DNA from: Meghimatium bilineatum
Lineage: Eukaryota; Mollusca; Gastropoda; Stylommatophora; Philomycidae
Reading direction: 5' to 3'
Length of the DNA stretch: 64,000 nucleotides
NCBI GenBank assembly: GCA_034231615.1
Contig: CM067306.1
Span: 61,149,475 to 61,213,474 of the forward strand
Part shown: piece by piece, positions 1-64,000 of the stretch
Numbering within the stretch: the first letter of the stretch is position 1
How the letters are laid out: every line of letters begins with the position of its first letter
Notes under the pieces: generated by a model
Database searches by the model: none
Seen by the model: only the letters and a program-made list of their open reading frames with translations
Told to the model about the DNA's origin: nothing
Translations under genes and position numbers: made by a program

Positions 1-110
1 TGTTGTTGTCTGAACGTGGTTTCCAACCAGGCACGCTGTAACCCAATGATAGCAAACAGGCTCAATATCAACTAGTCTACAGCGCTCCTCATACATAAAA
101 GAATAGGTAG

Positions 111-200
111 AACTTCGTGGAAATAGAGGAAAATCCACAAAGATGTTCTAACAGAACTTCGTGGAAATAGAGGAAAATCCACAAATATGTTCTAACAGCA
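111..200. repeat. 44-bp direct duplication
   Basis: Two adjacent copies of a 44-bp unit beginning AACTTCGTGGAAATAGAGGA, with a third copy starting and decaying at about 199. It sits in otherwise featureless AT-rich DNA to the left of a retroelement remnant. Confidence 0.85.
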
Positions 201-383
201 CTTCGTATGAAAACAGAAACTACTAATAAATGAAATAAAGATCAAACAAAGTATTTTGTACATATTAATATTGTTGAGGATCTTACTTGAGGGTAGAATC
301 GAGAGGAGGTGAGCAAGAGGTAGGCAGGTACAAGTCGGAAACAAATACAGTGAGATGGACAGGGTACAGTCTAGTAGAGTGCA

Positions 384-748
384 CCATGACAAGGGAAGTA
401 TATCCTGGTCATAGGAAACGCGAGAGCCGACTTATTGGCAGGAAATGCGGCGATAGACGGCACATTGCTGAGAAGAGATAAAGCAGACTTGATCAAGGCA
501 GTAATAAATTCATTTCAAGATGAAGATGACGTCAATGAGGCTGAAAACGTACACATATAGAGAATGTCAGAATGGAAGTATCTTGAGAGAAGGAAAAGTA
601 ATTTTTTTGTAAAGTCCTAAAGATCACGCAATCAACACGTAACCGGGACTATGAGTCTACATACGCTGGGATGGCTGCTGGAACGGAGGGCGGAGCACTT
701 ATGGAAATGCCCCACGTGCTATGAAGAGTTTCTAATCAAGAATCAAGA
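384..748 (+). pseudogene. Decayed retroelement RNase H carboxyl-terminal region
   Basis: The plus strand reads GNARADLLAG, matching the GNERAD-type last Asp motif of the RNase H domain of non-LTR retrotransposons. The same frame continues through INSFQDEDDVNEAENVH and is then broken by a stop and shifts. A later frame reads AEHLWKCPTCYEEF, the Cys-rich end typical of these proteins. The whole stretch is closely similar, base for base, to 35840-36215, so it is a second copy of the same family. Upstream catalytic residues are absent, so it is 5'-truncated. Non-functional. Confidence 0.7.
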
Positions 749-784
749 GTGCACTACCAAGGCGAGAGACAGAGGATATTAGAG

Positions 785-840
785 ATATGCTGCAGTCAAC
801 CTTCGTTGCGGAGACGGCATTTCATGATGTTGATATCCGA
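785..840 (+). repeat. Retroelement 3'-end remnant
   Basis: The string AACCTTCGTTGCGGAGACGG is shared with 63118-63137, where it runs straight into a TGATGATGATGA tail. Here the tail has decayed to TTCATGATGTTGAT. I read it as the 3' end of a LINE or LINE-mobilised repeat. Confidence 0.5.
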
Positions 841-1149
841 TCAGCAGATACAACTTGATTGGATGAATTTAGGCCGCTGGCCACATTTTCTCCTACCAAT
901 GGTTTTAACTTAATGACTTAACCATTTTACCTTGGCAAGCAGATCCTTGGTTGTAAACAAGCTGCTTGCATACGAAGCACCGGTGAGGGCGACGAAAGTG
1001 GTACAAGCGAAATGAGTGTCGAAGGATAGGTGGCTCAGATGGCTGCAAATAACATAAAAAAATGTAACGTAAATTATTTAGAATAATAATGAGGAGTGCA
1101 TAGTTTAATAATTGTATGGTTTATTGTTAAAATTTTAACAATATTTTCA

Positions 1150-1224
1150 TGTAGTCCAGAGAATAGAAATGTGTTGTGTCGCAGTTTTGTTTGCATCAAT
1201 GGGCCAACACATCCGGTTTCAGCA
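1150..1224 (-). repeat. SINE-like dispersed repeat (R1 family), fragment
   Basis: On the minus strand this reads as the first half of a repeat found about a dozen times in the window. The consensus runs from GACGGATGTGTCGGGCC through a block resembling CGACACAACGCATTTCC to GGACTACATCCTGCTGGAAA. Only the head is present here. No tRNA boxes are evident. Confidence 0.6.
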
Positions 1225-1415
1225 GTTCATAGTTTTCAATGGCGGTATATATGGTTATACCTCTAGCTATGCATGTATTCATTTATCTTTAAACCCATAT
1301 CACCTCTAACAGTGTAGGTGTGACAAATTCCATGCTTGAACGCATAGTCCACCAGTGAATGACTTCATTGTACTTGTGTTACTCCATATGCATTTCGTTC
1401 CTCTCAAAGAAACGG

Positions 1416-1421
1416 CACGCC
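1416..1421 (+). repeat. Left target site duplication CACGCC
   Basis: CACGCC lies immediately outside the first base (1422) of the giant inverted element and recurs immediately after its last base (14894-14899). The duplication is exactly 6 bp: the bases beyond it differ (G to the left, G-T-C-T to the right). Confidence 0.85.
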
Positions 1422-1491
1422 AGTAGTATAAGGCGCGGTTTTGGAGGGGTTTTTGCCTGCGGCAAAGAATATATAGGGATTAATCTGGAGC

Positions 1492-1797
1492 AAAGACAGA
1501 TAATAAGTATTATTTCCAAGAAGAGGGCGACTTGGCTGATCTTTTCTGTGGTTTTCATGAGGTATTTTTTTAAAAACTCGAATTTTTAAATTTTAAGCGG
1601 GCTTTATGGTTAAATTTTTTTCTATTTTACGTATTATTTATTGTAAAGACAGATAATAAGTATTATTTCCAAGAAGAGGGCGACTTGGCTGATCTATTCT
1701 GTGGTTTTCATGAGGTATTTTTTTTAAAACTCGAATTTTTAAATTTTAAGCTGGCTTTATGGTTAAATTTTTTCTATTTTACGTATTATTTATTGTT
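1492..1797 (+). repeat. Tandem duplication of the terminal segment (about 152 bp x2)
   Basis: Two copies begin at AAAGACAGATAATAAG (1492 and 1646) and end at TACGTATTATTTATTGT. They differ slightly (GCGGGC against GCTGGC; TCTTTTCTG against TCTATTCTG). The mirror copy is at 14520-14825. Near the palindrome centre only one full copy plus a truncated second copy is present on each side (about 7917-8151 and 8159-8398). Confidence 0.85.
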
Positions 1798-4247
1798 TAT
1801 TTGTTGGTATTTTCTTGTTGTTTGTTATGTCTGGTTGTTTATTTTTAGGAGTAGTTGCTACCTGGCTACGTTTTAACAGAATTAGCTGCCCTTGTGTTGT
1901 CTGAGTTATCTTGCATATGGTGTTAGAACGTGCTTAGACCTGTTTGGTGTTCACCTCTACGCGAACCTTCCACGAGCAGGGACTATTTTATCAATGGATT
2001 TTTCCCTTCCTATTGTATCACTACGCCAACTAGTTTATCTATGTTTGTATGCATATGTGTAAACAGCATGTATTTCCCTGAACTAAGTGACTACCAATGA
2101 GTGTTATTTCATGTATATATGAATGTAGGTTACTAATAAAACATACACAAACAGAAGGTGCGTGTTAACTATGTATATTTATGTGATATGTCTATGTGAA
2201 AACTACAAAAAGGTGAAGACAAACCTACTTTTTATGTAAACTATATAATGAATGACCTACTTGAATATTATGTATTACAATTTTTATCTATTTAACCATG
2301 ACGAAGCTACTAATAAAAGAGCCACAAACACAATTTTATGCTAATAATGTGACAAGTTTATTTAACACAAGGGGAAAAACTGAATAAACACCTATTTAAC
2401 ACAACTAAAAAGCTTCATGTTTTATGTATGTTTGTCTGTATATAGGTGGCTAGCATGTATTTCCATGAAATACATAACTACCAAGGATGTCTGTCACATG
2501 TAACATGTAATATACCCCAAAATGACTTTTAAACCTAAAAACAGACAGATTGACCACTAGTAATTAGAAATAATGCCTGTTATAGATAGGACCAAAAGGT
2601 TTTGAGTACAATACTTTTGAGCGGAGACGGGACGCCATTACACATGACAAGTTGCTTATACACGGCAGCAGCACAACAAAATACACACATCAAAATAGAA
2701 AAGATTAGGATTGAACACCATTCTTGTATGAGATATAACACATCGACACACACATACACTGGTTCAATTTGGTTATAGCAAGACATAACAACAATCAGCG
2801 TCAGATGTCACGCCGAATTTTTTTATTTTTATCTAAATTTTATTGTTAATTTTGTGTTTTTTTTCTGGAATTTTCGTGTTGTTTTGTTCGTTTGAGGTTT
2901 TCTAATGTTTAATGTAGTACCGCCCTATATCTCCGGTCTTTATGTGTTGTTATTGTTGTGATGTCTTGTTATATAAGTAAATTGTCATAATGCGTGACGG
3001 TCTCTACATACAAGAATTATTCTCAAAAAGCCTCTATCTCTTCTGTTTAGATGTTACATATGCCTAAACTGTGTTTATTTTTGTTGTTGCGTCTTGCTAT
3101 AACCAACTTGGTATAATTGTGTCTGTCTAATTCTGTGTTTGCTGTTTGTTGCAACTCCCTTATATAACCAAGGGAGTATGATGTGTATAAATATGCCGTC
3201 TCCTTACACAGAATGACTCTCAAAAACCAGCGGCCCCTATCTAACTTGTGCTATTTCTAATTAATAGTGGTCAACCTGTCTATGTTTTAGGTGTATATGT
3301 CATTTTATTATTCGTAGAGGGCTACATAGAGCCTTCCGAGTAGTTGGTGATTATTACGTAAACAATAACCGAGGGTTTGTTGTAGCGTAGGTGGTGGTAG
3401 AATACACAGGTCGGTTATTGCCAGGTCGGGTGTTACGTGTGATAAGCTTTCTTGGTAGTATAGATAAAAGGGAAATACACAAGGGTCACATATATACAGA
3501 CAAATGTAGATAAAACATGAAGCTTTTGAGTTGTGTTGAATAGGTTTTATTCACGTTTTCCGTTGTTTTAAATGAACATACATATAATTAGCATGCAAAT
3601 TGGATTTATGTATACTTTATTAGTAACATACATTCATATATACATAACACTCGTTGGTAGTCACATAGTTCAGAGAAATACCTGTTGTTTACATATATAC
3701 ACACAAAAACTTAGATAAGACAGGGAGATTTTGAATAGTTTAATTCATGTTATGACATGGTCGTCCACATAGTTAACAGGAAAAATTACTTGGCTAGTAG
3801 TTATACATTTCAGGGAAATATATAATTTATACATATATAGATGCAAATGTAGTACCATTTTAGTCTTCTATTCGTCGTTTTACACAAATATGCACACAGT
3901 TAACAGACAAATTATGCTAATGTGGGTTTTATGAGTAGCATACATTCATATCTACATGAAATAACACTAGTTGGTAAGCACATAGCTCAGGGAAATACAT
4001 GATGTTTACACATATACATTCAAAACATAGATAAAACATGAAGATTTTGAGTGGTGTAATTCATATTTTCGGCTTGGGATGTGTCCCATAGCAGGAAAAT
4101 ATGTTTTATTAATAACAGAATGGTATTTTAAATAGATAAAAAGGGATGACAGAGGTCGATCCGAAATAACAATGAGTATATAACAATTAACCTGGAAGAA
4201 AGCCCTAATACAGATTATTTCCGAGGAAAGGAGGGCTTGGCAGAACT
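1556..4247 (+). repeat. Inner inverted arm A (2.7 kb)
   Basis: Pairs with 5458-8151 in inverse orientation, coordinate sum about 9705-9707. The arm ends at GGCTTGGCAGAACT (4247), where similarity to the partner stops. Apart from small differences such as CACCTCTACGCG here against the CAGCTCTACGCG form in the partner, the arms look almost identical. The arm is AT-rich and composed of degenerate modules of about 130 bp. Confidence 0.85.
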
Positions 4248-4571
4248 TTTCTGGGGTTTTCTTGATGTAATTATTTAAAAAGTCGATTTTTTCATAATTT
4301 TTAGTTTGGTTCTGTTCTATTTTATTTCTATGTTATTGTTTATTTGTTGGTGTTTTCTTGTGGTTTGTTATGTCTTGTTGTTTATTTTCTTTGGAGTTGT
4401 TGTTACATGCCAAAATTTTAACAGAATTATTTTCCCTTTTGTTGTCTACGGCACCGAACCTGTTCAGAATTTCCATAAAGCAAACATCGTTTATCATGTT
4501 ATCAAGTAGGATACACCAACTTACATACCAACAGTTTATCACTAATTTCATACATCATTTGCCTATATCTG

Positions 4572-4572
<1 letters not shown>

Positions 4573-4611
<39 letters not shown>
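4573..4611. repeat. TA dinucleotide microsatellite in spacer copy 1
   Basis: About 19 TA units. The mirrored tract at 11701-11742 is 6 bp longer in register, which accounts for the shift of the symmetry sum from 16315 to 16309. Confidence 0.9.
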
Positions 4612-4820
4612 GAGAACTTTTAAGAACAATTCGTTGTGCGGAGATGGCAAAAATCGATGCGCATTAATACACAATTGGTTGTATCAGTGAGTTACTACAA
4701 GTAATAAACACAGAATTTGAAACACATAAAAAACAACAGAGGGCGGAGATGTACTTGAAGTGTATATTAAACACTAGAAAAATCACTGAACTAAACAAAC
4801 AATAATGTGTAGAGAAGTCA

Positions 4821-4858
4821 CCTTCAACAGTGAACAGAAGTTCACTGTTGTTGAAAGG
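4821..4858. repeat. Hairpin in spacer
   Basis: CAACAGTGAAC and GTTCACTGTTG form an 11-bp perfect inverted repeat around a short AGAA loop. It is mirrored at about 11450-11488. It could be a structural or origin-like element; nothing else marks its role. Confidence 0.7.
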
Positions 4859-5329
4859 TTAACATTCAACACATAAAAAAAGCAATCTATAACTTATGTT
4901 ACAGATATAACCTTAAATGTGTTAGTTTGCCCTAACATTCACCCGACAGCAGTACAAATTACGATTCAAGTCATTTACTATGACCTAATGAGAACAATAT
5001 TTTTTACTATATTAACAATACCATTGAAGTGTTTTATAGTATATCATTTACAGAACAATACGATTTATACAATTACAACATTAGAGTTATCAAATAGGTA
5101 AACAAACAAGGTATTAATGTCATATGCCCAAGAGCTTAGCAAAATACTAAATTATGTCCCTTGCATAAACAGTCGTATTCTATTCTTAATAGGTTCTCTC
5201 TTCTACTATGTCAATATTTTCTCAGTATACTCACACGAACTTATAACATTTTCTACCATACTATAACAGGTTCTAAATGTTCTCCTTAAAAGTTCTGAAA
5301 CTATTTTCTCCGTGGCCTCTTAAACTTCT

Positions 5330-5458
5330 TTGAACCATCTAAATGTTGCGCATTGGTGCGCAACAATACTTTCTTATTTGAACCATCTAAATGTTGCGCA
5401 TTGGTGCGCAACAATACTTTCTTCTTTGAACCATCTAAATGTTGCGCACCAATGCGCA
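5330..5458 (+). repeat. Three 48-bp repeats carrying a flippable hairpin
   Basis: Each unit carries TTGAACCATCTAAATG and then a 7-bp stem with 4-nt loop. Units 1 and 2 read TTGCGCA-TTGG-TGCGCAA (5346-5363, 5394-5411). Unit 3 reads TTGCGCA-CCAA-TGCGCA (5442-5458), which is the same hairpin in the opposite orientation. Unit 3 fuses directly to inner arm B. The mirror set is at 10851-10979. Confidence 0.85.
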
Positions 5459-8151
5459 GTTCTGCCAAGCCCCCCTTTCCTCGGAAATAATCTGTATTAG
5501 GGCTTTCTTCCAGGTTAATTGTTATATACTCATTGTTATTTCGGATCGACCTCTGTCATCCCTTTTTATCTATTTAAAATACCATTCTGTTATTAATAAA
5601 ACATATTTTCCTGCTATGGGACACATCCCAAGCCGAAAATATGAATTACACCACTCAAAATCTTCATGTTTTATCTATGTTTTGAATGTATATGTGTAAA
5701 CATCATGTATTTCCCTGAGCTATGTGCTTACCAACTAGTGTTATTTCATGTAGATATGAATGTATGCTACTCATAAAACCCACATTAGCATAATTTGTCT
5801 GTTAACTGTGTGCATATTTGTGTAAAACGACGAATAGAAGACTAAAATGGTACTACATTTGCATCTATATATGTATAAATTATATATTTCCCTGAAATGT
5901 ATAACTACTAGCCAAGTAATTTTTCCTGTTAACTATGTGGACGACCATGTCATAACATGAATTAAACTATTCAAAATCTCCCTGTCTTATCTAAGTTTTT
6001 GTGTGTATATATGTAAACAACAGGTATTTCCCTGAACTATGTGACTACCAACGAGTGTTATGTATATATGAATGTATGTTACTAATAAAGTATACATAAA
6101 TCCAATTTGCATGCTAATTATATGTATGTTCATTTAAAACAACGGAAAACGTGAATAAAACCTATTCAACACAACTCAAAAGCTTCATGTTTTATCTACA
6201 TTTGTCTGTATATATGTAACCCTTGTGTATTTCCCTTTTATCTATACTACCAAGAAAGCTTATCACACGTAACACCCGACCTGGCAATAACCGACCTGTG
6301 TATTCTACCACCACCTACGTTACAACAAACCCTCGGTTATTGTTTACGTAATAATCACCAACTACTCGGAAGGCTCTATGTAGCCCTCTACGAATAATAA
6401 AATGACATATACACCTAAAACATAGACAGGTTGACCACTATTAATTAGAAATAGCACAAGTTAGATAGGGGCCGCTGGTTTTTGAGAGTCATTCTGTGTA
6501 AGGAGACGACATATTTATACACATCATACTCCCTTGGTTATATAAGGGAGTTGCAACAAACAGCAAACACAGAATTAGACAGACACAATTATACCAAGTT
6601 GGTTATAGCAAGACGCAACAACAAAAATAAACACAGTTTAGGCATATGTAACATCTAAACAGAAGAGATAGAGGCTTTTTGAGAATAATTCTTGTATGTA
6701 GAGACCGTCACGCATTATGACAATTTACTTATATAACAAGACATCACAACAATAACAACAAATAAAGACCGGAGATATAGGGCGGTACTACATTAAACAT
6801 TAGAAAACCTCAAACGAACAAAACAACACGAAAACTCCAGAAAAAAAAACACAAAATTAACAATAAAATTTAGATAAAAATAAAAAAAATTCGGCGTTGC
6901 ATCTGACGATGATTGTTGTTATGTCTTGCTATAACCAAATTGAACCAGTGTATGTGTGTGTCGATGTGTTATATCTCATACAAGAATGGTGTTCAATCCT
7001 AATCTTTTCTATTTTGATGTGTGTATTTTGTTGTGCTGCTGCCTTGTATAAGCAACTTGTCATGTGTAATGGCGTCCCGTCTCCGCCCAAAAGTATTGTA
7101 CTCAAAACCTTTTGGTCCTATCTATAACAGGCATTATTTCTAATTACTAGTGGTCAATCTGTCTGTTTTTAGGTTTAAAAGTCATTTTGGGGTATATTAC
7201 ATGTTACATGTGACAGACATCCTTGGTAGTTATGTATTTCATGGAAATACATGCTAGCCACCTATATACAGACAAACATACATAAAACATGAAGCTTTTT
7301 AGTTGTGTTAAATAGGTGTTTATTCAGTTTTTCCCCTTGTGTTAAATAAACTTGTCACATTATTAGCATAAAATTGTGTTTGTGGCTCTTTTATTAGTAG
7401 CTTCGTCATGGTTAAATAGATAAAAATTGTAATACATAATATTCAAGTAGGTCATTCATTATATAGTTTACATAAAAAGTAGGTTTGTCTTCACCTTTTT
7501 GTAGTTTTCACATAGACATATCACATAAATATACATAGTTAACACGCACCTTCTGTTTGTGTATGTTTTATTAGTAACCTACATTCATATATACATGAAA
7601 TAACACTCATTGGTAGTCACTTAGTTCAGGGAAATACATGCTGTTTACACATATGCATACAAACATAGATAAACTAGTTGGCGTAGTGATACAATAGGAA
7701 GGGAAAAATCCATTGATAAAAATAGTCCCTGCTCGCGGAAGGTTCGCGTAGAGCTGAACACCAAACAGGTCTAAGCACGTTCTAACACCATATGCAAGAT
7801 AACTCAGACAACACAAGGGCAGCTAATTCTGTTAAAACGTAGCCAGGTAGCAACTACTCCTAAAAATAAACAACCAGACATAACAAACAACAAGAAAATA
7901 CCAACAAATAAACAATAAATAATACGTAAAATAGAAAAAATTTAACCATAAAGCCAGCTTAAAATTTAAAAATTCGAGTTTTTAAAAAAATACCTCATGA
8001 AAACCACAGAAAAGATCAGCCAAGTCGCCCTCTTCTTGGAAATAATACTTATTATCTGTCTTTACAATAAATAATACGTAAAATAGAAAAAATTTAACCA
8101 TAAAGCCAGCTTAAAATTTAAAAATTCGAGTTTTTAAAAAAATACCTCATG
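5458..8151 (-). repeat. Inner inverted arm B
   Basis: Inverse partner of 1556-4247. It starts at AGTTCTGCCAAGCC and ends at CCTCATG at the palindrome centre. It carries the variants AAALYKQL and SPPKS in the shared short frame (6897-7127), where arm A has AAAVYKQL and SPLKS. Those differences are used below to order events. Confidence 0.85.
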
Positions 8152-8165
8152 TGGTTTTCATGAGG
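8145..8165. repeat. Palindrome centre (snap-back junction)
   Basis: CCTCATG (8145-8151), loop TGGTTTT (8152-8158), CATGAGG (8159-8165); beyond these the stem continues for the full arm length. Relative to an outer terminus, both halves here lack roughly the last 130-290 bp, including the AGTAGTATAAGG end. Confidence 0.9.
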
Positions 8166-10851
8166 TATTTTTTTAAAAACTCGAATTTTCAAATTTTAAG
8201 CTGGCTTTATGGTTAAATTTTTTCTATTTTACGTATTATTTATTGTAAAGACAGATAATAAGTATTATTTCCAAGAAGAGGGCGACTTGGCTGATCTTTT
8301 CTGTGGTTTTCATGAGGTATTTTTTTAAAAACTCGAATTTTTAAATTTTAAGCTGGCTTTATGGTTAAATTTTTTCTATTTTACGTATTATTTATTGTTT
8401 ATTTGTTGGTATTTTCTTGTTGTTTGTTATGTCTGGTTGTTTATTTTTAGGAGTAGTTGCTACCTGGCTACGTTTTAACAGAATTAGCTGCCCTTGTGTT
8501 GTCTGAGTTATCTTGCATATGGTGTTAGAACGTGCTTAGACCTGTTTGGTGTTCAGCTCTACGCGAACCTTCCGCGAGCAGGGACTATTTTATCAATGGA
8601 TTTTTCCCTTCCTATTGTATCACTACGCCAACTAGTTTATCTATGTTTGTATGCATATGTGTAAACAGCATGTATTTCCCTGAACTAAGTGACTACCAAT
8701 GAGTGTTATTTCATGTATATATGAATGTAGGTTACTAATAAAACATACACAAACAGAAGGTGCGTGTTAACTATGTATATTTATGTGATATGTCTATGTG
8801 AAAACTACAAAAAGGTGAAGACAAACCTACTTTTTATGTAAACTATATAATGAATGACCTACTTGAATATTATGTATTACAATTTTTATCTATTTAACCA
8901 TGACGAAGCTACTAATAAAAGAGCCACAAACACAATTTTATGCTAATAATGTGACAAGTTTATTTAACACAAGGGGAAAAACTGAATAAACACCTATTTA
9001 ACACAACTAAAAAGCTTCATGTTTTATGTATGTTTGTCTGTATATAGGTGGCTAGCATGTATTTCCATGAAATACATAACTACCAAGGATGTCTGTCACA
9101 TGTAACATGTAATATACCCCAAAATGACTTTTAAACCTAAAAACAGACAGATTGACCACTAGTAATTAGAAATAATGCCTGTTATAGATAGGACCAAAAG
9201 GTTTTGAGTACAATACTTTTGGGCGGAGACGGGACGCCATTACACATGACAAGTTGCTTATACAAGGCAGCAGCACAACAAAATACACACATCAAAATAG
9301 AAAAGATTAGGATTGAACACCATTCTTGTATGAGATATAACACATCGACACACACATACACTGGTTCAATTTGGTTATAGCAAGACATAACAACAATCAT
9401 CGTCAGATGCAACGCCGAATTTTTTTTATTTTTATCTAAATTTTATTGTTAATTTTGTGTTTTTTTTTCTGGAGTTTTCGTGTTGTTTTGTTCGTTTGAG
9501 GTTTTCTAATGTTTAATGTAGTACCGCCCTATATCTCCGGTCTTTATTTGTTGTTATTGTTGTGATGTCTTGTTATATAAGTAAATTGTCATAATGCGTG
9601 ACGGTCTCTACATACAAGAATTATTCTCAAAAAGCCTCTATCTCTTCTGTTTAGATGTTACATATGCCTAAACTGTGTTTATTTTTGTTGTTGCGTCTTG
9701 CTATAACCAACTTGGTATAATTGTGTCTGTCTAATTCTGTGTTTGCTGTTTGTTGCAACTCCCTTATATAACCAAGGGAGTATGATGTGTATAAATATGT
9801 CGTCTCCTTACACAGAATGACTCTCAAAAACCAGCGGCCCCTATCTAACTTGTGCTATTTCTAATTAATAGTGGTCAACCTGTCTATGTTTTAGGTGTAT
9901 ATGTCATTTTATTATTCGTAGAGGGCTACATAGAGCCTTCCGAGTAGTTGGTGATTATTACGTAAACAATAACCGAGGGTTTGTTGTAACGTAGGTGGTG
10001 GTAGAATACACAGGTCGGTTATTGCCAGGTCGGGTGTTACGTGTGATAAGCTTTCTTGGTAGTATAGATAAAAGGGAAATACACAAGGGTTACATATATA
10101 CAGACAAATGTAGATAAAACATGAAGCTTTTGAGTTGTGTTGAATAGGTTTTATTCACGTTTTCCGTTGTTTTAAATGAACATACATATAATTAGCATGC
10201 AAATTGGATTTATGTATACTTTATTAGTAACATACATTCATATATACATAACACTCGTTGGTAGTCACATAGTTCAGGGAAATACCTGTTGTTTACATAT
10301 ATACACACAAAAACTTAGATAAGACAGGGAGATTTTGAATAGTTTAATTCATGTTATGACATGGTCGTCCACATAGTTAACAGGAAAAATTACTTGGCTA
10401 GTAGTTATACATTTCAGGGAAATATATAATTTATACATATATAGATGCAAATGTAGTACCATTTTAGTCTTCTATTCGTCGTTTTACACAAATATGCACA
10501 CAGTTAACAGACAAATTATGCTAATGTGGGTTTTATGAGTAGCATACATTCATATCTACATGAAATAACACTAGTTGGTAAGCACATAGCTCAGGGAAAT
10601 ACATGATGTTTACACATATACATTCAAAACATAGATAAAACATGAAGATTTTGAGTGGTGTAATTCATATTTTCGGCTTGGGATGTGTCCCATAGCAGGA
10701 AAATATGTTTTATTAATAACAGAATGGTATTTTAAATAGATAAAAAGGGATGACAGAGGTCGATCCGAAATAACAATGAGTATATAACAATTAACCTGGA
10801 AGAAAGCCCTAATACAGATTATTTCCGAGGAAAGGGGGGCTTGGCAGAACT
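8159..10851 (+). repeat. Inner arm B, mirrored copy
   Basis: Reverse complement of 5458-8151 across the centre. It keeps the arm B variants (CAGCTCTACGCG at about 8565; the AAALYKQL form at 9182-9412), showing it descends from arm B and not arm A. Confidence 0.85.
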
Positions 10852-11697
10852 GCGCATTGGTGCGCAACATTTAGATGGTTCAAAGAAGAAAGTATTGTTG
10901 CGCACCAATGCGCAACATTTAGATGGTTCAAATAAGAAAGTATTGTTGCGCACCAATGCGCAACATTTAGATGGTTCAAAGAAGTTTAAGAGGCCACGGA
11001 GAAAATAGTTTCAGAACTTTTAAGGAGAACATTTAGAACCTGTTATAGTATGGTAGAAAATGTTATAAGTTCGTGTGAGTATACTGAGAAAATATTGACA
11101 TAGTAGAAGAGAGAACCTATTAAGAATAGAATACGACTGTTTATGCAAGGGACATAATTTAGTATTTTGCTAAGCTCTTGGGCATATGACATTAATACCT
11201 TGTTTGTTTACCTATTTGATAACTCTAATGTTGTAATTGTATAAATCGTATTGTTCTGTAAATGATATACTATAAAACACTTCAATGGTATTGTTAATAT
11301 AGTAAAAAATATTGTTCTCATTAGGTCATAGTAAATGACTTGAATCGTAATTTGTACTGCTGTCGGGTGAATGTTAGGGCAAACTAACACATTTAAGGTT
11401 ATATCTGTAACATAAGTTATAGATTGCTTTTTTTATGTGTTGAATGTTAACCTTTCAACAACAGTGAACTTCTGTTCACTGTTGAAGGTGACTTCTCTAC
11501 ACATTATTGTTTGTTTAGTTCAGTGATTTTTCTAGTGTTTAATATACACTTCAAGTACATCTCCGCCCTCTGTTGTTTTTTATGTGTTTCAAATTCTGTG
11601 TTTATTGCTTGTAGTAACTCACTGATACAACCAATTGTGTATTAATGCGCATCGATTTTTGCCATCTCCGCACAACGAATTGTTCTTAAAAGTTCTC

Positions 11698-11743
<46 letters not shown>

Positions 11744-12061
11744 CAGATATAGGCAAATGATGTATGAAATTAGTGATAAACTGTTGGTATGTAAGTTGGT
11801 GTATCCTACTTGATAACATGATAAACGATGTTTGCTTTATGGAAATTCTGAACAGGTTCGGTGCCGTAGACAACAAAAGGGAAAATAATTCTGTTAAAAT
11901 TTTGGCATGTAACAACAACTCCAAAGAAAATAAACAACAAGACATAACAAACCACAAGAAAACACCAACAAATAAACAATAACATAGAAATAAAATAGAA
12001 CAGAACCAAACTAAAAATTATGAAAAAATCGACTTTTTAAATAATTACATCAAGAAAACCC
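10852..12061 (-). repeat. 1.2-kb spacer, mirrored copy
   Basis: Reverse complement of 4248-5457 including the three hairpin repeats (10851-10979) and a longer TA tract (11701-11742). No gene is supported. Confidence 0.8.
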
Positions 12062-14893
12062 CAGAAAAGTTCTGCCAAGCCCTCCTTTCCTCGGAAATAA
12101 TCTGTATTAGGGCTTTCTTCCAGGTTAATTGTTATATACTCATTGTTATTTCGGATCGACCTCTGTCATCCCTTTTTATCTATTTAAAATACCATTCTGT
12201 TATTAATAAAACATATTTTCCTGCTATGGGACACATCCCAAGCCGAAAATATGAATTACACCACTCAAAATCTTCATGTTTTATCTATGTTTTGAATGTA
12301 TATGTGTAAACATCATGTATTTCCCTGAGCTATGTGCTTACCAACTAGTGTTATTTCATGTAGATATGAATGTATGCTACTCATAAAACCCACATTAGCA
12401 TAATTTGTCTGTTAACTGTGTGCATATTTGTGTAAAACGACGAATAGAAGACTAAAATGGTACTACATTTGCATCTATATATGTATAAATTATATATTTC
12501 CCTGAAATGTATAACTACTAGCCAAGTAATTTTTCCTGTTAACTATGTGGACGACCATGTCATAACATGAATTAAACTATTCAAAATCTCCCTGTCTTAT
12601 CTAAGTTTTTGTGTGTATATATGTAAACAACAGGTATTTCTCTGAACTATGTGACTACCAACGAGTGTTATGTATATATGAATGTATGTTACTAATAAAG
12701 TATACATAAATCCAATTTGCATGCTAATTATATGTATGTTCATTTAAAACAACGGAAAACGTGAATAAAACCTATTCAACACAACTCAAAAGCTTCATGT
12801 TTTATCTACATTTGTTTGTATATATGTGACCCTTGTGTATTTCCCTTTTATCTATACTACCAAGAAAGCTTATCACACGTAACACCCGACCTGGCAATAA
12901 CCGACCTGTGTATTCTACCACCACCTACGCTACAACAAACCCTCGGTTATTGTTTACGTAATAATCACCAACTACTCGGAAGGCTCTATGTAGCCCTCTA
13001 CGAATAATAAAATGACATATACACCTAAAACATAGACAGGTTGACCACTATTAATTAGAAATAGCACAAGTTAGATAGGGGCCGCTGGTTTTTGAGAGTC
13101 ATTCTGTGTAAGGAGACGGCATATTTATACACATCATACTCCCTTGGTTATATAAGGGAGTTGCAACAAACAGCAAACACAGAATTAGACAGACACAATT
13201 ATACCAAGTTGGTTATAGCAAGACGCAACAACAAAAATAAACACAGTTTAGGCATATGTAACATCTAAACAGAAGAGATAGAGGCTTTTTGAGAATAATT
13301 CTTGTATGTAGAGACCGTCACGCATTATGACAATTTACTTATATAACAAGACATCACAACAATAACAACACATAAAGACCGGAGATATAGGGCGGTACTA
13401 CATTAAACATTAGAAAACCTCAAACGAACAAAACAACACGAAAACTCCAGAAAAAAAACACAAAATTAACAATAAAATTTAGATAAAAATAAAAAAATTC
13501 GGCGTGACATCTGACGCTGATTGTTGTTATGTCTTGCTATAACCAAATTGAACCAGTGTATGTGTGTGTCGATGTGTTATATCTCATACAAGAATGGTGT
13601 TCAATCCTAATCTTTTCTATTTTGATGTGTGTATTTTGTTGTGCTGCTGCCGTGTATAAGCAACTTGTCATGTGTAATGGCGTCCCGTCTCCGCTCAAAA
13701 GTATTGTACTCAAAACCTTTTGGTCCTATCTATAACAGGCATTATTTCTAATTACTAGTGGTCAATCTGTCTGTTTTTAGGTTTAAAAGTCATTTTGGGG
13801 TATATTACATGTTACATGTGACAGACATCCTTGGTAGTTATGTATTTCATGGAAATACATGCTAGCCACCTATATACAGACAAACATACATAAAACATGA
13901 AGCTTTTTAGTTGTGTTAAATAGGTGTTTATTCAGTTTTTCCCCTTGTGTTAAATAAACTTGTCACATTATTAGCATAAAATTGTGTTTGTGGCTCTTTT
14001 ATTAGTAGCTTCGTCATGGTTAAATAGATAAAAATTGTAATACATAATATTCAAGTAGGTCATTCATTATATAGTTTACATAAAAAGTAGGTTTGTCTTC
14101 ACCTTTTTGTAGTTTTCACATAGACATATCACATAAATATACATAGTTAACACGCACCTTCTGTTTGTGTATGTTTTATTAGTAACCTACATTCATATAT
14201 ACATGAAATAACACTCATTGGTAGTCACTTAGTTCAGGGAAATACATGCTGTTTACACATATGCATACAAACATAGATAAACTAGTTGGCGTAGTGATAC
14301 AATAGGAAGGGAAAAATCCATTGATAAAATAGTCCCTGCTCGTGGAAGGTTCGCGTAGAGGTGAACACCAAACAGGTCTAAGCACGTTCTAACACCATAT
14401 GCAAGATAACTCAGACAACACAAGGGCAGCTAATTCTGTTAAAACGTAGCCAGGTAGCAACTACTCCTAAAAATAAACAACCAGACATAACAAACAACAA
14501 GAAAATACCAACAAATAAACAATAAATAATACGTAAAATAGAAAAAATTTAACCATAAAGCCAGCTTAAAATTTAAAAATTCGAGTTTTAAAAAAAATAC
14601 CTCATGAAAACCACAGAAAAGATCAGCCAAGTCGCCCTCTTCTTGGAAATAATACTTATTATCTGTCTTTACAATAAATAATACGTAAAATAGAAAAAAA
14701 TTTAACCATAAAGCCAGCTTAAAATTTAAAAATTCGAGTTTTTAAAAAAATACCTCATGAAAACCACAGAAAAGATCAGCCAAGTCGCCCTCTTCTTGGA
14801 AATAATACTTATTATCTGTCTTTGCTCCAGATTAATCCCTATATATTCTTTGCCGCAGGCAAAAACCCCTCCAAAACCGCGCCTTATACTACT
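12062..14893 (-). repeat. Inner arm A and terminus, mirrored copy
   Basis: Reverse complement of 1422-4247. It carries the arm A variants (GTAGAGGTGAAC, the AAAVYKQL frame at 13529-13735) and the double terminal segment, ending CCGCGCCTTATACTACT at 14893. Confidence 0.85.
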
Positions 14894-14899
14894 CACGCC
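14894..14899 (+). repeat. Right target site duplication CACGCC
   Basis: Second copy of the 6-bp duplication, directly after CCTTATACTACT. The inferred empty site reads AACGG-CACGCC-GTCTGTCG. Confidence 0.85.
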
Positions 14900-14921
14900 G
14901 TCTGTCGAGAGTATCCCTCAT

Positions 14922-15086
14922 AGTGCATAACTCCGTAATAATAGCGGATAACTCCGTAACAATAGCGCATAACTCCGCAACAATAGCGCATAACTCCGTA
15001 ACAATAGCGCATAACTCCGTAACAATAGCGCATAACTCCATAACAATAGCGCATAACACCATAACAATAGCGCATAGCTCCCTAAC
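14922..15086. repeat. 21-bp minisatellite, about 8 copies
   Basis: Unit GCATAACTCCGTAACAATAG plus C. A 60-aa frame on the minus strand (MRYCYGV repeats) is only the translation of this array. Confidence 0.95.
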
Positions 15087-15289
15087 AAGTCCCCCTTGTT
15101 AAAAATTGTTCAAATCCCCCCGCCCTTTCCAATGTAATATTTTTACATCCTCAAAGCAATGGTTACCGCTAATAGTTGGGGGAATTATCTCGGCATAAAC
15201 GGGAGCTATGGAGAAACTTCGTCAATTGCTTGTAAGGAAACATGACTTACATTCGGCGTATTCCAGCACATTGCAAACATACTACAACT

Positions 15290-15800
15290 AAAAATTAAAT
15301 ATACTTTAGACACACAACAAATTACAAACATACAACAAAATGCAAACACACTACAAACAAACTACAAATACACAACAAACTACAAACACACAGCAAACAA
15401 TAAATACACTACAAACACACAATAAACAAAAGCATAAAATAAACAAACTACAAACACACAATAAACTACAAACACATAAACAAAAACAAACATATAGCAA
15501 ACAACAAACACAACAAACAAACTACACACATTAAACTATAGACACACAACATAAAAACTGCACAGTAAACTACAAACACACAGCAAACAAACTACAAATG
15601 CACAAGACACAAACTACACACATCAAACTATAGACACAACAAATAAACTACACACAACAAAACTACAGTCACAATATAAGCTACAAACGCACAACACAAA
15701 CAACAAAATACAAACCTACACCATACAAACACACAACAAACAAACTACAAACTAACTACAAACTAACAGCAAACTACAAAAAAACAAACTACAAACACAC
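15290..15800. repeat. CAAA/CACA-rich low-complexity tract
   Basis: Degenerate ACAAACTACAAACACACA-like repeats for about 500 bp, with strong A/C strand bias. The overlapping Q/T/N-rich frame is an artefact of composition. Confidence 0.9.
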
Positions 15801-16230
15801 ATACTGACACACTAGCTTTTTAATGCCTTAATTTCATTTTCTAAAGTGGAAGTAAACAAAAAAACAGAGATCAGACAAAAGAAAAGTATGACATTCCCAG
15901 CTGTTTCTTATTCTCCAGGAACACGCGACCACCTACACACAGCAATCAGTAATAAATCATATATACACATCGAAGATGCCAGACAACCAGTGCATAAGCG
16001 AACAACAGTGGTCCTCAAATTCACAGCGTTAGTGCCTTACATGGGTTATTACAAAGAGCAAAGAATATCATCGTTAGTTCAAAACACTTGAGGATTGTCA
16101 GGATGCAGTCTGGAGAATGTAATGTTCTGTGCCAGGGTTTATAGCTTAGCTATTACATCTGTGCATTTCGATAACATGCGTCTGGTCTGACGTGAACATG
16201 TATTCGGTGACTATTGAATCCCTCGAATAG

Positions 16231-16490
16231 TGTTACGCAACCGATGTGTCACGGTACGCAGTGTGCTGCGAGCCGATGTTAGATATGTCACGGCACGCAG
16301 TGTGCTGCGAGCCGATGTTAGATATGTCACGGTACGCAGTGTGCTGTGAGCCGATGTTAGATATGTCACGGTACGCAGTGTGCTGAGAGCCGATGTTAGA
16401 TATGTCACGGTACGCAGTGTGCTGTGAGCCGATGCTAGGTGTGTTACTGTACATAGTGTAATTTGAGCCGATGCTAGGTTTGTGTTACAA
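16231..16490. repeat. 39-bp minisatellite, about 6 copies
   Basis: Unit contains GAGCCGATGTTAGATATGTC followed by ACGGTACGCAGTGTGCT; 39 bp, so it stays open in more than one frame (13-aa periods on the minus strand). Edge units are diverged. Confidence 0.95.
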
Positions 16491-17089
16491 CGTAAAGAAG
16501 TAGTTCGAAATTTAATATGTTTACACAACAAATCTGGTTGTCGTGATAACTGTTGTTGTATTTAAAAGCTTCTCTATCCTCCCATACAGTATAACATGTT
16601 TACAAAACAGGACCCGTTGTCTTGATAGATGCTGCTGTGTTTAAAATCTTCTCAAGAATCTTATACAGTTTTCTGTGGACGTCTGTCTCTGTGGACCAGT
16701 GCTCCGCCCTCAACTAATTTAGTAAAATACAGTCTTGCATAATATGCCCCGCTGCCTGTCTACATAGACACAGAGGTGATTAAACCAGTTGTAGTCAATT
16801 TAAGTGACTGTTTAGTCTGCTGGTGTATGTTCAGAAGCGGAAATTGATAACTTCTTTAACTGTTTTGTGTCGAGATAATGTTAGTATACACGAAGCGATA
16901 AATGATGTATATCATCAGCCAAGATTAGTGACGCTAGGAGTGATCATCATGCAAGACTTCCCTGGCTAAGGATTTGGTAAATACTATACGGGAATATCTA
17001 TATTTTTTTGGGTAAGAAGACCCTTTCTGTGACGTTATTACTTTGGCTATTGTTATATCTAGAAAGTCATGACTAAAACTGATTATTAC
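16491..17089. other. No recognisable gene
   Basis: About 600 bp of unremarkable sequence. A short imperfect duplication (TTTACACAACA...GTTGTCGTGATA near 16518 and TTTACAAAACA...GTTGTCTTGATA near 16600) is the only structure I see. Confidence 0.5.
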
Positions 17090-17240
17090 CATCGGAGACA
17101 GATGTGTCTGGCAATTGGCGCAAATAAACAGCGACATTTCCATTCGCTGGACTATATTCTGCTGGAAATCTACTAGTACCATTGTCCTGTTACAAGATAG
17201 ATCCAGCGGGAATTGAACGCTGAGGAAGAGGAAAAAGATG
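17090..17240 (+). repeat. SINE-like repeat R1, near full length
   Basis: Runs CGGAGACAGATGTGTCTGG, then GGCGCAAATAAA, CATTTCCATT, CTGCTGGAAATCTACTAG, CATTGTCCTGTTACAAGA and GATCCAGCGGGAATTGA, ending in GAAGAGGAAAAAGA. The order of blocks matches the copies at 43510 and 55555. Confidence 0.75.
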
Positions 17241-17474
17241 GAGAGCTGATTATTGCTTTGTGTATACTTGCCGGGCAATTGAAAAGCTGAGAAATAGTTG
17301 GATCAGTCCAGATAAGTCCTGCTGTTTGAGACCAGCGAACAGGACTATTACAAAGAAGGGCTTGATGTAGAGGATTCTCCAACATAAATTAAAGATGGCA
17401 TTACTGGAGTAACATACCACATCAATTAATTCAAGGAAAACACATTTATTTCAAAGTGTTCCTCTGTGATGTAG

Positions 17475-17915
17475 TTGAGAACCGCTGTGAACAAACTCGT
17501 TGAGAAAAAAACGCCAGTTACGAGAACATGTGCAAAGCTAAAAATTGTAACTGTTGCCAGGTTGCCCTTCTCGAATTTCGACTCACTTGTTAACGGAAGT
17601 CCTAGCGAAGGAAAACTTAGTAGTGTACATGCTAAGTGGAGGTCAAATAACGCGGCGACAAGCCAGCGTTTTTGGAAGTCTATAGAGGACCGGGGTCACC
17701 GAGTCAGCAGGTGTTTAGAGTCATTTACTGGTTCAGTCTCAGCGGGGAAAATGGAATGCAATAGAAATCACACTAAAATATCCGGTGACTTCCAGACAAG
17801 GTCGCGACAGTTAGGTTTTTATGTTTATTTGTTTCCAATCATTGAGTATATACGTTCTACTTTTGCAATCGTTCCTAAACTACTCCTGGTTAGTAGAACG
17901 CTGTATGAAGAATGA
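17475..17915 (+). CDS. Unrecognised 146-aa open frame
   Basis: This is the longest frame in the window that is neither a tandem repeat nor a recognisable transposon. It starts MRTAVNKLVEKKTPVTRT and is basic at the amino end, with a hydrophobic patch near residues 115-140 (YVYLFPIIEYIRSTFAIV). I recognise no domain, and no splice or promoter evidence can be claimed. It may be chance or part of an unrecognised repeat. Confidence 0.15.
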   Translation: MRTAVNKLVEKKTPVTRTCAKLKIVTVARLPFSNFDSLVNGSPSEGKLSSVHAKWRSNNAATSQRFWKSIEDRGHRVSRCLESFTGSVSAGKMECNRNHTKISGDFQTRSRQLGFYVYLFPIIEYIRSTFAIVPKLLLVSRTLYEE

Positions 17916-17984
17916 CGCGCGGGAACTGAACTATGCATTTTGGCGCCATGGAAATCTCCAATCACTTCTTGTATAACAGAAGGT

Positions 17985-18085
17985 TGGAGAAGAGTAATGA
18001 AGTTTTGTTAACCACTGGAAACACACATGATAACGCACACGACGCTTCGACCACAAGGTCTTTATCAGTACTCCATACACAACAA
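17985..18085 (-). repeat. Fold-back motif repeat (GGTCGAAACGTCG family), copy 1
   Basis: On the minus strand 18039-18069 reads CTGATAAAGACCTTGTGGTC then CGAAGCGTCG. It is followed by GTGTTTCCAGTGGTTAAC and AAAACTTCATTACTCT, blocks shared with the copies at 25867, 42228 and 52372. GACC...GGTC forms a short stem. This may be the end of a retroelement. Confidence 0.55.
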
Positions 18086-18329
18086 ATAACAACGAGTAAG
18101 AACGGCACTATTTATCTTCACATGGCAGAGCAAGGTGTGGATATAAACTGGAAACGTTGAAACTAGAAGGTGAAGTCAGAAGTGATTTAAAAATTGCTAG
18201 CGTATTCTATTCAGGACGTAGCCATCAACCCAGCATTTTTTTGGATGTAATGATTTTCTATGCAATATAAATACTTCAGTAGTATGTCATAGCTTTCTGA
18301 ACGGTTCGGGTGCACAATTTGCTGTAGCG

Positions 18330-18500
18330 TGGATCTTCTTCTTTAGCGTTCATTCTCAAACTCTAATTTGATCTCCTTTGTAGTAGGGCCATGGTCCTAC
18401 AAGATTTCCAGCAAGATGCAGTCCAGAGAATATAAATGCGTTGTGTCGTCGTTTTATTTGCGACAGTGGCCCGATACATCCGTCTTCGGTGAGAGGGAGG
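18330..18500 (-). repeat. SINE-like repeat R1, near full length
   Basis: Minus-strand copy with CCGAAGACGGATGTATCGGG at its head and GTTTGAGAATGAACGCTAAA near its tail. Same block order as the copy at 17090. Confidence 0.75.
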
Positions 18501-18560
18501 GGATCGGACTCGATACCTTGGTCTTCACAGACATGCTCTGTTAAAGAAGTGATTACATAA

Positions 18561-18870
18561 TATATATCCTTCATATACAAACTTATATACCTTCATATAC
18601 AAACTTATATACCTTCATATACAAACGTATATACCTTCATATACAAACTTATATACCTTCATATACAAACTTATATACCTTCATATACAAACTTATATAC
18701 CTTCATATACAAACTTATATACATTCATATACAAACTTATATACCTTCATATACAAACTTATATACCTTCATATACAAACTTATATACCTTCATATACAA
18801 ACTTATATACCTTCATATACAAACTTATATACCTTCATATACAAACTTATATACCTTCATATACAAACTA
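18561..18870. repeat. 22-bp minisatellite, about 14 copies
   Basis: Unit ACCTTCATATACAAACTTAT plus AT, very homogeneous, implying recent expansion. Confidence 0.97.
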
Positions 18871-19326
18871 AACTAACTTCATATCGGTTGTGATGCCTCC
18901 GGGTATTCCTTTGGCGCTTTCGTGAAAACCGAGGAAGTTTCTGGGTGCTGGGAGAATGGAGAATAAGTTTCTGGGTGCTGGGAGAATGGAGAATGAGAAT
19001 ATCTACGCAGAGTTTTTTTTCGAAAATGGAAGACTAGACAGAGAAATAGACACATTGTGCCAGAAAGCAGGCACAGTGACCTACCAAATGTCACCATTAC
19101 TTTCTCACCAAAAGATCGAGATGGACATGAAAAGACACATAATTTCTACAATATTTATACCAATACTCTACTACCAATGTCAATCAATCATGGTCCTTAA
19201 CAGCAACAGGAAATCGTTACACTTGAAATGAAGTGTCCGAGAAAAGATGCATTTGTTACTAAACTAGATGAACATAGGAAATATAAGAAATTAGGAAAGG
19301 AGCAGGCAGAATACCATGTGTTGGAC

Positions 19327-19841
19327 ATATCGAAAGTTTGATCAAAGGTCATGAGTCCATGGACCACTGGATCAGCAACCAACATACCGAAAGTTTGATC
19401 AAAGGTCATGAGTCCATGGACCACTGGATCAGCAACCAACATATCGAAAGTTTGATCAAAGGTCATGAGTCCATGGACCACTGGATCAGCAACCAACATA
19501 TCGAAAGTTTGATCAAAGGTCATGAGTCCATGGACCACTGGATCAGCAACCAACATATCGAAAGTTTGATCGAAAATGAGGCCATGGACCACTGGATTAG
19601 CAACCAACATATCGAAAGTTTTATCAAAGGTCATGAGTCCATGGACCACTGGATCAGCAACCAACATATCGAAAGTTTGATCAAAGGTCATGAGTCCATG
19701 GACCACTGGATCAGCAACCAACATATCGAAAGTTTGATCAAAGGTCATGAGTCCATGGACCACTGGATCAGCAACCAACATATCGAAAGTTTGATCAAAG
19801 GTCATGAGTCCATGGACCACTGGATCAGCAACCAACATATG
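19327..19841. repeat. 57-bp minisatellite, about 9 copies, open in both strands
   Basis: The unit encodes SLIKGHESMDHWISNQHIE on the plus strand and MLVADPVVHGLMTFDQTFD on the minus strand; one unit has lost 6 bp. The 57-bp period keeps the frame, producing 174-aa and 218-aa frames with no real start context. It abuts a LINE carboxyl-terminal fragment to the right and may be an expanded LINE segment. Confidence 0.95.
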
Positions 19842-19995
19842 GAAGGACAGCAAGTAAAATAGTTAGGCCGCCTTATGAGAATGAAGTCAAACTAAATACC
19901 AATATTTGCATATAAGAAAAGAATACCCGAGCAGAAGCCAAAGGGATCTGTCCACTATCTATCCACCTTTTACGAGGGCGTCCAATAGGTCGACT
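19842..19995 (+). pseudogene. LINE carboxyl-terminal fragment
   Basis: Reads LGRLMRMKSN after a stop, matching the W-x-G-H-x-x-R-M motif that follows the reverse transcriptase in many non-LTR elements, then PEQKPKG and a GRP-like block. Stops interrupt it. Confidence 0.45.
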
Positions 19996-20010
19996 GTTTT
20001 CGTATTATGT

Positions 20011-21310
20011 CGCTCAACAGTCTCGTAAGTAAGGAGAATAATAAAATAGTGTCTTAAGTAAGGATAATAATAAAATAATGTCGTAAGTAAGGATAATAAT
20101 AAAATAATGTCGTAAGTAAGGATAATAATAAAATAGTGTCTTAAGTAAGGAGAATAATAAAATAGTGTCGTAAGTAAGGAGAATAATAAAATATTGTCGT
20201 AAGTAAGGAGAATAATAAAATAATGTCGTAAGTAAGGAGAATAATAAAATAATGTCGTAAGTAAGGAGAATAATAAAATAGTGTCGTAAGTAAGGAGAAT
20301 AATAAAATAATGTCGCAAGTAAGGAGAATAATAAAATAGTGTCTTAAGTAAGGAGAATAATAAAATAATGTCGTAAGTAAGGAGAATAATAAAATAGTGT
20401 CGTAAGTAAGGAGAATAATAAAATAGTGTCGTAAGTAAGGAGAATAATAAAATAGTGTCGTAAGTAAGGAGAATAATAAAATAGTGTCGTAAGTAAGGAG
20501 AATAATAAAATAGTGTCGTAAGTAAGGAGAATAATAAAATAGTGTCGTAATTAAGCAGAATAATAAAATAGTGTCGTAATTAAGCAGAATAATAAAATAG
20601 TTTCCCTCAACAGTCTCGTAAGTAAGGAGAATAATAACATAGTGTTGTAAGTAAGGAGAATAATAACATAGTGTTGTAAGTAAGGAGAATAATAACATAG
20701 TGTTGTAAGTAAGGAGAATAATAAAATAGTGTCTTAAGTAAGGAGAATAATAAAATATTGTCGTAAGTAAGGAGAATAATAAAATAATGTCGTAAGTAAG
20801 GAGAATAATAAAATAATGTCGTAAGTAAGGAGAATAATAAAATAGTGTCGTAAGTAAGGAGAATAATAAAATAATGTCGCAAGTAAGGAGAATAATAAAA
20901 TAGTGTCTTAAGTAAGGAGAATAATAAAATAATGTCGTAAGTAAGGAGAATAATAAAATAGTGTCGTAAGTAAGGAGAATAATAAAATAGTGTCGTAAGT
21001 AAGGAGAATAATAAAATAGTGTCGTAAGTAAGGAGAATAATAAAATAGTGTCGTAAGTAAGGAGAATAATAAAATAGTGTCGTAAGTAAGGAGAATAATA
21101 AAATAGTGTCGTAATTAAGCAGAATAATAAAATAGTGTCGTAATTAAGCAGAATAATAAAATAGTTTCCCTCAACAGTCTCGTAAGTAAGGAGAATAATA
21201 ACATAGTGTTGTAAGTAAGGAGAATAATAACATAGTGTTGTAAGTAAGGAGAATAATAACATAGTGTTGTAAGTAAGGAGAATAATAACATAATGTCGCT
21301 CAACAGTCCC
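20011..21310. repeat. 29-bp minisatellite with 564-bp higher-order period
   Basis: Unit GTCGTAAGTAAGGAGAATAA plus TAAAATAGT, about 44 copies. The landmark TTTCCCTCAACAGTCTCG occurs at 20601 and again 564 bp later at 21165, with matching variant units between. The array therefore grew by block duplication. Long minus-strand frames rich in YYSPYLRHYFI are translations of the array. Confidence 0.95.
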
Positions 21311-21381
21311 TTAATGAGGGAGAATAATAATTTGAGCCAAGATTGGGAAATACTTGGAGAAACCGTGTTGACAATCCATCA

Positions 21382-21465
21382 TGTACACACCCACACATAC
21401 ACACCCACACATACACACCCACACATACACACACGCACACACACACACATATATATACAGTGGCA
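21382..21465. repeat. CA-rich microsatellite
   Basis: ACACACCCACACAT repeats grading into CA and TA dinucleotides. Confidence 0.9.
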
Positions 21466-21796
21466 AAGATGTACAATCAAAACTGAATATTACTAAGAAA
21501 AATGAATGAAATGATATTGTTTTATGTTATGGACTAACATGGGAGACAATAATTACCATGATACGTCTGAAACTGAAAAACCGTCTAAGTGCAGTTGTCT
21601 CTCTGTTCCTGCTGGTTGGGTTCCAACTCCTGATTCTCTTAGAGTCACCTACACAACAAAATTCCATACTGCGCTACATCCAGAATCCAGGTGGATGCTC
21701 TTGCGCTTCAGTAAATCCAGAATAATCCAGAATAGAAAAACACAACTTCAGAAATATTCCACACAACATTCACATGAGCCATGACGAATCATTGGG

Positions 21797-22018
21797 TTTC
21801 ATATAAGGCTTGATATAACCAACATAGACTCCAGTCTTAGGGTGAAAGTATCGTGTCTCGGCCAGAGTCTTGAATCTCCCATTTAACAAAGAAGGATTTC
21901 ATATAACCTTAACTAGCCAACAGTTGTTGTTGAAAACGGACGATATAACATAAATAGTTTCCGGTCTTAGGTTGAAAGTGTTGTGTCTCGGCAAGAGACT
22001 TCAACCCTTATGTAGTAA
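21797..22018. repeat. Imperfect direct duplication of about 130 bp
   Basis: Blocks TCTTAGGGTGAAAGTATCGT and TCTTAGGTTGAAAGTGTTGT, each followed by GTCTCGGC and a GAGTCTTGAA/GAGACTTCAA variant, recur about 130 bp apart. Confidence 0.7.
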
Positions 22019-22022
22019 ACAA

Positions 22023-22090
22023 ACTATATGTCCGCGGTTGAAAGGGGTGCACTCGCCATACGTGGTACATTTTACTTAAATAAAATTTGG
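22023..22090 (+). repeat. SINE 3' segment (shared with 41569-41625)
   Basis: TGTCCGCGGTTGAA, then a GCACTC/GTGCTTCAC variant and ACATTTTACTTAA are shared in order with 41569-41620, where they follow a tRNA-like SINE. Confidence 0.5.
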
Positions 22091-22096
22091 GACAAG

Positions 22097-22543
22097 TCAC
22101 AAATCTGATAGTAAAGCAAAATGAGTTAAACTGGTTACTAAAACACTTACCTTGCCTATTAATAAAAATATATTTAACAAAACCAAAAAAAAAAAATTAT
22201 ATATAAAAATCATACAATAAAACTAAACAGGACAATTCTCCACGTATCGGCTCAAATTGAACCTTTTTCAAGAGACAAACAACAGAAAACGACAAAATAA
22301 AAAACAAAATAAATGACTATATTTCATCAAGCCCTGTCTCGTGGAGAATTGTCCTGTTTAGTTTTATTGTATGTTTTTTTATATATAATTTTTTTTTTTT
22401 TTTTTTTTTTGTGTTAAATATATTTTTATTAATAGGCAAGGTAAGTGTTTTAGTAACCTGTTTAACTCATTTTGCTTTACTATTTGTTCATTAGGTTACT
22501 GCGGCACCATTCACTTTGTCGGACACCCTCTCACAAATCTGAT
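22097..22543. mobile_element. Inverted-repeat element flanked by 13-bp direct repeats
   Basis: TCACAAATCTGAT occurs at 22097-22109 and 22531-22543. Between them lie inverted arms of about 135 bp (ATAGTAAAGCAAAATGAG to the left, the complement ending TTTTGCTTTACTAT to the right) around a loop of roughly 100 bp. Both arms contain A/T homopolymers of unequal length. The element type is unclear: MITE-like by structure, but the direct repeats are long for a DNA transposon. Confidence 0.55.
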
Positions 22544-22579
22544 CAAAATTTTATATCATTACTTCCATTTTTTTTGTCT

Positions 22580-22662
22580 ACTCACTGGTTGAGCTGTTAA
22601 TGTGCCCGGCTCATACTCTAGACTCGCTGGAATGAGCTGGTGGTTCAAAGCTGATCCTGTAT
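22580..22662 (+). repeat. tRNA-like SINE head, degenerate
   Basis: TGGTTGAGCTG (22586-22596) fits a polymerase III A box, and GGTTCAAAGCT (22642-22652) weakly fits a B box at the right distance. No body is recognised. Confidence 0.35.
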
Positions 22663-22744
22663 ATTGTACTATCACTACCGCTGTGTGGATTAGAGATGTC
22701 TAAAAGAAGACATTTAAAGATTTGTTGATTCAATAGTTGATGAG

Positions 22745-22950
22745 TAGTGTCGCGGAATTGCGTAAAGTAATGACGTGATCAAATGGTTTGGACATCTTAT
22801 GAGGATGAACGATCAACTTCCCATAACAGCTTAAAACAAGATGGAATCAGGATACAGAGACAAGGGCAGACCTAGGAAACGATGCCTAGACAACATCAAG
22901 ACCATCATGAATAAAAATGACTACACATCAACCAGCGTAACACATTTGGC
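22745..22950 (+). pseudogene. LINE carboxyl-terminal fragment
   Basis: Reads NDVIKWFGHLMRMNDQLP, then GYRDKGRPRKRCLDNIKT, the typical W-F-G-H...R-M followed by GRPRKRW-like motif of a LINE tail, then THLAF. One stop interrupts it. The same protein region recurs at 40870-41275 (minus strand). Confidence 0.7.
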
Positions 22951-23089
22951 CTTCATAAAACCCCTATCAACGGTGAACGGTCAAATTACATTATAGTGGG
23001 CAGTATTTCGAAGAAACACCATTTGGGGGGGGGGAGAGGGCCGCAGCATTTCAAGTCCTTGCATCATACTTAGAAAATCTACCGCAACG

Positions 23090-23320
23090 TGCTGGATACA
23101 ATCTTCATTTTCTGGACACGCTATGAGGCATAAAGAACAAATTTACAACGGACACGACTGAACGCAAGAGACATCAGGGACAACTTAAGACAATATGTTT
23201 TATTCTGACATCGTGGCATGGCACAGAGTAAACAACGATATTGAAAGACACTGGAACTAGACAGTTATGGATTACCGTGATCTCCTATGAGATTCAGCAC
23301 GGCACCTGATGATGATGAGC
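23090..23320 (+). pseudogene. LINE carboxyl-terminal fragment and 3' tail
   Basis: Reads FSGHAMRHKEQ then, through stops, DIVAWHRVNNDIERHW, ending in GGCACCTGATGATGATGAG. A short TGA-repeat tail is a common 3' end of the LINEs in this window. Confidence 0.5.
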
Positions 23321-23339
23321 TGCATTTTCTATGCATGAA

Positions 23340-25000
23340 TTCCTCTACACCAGATGGATCTGAGAACTTATTCTCCTGCACTCTTGTCACCCTCTACTCC
23401 AGGTGGATCTGTGAATTAACTTTCTTGCACTCTTGTCACCCTCTACACCAGATGGATCTGAGTACTTATTCTATTGCACTCTTGGTACCCTCTACTCCAG
23501 GTGGATCTGTGAATTAACGAATTAACTTTCTTGCACTGTTGGCCACCCTCTACTCCAGGTGGATCTGTGAATTAACTTCCTTGCACTCTTGTCACCCTCT
23601 ACTCCAGGTGGATCTGTGAATTAACTTTCTTGCACTGTTGTCACCCTCTACTCCAGGTGGATCTGTGAATTAACTTTCTTGCACTCTTGTCGCCCTCTAC
23701 TCCAGGTGGATCTGTGAATTAACTTTTTTGCACACTTGGCCACCCTCTACTCCAGGTGGATCTGTGAATTAACTTTCTTGTACTGTTGGCCACCCTCTAC
23801 TCCAGGTGGATCTGTGAATTAACTTTCTTGTACTGTTGGCCACCCTCTACTCCAGGTGAATCTGTGAATTAACTTTCTTGTACTGTTGGCCACCCTCTAC
23901 TCCAGGTGGATCTGTGAATTAACTTTCTTGTACTGTTGGCCACCCTCTACTCCAGGTGAATCTGTGAATTAACTTTCTTGTACTGTTGGCCACCCTCTAC
24001 TCCAGGTGGATCTGTGAATTAACTTTCTTGCACTCTTGTCCACGCTCTACTCCAGATGGATCTGTGAATTAACTTTCTTGCACTCTTGTCCACCCTCTAC
24101 TCCAGGTGGATCTGTGAATTAACTTTCTTGCACTCTTGTCCACCCTCTACTCCAGATGGATCTGAGAACTTATTCTCCTGCACTCTTGGTACCCTTTACT
24201 CTAGGTGAATCTGTGAATTAACTTTCTTGTACTCTTGTCCGCCCTCTACTCCAGGTGGATCTGTGAATTAACTTTCTTGTACTGTTGGCCACCCTCAACT
24301 CCAGGTGAATCTGTGAATTAACTTTCTTGTACTGTTGGCCACCGTCTACTCCAGGTGGATCTGTGAATTAACTTTCTTGCACTCTTGTCCACCCTCTACT
24401 CCAGGTGGATCTGTGAATTAACTTTCTTGTACTGTTGGCCACCCTCTACTCCAGGTGAATCTGTGAATTAACTTTCTTGTACTGTTGACCACCCTCTACT
24501 CCAGGTGAATCTGTGAATTAACTTTCTTGTACTCTTGTCCACCCTCTACTCCAGGTGGATCTGTGAATTAACTTTCTTGTACTGTTGGCCACCCTCTACT
24601 CCAGGTGAATCTGTGAATTAACTTTCTTGTACTGTTGGCCACCCTCTACTCCAGGTGGATCTGTGAATTAACTTTCTTGCACACTTGGCCACCCTCTACT
24701 CCAGGTGGATCTGTGAATTAACTTTATTGCCCACTTTGCCACCCTCTACTCCAGGTGGATCTGTGAATTAACATTCGTGCACTCTTGGCCACCCTCTACT
24801 CCAGGTGGATCTGTGAATTAACTTTCTTGCACTCTTGGCCACCCTCTACTCCAGTTGGATCTGTGAATTAACTGTCTTGCACACTTGGCCACCCTCTACT
24901 CCAAGTGGATCTGTGAATTAACTTTCTTGCACACTTGGCTACCCTCTACTCCAGGTGGATCTGTGAATTAACTTTCCTGCACTGTTGGCCACACAAATAT
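23340..25000. repeat. 50-bp minisatellite, about 33 copies
   Basis: Unit CCACCCTCTACTCCAGGTGG then ATCTGTGAATTAACTTTCTT and a variable GCACTCTTGG/GTACTGTTGG end. Variant units alternate in blocks. The array begins just after a LINE 3' end. Confidence 0.97.
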
Positions 25001-25076
25001 GGCGAAAGATCGATAATATGTGCTCACAGCAACAGAAAAAAATCAACAGAAAAAAATCAACAGTTAAATCTAGGAA

Positions 25077-25096
25077 CATGCAAATCTAGGAACATG
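25077..25096 (+). repeat. Left 20-bp target duplication of the RNase H retroelement
   Basis: The 20-bp string CATGCAAATCTAGGAACATG here is repeated exactly at 25714-25733, on the other side of the retroelement fragment. A partial extra copy lies beyond each one. Confidence 0.7.
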
Positions 25097-25713
25097 CTAG
25101 TTAGTTAGTTAGTTAGTTAGTCGTCGGATCATCATCACTGCACATATCCATAGTTGCTCCGATCTCTCCTTGAGTGTATCCGCCATCACACTTCTGCTGA
25201 CAGTACCGGTTCTATGCTGGTTGATCATCATTCTTCTGCGCCCTCCAAAATGTTCACCTCTAGCAACACCGCATTTCAATCCCTGATCTTTAATCCTAGC
25301 CATTGAAAAGGAATCATCATCCACATTAGTCTCACTCTCACGTGTTATATCTCTTAAGGAGTTCAAAACGTCAGTGCGATCCATTGCCCTATCGCCCTGT
25401 GCCACAATCGCGCACGATGCCAGTTGATCCGCTCTTTCATTGCCTCGAACGCCCACATGTCCCGGCAGGAAAATAAATGTAACCACTTTCAAGCTCGCCT
25501 TTCTCAAGGCCTCACTCCACTGTTCGCGAACGAGACCCACTTGTACCTTCTTAATCATACTCATAGAGTCACTCAAGATGCAGACCTGCGTTACCTTCTG
25601 TGTGCGTAGCCACTCAAATGCCTTGGTCACCGCCATAGTCTCCATGGTCATACTACTCGTAGTGACCGCAAAGGCACCATTTTCCTCCTTGATCGTTTTA
25701 CCTGCGCACTGAA
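25097..25713 (-). pseudogene. 5'-truncated retroelement RNase H domain with (CTAA)n tail
   Basis: On the minus strand, residues after the junction read CAGKTIKEENGAF, then SSMTMETMAV (catalytic Glu), ILSDSMSMI (Asp), FLPGHVGVRGNERADQLA (His and last Asp) and TGTVSRSVMADTL. These are the order and spacing of an RNase H domain in non-LTR retrotransposons. The first catalytic Asp (TDGS) is missing because of the truncation. The frame is open from 25732 to 25109, but its first residues (MFLDLHV) come from the flanking repeat. After the last codons the minus strand runs into CTAA repeats (25122-25096). A 20-bp duplication flanks it, as expected of target-primed reverse transcription. Not functional alone. 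Confidence 0.8.
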
Positions 25714-25767
25714 CATGCAAATCTAGGAACATGCAAATCTAGGAACATGCAAAACTAGGAACAGGCT

Positions 25768-25957
25768 AATGAAGTTTTGCTAATCATCGGAAGCACACAT
25801 AATTACACCCACAACTCGGCGTCAATAGTGCAGCTCATGCTCGTCATTTTTTGTTGTGTATGTAGTCTTGAGAAAGACCTTTCGATCGAAACCATGATTT
25901 GTGTGTGCCATTATGTGTGCTTCCAGTGATAGGCAAAACTTCATTACTCTGTTTAAG
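25768..25957. repeat. Inverted repeat with GGTCGAAAC-type motif
   Basis: TAATGAAGTTTTGCTAATCA (25768) pairs with the complement ending AACTTCATTA near 25955; GAAGCACACATAAT pairs with ATTATGTGTGCTTC. Motif copy 2 lies between (25867-25897: AGAAAGACCTTTCGATCGAA). Related to 17985-18085. Confidence 0.6.
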
Positions 25958-25999
25958 TTTTGTCAGCAAAAAATTACTTGAATGAACGGATTGTGTCGA

Positions 26000-26785
26000 G
26001 TCCCTCCCCCCTCCCCCCCCCCCCCCCAGTCGAGACTAAGTATCCACACCTTCACATTATGACAAATAAACGTTGAGTCAGAGGAGATAAAACAACTGTC
26101 ACAGTAAAGCACAAAAAGGACAGAGGAGGATATGGTACATAAACATTACCAAAAGAAAACTGAGTTGAGTCATTGCATCATAGTCTACGATATAAGACCT
26201 ACTAGTTCATAGAAAATCACGCCTTCTCGAAAAATCATTCGACTATTCCCGTGATTTTCATTCGTTACTATAGTTATACTATGTGTGACAGCCAATGAAG
26301 ATTAATGGAATAGTCAATCTAGTCATTTTAAAAGGATTGATTTTCCATTAACCATTAGGCCTTACATACACCGATGGTCACGGTTATAGTCACCTGTGTC
26401 GGAAAGTAGAAGCTATTGGAAGAGGAATGAGGCGAGACAAGGTAACATAGGCCCCTTTTTCTATTCGTTTCTTTCAAAGCTTAAGGATGTCTTGTATTCT
26501 TGTCACGGAATTTCCAGTAAGACGATCAAAGGTAACAGGTGTCAGGGTTACCAGTTCAAGTACAGGTGTCTGGTAATCATAGAATGACAAGATATGACAT
26601 TTAGTCCGTCTCGTGGAAAACAATAGATTTTGTGATCTGATTTCTGAGGTTGGCAATGGCGGAGATTAATGCCAGTTGTAACAGGACCAGGGACTTAACT
26701 GTGACATGGCCATTAGATAGTTGATAGATACTTCTGTTTGATTAAATGAGGAATGGAAATAGATATTTCTTCCTCATTCTCTCGT
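26000..26785. other. No recognisable gene
   Basis: Contains a C homopolymer tract (about 26005-26028) and otherwise ordinary sequence. Two overlapping frames of about 60 aa have no support. Confidence 0.5.
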
Positions 26786-26789
26786 ATAT

Positions 26790-27125
26790 CTATATTCATC
26801 TAAATCTATATTCGTCTAGATCTACATTCATCTATATTCGTCTCGATCTACAATCATCTATATTCGTCTAGATCTACATTCATCGATATTCGTCTAGATC
26901 TACATTCATCTATATTTGTCTAGATCTACATTCATCTATATTTGTCTAGATCTACATTCATCTATATTTGTCTAGATCTACATTCATCTATATTCGTCCA
27001 GATCTACATTCGTCTATATTCGTCTAGATCTACATTCATCTATATTCATCTCATCTACAATCATCTATATTCATCTACATCTACAATCATCTATATTCGT
27101 CTAGATCTACATTCATCTAGATCAG
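26790..27125. repeat. 26-bp minisatellite, about 13 copies
   Basis: Unit CGTCTAGATCTACATTCATC plus TATATT, somewhat degenerate at both ends. Confidence 0.95.
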
Positions 27126-27194
27126 TGGCACTCAATCTTGTTTCGCCCGTGGCCGTATTGTGTGTCATGTTTTCAATTGTGTCCCCCTGGATCT

Positions 27195-27455
27195 GACAAG
27201 TTCTCTTGTTCTTCTGCGTTCATTCTCAATTTCCCGCTGGATCTTTCTTGTAGCAGGACAACGGTCATACAAGATTTCCAGCAGGATTTAGTCTCTCTTC
27301 TTCTTCAGCATTCATTCTCAAATTCCTACTGGATTTCTCTTATAACAGGACAATGGTCATACATGATTTCCAGTTGGATGTAGTCCAGAGAATGGAAATG
27401 CGTTGTGTATCCATTAAATTTGCGAGAATGGCCCGACACATCCGTCTTATGATGA
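27195..27455 (-). repeat. SINE-like repeat R1 with internal duplication
   Basis: The minus strand shows R1 head GACGGATGTGTCGGGCCATT. Its 3' half (GGAAATC...CTGCTACAAG...GAGAATGAACGC) is present twice (about 27200-27290 and 27300-27380). Confidence 0.7.
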
Positions 27456-28700
27456 TTGTCCAGGCACAAAAGTTATCTTTTCAACACAGACTTCATAATT
27501 TCCAGCCACTGAGGCATAGATAGCCTGGCGGATTATTTCCAAGAATATTTATAAAATTGGTTTAAAAAAACTAATTATTTATGGCACAAAAGATCCTCTT
27601 ACATGGCCATATTTTATGCCCTCGTCAATTCCTCCGGTTTCGTCAATTCTGCCCAAGTAATTAAAATAATATACCTCTTGGATTATGTCATCAGGTAAGT
27701 TCATATGACTCTCATAGATTGTGTTTCATCTCCGCACCTTAAGTTATTAATTTCCCGATACATTTTTCTTTTAAATCTCTAAAGACGTAAAACCTCATAG
27801 AAAATAAAGAATAAAGCTGTATTTGATAGGGCTATGTCATATTCGCAACTGCGGAATTAAGACAAAATAATAATGGATAGAATAAAGACAAATTGTAGCA
27901 AATTTCAGACGTAGATGAAAGAAACAAAACTTGAACATTTAGTAAACACCGGAAAGATTAAGAAGAGACGAAACAGAAGAAGACACAGAGATAAACTTCA
28001 GGATGGGTCGTTAATGTGCCACGCAGAAATGTCACCAACTGAACTTATTAACATAAGTGATAGAGATTTGTGGAGAAACATCATCACATATGCCACTCGT
28101 CATGACCCTCGATTGATTGACGTTGGTTCTGTGATAATAACAAATACACTGACATATTAACTTCATCGCGTGACATATATTACATAAATGATTTTCTAAT
28201 ACAATTAACTCCTTAACTCCGTCAACCCAATAAAACAGTCCGTTAAATATACTCTTCCTGCATGTAAGCCAATAAAACCTCCATTTTATAGTTAGTCTAA
28301 ACACATTATGGCAAGGCAAGAAAACCCTTACGGGAATAAGGAGTTCATTGAGGGAAGTTTTGCAAGATAGATGGAGTATAATCAATGGAATATGCAAAGG
28401 GTAGACTAAAACGCAGAGGTATAAATGGGAAAAGTTGTATAGAATACAAAGCGAAAGGTAGTCACATTTCACAGTAAAAATTATCAACGGGAATTTCTAA
28501 ATCAATACGTCGAACATCAAAGGGGAATTTTTGGGGTAAATTCCACGAAAATATCATGAGGTTGTATTAGAGACAGCAAACACGAGAAGGGAAAAAAATA
28601 GATGGAAACATTCCAAAACATAAAACACGTTGTTTAGCCCTGCAGAAATGTGTCTTTATGTGGTCTATCTCACTGCGCGGTCGTAATTGATTCCACTGAT
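27456..28700. other. No recognisable gene
   Basis: About 1.2 kb of ordinary AT-rich sequence. A 151-aa minus-strand frame (28032-28487) has no recognised domain; it overlaps an 81-aa plus-strand frame (27915-28160) with a basic stretch KIKKRRNRRRHRDK. Neither is supported as a gene. Confidence 0.5.
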
Positions 28701-28709
28701 GAAATACCA

Positions 28710-29005
28710 GGGATTTAAATGGCCCGTGTGTTGCCGGGGCCCGAAATGGGAGCAAAGAATAGCAACTCTGTTTACGTTCCACGCATGTCGTAAAAGGCGA
28801 CTAACGAGGTTATGGGATGGAGTTGGTTGTCCCATCCCATATATGCTCAGTGACCCAAAGCAATACTGAAGTCGGATGTGTCAGGCCGAAAGGCGCAGAT
28901 ATAAAGTAATGCTGAAAACCATGATACAACGCATTCCGTTATCTGGACTACATCCTGCTAATCCGCAGGAGTTTGAGTAAGAACGCAGAAGAAGAAGAGG
29001 AAATG
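28710..29005 (+). repeat. Composite SINE, full length (head plus R1-like body)
   Basis: Head: GGGAGCAAAGAATAGC, then CCACGCATGTCGTAAAAGGC and GACTAACGAGG. Body: CAATACTGAAGTCGGATGTG, TCAGGCCGAAAGGCGCAGAT, ATACAACGCATTCCG, CTGGACTACATCCTGCTAAT, CAGGAGTTTGAG, ending AACGCAGAAGAAGAAGAGG. The GTCGTAAGAGGCGACTAA-type core resembles a deeply conserved metazoan SINE domain. This is the best complete copy in the window. Confidence 0.75.
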
Positions 29006-29159
29006 GGAGTATACACTTTTAAAGGTGTTTGAAAGGGGATAGCTGATAGTGTAGGTAAGGTTTTGGGGATATGAAGACAGGTGTTCAGAATAGTTCTGTG
29101 GGTGGATAATAAACAGCGCAATTTATTTTGTCGTTCTTACTTGCTGTTTGTAATGTTGT

Positions 29160-29235
29160 GTATTATTGATAAGATATTTTGGTCGAAACGTCGATTCTCT
29201 TATGCTATCACGTGGGTATCAAGTGATTAGAACAA
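29160..29235 (+). repeat. GGTCGAAACGTCG motif, copy 3
   Basis: 29167-29195 reads TGATAAGATATTTTGGTCGA then AACGTCGATT, weaker than the other copies. Confidence 0.45.
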
Positions 29236-29439
29236 ATTCATCACCATGTTTCCTAGTTTCGCCTGCTGGATTTCAGTTTTTCTGCAGTTACTACCTATTA
29301 TTAATTTATTCTGGCTAATGAGATTGATAATCACTTTTCTGTAAGGTCCTACGTCTTCCCGGGGATACGGTTTGGGCTGGATACTATCACAGAACAGATA
29401 TGTGCCGAGATTGTCGACATTAAAGACCTATGTACAGAA

Positions 29440-29610
29440 AGTAAACAAGACTTCATTCGTGACGTTTTTTTTATTATTGTCGTGTTTTCGTTGGTGCCTA
29501 TTTATATACTTGGAGCCACATGCCAAAAAGTCACAGCTGATCAACGAGATTCGCGGAAATAACCAAAATTAGCCTCACAGATTATGTTTACTTTCTGTAC
29601 ACGTCTTTTT
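29440..29610 (+). repeat. Dispersed repeat shared with 48255-48410
   Basis: Both read ACGTTTTT, TATTATCGTG (or TATTGTCGTG), TTTTCGTTGG/TTTTTGTTAG, then TTATATACTTGGAGCCACAT against TTATATACGTGGAATCGAAT, followed by AATCAAAATCAG-like sequence in the same order. Confidence 0.5.
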
Positions 29611-29639
29611 TTTGGGGGGGGGATATCAAACGCCATGAT

Positions 29640-29852
29640 AGCCTAGAGAAGAAGATACTGAGGGGATGATGTCAGAGGGATGAACAAGAGGAAGCACAAG
29701 AAGAAGATGGACGCAAGACATCAAAGACCACCTAAACATGACAGTAACAGAAACAGTAAAACTAGCTCAAGATGGAGAAGTTTCAACAGGCTGTTTTACT
29801 GCTACATCCTGTTCATGATATGCTATCTGATGATGATGATGATGATTACACA
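29640..29852 (+). pseudogene. LINE carboxyl-terminal fragment and TGA-repeat tail
   Basis: Reads TRGSTRRRWTQDIKDHLNMT, then ETVKLAQDGE and AT, a GSPRRRW..DIK-like LINE tail, ending in CTGATGATGATGATGATG (29827-29846). No complete domain. Confidence 0.6.
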
Positions 29853-30374
29853 GGTCTTTACTGGAAACCGGTCATGTATGGAGCCGATACGAAACAGCAA
29901 TATCAATAAAAAATACTATAAACACGGTAGTCACATATCTTTTGTATTTCATTTGAATCCAATCGAAACAGAAGATCCAAATTTGTTGTTTTTGAGTTCC
30001 CATAAAAAACTGGGAAAACATCCTCACGAATCTATTTTAAATTAACAATATCCAAAAATAGAATGGGAAATACACACACACACTAAAATAGTTAAGTAAT
30101 TTTTCCTTAAACGGGGAAAAAAAAACACAAACTGTTCCCCGGGTTATGTTTGGTAAAGTCTGAGAAATAGAAAGTATGGCTGCGACCTAAAAAGAATTGT
30201 TCCGTCTTAATTTGGCGGGGTTCGTGTGAAGGAGAGAGTTCGGCTGCCATGTTTTTCATTCACAATTTTTACACGATACAATAAACTGTTGGAAGTGAAA
30301 CTCTTTGTACTTAGTAGGAGTACGGGAGCCCAGTAGTCTAATTTGTATCTTTTTTAGAAGTATGCAACTGACCA

Positions 30375-30545
30375 TCGCGGAGATATAAGACCGAATATCT
30401 TCTTCTGCGCCCGCTCTCTGATAACCAACCCCAGAGTTCGTGTGATTTCTGCTGAGGAGCGTGAAGTACATTGTGCTGCCAGTTTTACAGCAGAGCTGCG
30501 TTATTTTGCACCTTCGGCCCAGTACATTCGACTTTGGCAAGCCTT
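30375..30545 (-). repeat. SINE variant (shared with 55225-55390)
   Basis: On the minus strand: TTGCCAAAGTCGAATGTACT, GGGCCGAAGGTGCAAAATAA, CTGGCAGCACAATG, GAAATCACACGAACTC, GGTTGGTTATCAGAGAGCGG and GCGCAGAAGAAGATAT. The copy at 55225 has the same block order. Its first and last blocks match R1 but its middle differs, so it is a variant body on shared ends. Confidence 0.65.
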
Positions 30546-30639
30546 TAATTCGGGTTAGTTTCCCTAGCCTGTGACAGCCTTCTTATCTGTCACAAGGCTA
30601 CGGTGTGTATCTGCTCTACTCCGTGATGGTTTATCACCC

Positions 30640-30725
30640 CCTGTACCCTTAGAATTTGTTGTTGTTCGTCCATCACAAGTGATGATGACCATTTTGTTAC
30701 ATCCACTTTTGAAAATTCAATTAGA
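30640..30725 (-). repeat. LINE 3' untranslated fragment
   Basis: The minus strand reads AATTGAATTTTCAAAAGTGG, then ATGTAACAAAATGGTCATCA and TCACTTGTGATGGACGAACA. This matches the sequence just downstream of the LINE stop codon at 62940-63000. Confidence 0.75.
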
Positions 30726-31584
30726 GTTATGAGAAATAACTTGGATTTTACAGGCCATAACAAGGACTTTGCAGGCGAAAACATATCCATGAGTGGTAAA
30801 ACTGGGGTTTAGACTTGGGTCGATTACGTCTATTTCGCACAAAGTGTTTCGCTGACAGTGAACTTGTCTCACATATTTAGAAGTATTTTTCCAGTTCCTA
30901 TCAATTAGTCAATCTATTTCCATTGCTGAGCATGATTTCGGTATAGGAAAAACTCGACAGTGGAGGTTTGCCAGTGTTCGTTTGCCCTCTTAGCCAAGAT
31001 ATCATTCACCGACATCGCCAACCTCTCATCCAAGTCTGAGCATCTACACATATTAGAGAGCACATGGGACTAGGCGCTTGTTCTCAAGCTGAACTGTACT
31101 TTAGCTCCGATTTCCGTATAACGTTTCCCATTCTATTTGCACGCGGAGCTGTCCCCTCTGACACTGTGCTGTTCTATCATTGTATTCAATGTTACCCTTA
31201 ACATTTCCCATACGAAGACTTGCACACGCCTCTTGATATTCGTGACGACATCTTCCTAAAACGAGACACCGGCATTTGCTGCCCCTCGAATGCATCTTCA
31301 TTTTGGCTAACCTAGGCAGAATTCTTTGTGTCACGGTGTCGACAGTTATGCTGTATGTGTTGGCGCAGATGTGTAGGAGATATTGCTTTTTAAATTTTGG
31401 AGTAGATCATCATTCCATCTTCGGTTTTTACATCCACGGACATGGCCCTAAAATGTGTTATCTAAGATGACATCACGAACCGCGGTATTTCTGTTTCCAG
31501 GGTGCGACACGGTGAGGTACTTTAAAGAGACCTCCTTGTCTCATAACGTGTCTAAAGAATAAATATTGTCTCTTTCTGATATTA
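30726..31584. other. No recognised gene
   Basis: A 77-aa minus-strand frame (31101-31334, rich in Cys, Arg and Lys) and a downstream minus-strand stretch reading SDLDERLAMSVNDILAKRA have coding-like composition, but I recognise no family. It could be a degraded retroelement open frame. Confidence 0.35.
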
Positions 31585-31885
31585 TTAAGTAAACCTCGTC
31601 TCGTATTTGATTAAGTAACCCTCATCTGGTCTCGTATTTGATTAAGCAACCATAGTCTCGTATTTGATTACGTAACCCTCGCCTCGTATTTCAAGTAACC
31701 CTCGTCTTGTATTTGATTAAGTAACTCTCGTCTCGTCTCAAATTTGATTAAATAACCCTCGTCTCGTCTCGTATTTGATTAAATAACCCTCGTCGTGTCT
31801 CGTATTTAATTATTAAGTAACACTCGTCTCGTATTTGATTAAGTAACCCTCGTCTCGCCTCGCAATTGACTCTTTCAGCACCTCC
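31585..31885. repeat. About 25-bp degenerate minisatellite
   Basis: Unit CTCGTATTTGATTAAGTAAC plus CCTCGT, with variable CTCGT insertions. Confidence 0.9.
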
Positions 31886-31929
31886 ATGTAAATGTTGGTT
31901 TATAAAACCAGTGCCAGGTCTAAACAAAT

Positions 31930-32525
31930 TATATAACCTAACATAAACTAACATAACCTAACATAACCTAACATAACCTAACCTAACATAACCTAACATA
32001 AGCTAACATAAACTAACCTAACCTAACCTAACATAACCTACCATAGCCTAACCTAACATAGCCTAACCTAACCTAACCTAACATAACCTAACCTAACATA
32101 ACCTAACATAACCTAACCTAACCTAACATAACCTAACATAACCTAACCTAACCTAACATTACCTAACATAACCTAAAATAACCTAACCTAACATAACATA
32201 ACATAACCTAACCAAACCTAACCAAACCTAACCTAACATAACCTAACATAACCTAACATAACATAACCTAACATAACATAACCTAACATAACCTAACATA
32301 ACTGAACATAACCTAACATAACCTAACATAACCTAACCTAACATAACCTAACCTAACATAACATAACCTAACCTAACATAACCTAACCTAACCTAACCTA
32401 ACATAACCTAACCTAACCTAACCTAACATAACCTAACATAACCTAACATAACCTAACATAACCTAACCTAACATAACCTAACCTAACATAACCTAACCTA
32501 ACATAACATAACCTAACCTAATCTA
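31930..32525. repeat. CCTAA/CATAA pentamer array (telomere-like)
   Basis: About 600 bp almost entirely in 5-bp phase, made of CCTAA and CATAA with few exceptions. The complement is TTAGG/TTATG, that is, TTAGG-type repeat with a recurrent G-to-T change. Interstitial, flanked by unique sequence on the right. Confidence 0.95.
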
Positions 32526-32722
32526 TCTATATCTAACTATCTATATTATTGTTATAACCACTTGTACCGTTAAGCGTCGTGTATGGAAGTTGGATTCGTC
32601 TGTCTTTGGTCACGTGGTTCAGATTGACCATGGTCAGCCTGCGTTTCTTTAAGTTTTTTTATTGTCCCCCCCCCCCATTTCGTTCTTGGTATTCCTCGTT
32701 ACATGCATCGTGTACTTCTGCT

Positions 32723-32790
32723 GTTGTATGCAGTGGCGTAGCGTGGGTCTGCATCTCCGCCCCACCCCTCGCTACGCCACTGGTTGTATG
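32723..32790. mobile_element. 52-bp hAT-type MITE with 8-bp target duplication
   Basis: Element 32731-32782: CAGTGGCGTAGCG at the left and its exact complement CGCTACGCCACTG at the right (13-bp perfect inverted repeats, 26-nt interior). GTTGTATG flanks both sides (32723-32730 and 32783-32790). CAGTGGCGTAGC-type ends with 8-bp duplications are characteristic of hAT transposons. Far too short to encode anything. Confidence 0.85.
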
Positions 32791-32904
32791 CACAAAGAGC
32801 AAGAACTGGAAGCAGTAGCTAAATATAAGACAAGGAAGAGATATATTTAAGTTCTATGCTCCGCAGGGAGTGACAGATCAATATACTGAATAGACAGCCA
32901 GATA

Positions 32905-33199
32905 TACAGATATTGGGAGCCGCGTTAGCGCAGTGGTTAGCGCACTGACTTCGCATATGAGTGGTCCTGGGTTCATTCCCCAGTTGAGGCGGAAATGTTT
33001 TCAGATCGCAACGTCGACCCAGGTCGACCCAGCCTTAAATGGGTACCGGATTAATCCGGGAAGTAAAGACTGCGAGGGAGAGGAGATGGCTACCACCCTC
33101 ATTTGCAGAGCCTGTGAAATGTGAGATCGCCAACATCTCACACCCCTACGGCATTAATAAATGATATGGGTTACTTTACTTTACTTTTACTACAGATAT
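32905..33199 (+). repeat. tRNA-derived SINE, full length, with 9-bp target duplication
   Basis: A box TAGCGCAGTGG at 32926-32936 and B box GGTTCATTCCC at 32970-32980, correctly spaced for polymerase III. The body includes GGGTACCGGATTAATCCGGG and AAGTAAAGACTGCGAGGGAG, and the tail is TTACTTTACTTTACTTTTAC. TACAGATAT flanks at 32905-32913 and 33191-33199. The second copy is at 37309. Confidence 0.9.
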
Positions 33200-33217
33200 A
33201 CTGATGAAGAGAAACAT

Positions 33218-33655
33218 CTATCTGTGTTCCTTCGGCGTCGAACACGGTACAGAAACCAGAGCTCTCCAGTTCGAGCGATGTGATGATGCTGTGTGTAGTT
33301 CTTGTATGTTATTGAGACTCATAGTCATACTCTCTTTGATGGTTGTTTTGCGAAGAGTCTCTCTTGGTCTTCCTCTTTCTCTTTTGCCATCTGGTACCCA
33401 TTTTAACGCTTGTAGCGACAGTCTGTTTTCATTCATTCTAAGTACATGTCCGATATACGTCCATTCTTTTCTTCTTATTGTTGTAGAAACATATTGCTGT
33501 TTGGTGTCTTCTCTTACTTGCTTGTTTGACTTGAATTCTTCCCAACGAATATTTGAGAACCTTCTAAGACATTTATTTTCAAATGAGTTCAATTTCTTAT
33601 CCAGTGTCTTTGTCATTTTCCAACTTTCGCAACCATATGTCAACATGGATATCAC
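33218..33655 (-). pseudogene. LINE carboxyl-terminal fragment (145 aa open)
   Basis: Reads SMLTYGCESWKMTKTLDKKL, then NKCLRRFSNIRWEEF, IGHVLRMNENRL and GKRERGRPRETLRKT. This is the region after the reverse transcriptase of a non-LTR element (YGCESW, CLRR, GHVLRM, GRPRETW-like motifs). The stop codon is at 33218. The 5' end breaks off inside a minisatellite made from the same sequence. No polymerase motifs remain. Confidence 0.85.
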
Positions 33656-33835
33656 GGCTGGAGGTGATCATTCCAAATGTCAACATGGATATCACGCTTG
33701 GAGGTGAACATTCCAAATGTCAACATGGATATCACACTTGGAGGTGAACATTCCAAATGTCAACATGGATATCACGCTTGGAGGTGAACATTCCAAATGT
33801 CAACATAGATATCACGGCTGGAGGTGAACATTCTT
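33636..33835. repeat. 40-bp minisatellite, about 5 copies
   Basis: Unit TGTCAACATGGATATCACGC then TTGGAGGTGAACATTCCAAA. The first unit is contiguous with the LINE frame at SMLTYGCES. Confidence 0.95.
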
Positions 33836-33881
33836 AGTTTGCTATTCGTAGTCGTAGAACAGACACACAGACAAAAAATAT

Positions 33882-33935
33882 GGGTGGATGGATGGATGGA
33901 TGGATGGATGGATGGATGGATGGATGAGTATACAG
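33882..33935. repeat. GGAT tetranucleotide microsatellite
   Basis: About 11 uninterrupted TGGA/GGAT units. Confidence 0.95.
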
Positions 33936-34009
33936 ACAGAAGGACGGATGAATGAAAGTATATGAAATGATGAATAGACGAGACCCTTGACAACGTCACT
34001 AGCGATAAA

Positions 34010-34484
34010 GATCACAGTGTGTGAAATGAGATGCTTGAGAAAAGATTACAGTGTGTGAAATGAGATGCTTGAGGAAAGATCACAGAGTGTGAAATGAGAT
34101 GCTCGAAAAAAGATCCCAGTGTGTGAAATGAGATGCTTGAGAAAAGATCACAGTGTGTGAAATGAGATGCTTGAGAAAAGATCACAGTGTGTGAAATGAG
34201 ATGCTTGAGAAAAGATCACAGTGTGTGAAATGAGATGCTTGAGAAAAGATTACAGTGTGTGAAATGAGATGCTTGAGAAAAGATCACAGTGTGTGAAATG
34301 AGATGCTTGAGAAAAGATTACAGTGTGTGAAATGAGATGCTTGAGAAAAGATCACAGTGTGTGAAATGAGATGCTTGAGAAAAGATCACAGTGTGTGAAA
34401 TGAGATGCTTGAGAAAAGATCACAGTGTGTGAAATGAGATGCTTGAGAAAAGATCACAGTGTGTGAAATGAGATGCTTGAAGAA
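34010..34484. repeat. 34-bp minisatellite, about 14 copies, inside a LINE frame
   Basis: Unit AAAGATCACAGTGTGTGAAA then TGAGATGCTTGAGA. In one frame it reads KITVCEMRCLR, a LINE motif region, and the LINE frame continues directly after the last unit. Confidence 0.97.
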
Positions 34485-34790
34485 AGCTATAAATGTTACA
34501 TGAAGAGACGGAAGGAGAAATAAAGATATTATAAAATAAATAAAGACCATTTCAAGTCAAGACAACATTGAGAGACAGAACATCAGGTGGTTTGGTCACA
34601 TCGTGATATTGATCAAAGCAACCACCTTTCGTGCATACAGCAGAAGTTCGGGCTAGAGGGAGCGAGGAAGACCAAGAACTGGATTGGTAGACACTATCAG
34701 AGATACCTTAACGAGAAACGGGTAGATCATGGTCAATACGACCCAAAAGGCCAAAGACAGACATCACACACTTGACGCTAAACATCACAG
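34485..34790 (+). pseudogene. LINE carboxyl-terminal fragment downstream of the 34-bp array
   Basis: Reads EMRCLKKAINVT, stop, RDGRRNKDIIK, stop, IKTISSQDNIERQNIRWFGH, then RERGRPRTGLVDTIRDTLTR. The W-F-G-H and GRPR blocks identify a LINE tail. Several stops interrupt it. Confidence 0.7.
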
Positions 34791-34799
34791 GTGGAAATG

Positions 34800-34920
34800 A
34801 CAATAGATAGATGAATATACGGAATGACAGACTGTCGAACAGATAGACAGATATAGCGAGAGAGACAGAATGGCAGACATACAGACAGGCAGGCAGTCAG
34901 ACAGGTAGATAGATAGTACG
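34800..34920. repeat. GACAGA/GATA-rich simple repeat
   Basis: AGACAGATA, GACAGGCAGGCAGTCAGACA and TAGATAGATAG units. Confidence 0.8.
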
Positions 34921-35499
34921 TGAAAAATAGGAAAAATATTTATGTTCTGAACTTCTTACCATAACGGGTTTCCGTACAAGTTACTTTTGGTTAAATGCGT
35001 ATTTTCAAATAGAAAGTCAGTCTTCAAGGGTTATTCCACAGTCCGTGTTTAGAGAACGGGGACAGACACCCCGCCCGTGAAAGTGAGGTATGTGGTGAAT
35101 GGGGGATGGAGGAGGCACAAAGAAATAGTTAATCTGCGTTGTGTTGCAGGAGATGAAACTACCAGGAGGTAAAAGACTAAACAGGAAAGTCTACATCACC
35201 GTCGTTTTGAGGACAGCAATCTCTGTAAGTTACACGACTTTCCCCCAAGCCCACAATTCTGGAGGTCTTGCTTGATGCACTAAGAATGTATGGTTCAGAT
35301 GAGTCAATGGAAAACGAATCAGGCGTGGCAGATTGTGGATGGCAGAGACTAAAGACACTGTGAAGAGTATGTGAATTTGAAGAAATAGGAAAGGGCAGTG
35401 AATGGGTGGAAGTAGACACTGAAAAAACATCACTGATAAAGCGTTTTATCTAATATAACTAGATAAAGCGTGTCGGAAATGGACGGGTGTCAGGGCCCA

Positions 35500-36215
35500 G
35501 GTTACAGTGCATGAACTCGCCCAGCTACACTCAAACCACAGGATATAATTATATACACAGATGGCTCCGTTAACAGAAAGACGAATAAAAGTGGTTCGGG
35601 TTTTGTTGCCTGCAGAAACACGAGAAGTTGGTTTGAGAAATCTTCAGCATATTCTACTGTCACATCGAGCATGAGGATGGAGATAGAGGGAGTTACAGCA
35701 GCACTGAGTTGGTTGATAACTGATATATCAACACACCCGGTAATACTCACAGACTCTCAAAGCATGTTGCGCAAGATAGAAAAGTGCATGATGACAAAGG
35801 AATGGTGTGATTTATTGAATAACTCAGTTGTCTAGAGCATGGATATACTCTTCTGGTCATGCTGGTCAGAGGAAACGAAAGAACTGACTTATTGGCAGGC
35901 ATTGCGGAGATTGACGGCACATTGCTGAGAAGAGATAAAACAGGCTTGACCAAGGTAGTCATAAATTCATTTCAAAATGAAGATGATGTCAATGAGGCTG
36001 AGAACGTGCACATACAGAGAATGTTAGAAATGGGAATGTCTGGAGGTGAGGGAAGGAAAAGTATTTTGTTTTGGAAAGTCCCGAAGATCACACAATCAAC
36101 ACGTGACAGGGAATCTGAGTCTACATACACTGAGATGGCTGCTAGAATGGAGAGTGAAGCACTTATGGGAGTATCCCACGTGCTGCGATACTAGTTTCTA
36201 ATCAAGAATCAAGAA
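35500..36215 (+). pseudogene. Retroelement RNase H domain and carboxyl end, frameshifted
   Basis: One frame from about 35530 reads IIIYTDGSVNRKTNKSGSGF (first Asp), VTSSMRMEIEGVTAAL (Glu) and VILTDSQSMLRKIE (Asp), then a stop after NNSVV. The third block (GHAG, then VRGNERTDLLAG with the last Asp) lies in another frame from about 35852. That frame continues to 36194. A final shift exposes HLWEYPTC, matching the Cys-rich end of the copy at 384-748. All four acidic RNase H residues can be located, but at least two frameshifts kill it. No reverse transcriptase precedes it. Confidence 0.8.
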
Positions 36216-36354
36216 GCATATGGTTTAGATGGAAATAATTATAGTTATTACACAAGTCCGTATATAAAGGAGTGAGGGGGGGACTGCCCCCCCCCTTATC
36301 GAATCTAGCATAACCATAAGTTGGATAAAATAATTCCCTTAGTCATTTTGTATA

Positions 36355-36545
36355 CAGCATATATGAAGAGAGGAGAAGCAGAAAGAAGAGCCAAGGGTAG
36401 ACCTAGAGTACGCTGGATCGACAACATCAAAGAGACATTGCACTAATACCAAATAACATTATCTCAAGCTGCCAGAAAAGCGAGAACAAGAACATTGTAT
36501 CTCCCTCGACACCCGTAAAGGGTAAAAGAAGAAGGACATAAGAAG
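36355..36545 (+). pseudogene. LINE carboxyl-terminal fragment
   Basis: Reads AYMKRGEAERRAKGRPRVRW then IDNIKETLH and, after a stop, QAARKARTRTLY. Matches the GRPR-x-RW-x-DNIK block seen at 22870 and 41070. Confidence 0.65.
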
Positions 36546-37204
36546 AAGAAGCCATTTTGTACAAAAGAGCATCAACTTTCCCGTCAAACAGTGAAATTTC
36601 CACACGAAAATGGACGAATGATTTTTTTAAAAATCGCTTAGGTATTTAAAGCGATTTTAGCACCCTCCCCTCCTTAAGGTGCTCATATCTACAGCCTTGT
36701 TAGTACTTGTAATCAGAAAAACAGGTAAGAATAGTCACAGCCAGCGGCAAGAGCATACTACATTTCTGTTCAGTGAGATGTGAATATTAACAGCTGATTT
36801 TTATTTTAATTCAGAGAGAAAGAAGAAGAAGAATCGATACTGCAATGTTTAGAAATAAATATTCTACTGCCTTTTGGTCTTAATATCCTTCATGTCTACA
36901 TATAAATATATTGTTGTGGTAACTTTTGTTCACTTTGTTTCGTCTCCATTTCTTTAGTCTGTGTAAGGATTGAAACTGTGTGGAGGTTTGACTTCGATGT
37001 ACTCGGATTTAGTCCGTCACTCTCAACGAAGCGGCATGTCGCAATCCGAGAGTCCCTAGAGTACCGCTAACACGTAACTTCGTAGCTTTTAGTGATAATC
37101 CACAGGTTCTACAAGGAAAAAAACCACTTTGTAAACAAAACTTATTAATTTTCTTACGAAATTACCCCATTTTTAATATGAATTCTGCTCTGCTGGCGTT
37201 GCAA
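36546..37204. other. No recognisable gene
   Basis: Ordinary sequence with short A/T tracts and a GAAGAAGAAGAA tract near 36820. No feature supported. Confidence 0.5.
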
Positions 37205-37305
37205 ACATGGCCCGGAGCTCTAGTTCGGGGAGCAAAGAATATGGACACTGTCTTCTTTCCATGCATATCGTAGGAGGCGACTACGGAAAAGTGGGGGATA
37301 AACTA
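37205..37305 (+). repeat. SINE head (GGAGGCGACTA family), truncated
   Basis: GGGAGCAAAGAATATGGACA, CATGCATATCGTAGGAGGCG, ACTACGGAAAAGTGGGGG: the head of the composite SINE, cut off by the tRNA-derived SINE that follows. Confidence 0.65.
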
Positions 37306-37308
37306 ACA

Positions 37309-37585
37309 CCAGGGTGCCGCGTGGCGCAGTGGTTAGCTCACTGTCTTTGCATATGGGTGGTCCTGGATTCATTCCCCAGTTGAGGTGGAATGTTTTTCAG
37401 ACCGCATCGGCTTCCGGTTCTACGCAACCTTAATCGGGTACTGGATTAATCCGGGAAGTAAAGACTGCGAGGGAAAGGAGATGGCTACTGCCCTCATATA
37501 GCAGAGCCACTGAAATGTGAGATCGCCAACATTTTACACCCCTACGGCATTAATGAGTTCTATGGCTTAAATTTACTTTAATTTT
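37309..37585 (+). repeat. tRNA-derived SINE, second copy
   Basis: A box TGGCGCAGTGG (37322-37332) and B box GATTCATTCCC (37366-37376), followed by TACTGGATTAATCCGGGAAG, AGACTGCGAGGGAAAGGAGA, GTGAGATCGCCAAC and CACCCCTACGGCATTAATGA. Same family as 32914-33190; the B box is slightly decayed. No clear target duplication. Confidence 0.85.
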
Positions 37586-38155
37586 TACACTTGGTTTCTG
37601 GTCTCATACCAAAATCCGGCTCGTCAACTCATAAAGGCTGTCTACCACTGATTTAGTGATTCATAAAACTACTGTATATCTCTAGAACATACTGCACGCT
37701 GATCCCAACCAACGTCAAATTTATTGGCTTATACGACTAGTCGTTGATAACTATGCGTATACTTTGTGCAGCAGGCCAATGAAAAGCACGAAATAAGTAG
37801 GATAAGCCAAGATAAGTGACTATGTTTATAATCAGCGCGCAAGACCATCATGTAGAAAAGTTTCATAATGTTTCATTGACCCCGTAGTTCAACGTCTGAC
37901 CTACTAGTACCAGCTACCAGGCATTGCGTCCTTGACATACATATTTAGAAAAGAGGTCATATGATCATAAAATGAGGGATAGGTCAACTGCAGAGATCCC
38001 TGGCTCATGGAAGGATGTCTCTGAGGGATGTCAGAGAGTGTGGATGAGTCTCACAAAATTGAAACGTAACACGGTTACAGAATGATAAGCTACGCGCAGC
38101 AGGAAGCAGATTTCCATTTGCGAGGCGCTGGCATTAGACACAATAAAAGCTCGTG
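37586..38155. other. No recognisable gene
   Basis: Ordinary sequence. No frame, array or repeat recognised. Confidence 0.5.
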
Positions 38156-38159
38156 TTTC

Positions 38160-38375
38160 CGGAGCTCCACAAATGAGAGAAAAGAATAGCAAAAATGCAT
38201 CATTGGAGAAGGATGTGTCGGGCCATTGACGCAGATAACAAGGGGACACAACGTATTTCCTTTCTTTTCTAGACTACATTCTGCTGAAAATCTAGTGGGA
38301 TCATTGTCCTGCTACAAGAGAGATCCAGCGGGGTTTTCGCTGGATTAACCCTGAAGAAGAGGAAGAAGAAACATC
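38160..38375 (+). repeat. SINE-like repeat R1, near full length
   Basis: GAAAAGAATAGCAAAAATGC (decayed head), GGATGTGTCGGGCCATTGAC, GACACAACG, CTACATTCTGCTGAAAATCT, CATTGTCCTGCTACAAGAGA, GATCCAGCGGGG, tail GAAGAAGAGGAAGAAGAA. Confidence 0.7.
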
Positions 38376-38479
38376 ACTGTTACTTGACATGCATGCCATT
38401 TACATGCAGTTCTTTAACTAGCTACTATCACTTTCTCTTTTGTCTTTATACCATTCCTGATTGTTCTTCTCCATACAAC

Positions 38480-38768
38480 ACGTTCCATGACATCCTGTCC
38501 CCACGACATCCTGTCCCCACGACACCCTGTCCCCACGACATCCAGTCCCCATGACACCCTGTCCCCATGACACCCTGTCCACATGACATCCTGTCCCCAT
38601 GACACCCTGTCCCCATGACACCCTGTCCCCATGACACCCTGTCCCCATGACACCCTGTCCCCATGACACCCTGTCCCCATGACACCCTGTCCCCATGACA
38701 CCCAGTCCCCATGACGTCATGTCCCCATGACACCATGTCCCCATGACATCCTGTCCCCATAATTCCGT
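38480..38768. repeat. 16-bp minisatellite, about 18 copies
   Basis: Unit CCATGACACCCTGTCC. Because 16 is not a multiple of 3, all minus-strand frames stay open, giving three overlapping GDRVSWGQG-type frames. Confidence 0.97.
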
Positions 38769-38877
38769 ATCAATGACTGTATCATGCATATGTCACTTGC
38801 ACACATCTTTGCACCGAAGTAGAGGTGAAGCCTGATATTATTCCCCCATGCTGTTATTCTCCATAAAACTTTCGTTA

Positions 38878-39232
38878 CTGCATGTCACGCTATACATCTT
38901 GTTTACTGCATGTCACGCTATACATCTTGTTTACTGCATGTCACGCTATACATCTTGTTTACTGCATGTCACGCTATACATCTTGTTTACTGCATGTCAC
39001 GCTATACATCTTGTTTACTGCATGTCACGCTATACATCTTGTTTACTGCATGTCACGCTATACATCTTGTTTACTGCATGTCACGCTATACATCTTGTTT
39101 ACTGCATGTCACGCTATACATCTTGTTTACTGCATGTCACGCTATACATCTTGTTTACTGCATGTCACGCTATACATCTTGTTTACTGCATGTCACGCTA
39201 TACATCTTGTTTACTGCATGTCACGCTATACA
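38878..39232. repeat. 28-bp minisatellite, about 12.7 copies
   Basis: Unit TGCATGTCACGCTATACATC then TTGTTTAC, apparently uniform, followed by two decayed units. Three overlapping plus-strand frames result. Confidence 0.97.
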
Positions 39233-39239
39233 TAGTGTG

Positions 39240-39895
39240 TATCGGTACACATCTTGTTTATAGCTGTACAACTTGTGTATCAATGAAATATTTACTTTCC
39301 AGTGATTCCCCGTCCCTGAATCTATAACATCCAATTCCAATAATTTTCAGGGAGCACTGGGTGGATTAGCAATGACTGTTCAACAGACACCCCTCCCTCA
39401 CATACAAGTCTTGAGTTTTTACGAATAGTGGCCCATATTTGGAATCACTGATGTAGGGGACAGTCTGTTCTCTTTTATCTTGTGTCATTCTATCCTGCGG
39501 CAGCGACATAGTCTTCCAGATCACATTCAGAATCAAATGTTCCAGATTCCAGTTGCCACGACGTGCATCTGTCGCTGTTTTCATTGTCAATTTAACATCT
39601 CAGCGAGTGGTACTGATTGCCAAATACAAGGATTTGTTCACAGGACTCATACTGATTAACTTGATCAGCTCCAGTGGGTGATTTTGACAAGAGGGAACAG
39701 TGGCACGGAAAGCAGAGACCGGAGGGAGTAATATTTTTAAATCTGGTATTTATGGAACAGGACGATAGTCACTCGTCAATGTTTGATTAGACAAGTGGTG
39801 GTCGCGACACGAGAAATTTAATATGAGCGAGTTAGATTAAGGGGAAGGAGTCTTGGGAGTAAATTTGTCTATATGACGACGTTGACTGGTGTGTC
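39240..39895. other. No recognised gene
   Basis: Includes a 74-aa minus-strand frame (39366-39590) reading TMKTATDARRGNWNLEHLI, with coding-like composition but no family I can name. Confidence 0.4.
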
Positions 39896-39904
39896 TGTGG
39901 GAGA

Positions 39905-40055
39905 TAGAGAAATAGAGAGTGATAAAGAGAAAGATATAAATATATATATACAGAGATAAAGAGTGATAAGGATATAAATATGCATATACAGATAGAGAGT
40001 GATAAAGAGAAAGATATAAATATATATATATATATATACAGAGAGAGAGAGAGAC

Positions 40056-40094
<39 letters not shown>

Positions 40095-40095
40095 T
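39905..40095. repeat. GATAAAGAGA, TA and GA microsatellite cluster
   Basis: Repeats of AGAGTGATAAAGAGAAAGAT and ATAAATATATATA, then a GA tract (40040-40090). Confidence 0.9.
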
Positions 40096-40860
40096 TGTGG
40101 GAACGAGGAAGTGCTTGAGATTAATAAAAAAATTGAGAGTAAGACTTATGTATTGTTGTTTCGTCCAAAGGAGGAGCTAAACATGGATGCACCGTGTAAT
40201 AGCCAATAACACACGGCATGTATAAGAAGAAGTGACCACAACAAATAATGTTGGACCCGCGACCTCAGAAGTATACCTCTCTCTTCTTGAATGGACTCTC
40301 GTATCTTCCACCACTCTGTTTATCTCTGCCTGTTAGTCTCAAAATTAGTATCTTAACAACGCACGTGCATCAAAACAGCACCCTAACACTCCCCTTTGTC
40401 TTGTTTCTTCCAGTTCCGTTAAGCCGACGACGAAGCAGTTGGAGATCTTCCGTCTGTTCTGTGCGAATGGTTGTCGGGTTGGTTTAATGTTCAACGCTGT
40501 CAGCCTTTGTGTGTGTTGTGTGGTGCCTAAAAGGGAGGTAATTGATATTGAGAGAATACAATTGTAGCGTGGGTGGTCCCCCTTTCAATAGCAACTATTG
40601 GTTTCACGCTGGACTTCCTGGTAACATGGTTGCCATGAAACATACTTTTGGACTAATGTCAACATTGGTTTTAGAATTGGTTTCTCCAAAAAAAAAGAAA
40701 AACATTTAAATAAATCATAGCGAGAAAGGGTGAAGTGGGTGAGGAGTGTGGAGGAGGAGTGTGGAGAACTGAGGTGTAGAGAAGAGAGAAGACAATGACT
40801 GGAATGTGGAGATAGGTAAAACTAGAAAGAGAAACATATGTAGAAACTTAGAAGGAAGGA
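40096..40860. other. No recognisable gene
   Basis: Contains a 79-aa plus-strand frame (40248-40487) without a recognised domain and a G/A-rich stretch at 40715-40800. Confidence 0.4.
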
Positions 40861-40864
40861 AGAT

Positions 40865-41275
40865 ATACCAGAACCACGACCTCCACTAGTTTTTGATAGT
40901 TGCAGCCTAGTCGATAGTCTAACCCCAGCTGGTTTGTGTTCCATTCTTGCCGTTAAGCGTAGGGGTGATTGGAGCTCGAGCTTGCGTTCCAAAGCCAGAT
41001 GTGTGGCTTCAGCTGTGCTATGACCGTGTCTGTACAGGATGTCCCTGACGTTTTCTATCCATCTCTTCCGTGGTCTTCCTCTGGTTTTGTACCCTGATCT
41101 CATTTGGTTATTTGCCCGTACGGGCAACTTTTCGTGATGCATTCTCATAATGTGGCCAAACCACTTGATCTGTTTTCTCTCTCTATGTAATCTCTACAAG
41201 ATATTATACCTATTCTTTCCCTGATATATGCATTTCGCAATCTGTCAAGTCTGGTGACCCCAGCAGATTTCAGTA
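40865..41275 (-). pseudogene. LINE carboxyl-terminal fragment
   Basis: The minus strand reads KSAGVTRLDRLRNAYIRERI, then, across a frameshift near 41170, QIKWFGHIMRMHHEKLP, RGRPRKRWIENVRDI and THLALERKLELQSP. This is the same protein region as 22745-22950, better preserved. The frame from 41148 is open to 40822. Confidence 0.8.
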
Positions 41276-41277
41276 TC

Positions 41278-41625
41278 TAGTCGATAGCGAGCTTACTTAT
41301 TATCAAAAGGTTACAGCTTGCCAGGTTCGAAACCAACAAAAAAATATCTGTGATTTCTTCCCTATTACGACAGCTTCTCCTGTCAACCCAGCTGTAATTG
41401 GGTACCTGACGTATGAGTTAGGGGAGATAAAGACAGCAAGGAAGGAAATAACCTAATAGTTGCTGCGAATAGTACATGAAGAGTTATCTTCATCCCCAAC
41501 GGCAGGTTGCTGCCAAGATACCTACCTTTACCTTCAAGTTCTGATATAACCAAATCGGACTAATGTCCGCGGTTGAATGAAGCGTGCTTCACTATTAAAG
41601 GTAAATTTAACTTAACCAAACCAAG
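41278..41625 (+). repeat. tRNA-like SINE, distinct family
   Basis: B box GGTTCGAAACC (41332-41342), degenerate A-box region GATAGCGAGCTTACTTATTA, then a body with ATTGGGTACCTGACGTATGA, GGGGAGATAAAGACAGCAAG and CCCAACGGCAGGTTGCTGCC, and a 3' segment TGTCCGCGGTTGAA that recurs at 22030. The body (GGGTACC...GGGAGATAAAGAC) is distantly like the 32914 family. Confidence 0.6.
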
Positions 41626-41659
41626 ATATTGGAAGCTGTGTCGTCTTTATATCACAGAT

Positions 41660-42000
41660 TGTCATTCTGATTAGTAGACAGATGGTTGACAGAAGAGAGT
41701 TTGTCACAAGTTGACATTAGTAGACAGATGGTTGACAGAAGAGAGTTTGTCAAAAGTTGACATTAGTAGACAGATTGTTGAGAGAAGAGAGTTTGTCAAA
41801 AGTTGACATTAGTAGACAGATTGTTGAGAGAAGAGAGTTTGTCAAAAGTTGACATTAGTAGACAGATTGTTGAGAGAAGAGAGTTTGTCAAAAGTTGACA
41901 TTAGTAGACAGATTGTTGAGAGAAGAGAGTTTGTCAAAAGTTGACATTAGTAGACAGATGGTTGAGAGAAGAGAGTTTGTCAAAAGTTGACTTTAAGAAA
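41660..42000. repeat. 46-bp minisatellite, about 7 copies
   Basis: Unit ACATTAGTAGACAGATTGTT then GAGAGAAGAGAGTTTGTCAA and AAGTTG. Confidence 0.95.
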
Positions 42001-42204
42001 ACGTTGATTTATACATAAATTAAATTGTACGAATTAAAAAAAATTTAAATATAAAACTGAAAACAAATGCCGTATTTCCTGTAATTTTTCTGGGAATTTT
42101 TTTTTTTAGTGGAGAGGCAATTTTTTTTACATAATTAAAGAGGTAGTGCTCCTGAATTCTGAACAAGATTTTGAAATAATTAAACAGGCAGTGCTCCTGA
42201 ATTC

Positions 42205-42400
42205 TGTTTTTATGTTATGTGCGTATCCTGACAAAGACCTGTAGGTCCGAAACGTCGATTATATCCTGTGTACTGTCATTTGTATGATTATATTCTGTGT
42301 TTTGTTGTGTATAATATATTAGTTCATGTAGGCATCCGACAGTGATAGTGTGCTAGTTGTTGACCAGTAGAACTTCATTACCTGTCTCCCACTTGAGTAT
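42205..42400 (+). repeat. GGTCCGAAACGTCG motif repeat, copy 4
   Basis: 42228-42260 reads CTGACAAAGACCTGTAGGTC then CGAAACGTCGATT. Further right are AGTAGAACTTCATTACCTGT and the block order of copies 1 and 2. GACC-tgta-GGTC is a perfect short stem. Confidence 0.6.
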
Positions 42401-42409
42401 TATTTCTAT

Positions 42410-43005
42410 TCCTCCTATCTCTTATGTCTCTCTAACATAACTCTTTATATTCCCCATATCTATTATTTCTACCTATCTAAATCTTCTCTCCTTCTATGTT
42501 TTATTTCTCCCTATCATAACCCGTTCTTCTCCTTCTATCTCTTACTTTCTCCCTATCCTAATCCTTTCACCTCCTTCTAAATCGTATTTCTCGGTATCCG
42601 AATTATTTCTTCTCCTAACTCGAATGTCTCCCTATCTTTATTTTATCTTCTCCTTCTATCTCCTTTATATATCTTTCCTAATTCTTTCTTATACGCCTAT
42701 CTCTTTTATATATCTTTCCTAATTCTTTCTTATACGCCTATCTCTTATTTCTCCCTACCCTAATCCTGTCTTCTCATCCTCTCTATTATTTCTCCCTAAC
42801 ACAATATTTTCTTCACCTCCTATCTCTTATTTCTCCCTACCGAAATCCCATTTCTCATATCTCTTATTTCTCCCTACCGAAATTCCATCCTCTTCTCTTA
42901 TTTCTCTCAATTTATATCTTATCTTCATCACGTTCATTTTTCCTATTACTCAAATTCTTCATCCCCTTCCCTCCCTCCCTTCCCTCCCTCCCTTCCCTCT
43001 GTGTG
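42410..43005. repeat. Pyrimidine-rich degenerate tract
   Basis: TCTCTTATTTCTCCCTACC-like units of about 35-50 bp, strongly C/T biased, ending in CCCTCCCTTCCCTCC. Confidence 0.85.
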
Positions 43006-43057
43006 TGCAGCCTGGATCCGAAGAATAAGGGCACAATAATTAATAATTACGTTGTTA

Positions 43058-43215
43058 CACATCAGACTCAATAATTACGTTGTTACACACTAGACATCTG
43101 AACTTACACAACTGTTACACAACTGTTACACATCTGTTACACATCTGTTACACAACTGTTACACATCTGTTACACAACTGTTACACATCTGTTACACATC
43201 TGTTACACAACTGAC
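43058..43215. repeat. 11-bp ACATCTGTTAC/ACAACTGTTAC array
   Basis: Alternating CTGTTACACAT and CTGTTACACAA units, about 11 copies. Confidence 0.95.
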
Positions 43216-43224
43216 ATCTACGTA

Positions 43225-43400
43225 TAAAAGAAAGATCGAAAGACCCTTGAGGTCCCGGGCTTAATCCACGGTTGGGACATAATTTTTTCTTTCGGGACTA
43301 CAATCAAAATGCTTCCTGTACATGTCGGAGGGTCTGCTATATCACATCGGCATTTATTTCCACAGCCCTTAGAAAGCCTCCCTGCACTCTTTCACAGGAA
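43225..43400 (+). repeat. SINE family D, plus-strand copy
   Basis: GGGCTTAATCCACGGTTGG (degenerate B-box region), then TTCCTGTACATGTCG and GGCATTTATTTCCACAGCCC. The same blocks occur, in the same order, on the minus strand at 59725-59905. Confidence 0.6.
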
Positions 43401-43504
43401 AACATGCAATAACGAAAGTTGTAGTTTGTGATTTGTGTGAATGTTAATAGTTTCCTAATATCAGGGACAACAGGGGAATGATAATTAATTATTCAATTGA
43501 TTCT

Positions 43505-43675
43505 TGATTAGAAAACTACCGCCGAAGACGGATGTGTCGGGCCATTGGCGCAAATAAAACGGCGACACAACGCATTTCCATTTTCTGGACTACATCCTGC
43601 TGGAAATCTAGTAGGACCATGATCCAGCTAGATCCAGTTGGAGTTTGAGAATGAACGCAGAAGAAGAAGAAGATT
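43505..43675 (+). repeat. SINE-like repeat R1, full length
   Basis: GCCGAAGACGGATGTGTCGG, GCCATTGGCGCAAATAAAAC, GGCGACACAACGCATTTCCA, GGACTACATCCTGCTGGAAA, TCTAGTAGGACCATGATCC, GAGTTTGAGAATGAACGCAG, tail AAGAAGAAGAAGA. One of the two best R1 copies. Confidence 0.8.
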
Positions 43676-43740
43676 AGAAACTGGCCTTACAGCACGTGGG
43701 GCATTCCCATAAGTGCTCCGCCCTCTGTTTCAGCAGACAT
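43676..43740 (-). pseudogene. RNase H retroelement 3' sliver
   Basis: The minus strand reads AGAGGGCGGAGCACTTATGG then GAATGCCCCACGTGCTGTAA, nearly identical to 685-722 and 36150-36190. Only the last 60 bp of that family remain. It sits directly against the R1 tail. Confidence 0.65.
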
Positions 43741-44096
43741 CCGACTCGTTGGCGTTTCGAGTCTAATGCCAACTACACAGACGTCAACATCAGGGCACAA
43801 CTCTGTCCCTTGCGACAGGTTTCTTTGTTGTTCCGCCCACCCACGACGTGCCCATAACTAGTTCAAGCACAAGGTCGGTCTGTCGGAACAACATGGTAAC
43901 TATTATCGAAGGTTACGACTACGGGGTTGTATAGATGACGTGCCATAAAGCTTCTATAAGAAGATAACCTCAATATAAAGGCATGTCATCTACTAAGGTT
44001 TTCTGTTGCATGGTTGGTTTGTCTAGTGAACCATTATGAGACCCACAGACGCAACCACATGCGCTATTCAATTCACGTCTGTTGACAAAAACAAAT
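43741..44096. other. No recognisable gene
   Basis: Ordinary sequence without frames or arrays. Confidence 0.5.
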
Positions 44097-44436
44097 TCGT
44101 GATTAACTCTTTCAACACGTAATTATACCCGGGGTTTAGACGTAATTAATTTTAGGCTAACTTTTTGGACCGCAACATGATTCAGGCACAAGCTTCCTGA
44201 AGACAAAGTATTAGCTATGGAAAGTCATATAAGGTATCAAAAGAAAGATAATTGAATGTGGAATTCATATACAATATAAAAATATAAGAATTGTAACAAC
44301 AATAATACTTGTCATTTACGAACAAAACAATTTGGAGGGTATATATGGAGTCTGATTATAACGGGCTTACGTCCTTAAACGGTGCCGGCTCTGTCCCTTT
44401 ACAACGGGCTTACGTAAGAATTGAGTTAATCACGAA
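44097..44436. mobile_element. MITE-like element with TTCGTGATTAACTC termini
   Basis: TTCGTGATTAACTC at the left and GAGTTAATCACGAA at the right are 14-bp perfect inverted ends about 340 bp apart. Further partial symmetry inside includes ACGTAA on both sides. The interior repeats ACGGGCTTACGT twice. No clear target duplication, so the class is uncertain; TTAA within the ends recalls piggyBac-like or Kolobok elements but is not terminal. Confidence 0.5.
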
Positions 44437-44832
44437 ACCCAGAAACCATTCCCACCACACATAAGCACACACACTTACACACGCATACGCACTCCCATAC
44501 ACACACTCACACGTACACCAACAGGGCCACATGTTCACGAAATAATATCTTAAGAAAATATTCCAATGTCTTCAATCATGATTCACATTGATTTTGTTGT
44601 ATTTAATTTGTCTGAAAATGTGTGCGTTTCAATTTAGTCAGGGTTTGAACGCGTATGATCTCCGTACATGAGCGACACATTTAGCAACGCATACATGTCT
44701 CGGCACGTGCACGCACAGTTGACAGAATTCTGACAAAGTACTGGTCATGTGAGAGGCGTGTAATCATGTGGAATGTGTGGTCAAGACTGACCGACGTAGC
44801 TAATACAAATAGTTGGTCTTTTATGTGATTTG

Positions 44833-45245
44833 ATGTCTGTATACAAGATTGTGGAAATACCTTTTATATACAAGATTGTGGAAAGTGTCTTTTACATACA
44901 AGATTGTGGAAAGTGCCTTTTATATACAAGATTGTGAAAAGTGCCTTTTATATACAAGATTGTGGAAAGTGTCTTTTATATACAAGATTGTGGAAAGTGC
45001 CCTTTACATACAAGATTATGGAAAGTGCCTTTTACATATAAGTGTGTTATAAATGTCTTTTATATACAAGATTGTGGAATGTGCCATATACGAGTGTTGT
45101 ATCTTTTATATACAAGATGGTGGACAGTGCTTTTTATATACAAGAAGTTGGAGACTGTCTTCTATATACAAGATTGTGGAAAGTGCCTTTTAAATACAAG
45201 ATGGTGGACAGTGCCTATTATATACAAGGTGTTTGAAAGTGTCTT
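44833..45245. repeat. 28-bp minisatellite, about 14 degenerate copies
   Basis: Unit TATACAAGATTGTGGAAAGT then GCCTTTTA, with divergent units toward the right end. Confidence 0.95.
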
Positions 45246-45284
45246 CTATATTCGCTGCATCTGAAAAAATGGCATCGGTCGTAT

Positions 45285-45690
45285 GTTGTCAGGACTCAAA
45301 AGGGGAGCAAAGAATAGCAGAACAGCTACCTGCCATGCATGTCAAGAAGGTGGTTAGAAGATTTTGGCACGAATTTGACTGTCTCATCCCATAGTGTCAA
45401 GGTGATTCAGAAGTCATTCTGAAATCTGATGTGTGGGATAGAAAGGCGCAGATATCACTGATATGAAGTAAATAACATACAAAGTATTTTACGGATTATA
45501 ATCTATTTACAGATTACATTCTATTTTACGGATTACATTCTATTTACGGATTATAATATATTTTACGGATTACATTATATTTGCGGATTATAACCTATTT
45601 ACGGATTACACTCTATTTTAAGGATTACATTCTATTTTACGGATTACATTCTACTAATCTGCAGGAGTTTGAGAACGAGCGCAGAAAAGC
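45285..45690 (+). repeat. Composite SINE interrupted by an internal array
   Basis: Head GGGGAGCAAAGAATAGCAGA and GCCATGCATGTCAAGAAGG; body GATGTGTGGGATAGAAAGGC and GCAGATATCAC. About 9 copies of a 19-20-bp unit GGATTACATTCTATTTTAC follow (45480-45650), then the SINE resumes with ACATTCTACTAATCTGCAGG and AGTTTGAGAACGAGCGCAGA. The unit looks like the SINE block GGACTACATYCTRCTAATC, so the array is an internal expansion. Confidence 0.75.
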
Positions 45691-45710
45691 AAATAATTTC
45701 ATACACAGCA

Positions 45711-46752
45711 CAGAAGAAACACATCTTCTCTCTATCGCACAGGAGAAATACATCTTCTATCGCAAAGGAGAAATACACCTTCTCTCTATCGCACAGGAAA
45801 AATACACCTTCTATCGCACATGAGAAACACACCTTCTCTCTATCGCACATGAGAAACACACCTTCTCTCTATCGCACATGAGAAACACACCTTCTCTCTA
45901 TCGCACATGAGAAACACACCCTTCTCTCTATCGCACATGAGAAACACACCTTCTCTCTATCGCACATGAGAAACACACCTTCTCTCTATCGCACATGAAA
46001 AACACACCTTCTCTCTATCGCACATGAGAAACACACCTTCTCTCTATCGCACATGAGAAACAAACCTTCTCTCTATCGCACATGAGAAACAAACCTTCTC
46101 TCTATCGCACATGAGAAACACACCTTCTCTCTATCGCACATGAGAAACACACCTTCTCTCTATCGCACATGAGAAACACACCTTCTCTCTATCGCACATG
46201 AGAAACACACCTTCTCTCTATCGCACATGAGAAACACACCCTTCTCTCTATCGCACATGAGAAACACACCCTTCTCTCTATCGCACATGAGAAACACACC
46301 TTCTCTCTATCGCACATGAGAAACACACCTTCTCTCTATCGCACATGAGAAACACACCTTCTCTCTATCGCACATGAGAAACACACCTTCTCTCTATCGC
46401 ACATGAGAAACACACCTTCTCTCTATCGCACATGAGAAACACACCTTCTCTCTATCGCACATGAGAAACACACCTTCTCTCTATCGCACATGAGAAACAC
46501 ACCTTCTCTCTATCGCACATGAGAAACACACCTTCTCTCTATCGCACATGAGAAACACACCTTCTCTCTATCGCACATGAGAAACACACCTTCTCTCTAT
46601 CGCACATGAGAAACACACCTTCTCTCTATCGCACATGAGAAACACACCTTCTCTCTATCGCACATGAGAAACACACCTTCTCTCTATCGCACATGAGAAA
46701 CACACCTTCTCTCTATCGCACATGAGAAACACACCTTCTCTCTATCGCACAT
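45711..46752. repeat. 29-bp minisatellite, about 36 copies
   Basis: Unit GCACATGAGAAACACACCTT then CTCTCTATC, extremely homogeneous, starting immediately 3' of a SINE tail. Confidence 0.97.
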
Positions 46753-46839
46753 CTGATATAAAAACTTCATCTCTCCTAAATTTTAAAACAAAAAAAAAAC
46801 AGAACAAATGCGAATATAAAAAACAGTAATCTTCTTTAT

Positions 46840-46945
46840 TCTCAAATTCCGACAGATTAACAGCAAGTAGTCCAGAGAACGAGATACGTTGTAGCGTGGT
46901 TTGCAGGCTGCGTGCGACGTCTTTGCATTTTGACCTGATACATCT
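46840..46945 (-). repeat. SINE-like repeat R1, diverged
   Basis: Minus strand: TAAAATCAGATGTATCAGGT at the head, then TACAACGTATCTCG and CTGGACTACTTGCTG. Decayed. Confidence 0.45.
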
Positions 46946-47164
46946 GATTTTAGTTACGACTTGTGAGTTACTTTGTCCCCCTATTGGATGGGACAGTCAA
47001 ATCTACCCTCACACCTCCTTAGTCGCGTCATACGACATGATGTGCAAACATCAGTGCTGTTATTTTTTTCTCCCATTTCAGGCCTCGGCAATAGGCGTGC
47101 ACCAATAGATAAGTTTGAAAAATTGACTCGGTGTTTTCGAAGTCCACAAGAAGAGTAATGAAAA

Positions 47165-47225
47165 GTAGGGCTGCAATATGCCATACAAGTCGTTAGAGGC
47201 GACTAAGAAATGGTACTTGCTTCAC
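47165..47225 (+). repeat. SINE head fragment
   Basis: GCCATACAAGTCGTTAGAGG then CGACTAAGAAATGG, the GTCGTAAGAGGCGACTAA-type core. Confidence 0.5.
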
Positions 47226-47299
47226 ATATATCTGTTCATGGGGTTTCTTTTATGTCCGTATCCATTTATTGTGTGGTAGTTCTCACTAGATATAAACAT

Positions 47300-47630
47300 C
47301 AAAGAAAAACAAAGCCATAATCATAAACTGCAAAACTGCAGAGGAACAACCGCTAAACATGAAAATACATGGAGAGATACAAGAACAAGTATATCATTAC
47401 GAATATCTCGGAGACAAGCACAGATAATGGTAGATGTGAAACAGAAATTAAATGTAGAATATAATGGTAGATGTGAAACAGAAATTAAATGTAGAATATA
47501 ATGGTAGATGTGAAACAGAAATTACAAGTAGAATATAATGGTAGATGTGAAACAGAAATTAAAAGTAGAATATAATGGGCAAAAGTACTTTCGGTGAAGT
47601 AAGCGAATTATTAAGATCCAAACAAACACA
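47300..47630 (+). pseudogene. LINE reverse-transcriptase carboxyl fragment with 37-bp expansion
   Basis: Reads KTKAIIINCKTAEEQPLNMK, IHGEIQEQVYHYEYLG (typical of the thumb-side region after the polymerase core), a frameshift, DNGRCETEIKCRI, and finally WAKSTFGEVSELLRS. The NGRCETEIKCRI segment is present four times in a 37-bp tandem array (47424-47575). Known LINEs have a single copy of this motif between the YLG and F-G-x-L blocks. Confidence 0.75.
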
Positions 47631-48139
47631 ACATTTGTTTGTAAGTTTAACTTTGGCATCTGTTTCAAAGTGAGAAATATGAAACATCATTAACCCGAAG
47701 ACAGTGGACCTTTCCCTAACCTCAACCCGACAAAATGTCTGCATTCCTTCATTTCCCTTGCCGACATTTTCAATGCATTTTTTAATGTTGTAAAATATGA
47801 GCAAACATGACACGAGACGCACGTGCCACATCTGACATCTAGAAAAGAAGTTGAGATGCCGCCCCTGATACAAACAAAGATATTTTGAAAGAATGCACCC
47901 GACGCCATTTATATGCACGTGTCTAAGCACCGGAACGGGAAATTAATATGAAAATAGAATAATTCCAACTGAACCGATTCAATATTTGCTCAGAATGAGA
48001 ATTATCGATTTTTTTCTGATAACTAAGAGAAGTCTGCATTACGAACACATTCGGAAACGGATTGAATTTATGGAACCTTCCAAGTTCTTATAGGTTCGTT
48101 TTTTTTTTTAGAAATAACCGCTCTTGTGTCAACCGGAGA
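47631..48139. other. No recognised gene
   Basis: A 123-aa minus-strand frame (47559-47930) and an overlapping 72-aa frame have no recognised domain, and the first extends into the LINE-derived array. Not supported as a gene. Confidence 0.4.
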
Positions 48140-48415
48140 CTGGACTAGTTTAAGGAACAAAGAACAGGGCGACTGTCTTCTTTCAAGGTTTTTCGTTGGA
48201 GGCGACTAAGGACAGTTGGGGCGAAATTGTCTGCAGCAGGTGACTTCTGCACAGGACTTAGCTTTTTACGTTTTTCGTTATTATCGTGGTTTTTGTTAGT
48301 CATTTTTTATATACGTGGAATCGAATGCAAAATATAGCCAAGGCCGACCAAAGGAATGCACAAAAGTAATCAAAATCAGTTTTTCAGGCCATGTTAACTT
48401 TCTTTTACACATGTC
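48140..48415 (+). repeat. SINE head plus dispersed repeat
   Basis: AGGAACAAAGAACAGGGCGA, CTGTCTTCTTTCAAGG and GTTGGAGGCGACTAAGGACA are the SINE head. The next segment matches 29440-29610. A 148-aa frame starting at 48315 (MESNAKYSQGRPKE) runs from this repeat into the following array and has no recognised domain. Confidence 0.55.
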
Positions 48416-48786
48416 TTTACACAGGAGAACGGTCATGGTGGAGGAGGAGGGGAAGGACGAGCTAACAACCTTTAACCTGTGGAAAAATCATTGTCACAAC
48501 ATGTTTTGTCTCGATACCTTCAAATCATTGTCACAACATGTTTTGTCTCGATACCTTCACCCTGTGTTCGGTAAACTGGATCGACCCTTCATGAATGACG
48601 GACAGAAGCCGACCTGTCAACAATTCACTTGTGTTCTTTTGGGGCAGAATCCTGAAATACTGCCGGACTGGAATGCATGTCTTTGGGGACCCTCGGGGAC
48701 TGCACATGCGCAAGCTCTCCTTCCCCTTCCTGCCCTGCCGTGTACACCTTCATGCCTTTGAGACAGAAATCTGTATATGTTTGAGT

Positions 48787-49165
48787 GTCGCCTCGTTTAC
48801 TCAACCGTCACCTCGGTTATTCATCCGTCACCTCGTTTACTCAACCGTCACCTCGGTTATTCATCCGTCACCTCGGTTATTCAACCGTCACCTCGGTTAT
48901 TCATCCGTCACCTCGGTTACTCAACTGTCACCTCGGTTACTCAAATGTCACCTCGGTTACTCAAATGTCACATCGGTTACTCAAATGTCACCTCGGTTAC
49001 TCAAATGTCACCTCGGTTACTCAAATGTCACCTCGGTTACTCAAATGTCACCTCGGTTACTCAACTGTCACCTCGGTTACTCAAATGTCACCTCGGTTAC
49101 TCAAATGTCACCTCGGTTACTCAACTGTCACCTCGGCTACTCTAACCTTGGTTACTCAACTGTCA
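48787..49165. repeat. 20-bp minisatellite, about 19 copies
   Basis: Unit CCTCGGTTACTCAAATGTCA, with CCGTCA variants clustered at the left end. All three plus-strand frames are open because 20 is not a multiple of 3. Confidence 0.97.
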
Positions 49166-49256
49166 GACATCCAACTACACCCCGACCCGACCCCAAATCT
49201 TCTCAGTCGTCCCTTGTAACATGCATCGCATGTTACAGTGCTTCTGTTTCAGGGCT

Positions 49257-49462
49257 GTTTTATCATGGGTGGTGCTATCATAGGGCCGTGCTATCATGGG
49301 TGGTGCTATCATAGGGCCGTGCTATCATGGGTGGTGCTATCATAGGGCCGTGCTATCATGGGTGGTGCTATCATAGGGCCGTGCTATCATGGGTGGTGCT
49401 ATCATAGGGCCGTGCTATCATGGGTGGTGCTATCATAGGGCCGTGCTATCATGGGTGGGTTT
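49257..49462. repeat. 31-bp minisatellite, about 6.5 copies
   Basis: Unit GTGCTATCATGGGTGGTGCT then ATCATAGGGCC; each unit holds two related half-units (GCTATCATGGGT and GCTATCATAGGG). Confidence 0.97.
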
Positions 49463-49739
49463 CAACTGTGAGTTCATCAATTGGAGACAACTTATTGTCA
49501 GTTTAGTTATACAATAATACTGAAATATTTGCGCCTTTCAGAAGAACACACTCTTTTTCGACAATTTGTGGTTGTGAACTAGGATAGTCAACCACTATCC
49601 AAGTCTGCTTAATCGACTCTTGCGACATGTATAACATTACCATTTTATTCTCTCATTTCTTGCTGATGTTCTATTTATAAATATATATAACTGGGTAAAT
49701 GACGGAATTTCAAAACTCACTTGGAAAATCAGTAAGATA

Positions 49740-50875
49740 AAATTGAAAACAAAGCTACGGGTCTATCAAACATGCGCGCTAAATACACTATACACGGATC
49801 CGAAACATGGACTGTCTACATCAAACATGGGCTACCTACACCAAACATGGACTACCTACACCATACATGGACTACCTACACCAAACATGGTCTACCTACA
49901 CCAAACATGGACTACCTACACCAAACATGGACTACCTACACCAAACATGGACTACCTACACCATACATGGACTGTCTACACCATACATGGACTGTCTACA
50001 TCAAACATGGACTACCTACACCAAACATGGACTACCTACACCATACATGGACTACCTACACCAAACATGGTCTACCTACACCAAACATGGACTACCTACA
50101 CCAAACATGGACTACCTACACCAAACATGGACTACCTACACCATACATGGACTACCTACACCATACATGGACAACCTACACCAAACATGGTCTACCTACA
50201 CCAAACATGGACTACCTACACCAAACATGGACTACCTACACCAAACATGGACTACCTACACCAAACAGGACTGTCTACATCAAACATGGGCTACCTACAC
50301 CAAACATTGACTACCTACACCATACATGGACTGTCTAAATCAAACATGGGCTACTTATACCAAACATGGCTACCTACACCAAACATGGACTACCTACACC
50401 AAACATGGGCTACATACACCAAACATGGACTACCTACACCAAACATTGACTACCTACACCTTACATGGACTGTCTAAATCAAACATGGGCTACTTATACC
50501 AAATATGGGCTACGTACACCAAACATGGACTACCTACACCAAACATGGGCTACCTACACCAAACATGGACTACCTACACCAAACATGAATACCTACACCA
50601 AACATGGACTAACCTACACCAAACATGGACTAACCTACACCAAACATGGACTACCTACATCAAACATGGACTACCTACACCAAACATGGACTACCTACAC
50701 CAAACATGTACTACCTACACCAAACATGGACTACCTACACCAAACATGGACTACCTACACCAAACGAGATAAAACACCTTTCAACAAAGATGTCTCCGTA
50801 AAATCTTAAACATTCAACGGCAGCATAAAATCACCAGCATAAAAGTGCTACGCTGCAGTCAGCTAATATCTGTGT
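49740..50875 (+). pseudogene. LINE fragment split by a 20-bp minisatellite
   Basis: Left flank reads KTKLRVYQTCALNT then, in a shifted frame, GSETWTVY, the L-L-Y-G-S-E-T-W-T-x-Y block after a LINE reverse transcriptase. After the array, the frame from about 50775 reads FQQRCLRKILNIQRQHKITS then IKVLRCSQLIS, which is the next conserved block. In intact elements these blocks are close together (inference from family knowledge). Confidence 0.75.
49804..50764. repeat. 20-bp minisatellite, about 48 copies
   Basis: Unit CTACCTACACCAAACATGGA. Three plus-strand frames of 150-244 aa (HQTWTTYTKHGLPTPNMDYL-like) are open simultaneously because the period is not a multiple of 3. Variant units (CATACATGG, TTATACC) define blocks that repeat, suggesting block duplication. 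Confidence 0.97.
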
Positions 50876-51414
50876 AATGAAGACACGTAATATAAAATAT
50901 AATGTAAATATAACTGGCCCAGGTTCGCAGAATTCCAAGCTGCCGCATTCCAAAGAAACTATATTATTCGGAGAACTGCCTGAAAGCCAGCGAGCCCACG
51001 GTAGAATAATCTTAAATAACAAAGACATATCGTAGGTTGTCAATGAAAGATCTCTTCACAAACCCCACAAATTGGGAAAGCACGGACAAAACTTGGGCTG
51101 ACTGGAGTCACAATCTGCGTGCTAGGGAACAATATGTTTGAATGCGGGGGAGAGGGGGGAGTATGTTAACAGATATGAAAGAGAAAAGAGAAAGGCTCAA
51201 ACTTAAATCTTCTGTTGCTGTGACATAATATTTTTGAAATTTTTTTATTTCTGAGAGAAATTGCTTATTGGCTGTTTTTCTTTGTACTTAATGACCGCCC
51301 GCAAGACCATATATAAATATATATACATCGTTACATGTTAATTAACTCATTAAATCCGGTATGCCTTAAAGCCGCAACTGACAAACGTGCTGTAACAATA
51401 AGCCAATTATACCA
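50876..51414. other. No recognisable gene
   Basis: Ordinary AT-rich sequence with short homopolymers. Confidence 0.5.
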
Positions 51415-51443
51415 ACGTGTATATATATATATATATATATATA
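51415..51443. repeat. TA microsatellite
   Basis: About 13 TA units. Confidence 0.9.
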
Positions 51444-51549
51444 ACGACATCTCAATAAACGACAGGAGAATAACAACCTTACCGAGACAAAAGAGATAAT
51501 GATGTTTTTTTTTGGGAGATAGCGAAATGTCGCATATGTGTTACTAGGC

Positions 51550-51775
51550 TACAAAAGCGGCAGATGACAGCACTCATCTGCCATTATGTTATGTATGTCG
51601 AAAGAGGCGACTAAGGAAGGGACAAAAAATTCGTGCTATGTGAGATCTTTCAGTCTGAAAGATGTAGAATATTGCAGAAAAGCTGCAAATAGTGACACAA
51701 TGCGGGTAGTTTTGTTTTACTACATTTCGCTTACCAGCGGGAGTTTGAGAACGAACGGAGACGAAGACGAATAAT
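51550..51775 (+). repeat. Composite SINE, diverged
   Basis: Head TGTATGTCGAAAGAGGCGAC then TAAGGAAGGGAC; body AGTCTGAAAGATGTAGAATA; tail GGGAGTTTGAGAACGAACGG then AGACGAAGACGA. The GGACTACAT block is decayed to TTTACTACATTTCGC. Confidence 0.6.
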
Positions 51776-51929
51776 TGTATGCAACGTTGATATTATGAAT
51801 ATTAGCGCTTTCCTCCTTAACCCCGGTACTACATGGACGCTTCCTTGTAGATGAGTATTATTAAGTGAAGCGATATGTGCGCCACTTTTGTTAAATTGTT
51901 ACGGATAATATCTACATCAATTCGTACAC

Positions 51930-52157
51930 ATATGACTGATGCATGTGTTGATATGACTGATGCATGTGTTGATATGACTGATGTATGTGTTGATATGACT
52001 GATGCATGTGTTGATATGACTGATGCATGTGTTGATATGACTGATGCATGTGTTGATATGACTGATGCATGTGTTGATATGACTGATGCATGTGTTGATA
52101 TGACTGATAAATCTGTTGATATTACTGATGCATGTGTTGATATGACTGATGCATGTT
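51930..52157. repeat. 21-bp minisatellite, about 10.5 copies
   Basis: Unit TGATATGACTGATGCATGTG plus T; encodes DMTDACV repeats because 21 keeps the frame. Confidence 0.97.
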
Positions 52158-52359
52158 AATTGTGCACGAAGCTAATTGAACTATTGATCTGTTTGTGACG
52201 TAGGTAAATCCCAACATGCGCGATATATTTCACTTCCTACAGCCCATTTCGTGAGTGATTGATTATCATTTTGATGTGCCTCACTTAAGCATGTTTAATC
52301 TGCTACAAATCTGCAACAATCTACTACTGTTCGTTTTCTGCTATATGTTTTAATTGTGT

Positions 52360-52450
52360 TTCAATTGTTGTCTTGATAAAGGTCTTTTGGTCGAAACGTC
52401 TATTTCTGTGTGTTATTACGTTTGTCTCTAACTAACAAAACTGTATTACC
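52360..52450 (+). repeat. GGTCGAAACGTC motif repeat, copy 5
   Basis: 52372-52401 reads CTTGATAAAGGTCTTTTGGT then CGAAACGTC, followed by AACTAACAAAACTGTATTAC. Confidence 0.55.
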
Positions 52451-53985
52451 ATATTCCTGGATACACCTGTTTCATCTGCTACAGACTGGTCAGTCCCATT
52501 TATTTTGATTTTTCATTCTGGATGACAATTGTTCTGTGTTACTTCGATTACTTCAGTTTTTCTGCTATTCAGAAAAGAAAATATGAATAGATTGCTGTAG
52601 ACAGAAGTAATATATCGGTTTATCGACACAGCTGGTGGTCTAAGTGAGGATTTTAGCTGCTTTAACAAAGACAAAGAGTTTAATCATTATAGTCACTAAC
52701 CACCAACAACCCAAATAAAAGGCCCATTTATGATAGTTTTGATCTAAGGTAAACAACTCAGGATTTGTTTAGTGTTTATGAAGACTGCAGTGGTTGTGTC
52801 CCCTATAGTGTTATTTTTCTTCGGTAGGGAATTGTGTGTATTTACAATCATATTAAACAGCGCATGTTTTCTTGTGATGTTAGCTCTTTCAGATAAGCAA
52901 GAACATCTCCAAGCAATGGAGAAACATTGAAAAAGTATGTTGTCTGGGCACTTGATGGGACAAAATTTTCTTTCCAACACCTCCCTGCACGGGGCAATTG
53001 TGAGCGGGAGAAGAACTGTTTAAAAGTAAATCATGCATTGTTAATATTTAAGACTGGACATAATTCAGTTTCTTCACGCTCAAACAGGCACCACAAAAAT
53101 GCTGTATTGCTGTTTTTTTAACGTGACTCCCAGGGGTTATGGGTTTGATTAAGATGATGCTAAGATTTAAGTTAAGCCACATAGGCCCATCTTATCAGTT
53201 TACCGCAAGTCTTTAATTATGGAAGGCTTTGCTGGCCCGTGATAGTTCCATATCAGCACAATTATTTAATTTTATGCTGTGATAATGTCGTGTGTACATG
53301 TTTGCTTGGGTTCATTGCAAATACTATGGTTCAATAAGGGAAGAAGTACATACATTCCAACTTTTTAATATTATGCGCAGTGTCATTGCAACTTTGTTAT
53401 AGTATGCGTAGCTTTCGTCACTGAAATCACGCCACTGCCAAACCGTGTTGCCACAAAAACAAAATGGCTAATTTAATCCGAGATGTATGTTTTCTGAGTT
53501 TATCAGCTACCTATATAGACGCTGTACATTTGTTACAAACTCGATGTGTCCGACACAATGAAAAGACGTGTGACCTGGGTCATCATGGAAGTGGGCGGGG
53601 GTGATTGCTCTCAATGTGTAGCGCGCATAACGATGCATCGGCAGCAATCCTAGCTACTGCAACATGCGTACTGCAACTTTATGGATATTTATGATAACAA
53701 TGCTTATCTTCCGATATTTAGTTTTTCAACTTTGCATTCCAACTTTTTAAATATTATAATATTATTTCGTATTCCGCTAAATAATGTTGGCACCTCTGCC
53801 CGTATTGCATCAGTTTTTGTTTAAAATAGCATATACGGTTTTAGGGAGTTAGCGTAACCGTTCACTTTTATTTCGATGTGTCACCCTGCACGCAAAATGT
53901 GCTCAGACCCTTTTAGCTAAATAAAAGTGATCTTGACAACCTCAGATCACTTGAAACAAAAACCATATCTGCTAAGTATCAATCA
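52451..53985. other. No recognisable gene
   Basis: The longest stretch free of repeats that I recognise (about 1.5 kb). Frames are below 80 aa on both strands. If the window has an unannotated exon or regulatory region, this and 27456-28700 are where to look, but I see no positive evidence. Confidence 0.5.
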
Positions 53986-53989
53986 GACA

Positions 53990-55167
53990 GACTATGCACT
54001 GTAGGCAGTAGACTATAGGCTGTAGACTATAGACTGTAGATTATAGACTGTAGACTATGCAATTTAGACTATGGACTGTATACTATAGACTGTAGACTAT
54101 GTACTGTAGAATATGTACTGTAGACTGGACTGTAGATTATGGCCGGTAGACTATTAATTGTAGACTATGTACTGTAGACTATGTACTGTAGACTATGGAG
54201 TGTAGACTATGGAGTGTAGACTATGGAGTGTAGACTATGTACTGTAGAATATGGAGTGTAGACTATGGAGTGTAGACTATGGAGTGCAGACTATGGAGAG
54301 TAGACTATTGATTGTAGGCTATATACTGTAGACTATGTACTGTAGACTATTGATTGTAGACTATGTACTGTAGACTATGTACTGTAGACTATGTACTGTA
54401 GACTATTGATTGTGGACTATGTACTGTAGGCTATGTACTGTAGACTATGTAGTGTAGACTATTGATTGTAGACTATGTACTGTAGACTATTGATTGTAGA
54501 CTATGGAGTGTAGACTATTGATTGTAGACTATGTACTGTAGACTATGTAGTGTAGACTATTGATTGTAGACTATGTACTGTAGACTATGGAGTGTAGACT
54601 ATGGAGTGTAGACTATGGAGTGTAGACTATGGAGTGTAGACTATGGAGTGTAGACTATGGAGTGTAGACTATGGAGTGTAGACTATGGAGTGTAGACTAT
54701 GGAGTGTAGACTATGTACTGTAGAATATGGAGTGTAGACTATGGAGTGTAGACTATGGAGTGCAGACTATGGAGAGTAGACTATTGATTGTAGGCTATAT
54801 ACTGTAGACTATGTACTGTAGACTATTGATTGTAGACTATGTACTGTAGACTATGTACTGTAGACTATGTACTGTAGACTATTGATTGTGGACTATGTAC
54901 TGTAGGCTATGTACTGTAGACTATGTAGTGTAGACTATTGATTGTAGACTATGTACTGTAGACTATTGATTGTAGACTATGGAGTGTAGACTATTGATTG
55001 TAGACTATGTACTGTAGACTATGTAGTGTAGACTATTGATTGTAGACTATGTACTGTAGACTATGGAGTGTAGACTATGGAGTGTAGACTATGGAGTGTA
55101 GACTATGGAGTGTAGACTATGGAGTGTAGACTATGGAGTGTAGACTATGGAGTGTAGACTATGGACA
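53990..55167. repeat. 14-bp minisatellite with 476-bp higher-order period
   Basis: Units GTAGACTATGGAGT, GTAGACTATGTACT and GTAGACTATTGATT. The marker GTAGAATATGGAGTG near 54244 recurs 476 bp (34 units) later near 54720, with the same order of variants following, ending at 55167. Confidence 0.97.
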
Positions 55168-55224
55168 ACGAATCTAAAATACTATTAAGTTTTTGAAAAC
55201 GAGATGTGCAATGTTAAAAATATT

Positions 55225-55390
55225 CACGATTATGCCGAAAACGGATGTGCTGGACCGGAAGGTGAAAATAGCTATGTTCTAAACTTGCAGCACAATGAAC
55301 TGTGCTCTTGCCGAAGGAAATCACACGAACTTTCTTGTTGGTTATCAGAGCGCGAGCACAATAGAAGAAGAATATCCGATATATATTATT
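55225..55390 (+). repeat. SINE variant (shared with 30375-30545)
   Basis: TGCCGAAAACGGATGTGCTG, GACCGGAAGGTGAAAATAG, CTTGCAGCACAATG, GAAATCACACGAACTTTCTT, GTTGGTTATCAGAGCGCGAG, AGAAGAAGAATATC. Same block order as the minus-strand copy at 30375. Confidence 0.65.
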
Positions 55391-55404
55391 CACATCTATT
55401 CCTG

Positions 55405-55525
55405 TTAATAACAATAGCTATACCAGTAGCGATAACAGTAGCGATAACAATAGCGATAACAGTAGCGATAACAGTAGCCATAACAGTAGCTATACCAGTA
55501 GTGACAACATTAGCGAAACCAGCAC
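55405..55525. repeat. 12-bp/6-bp AGTAGC, GATAAC array
   Basis: GTAGCGATAACA-type units, about 9 copies, starting at a SINE tail. Confidence 0.9.
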
Positions 55526-55549
55526 AAACAACAGTGATAGTATCAGTAG

Positions 55550-55720
55550 CCACGCCAAAGACGGATGTGTCGGGCCATTGGCGCAAATAAAACGGCGACA
55601 CAACGCATTTCCATTCTCTTGACTAAATCCTGCTGGAAATCTAGTAGGACAATTGTCCTGCTACAAGAGAGATCTGACGGGAGTTTGAGAATGAATGCTG
55701 AAGAAGAAGAAGAAGAATCA
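55550..55720 (+). repeat. SINE-like repeat R1, full length
   Basis: GCCAAAGACGGATGTGTCGG, GCCATTGGCGCAAATAAAAC, GGCGACACAACGCATTTCCA, TCTTGACTAAATCCTGCTGG, AAATCTAGTAGGACAATTGT, GAGAATGAATGCTGAAGAAG, tail of GAA units. Confidence 0.8.
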
Positions 55721-55724
55721 GTAG

Positions 55725-56460
55725 CAACACTACTGTTTGTAACACTACAGTAGCAACCAACAACAACAAAAAACAACATCAACATCCCCACAAAATATAG
55801 CAGTATTAACAACAGAAACATTACCAACTTCTATTATAGTCATTATGAACAACGCAGACAGCAACAAGAACAACAAAGCTGCCAACAATAACAATAACAA
55901 TAATAAAATGAATAACAACAGTAACAATAGCAACGACATCAACAATAACAATAACAACAATAACAATAGCAACGACATCATCGACATCAACAACAATAAC
56001 AACAACAATAACAATAACAAAGATATCAACAACAATAATAACAACAAAGTCAACAACACAAGTACCGTTATTATTAAAAAACTAGAAAGACCATTAACAG
56101 AACACAAAATAGCAACACAAGAACCACTGTCAAGAGAGAAAACAATAACAAAGACAGCAACATTAGCAACATCCCCACGGGCAGTAGCAATAGTAGTGAC
56201 TACAGCAACAGCAGAATATACTCAATTAACAATCAGAACTTCAGCAGCATCGACGACACCAGCAGTCTCATTAGCCTCGGTACTCTTACACAAGAACAAC
56301 CGCAGCAGCACCAATAGGAACAAAACCATCATGAATTATAACAATAAAATAGCTCTATCACTAACAGTGACTACTCTCATAGTAACAACAACAACAGATC
56401 TACCACTAACAATGACAACCCTCACAACAACAACAATAACAATCTGCCACTAACAGTGGC
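55725..56460. repeat. AAC-rich low-complexity tract
   Basis: AACAACAATAAC-type sequence with strong A/C bias, growing from the R1 tail. The 202-aa Asn-rich plus-strand frame (55845-56453) and the Leu-rich minus-strand frame are translations of simple sequence. Confidence 0.9.
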
Positions 56461-56765
56461 AGCCCTCACACAGCAACAACATGAGATCTACCACTAACAA
56501 TGACAACCCTCACAATAACAACAACAGATCTACCACTAACAATGACAACCATCACAATAACAACAACAACAGATCTACCACTAACAATGACAACCATCAC
56601 AATAACAACAACAACAGATCTACCACTAACAATGACAACCATCACAATAACAACAACAACAGATCTACCACTAACAGTGGCAGCCCTCACACAGCAACAA
56701 CATGAGATCTACCACTAACAGTGGAAGCCCTCACACAGCAACATCATGAGAGCTACCACTCACAG
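56375..56765. repeat. 45-bp minisatellite, about 8 degenerate copies
   Basis: Unit AACAGATCTACCACTAACAA then TGACAACCATCACAATAACA. The 45-bp period keeps all frames open (RSTTNNDNHHNNNNN in one). Confidence 0.93.
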
Positions 56766-57194
56766 TGACAACACGCACAATAACACCAAACATACTTTTA
56801 CCACTATCATTGACAACCCTCACAATAACAACAACAACATTTGCATACAAACATTTTACAAACATCTCTCACTTCCAGAGAGTACGTACAGTTTTTATTC
56901 ACAAAGTTAATTTATGTTCCCTGTCACATATCTACATAACAATCCTCTTGTTGAATCAGATATAGGGTTATCTTCCCTGTACATCAAAGACCTACATCTC
57001 TTACTCTCCATGGGGGATCACAGAGTCTCCCTTCGAGCGTTGTTGCATCGTAATCAATAACCATGGCATAGTTCCAAATCTCAAGCCTGATTCTAATTAT
57101 CTGCCGAATTCTCTGGAATTTCTTTTACACGATTGGGTAAAATATAGACCAGACAGACGAGAGTATCACCAATCTACAAGTTATCTCTTGGATA

Positions 57195-57640
57195 AGTTGA
57201 TTACGTGGTTAATTTGGATAAATTGGTTACATGGTTATCTTTGATAAATTGGTTATATGGTTATTTTTGATAATTTAGTTACATGGTTATCTGTGATAAG
57301 TTAGTTACATGGTTATCTTTGATAATTTGGTTACATGGTGGTTATTTTTATAAGTTAGTTACATGGTTATCTTTGATAGGTTAGTTACATGGTTATCTTT
57401 GATAATTTGGTTACATGGTGGTTATTTTTATAAGTTAGTTACATTGTTATCTTTGATAAGTTAGTTACATGGTTATTTTTGATAAGTTAGTTACATGGTT
57501 ATCTTTGATAGGTTAGTTACATGGTTATCTTAGATAGGTTAGTTACATGGTTATCTTTGATAAATTGGTTACATTGTTATTTTTGATAAGTTAGTTACAT
57601 GGTTATTCTTGATAAATTGGTTACATGGTTTATACAGGAC
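57195..57640. repeat. 26-bp minisatellite, about 16 copies
   Basis: Unit GGTTACATGGTTATCTTTGA plus TAAATT, with a 3-bp GGT insertion in two units. Confidence 0.95.
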
Positions 57641-58540
57641 ATCGCGATCAATCACAAGTCTCTAGATAAAACTTTATACTAATGTTGTAATCTTGTTAAT
57701 CACCAGGTGGGCGTGTGATGGTGGGCGTGTGGTTGGGGCCGGGGTGGGGTGCACTTAAAACCCCTTTTTCTTAAAAAAAGGTCTCCTACAAAAAAACTGT
57801 TGAGATTCTTGATTATTTCTAATTCCATAAACACTGGAAAAAATATTGAGTAACTCAAGATAAACAATTGATGTCCAATCTTGAACATTTGTAACCAACT
57901 CTGGCACAGGCAGAGAAACTCGAGAGGGTCCGAGTGTAGAAGACGTTATGTTGAATTACTTTTTGGCTTAAAATGAAAACTAGGACAAGATGGTCTCAGA
58001 CAAGACGGTCTCGATGAGATTTTTGGAGGAAAGTTTTCAAGAATTTTCATTTCTGAACTTTCATTTATTTTTAACGACCTGTTGTCTGGCATTCCGTTTT
58101 AAAACTGTCTTGGGAGTAAATATGGCGGCATTTATTCACTTGAAGATGGGGTAGATGGTTTCTTAGAAGGAAGACATGAAATGAGGAGAAGACATGGATG
58201 GGGACATGTAGGAGGGAAACCATTAAGACAGAAGAATATGATTGTAGACAGAAAATGAGGAAATGCAGGATAGGGCATGGGGTCAGAGGATATGAAGATG
58301 GAGGACAATGGAGTGGGGAGTAGATGGAGGGGAGAAGGCATGGAAGGCGGACATGGAGGAGGAAGGAAATTGAGACAGGAAGATATAGAGGAGAAAGAAA
58401 CATAGAACGGGGATGACCTGGAATGATGAAGAAGTAGAGAAGGAAGGTAATACATGACCAATATTAGACTGGATGTTTAACATTTGATCGCAGCAGTTCT
58501 GTAGTAGCAAAAACGCTTTACTAGTTCCTGTGTAGTATCA
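57641..58540. other. No recognised gene
   Basis: Includes a purine-rich G/A stretch (58140-58450) that opens three overlapping Ser/Pro/Leu-rich minus-strand frames. This looks like composition and not coding. Confidence 0.45.
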
Positions 58541-58639
58541 GCATAGAAGCGTCATCATTTATTGTGTAGTATCAGCATAGAAGCGTCATCATTTATTGTG
58601 TAGTATCAGTATAGAAAGTTCCTGCAGGTTAACAGGAAG

Positions 58640-58870
58640 TAGTTGGGAGAAATGAATGCGTTATATCATTATTTACAACGTAGTTGCGATATTTACGCCT
58701 TTTGGCTTGACACATCCGACTTCAGCATGGCTTATGGGCATCTTGACCATGTATGAGATGTAATAGTTACTTCCAGCCGAAAACCCCCGTAATCGTCTCC
58801 AACAAACATACATGGAAGGAAAACAGTATCGCTATTCTTTGCTCCCCTTTATTGTATCCGCTTTAGCGTG
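58640..58870 (-). repeat. Composite SINE, minus strand
   Basis: The minus strand reads GGGGAGCAAAGAATAGCGAT, CCTTCCATGTATGTTTGTTG, GAGACGATTACGGGG (decayed core), TGCTGAAGTCGGATGTGTCA, AGCCAAAAGGCGTAAATATC and AACGCATTCATTTCTCCC. Confidence 0.65.
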
Positions 58871-58989
58871 AATTGTAGAGGAATTCTCCCCTAAAATTTT
58901 ATTGGTTTCCCGGCCCCCTAACAATTCAAGCTGGCGTCCTAACTTACACAGATTGAGATTCTCGAGACATCTGTTATAAACCGACTATT

Positions 58990-59112
58990 CTTTTTAAACT
59001 TTGGTTCTCAAACTCCCGCTGCCTTATTAGTAGGATGTAGTTGAGAAAACGGATGTTCGTCGTGTTGTCATTTTATTTGTTCCAATGGTCAGACACAGCT
59101 GATTTCTGCAGG
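58990..59112 (-). repeat. SINE-like repeat R1, partial
   Basis: Minus strand: GCAGAAATCAGCTGTGTCTG at the head, AATAAAATGACAACACGACG, CTACATCCTACTAATAAGGC, AGCGGGAGTTTGAGAACC. Confidence 0.55.
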
Positions 59113-59339
59113 AGAAAAAACCTACTGTATATTTAATAATTGTACAAAAACCACCTCTGGACTAAGAGTGCAGTAATAACCCTTGCTTCATAATCGAATC
59201 AGATCTGTATCGATTTCCGGCCTGGCTCGTGTAGTCGATATCAATGAAGTGTTGGTACAAGATCAACCAGTTCAAACTGAGAAGGTGCGACTTCGAGACT
59301 CGCAAGTTTAAGACAAGATCATTTTCTGATATTTTAGAA

Positions 59340-59545
59340 TTTAGGACAAGAAGTTGATACGGGACACATTAGTGGTTGATACGGGACATATCGGTAGTGA
59401 TATGGGACATATTCGTAGTTGATACGGGACATATTAGTAGTTGATACGGGACACATTAGTGTAGGACGAGAAGTGAATATGAAACCCGCATATTCAAGAC
59501 AGGAAGTGGATACGAGACTCGTAAATTCAGGACGAGAAGTATTCA
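59340..59545. repeat. Degenerate TTGATACGGGACATATTAGT repeats
   Basis: Five to seven units of about 23 bp, with a diverged AGGACGAGAAGT-type second unit continuing to about 59660. Confidence 0.75.
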
Positions 59546-59724
59546 TGTGACGTAATTTCAGGAGGAGAAGTATTTATGAAACATAAATTATGAACGAGAA
59601 TTTGCAACGGGACACATTTGTGTAAGACGAGAAATGGATACTTTGATTACTTCGTGTTTTCCTGGCAAGACGAGAAATGGATACTTTGATTACTGCGTGT
59701 TTTCCTGTTAAGGAATGCAAATAT

Positions 59725-59905
59725 CTTTTGTGGCTGTGGAAATAAAGGTCCCATTGCCATAGCTGTTGCCACGACGTATACAGGAAATACTTTTTTTTTG
59801 CACCTCCAAAAAAGACACACATTTTTATTGAACCGTGGATTGAACCCATGACTTCATGCGTTTGATCCCGCGTTCTAGGCATACGGCCACTCGCTCAGAG
59901 TACAA
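59725..59905 (-). repeat. SINE family D, minus-strand copy
   Basis: The minus strand reads GAGCGAGTGGCCGTATGCCT (A-box-like), GGGTTCAATCCACGGTTCAA (B-box GGTTCAATCC), then TTCCTGTATACGTCG, TTTATTTCCACAGCCACA. Same blocks as 43225-43400 but with a better preserved tRNA head. Confidence 0.65.
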
Positions 59906-60237
59906 AGAAAAAAAAAAAAAAAAAAAAAAAAACCAAGTAAATTCAAGACGAGATGTGAGTTCTAAGGTGTTATCAGCACTAGTCGACAAGTATCTACTGG
60001 ACACATTTCTTCAGGATAAAAGCGGTACAGGGATTGTGAGTTTTGGACAAGAGGTTTGCACGAGGTGTGTCAGGTTATGACAAGAAGTGGGCACGCGATT
60101 TGTGAAATTTGAATGTTATGTTTGTACGAGATTTGTCGATTTAGGACGAGAAGTTCATATTAGACTTGCGAATTTAGAACAATAAAATGTGTACGACATT
60201 TGTAGATTCAGGAGAAGTTAGTATGAAACTGAAATAG

Positions 60238-60495
60238 TAACTGTTCTATGCTCTGTTCTATTTTCTGTTCTATGCTCTGTTCCATGCTCTGTTCCATTCT
60301 CTGTTCCATTCTCTGTTCTATGCTCTGTTCCATGCTCTGTTCCATGCTCTGTTCCATGCTCTGTTCCATGCTCTGTTCCATGCTCTGTTCCATGCTCTGT
60401 TCTATGCCCTGTTCCATGCTCTGTTATATGCTCTGTTCCATTCTCTGTTCTATGCTCTGTTCTATGCTCTGTTCTATGCTCTGTTCTATGCTGTT
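60238..60495. repeat. 12-bp minisatellite, about 21 copies
   Basis: Unit ATGCTCTGTTCC (or TTCT variant); translates as MLCS or MEQS repeats. Confidence 0.97.
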
Positions 60496-60744
60496 AAGTA
60501 CGAGGAATGCCACCATCTCGACACTAGTCCTAGGGTTTCTGGTTAGCCACTACTTAAGCAGCTGAACAGATACGGTAACCATGTCCTATGACTCTGGTTT
60601 ATAGCCCAGTTTATCTTTTATCTGGAGATTATCCGGCGGAGATACTGAGTTACGTGGTGTGCATGATACTCTAGGCAGACAATGTACCGTCTCGATGAGA
60701 AGGGAAATACCAGCTGTACGTCCGCCGAAGTCGACGCTGACCAT

Positions 60745-62670
60745 TCAGCCCAACTGAGATGATGATGAAGATGATGATGTCTGCTGTGTGTCCTACTTTG
60801 ACTAATGAGTCCTATGCGAGCTTGATTATTTTCTACCAGACTCTTGTCATGGTGGGATGGGAGGAGCGTGTAGGCTTTAGAGCAGCTCTTGACTTTCTTC
60901 TAGCGCGATTTTGTTGCGCATCATTGTGTCTGAGGTTCCTCTGCAGCTGCTGCACAACTTTTGACTCTGTGACGACAGTCGGATCTGTCTTGTGCAAGAT
61001 TCTCCCATGAATTTGTGTCTATGTTGAAGTGAGTCAGTGTTGTCTTAAGAGAGTCTTAAAAACTCTTCTTCTGTCCTCCTGTCTTGCGGGAGCCAGTCTA
61101 AAGTTTCCCATATAACAATGTTGTTGGTAGAAGATACTCTTTCATGCGAACCATGTGTTCTGCCAGCGGGACTGCATTTTCATTAACATTGCATGCATGC
61201 TTGCATCAACACTGTATGTACGCTTGCATCAACACTGTATGTACGCTTGCATCAACATTGTGTTTGCTTACAGATTTCATCAGTACTTCACTGTCTGGTA
61301 TTTTATCCCATCAATGAATGCTGAGCATCTTACGAAGGAAGCTTAGGAGGAAGTAGTTGAGTCTTATAGTGTGTCTGGCACACGATGTCGATGTTTCACA
61401 AGCATAAAGGAGTTATGTTATTACTGGTGATGGCATAAAGGCTGGTGATGGCATCCAATCACTGATAATAACGACCATCATGCCATTATTAGTGAACTGT
61501 CATAATATGCTGATAAACTTTGGGGGGGGGGGGGGAGTCAAATTTGGCGAGCACTTTCTGAAGCCCATCTTTGTTAACAATGTCAAATGCCTTTGTGAGG
61601 TCTACAAATGTTTAAAATTGTCTTTGGTGCTCTTGAATTTTTTTTCTTGAGTTGACAGGCTTCACAGATCATGTCCACTGTCCAGTGACCAGCACGAAAT
61701 CCACCCTGACGTTCAGGAAGAAGACCATCTGTGAGTACCTGTGCAAGCGAGTTCAACATTACACGAGCTAATATTGTATCAGCTATTGATAGGAACGATA
61801 TCCCTCGGTGAATGTCCATTGCCTTAATATGGGTCGACAATTGAGGAATCTTTTAGGTTTTGAAGCATGATTCCTGAGTTCCAGCACGTAAAAAACAATT
61901 TTGGTAAGCTTCTGAACAAGCACCTCTCTTCCTATCTTGTAGATGTCTGCTGGGATGGCATCCGTACCAGGAGATTTTACATGCAATATTTGTCCCTTTG
62001 TAGTCTGTACTTCTTGATTTGTTAGTGGTATGTCAAGTTCTTCTCTTATATTGCGCTCTGGCATGCGATCTATTCCTTCTTCGTTGTAGATTGATGGTTT
62101 AATTAAAATTTCTTTTAAATTTTGTGCCATCGTTCTATGATCTTATTTTTTTTCTGCAAGTAGAGCTAACTCATCTGCGTTAAGCAAAGATGGTGATCCT
62201 GCTGAACGTGGGCCGTATATTGCTCTCAATGAGTCGTAGATTCACCTGTAGCCTCTCCCCCCCCCCTTGCCCGCGAAATTATTGATCTTTTTGGCTTTTT
62301 GGCGCAAACCACCTATCATGCATTTTCCTTAGTTTCCGTTGGCAAGTGATGCGGTCTCTGAGATATATTGCTTTTTATTGAAGATCACCTTGTTATTTCT
62401 AAATGGAATTGTTCTTTTCCTCTAGCAGACTAGGAATTTCTATGTCATTGTCATCGAACCGGTCTTAGTTTTTGTGCGTCTTCAGACATAAATATTCCTT
62501 AGCCGTAGCATAAAGGATGTTTACGAATGATGTTTGAGAAGGATGTTTTAGAAGGATGCTCATTCATCCTCAACATTGACATCTTCTAGGTTCAAATCTT
62601 TTAGCTTTGTGTCCAATTCCTGGGAGAGTCTCATTGCTGTGCTGAAGTTGTTATTTATTTATTTTCCAGC
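60745..62670 (-). pseudogene. Non-LTR retrotransposon (LINE) open frame, decayed and internally deleted
   Basis: Read on the minus strand from 62670: SQELDTKLKDLNLEDVN, DRFDDNDIEIPSLLEEKNNS, RKMHDRWFAPKS, YDSLRAIYGPRSAGSPSLLN, KSPGTDAIPADIYKIGRE, DIHRGISFLSIADTILARVM, LLPERQGGFRAGHWTVDMI, FVDLTKAFDIVNKDGL (motif A Asp; about 61560-61610). The polymerase middle, including the expected Y-x-D-D, is missing, and LLYACETST (about 61400), FLRKMLSIHWWDKIPDSEVL, GGQKKSF, SWENLAQDRS and finally ARIGLISQSRTHS (about 60800, remnant zinc finger) follow. Many frameshifts. Block order is that of LINEs whose protein ends in a C2H2 finger. Confidence 0.85.
61187..61265. repeat. 24-bp triplication inside the LINE
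   Basis: CTTGCATCAACACTGTATGT plus ACG, three copies, between the SEVL and carboxyl-terminal blocks of the minus-strand LINE. Confidence 0.85.
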
Positions 62671-62694
62671 TTCGAAGCGTTCAATTACTGTATA

Positions 62695-63000
62695 TTCTTG
62701 TGAAATGGGAAGAACTTGCACAAAATAGATCTACATGGCGTTCTAAAATAAAAAAGAGCGCATCATCTTGTGAAAAGAAGAGAAATGCAGCAGCTCAACA
62801 GCGGAGAGCAGCTAGAAAGTCACGGATAGACCAAGATCCGTCTACAGTCGTTATTCCATGTCCAAACTGTCCAAGGACATTTACAGCTCGAATAGGACTC
62901 ATTAGCCATCTACGAACTCATAATCAAGGACATAACTAAAATTGAATTTTCAATAGTGGATGTAACAAATGGTCATCATCACTTGTGATGGACGAACAAC
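62695..63000 (+). pseudogene. LINE carboxyl terminus with intact C2H2 finger and 3' UTR
   Basis: Open from 62700 to 62939: KWEELAQNRSTWRSKIKKSA, basic linker QQRRAARKSR, then CPNCPRTFTARIGLISHLRT plus H. Cys-x2-Cys and His-x3-His are all present. It is the 3' end of the same kind of LINE as the minus-strand element at 60745, in opposite orientation and 5'-truncated. The following UTR (GTGGATGTAACAAATGGTCA) matches 30640-30725. Confidence 0.8.
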
Positions 63001-63034
63001 ATTCTTGTGAACGACTCTGTCGCATGATGTGAAA

Positions 63035-63165
63035 GTTGAATTTGAATACTATCAGTCTGTGGTCAGTCCAGCATTCTGCACCACACATGGCTTTAGATAT
63101 AAGTAGGTCTCTCATGCCAACCTTCGTTGCGGAGACGGCACTTGATGATGATGATGAGGTCTCTC
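63035..63165 (+). repeat. Retroelement 3' end with TGATGATGA tail
   Basis: Reads VVSPAFCTTHGFRYK, a stop, VSHANLRCGDGT, stop and a GATGATGATGATGA tail (63142-63157). The AACCTTCGTTGCGGAGACGG block recurs at 798. Confidence 0.5.
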
Positions 63166-63299
63166 ATGCCCTTCTGTGTGAAATAGATGGAAAAATACAT
63201 ATCGGAACAGTGGAGTACAATGCAGTGAATCCTCGGCACTTTTGAGGCCATTTTCTTGTCTTTTTTTTTTAAAGCCGATTAAAAAAAATTATATTTGTG

Positions 63300-63650
63300 T
63301 TGTCCAAAACTGGAGCAATGAATAGTGACACTGTTACCTGGAGCAAAGATGGTGCAATGAATAGCGACACTGTTACCGGAAGCAAAAGTGGAGCAATGAA
63401 TAGCGACACTGTTACCTGGCATGCACGCCATAAGAGGCGACAGGAGATTTTTGGAGGTGGAATTGTTCGCTCTGTCCCGTGGAGATTCAAAGTAAAGTGA
63501 CCAAGAAGCCATGATGATGGATGTGACAGGCTGACAGTCGCAGCCATCTCATCCAATCTGTAAGTTATGACACAACGCATTCCGTTCTCCGCACTACATA
63601 ACGATAATCTGCAGGAGTTTGAGAACGAACGCAGACGAAGAAGACATCTG
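63300..63650 (+). repeat. Composite SINE with tripled head
   Basis: The head segment GGAGCAATGAATAGTGACAC then TGTTACCTGGA is present three times with a period of about 40 bp (63307-63425). Then GCATGCACGCCATAAGAGGC and GACAGGAG, body GATGGATGTGACAGG, ACACAACGCATTCCGTTCTC, and tail CAGGAGTTTGAGAACGAACG then CAGACGAAGAAGA. Plus- and minus-strand frames over the triplication are artefacts. Confidence 0.7.
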
Positions 63651-64000
63651 TTGTAGAAACGCACAGTATTCTAAGGCTGGATATACGCAACAACCGTTTA
63701 TAAACATGTCACGTCTCAATCGTTCTGACAATTGGACCATCTGTTATTATGCAAAAGTAGGCAGCATCGGGTCTCTATTCCAAGCAAGTAAAAGCTTTCA
63801 TTCAAACTGGCTTGCGACCTTTGACCCCCAGATTCGCAGGGCAGTCTGGGTCTGATACTTCATCAATAAAACTTATTGCTTTAGGCAGACGATGCCAATA
63901 AATTTGGCGGGAGTTTCTCATATTAATCTTAAGATTTCAGCGTCTGAAAGGATGAATATGCGATTTTTGGACATATAACAGATATAAAGAAATTAGAACC
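63651..64000. other. No recognisable gene
   Basis: A 78-aa plus-strand frame (63619-63855) starts inside the SINE tail and has no recognised domain. Confidence 0.45.

Follow-up and report, generated by a model that had tools for sequence, protein, structure and literature searches.

How does a 13.5-kb DNA sequence that is its own mirror image come to lie between two copies of the same six bases, and does it move in this form? The question is raised by a locus in a 64,000-nucleotide stretch of Meghimatium bilineatum DNA, the whole of which is referred to here as the window. A preliminary description had proposed that the whole palindrome moves as one unit.

A palindrome composed of palindromes

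Compared by BLAST with its own minus strand, the element (Table 1) yields one alignment that spans all 13,472 bp at 99.755% identity, with 19 mismatches and 14 gap positions, far above chance level. This bears out the near-perfect 13.5-kb palindrome of the preliminary description, and direct reading of the flanks confirms that CACGCC abuts both termini. Each half is again a near-palindrome, in which positions 135-2826 of the element match 6730-4037 at 99.22%, giving 2.7-kb arms and a spacer of about 1.2 kb. The parts of the whole thus follow one another as end - A - S - A' / A - S' - A' - end, and 7 bases are left unpaired in the large centre. The arm also carries older inverted repeats of 72-90% identity, the best of which scores 146 bits against a maximum of 40.1 bits in 100 shuffles by two-base blocks, while the weaker ones lie near 40.1. 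These older repeats could reflect a third, much older round of folding, yet they are only suggestive of it because direct copies of the same units are also present in the arm.

Table 1. Coordinates of the palindromic element, its parts and its insertion site in the window
Feature	Position	Strand	Remarks
Whole palindromic element	1422..14893	.	13,472 bp; full-length inverted self-match 99.755%
Left target-site duplication CACGCC	1416..1421	.	direct reading
Right target-site duplication CACGCC	14894..14899	.	direct reading
Left terminus AGTAGTATAAGG, (AGT)2 end motif	1422..1433	+	direct reading
Right terminus CCTTATACTACT, (ACT)2 end motif	14882..14893	-	direct reading
Empty site as expected for the window insertion			AACGG-CACGCC-GTCTGTCG
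153-bp subterminal tandem repeat, 2 copies	1492..1796	+	
Mirror-image counterpart of the 153-bp repeat, 2 copies	14519..14823	-	
Arm A, first half	1556..4247	+	99.22% inverted match to 8151-5458
Spacer S, first half	4248..5457	+	
48-bp tandem repeat (filler), spacer/arm border	5325..5448	+	missing from the matching place in the C11 unit
Arm A', first half	5458..8151	-	
Large palindrome centre, ATACCTCATG-TGGTTTT-CATGAGGTAT	8142..8168	.	7-base loop 8152-8158; identical 27 bp at C4 and C24
Half-specific base C	8190..8190	+	among copies checked, common only to window and C24
Arm A, second half	8150..10851	+	
Spacer S, second half, inverted	10852..12067	-	
Arm A', second half	12068..14768	-	
Older inverted repeat in arm A, left member	2034..2184	+	81.8% to 4035-3882
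Older inverted repeat in arm A, right member	3882..4035	-	

Copies of the family in the genome

The genome searched was the window's own assembly (1.612 Gb, 32 contigs), the one assembly used. The 21-base terminus AGTAGTATAAGGCGYGGTTTT occurs exactly 27 times in the whole assembly, against 0 occurrences of the reversed control. These 27 termini resolve into 11 facing pairs, four solitary ends (C3, C7:56.9M, C18 and C21) and one more end within the C9 locus, and the pairs comprise four single units, six doubled forms of 11.1-13.5 kb and one rearranged locus. Exact 6-bp duplications, for which the preliminary description had proposed to test copies sharing these ends, flank 10 of the 11 pairs and are all different (CACGCC, CATGGG, ATCGTC, GCTGCT, TATGTG, CATAAG, AGCATT, AACATA, CACAGC and TATGTC). 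Their length is 6 bp in ten pairs out of ten, the seventh base, as judged by eye, never matching. The expectation that no copy ends elsewhere holds for these ten pairs, which stop exactly at their duplications, but fails for a truncated family piece at C9 that ends elsewhere than at the terminus, and it concerns copies that were found by their termini in the first place. Since finding relied on exact termini, copies with other or altered ends were missed.

A wider view is given by the 12-mer terminus, for which 100 of 123 sites were listed, the C16 sites and two on C8 being left out. Most of the sites examined do not belong to the family (8 of 8 in L001-L008 and 13 of 14 in L028-L041); among the 40 short pieces L043-L082, a script flagged five, of which four were kept and L065 was judged unrelated by eye. 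At C18, C7:61.8M, C3 and C7:56.9M, the first kilobase is 73-89% identical to family pieces, and the family is therefore older than its near-identical set. At three of these loci (C18, C3 and C7:56.9M), an oppositely oriented arm piece follows the terminus.

Palindromic read artefacts occur in long-read data, and the palindrome might in principle have been assembled from a chimeric or hairpin read. A palindrome of that origin would show a mirrored flank without a target-site duplication, whereas the two flanks of the element are unlike each other and carry a 6-bp duplication; the other doubled copies show the same pattern at other loci. An assembly artefact, which we consider scarcely credible, was rejected because the flanks differ and duplications are found at many copies.

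Single units and doubled forms

The four single units (C1, C7:33.3M, C8:40.4M and C19) measure 6853-6877 bp and have 2.83-kb arms at 99.4-99.9% identity. Full-length palindromes are found in the window (13,472 bp), at C4 (13,437 bp), C8:63.3M (12,392 bp), C5 (11,120 bp) and C11 (13,101 bp), while C24 (39064188-39077646) is 13,459 bp long by its end positions and counts as doubled by its ends and centre, 164 bases of it having been read. The window, C4, C5 and C8:63.3M elements are doubled versions of the single unit, truncated at differing points. The doubled form is indeed mobile, as had been proposed. The preliminary description had noted neither that each half is itself palindromic nor that single 6.9-kb units are mobile as well, nor that doubling took place at least twice, with differing breakpoints.

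C11 is a doubled longer unit, of which the first ~3.7 kb is common to the family and the following 2.8 kb is absent from the window and the single units, though partly present at C9 and C21. The single unit leaves the C11 sequence exactly after CTCTTAAACT, continues with about 130 bp of 48-bp repeats, and then resumes the arm. Judged from this junction, the single unit may derive from a C11-type palindrome through an off-centre deletion. The C9 locus holds a C11-type copy without one side beside its centre, and off-centre deletions therefore do happen. The pair at C9 has no duplication at its facing ends; the outermost ends of the locus both read GACGCG by eye, and the locus includes an inverted piece of its right flank. 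The absence of a duplication at the facing ends, together with the inverted flank dragged in, means that elements are also rearranged once they have inserted.

Centres at variable internal points

Among the centres read, four different fold-back points are found, with matches of 0-3 bp and loops of 5-20 bases. The uninterrupted sequence of the unit reads ATACCTCATGAAAACCACAG. At the centre of the window element, a strand that ends in ...ACCACA has its 3′ CA on the TG of CATG with a 7-base loop, and copying of the strand onto itself continues from there. At C8:63.3M, CA lies on TG with the 5-base loop GTAGT; at C5, ACA lies on TGT with a 20-base loop. The C11 centre, read without its uninterrupted parent for comparison, has a 6-base loop and shows no clear match that could prime. 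For C4, a loop computed as 41 is the effect of a mismatch near the centre, and the true centre is that of the window. The bases at these centres look like marks of self-primed snap-back and are also compatible with template switching at short homology. What is found is what snap-back copying predicts, namely palindromes with one terminus at both ends and fold-back at variable internal points, although the single terminus on both outsides is partly a consequence of finding pairs by that terminus and hence not independent.

Movement of the doubled form

The 27-bp centre of the window element, which is flanked by CACGCC, recurs at C4 in the other orientation (duplication CATAAG) and at C24 (duplication TATGTC), so that one doubled centre is present at three loci. 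Around the centre, C24 and the window are identical over 120 of 120 bp, including a C that the window carries in one half only (position 8190); the 15-base motif with that C is absent from nine other elements and two partial loci checked. Because C24 and the window share the centre and the one-half-only base and have different duplications, the doubled form itself moved, and the two are firmly of one descent. The support for the palindrome as the moving unit thus comes from the centre and the differing duplications of other copies rather than from the window's own duplication by itself. The shared one-half base implies a doubled ancestor, or later exchange.

Variants and trees were compared for 12 of 16 rows, with one orientation per single unit and with C11 and C9 left out. 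In this comparison, C4 and the window have one private variant in common (4610C), unique to them among the 12 rows, and they group at 74% bootstrap (76% with C21 included). Since the case for C4 consists of the centre, one variant and a 74% bootstrap, descent of the two from one ancestor is likely but falls short of proof. We regard it as very improbable that the centre common to the window, C4 and C24 arose repeatedly at a hot spot instead of by descent. CATG beside short self-complementary bases would favour refolding, and a single exclusive variant between the window and C4 would fit such recurrence; the one-half-only base and the 120 identical bp at C24 speak against it, as does the presence at C21 of the same breakpoint together with window-private variants.

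C21 is about 12.75 kb long, has TATACT on both sides, and its left end is altered to AGTAGTATATGG. One of its halves differs by 5-8 substitutions from the window halves and carries 13 of 13 window-private variants; the other is a diverged C11-type half, joined to the window-like half at the same TACCTCATG/TGG breakpoint. One copy thus joins two lineages within one duplication, for which a template switch from one molecule to another, ahead of integration, is the best account.

The two halves differ by 10 substitutions in the window, 5 at C4, 12 at C8:63.3M and 17 at C5, some of those at cut centres perhaps being effects of alignment. In the window, 13 private variants are present in both halves against these 10 differences, so that an old doubling would require later homogenisation of the halves. 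The right half of C8:63.3M is separated by 8 substitutions from the single unit C8:40.4M and by 12 from its own left half, an affinity that simple doubling does not predict.

These data also bear on whether a single 6.9-kb unit was inserted and only then doubled in the chromosome, by two template switches or by recombination between inverted repeats, its identical ends keeping the duplications. The single unit has one terminus at both ends, so that switching once more within the far arm would lead back to the right flank, and late rearrangement of such a kind is visible at C9; routes to inverted copies through hairpin-capped DNA and template switching have been proposed in the extracted text of PMC10766183. 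Doubling in place accounts poorly for one centre at three loci with different duplications, two of which share a one-half-only base, for dimer ends that lack the inverted flank seen at C9, and for the union of two lineages within one duplication at C21. For the window and C24 this reading is by now mostly refuted, and overall it is in our estimate quite improbable.

Coding content

Open reading frames of at least 60 aa overlapping 1300-15000 number 49, and ten longer frames from the left half were searched against Pfam. None of the ten reached the cut-off, the scan giving one sub-threshold zf-C2HC match (E 0.0099), and no Rfam family attained its gathering score within 1400-14920. Positions 1422-4480 had no match in the "phages" sequence set, and the exact 17-mer of the terminus had 0 occurrences in viral_contigs. 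Within the 2.8-kb interior of the C11 unit, none of three frames exceeded the Pfam cut-off, two frames gave one weak match to an unnamed PHROG (E 0.013), and a homologue search with one frame found none. Going by the ten frames searched, the window element is not an autonomous Maverick/Polinton. The absence of visible genes in the preliminary description agrees with these Pfam and Rfam results; its hint at Polintons is partly borne out, by the AGTAGT...ACTACT ends and the 6-bp duplications.

Matches to DNA_pol_B_2 (PF03175) number 19 at 12 places in the genome, the nearest lying more than 1.1 Mb from any of the 27 exact 21-base ends. Some of the frames concerned are long and free of stops (e.g., 1350 aa at C24:19.4M), and polymerases of this type are therefore present in the genome.

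A model for doubling and spread

Altogether, we favour, with a probability of roughly two in three, a model in which a non-autonomous element, its ends of Maverick/Polinton type, arose by repeated fold-back and was doubled through snap-back copying while its DNA was linear and not yet integrated. The basic mobile unit would be the 6.9-kb near-palindrome, composed of end, arm, spacer, arm and end. The 3′ end of a linear replicating unit would fold onto its own strand and prime on 2-3 matching bases; synthesis from this fold-back would run back to the 5′ end, leaving a hairpin with one functional terminus, from which replication would produce a double-length palindrome with one terminus type at both ends. 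An integrase supplied in trans would insert the doubled form, creating the 6-bp duplication, and the doubled form could replicate and insert anew as such. The linear extrachromosomal stage, the self-priming, the protein-primed replication and the Maverick helper are the parts of the model that we infer. More tentatively, and at somewhat less than even odds, the family could be a self-doubling lineage, in which fold-back copying alternates with central deletion over at least two nested rounds, perhaps three, each doubled generation replicating and integrating, so that the copies would form an inherited record of Maverick-type snap-back replication in the germ line.

If the model is correct, chromosomally fixed snap-back products are physical evidence for linear, end-initiated extrachromosomal replication. 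The copies themselves demonstrate the inheritance and repeated insertion of a 13.5-kb near-perfect palindrome. They suggest that, by folding back, mobile DNA can generate its own mirror-image copy and continue to spread. If transcribed, such an element might give a long hairpin RNA, a possible silencing trigger against relatives.

Comparison with known systems

Among the literature matches listed, no palindromic Polintons appear by title, and a search on Polinton and defective interfering returned one match, which is unrelated. ODIRA amplifies host chromosome segments and is not known to involve a terminal motif or target-site duplication. Its likeness to the present family lies in the passage from hairpin-capped extrachromosomal DNA to inverted copies, as given in extracts of PMC10766183.

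Galileo, as excerpted from PMC4168063, is mobile DNA with very long inverted repeats and identical duplications; one copy of 9021 bp has arms of 4.2 and 4.7 kb, and a long-armed copy without the transposase segment is described as well. Such greatly extended arms make it conceivable that the present family is a foldback-type cut-and-paste transposon of the P superfamily, its arms grown by gap repair and its Maverick-like ends arising by chance, a reading that we consider unlikely. The duplication is 6 bp in 10 of 10 pairs here against 7-8 bp in Galileo, and thus differs from that expected for Galileo and the P superfamily, the ends are (AGT)2//(ACT)2, and neither nesting nor doubling is described in the Galileo extracts. 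Full-length doubling, varied centres and a copy of two lineages are more readily explained as replication errors.

Vertebrate Mavericks, according to extracts of PMC8097293, have (AGT)2//(ACT)2 ends, perfect 6-bp duplications and inverted terminal repeats, all of which are found here. Their end repeats are described there as suited to jumping-back in protein-primed replication, a mode expected from their genes and end repeats. The present family differs in being palindromic and nested, in lacking recognisable genes, and in measuring 6.9 or 11-13.5 kb against about 17 kb; it agrees with Mavericks in structure but not in coding content. Truncated insertions of EMALE virophages, shortened relatives of Mavericks, still retain inverted termini "which must have regenerated", while palindromic doubling does not figure in the extracted EMALE description (PMC8547959).

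A parallel in form is offered by the snap-back genomes of AAV, which, in the extracts of PMC8235507, are self-complementary, keep one terminus, may be symmetric or asymmetric, and replicate to a dimer with helper functions. There, the products are found in virus particles and depend on another replication system, whereas here they are inherited chromosomal insertions that moved again. By this analogy, the element would work like a snap-back defective genome, presumably with an extrachromosomal stage driven by a helper.

Rearranged locus and other repeats

One locus of the palindromic-element family in the host genome assembly (G000), located on contig C9, holds a 3450-bp palindrome together with another palindromic piece, which is truncated. 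Because the 6-bp duplication is carried by the outermost ends alone, and a piece of the flank is found in inverted sense inside the locus, the rearrangement took place after insertion.

AGTAGTATAAGGATAT occurs in two outward-facing copies about 4 kb apart with mirrored neighbours (L001, G000:C1:16822689; L002, G000:C1:16826826), and L024 is a direct repeat starting AGTAGTATAAGGATGGCAG, spaced 4.3 kb (G000:C22:3172390 and 3176709); neither is related to the family. At G000:C16:49093978-49095622, the 12-mer AGTAGTATAAGG is clustered, with at least 13 copies among the matches listed, presumably as a tandem array. Contig G000:C32 (19,471 bp; L022, L023) contains a long tandem repeat, and no mitochondrial frames were recognised in its first 18,000 bases.

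Within the window, minisatellite arrays are very numerous from 14900 to 64000, and its whole length holds 106 tandem-repeat rows, counting overlapping ones. Four frames may be retrotransposon remnants, by their resemblance to RNase H or reverse transcriptase.

Coordinates of the rearranged locus and of the window frames
Feature	Location	Loci
Rearranged family locus	G000:C9:16219460-16233250	L013, L025, L026, L027
Frame	window 25112-25738	
Frame	window 33221-33667	
Frame	window 35515-35832	
Frame	window 40825-41193	

Polymerase-bearing candidates

Matches to DNA_pol_B_2 (PF03175) lie at G000:C24:19408539-19410569 (open frame of 1350 aa) and G000:C22:50598798-50599526 (1341 aa); these loci are possibly Maverick-like elements, whose termini would differ from those of the family.
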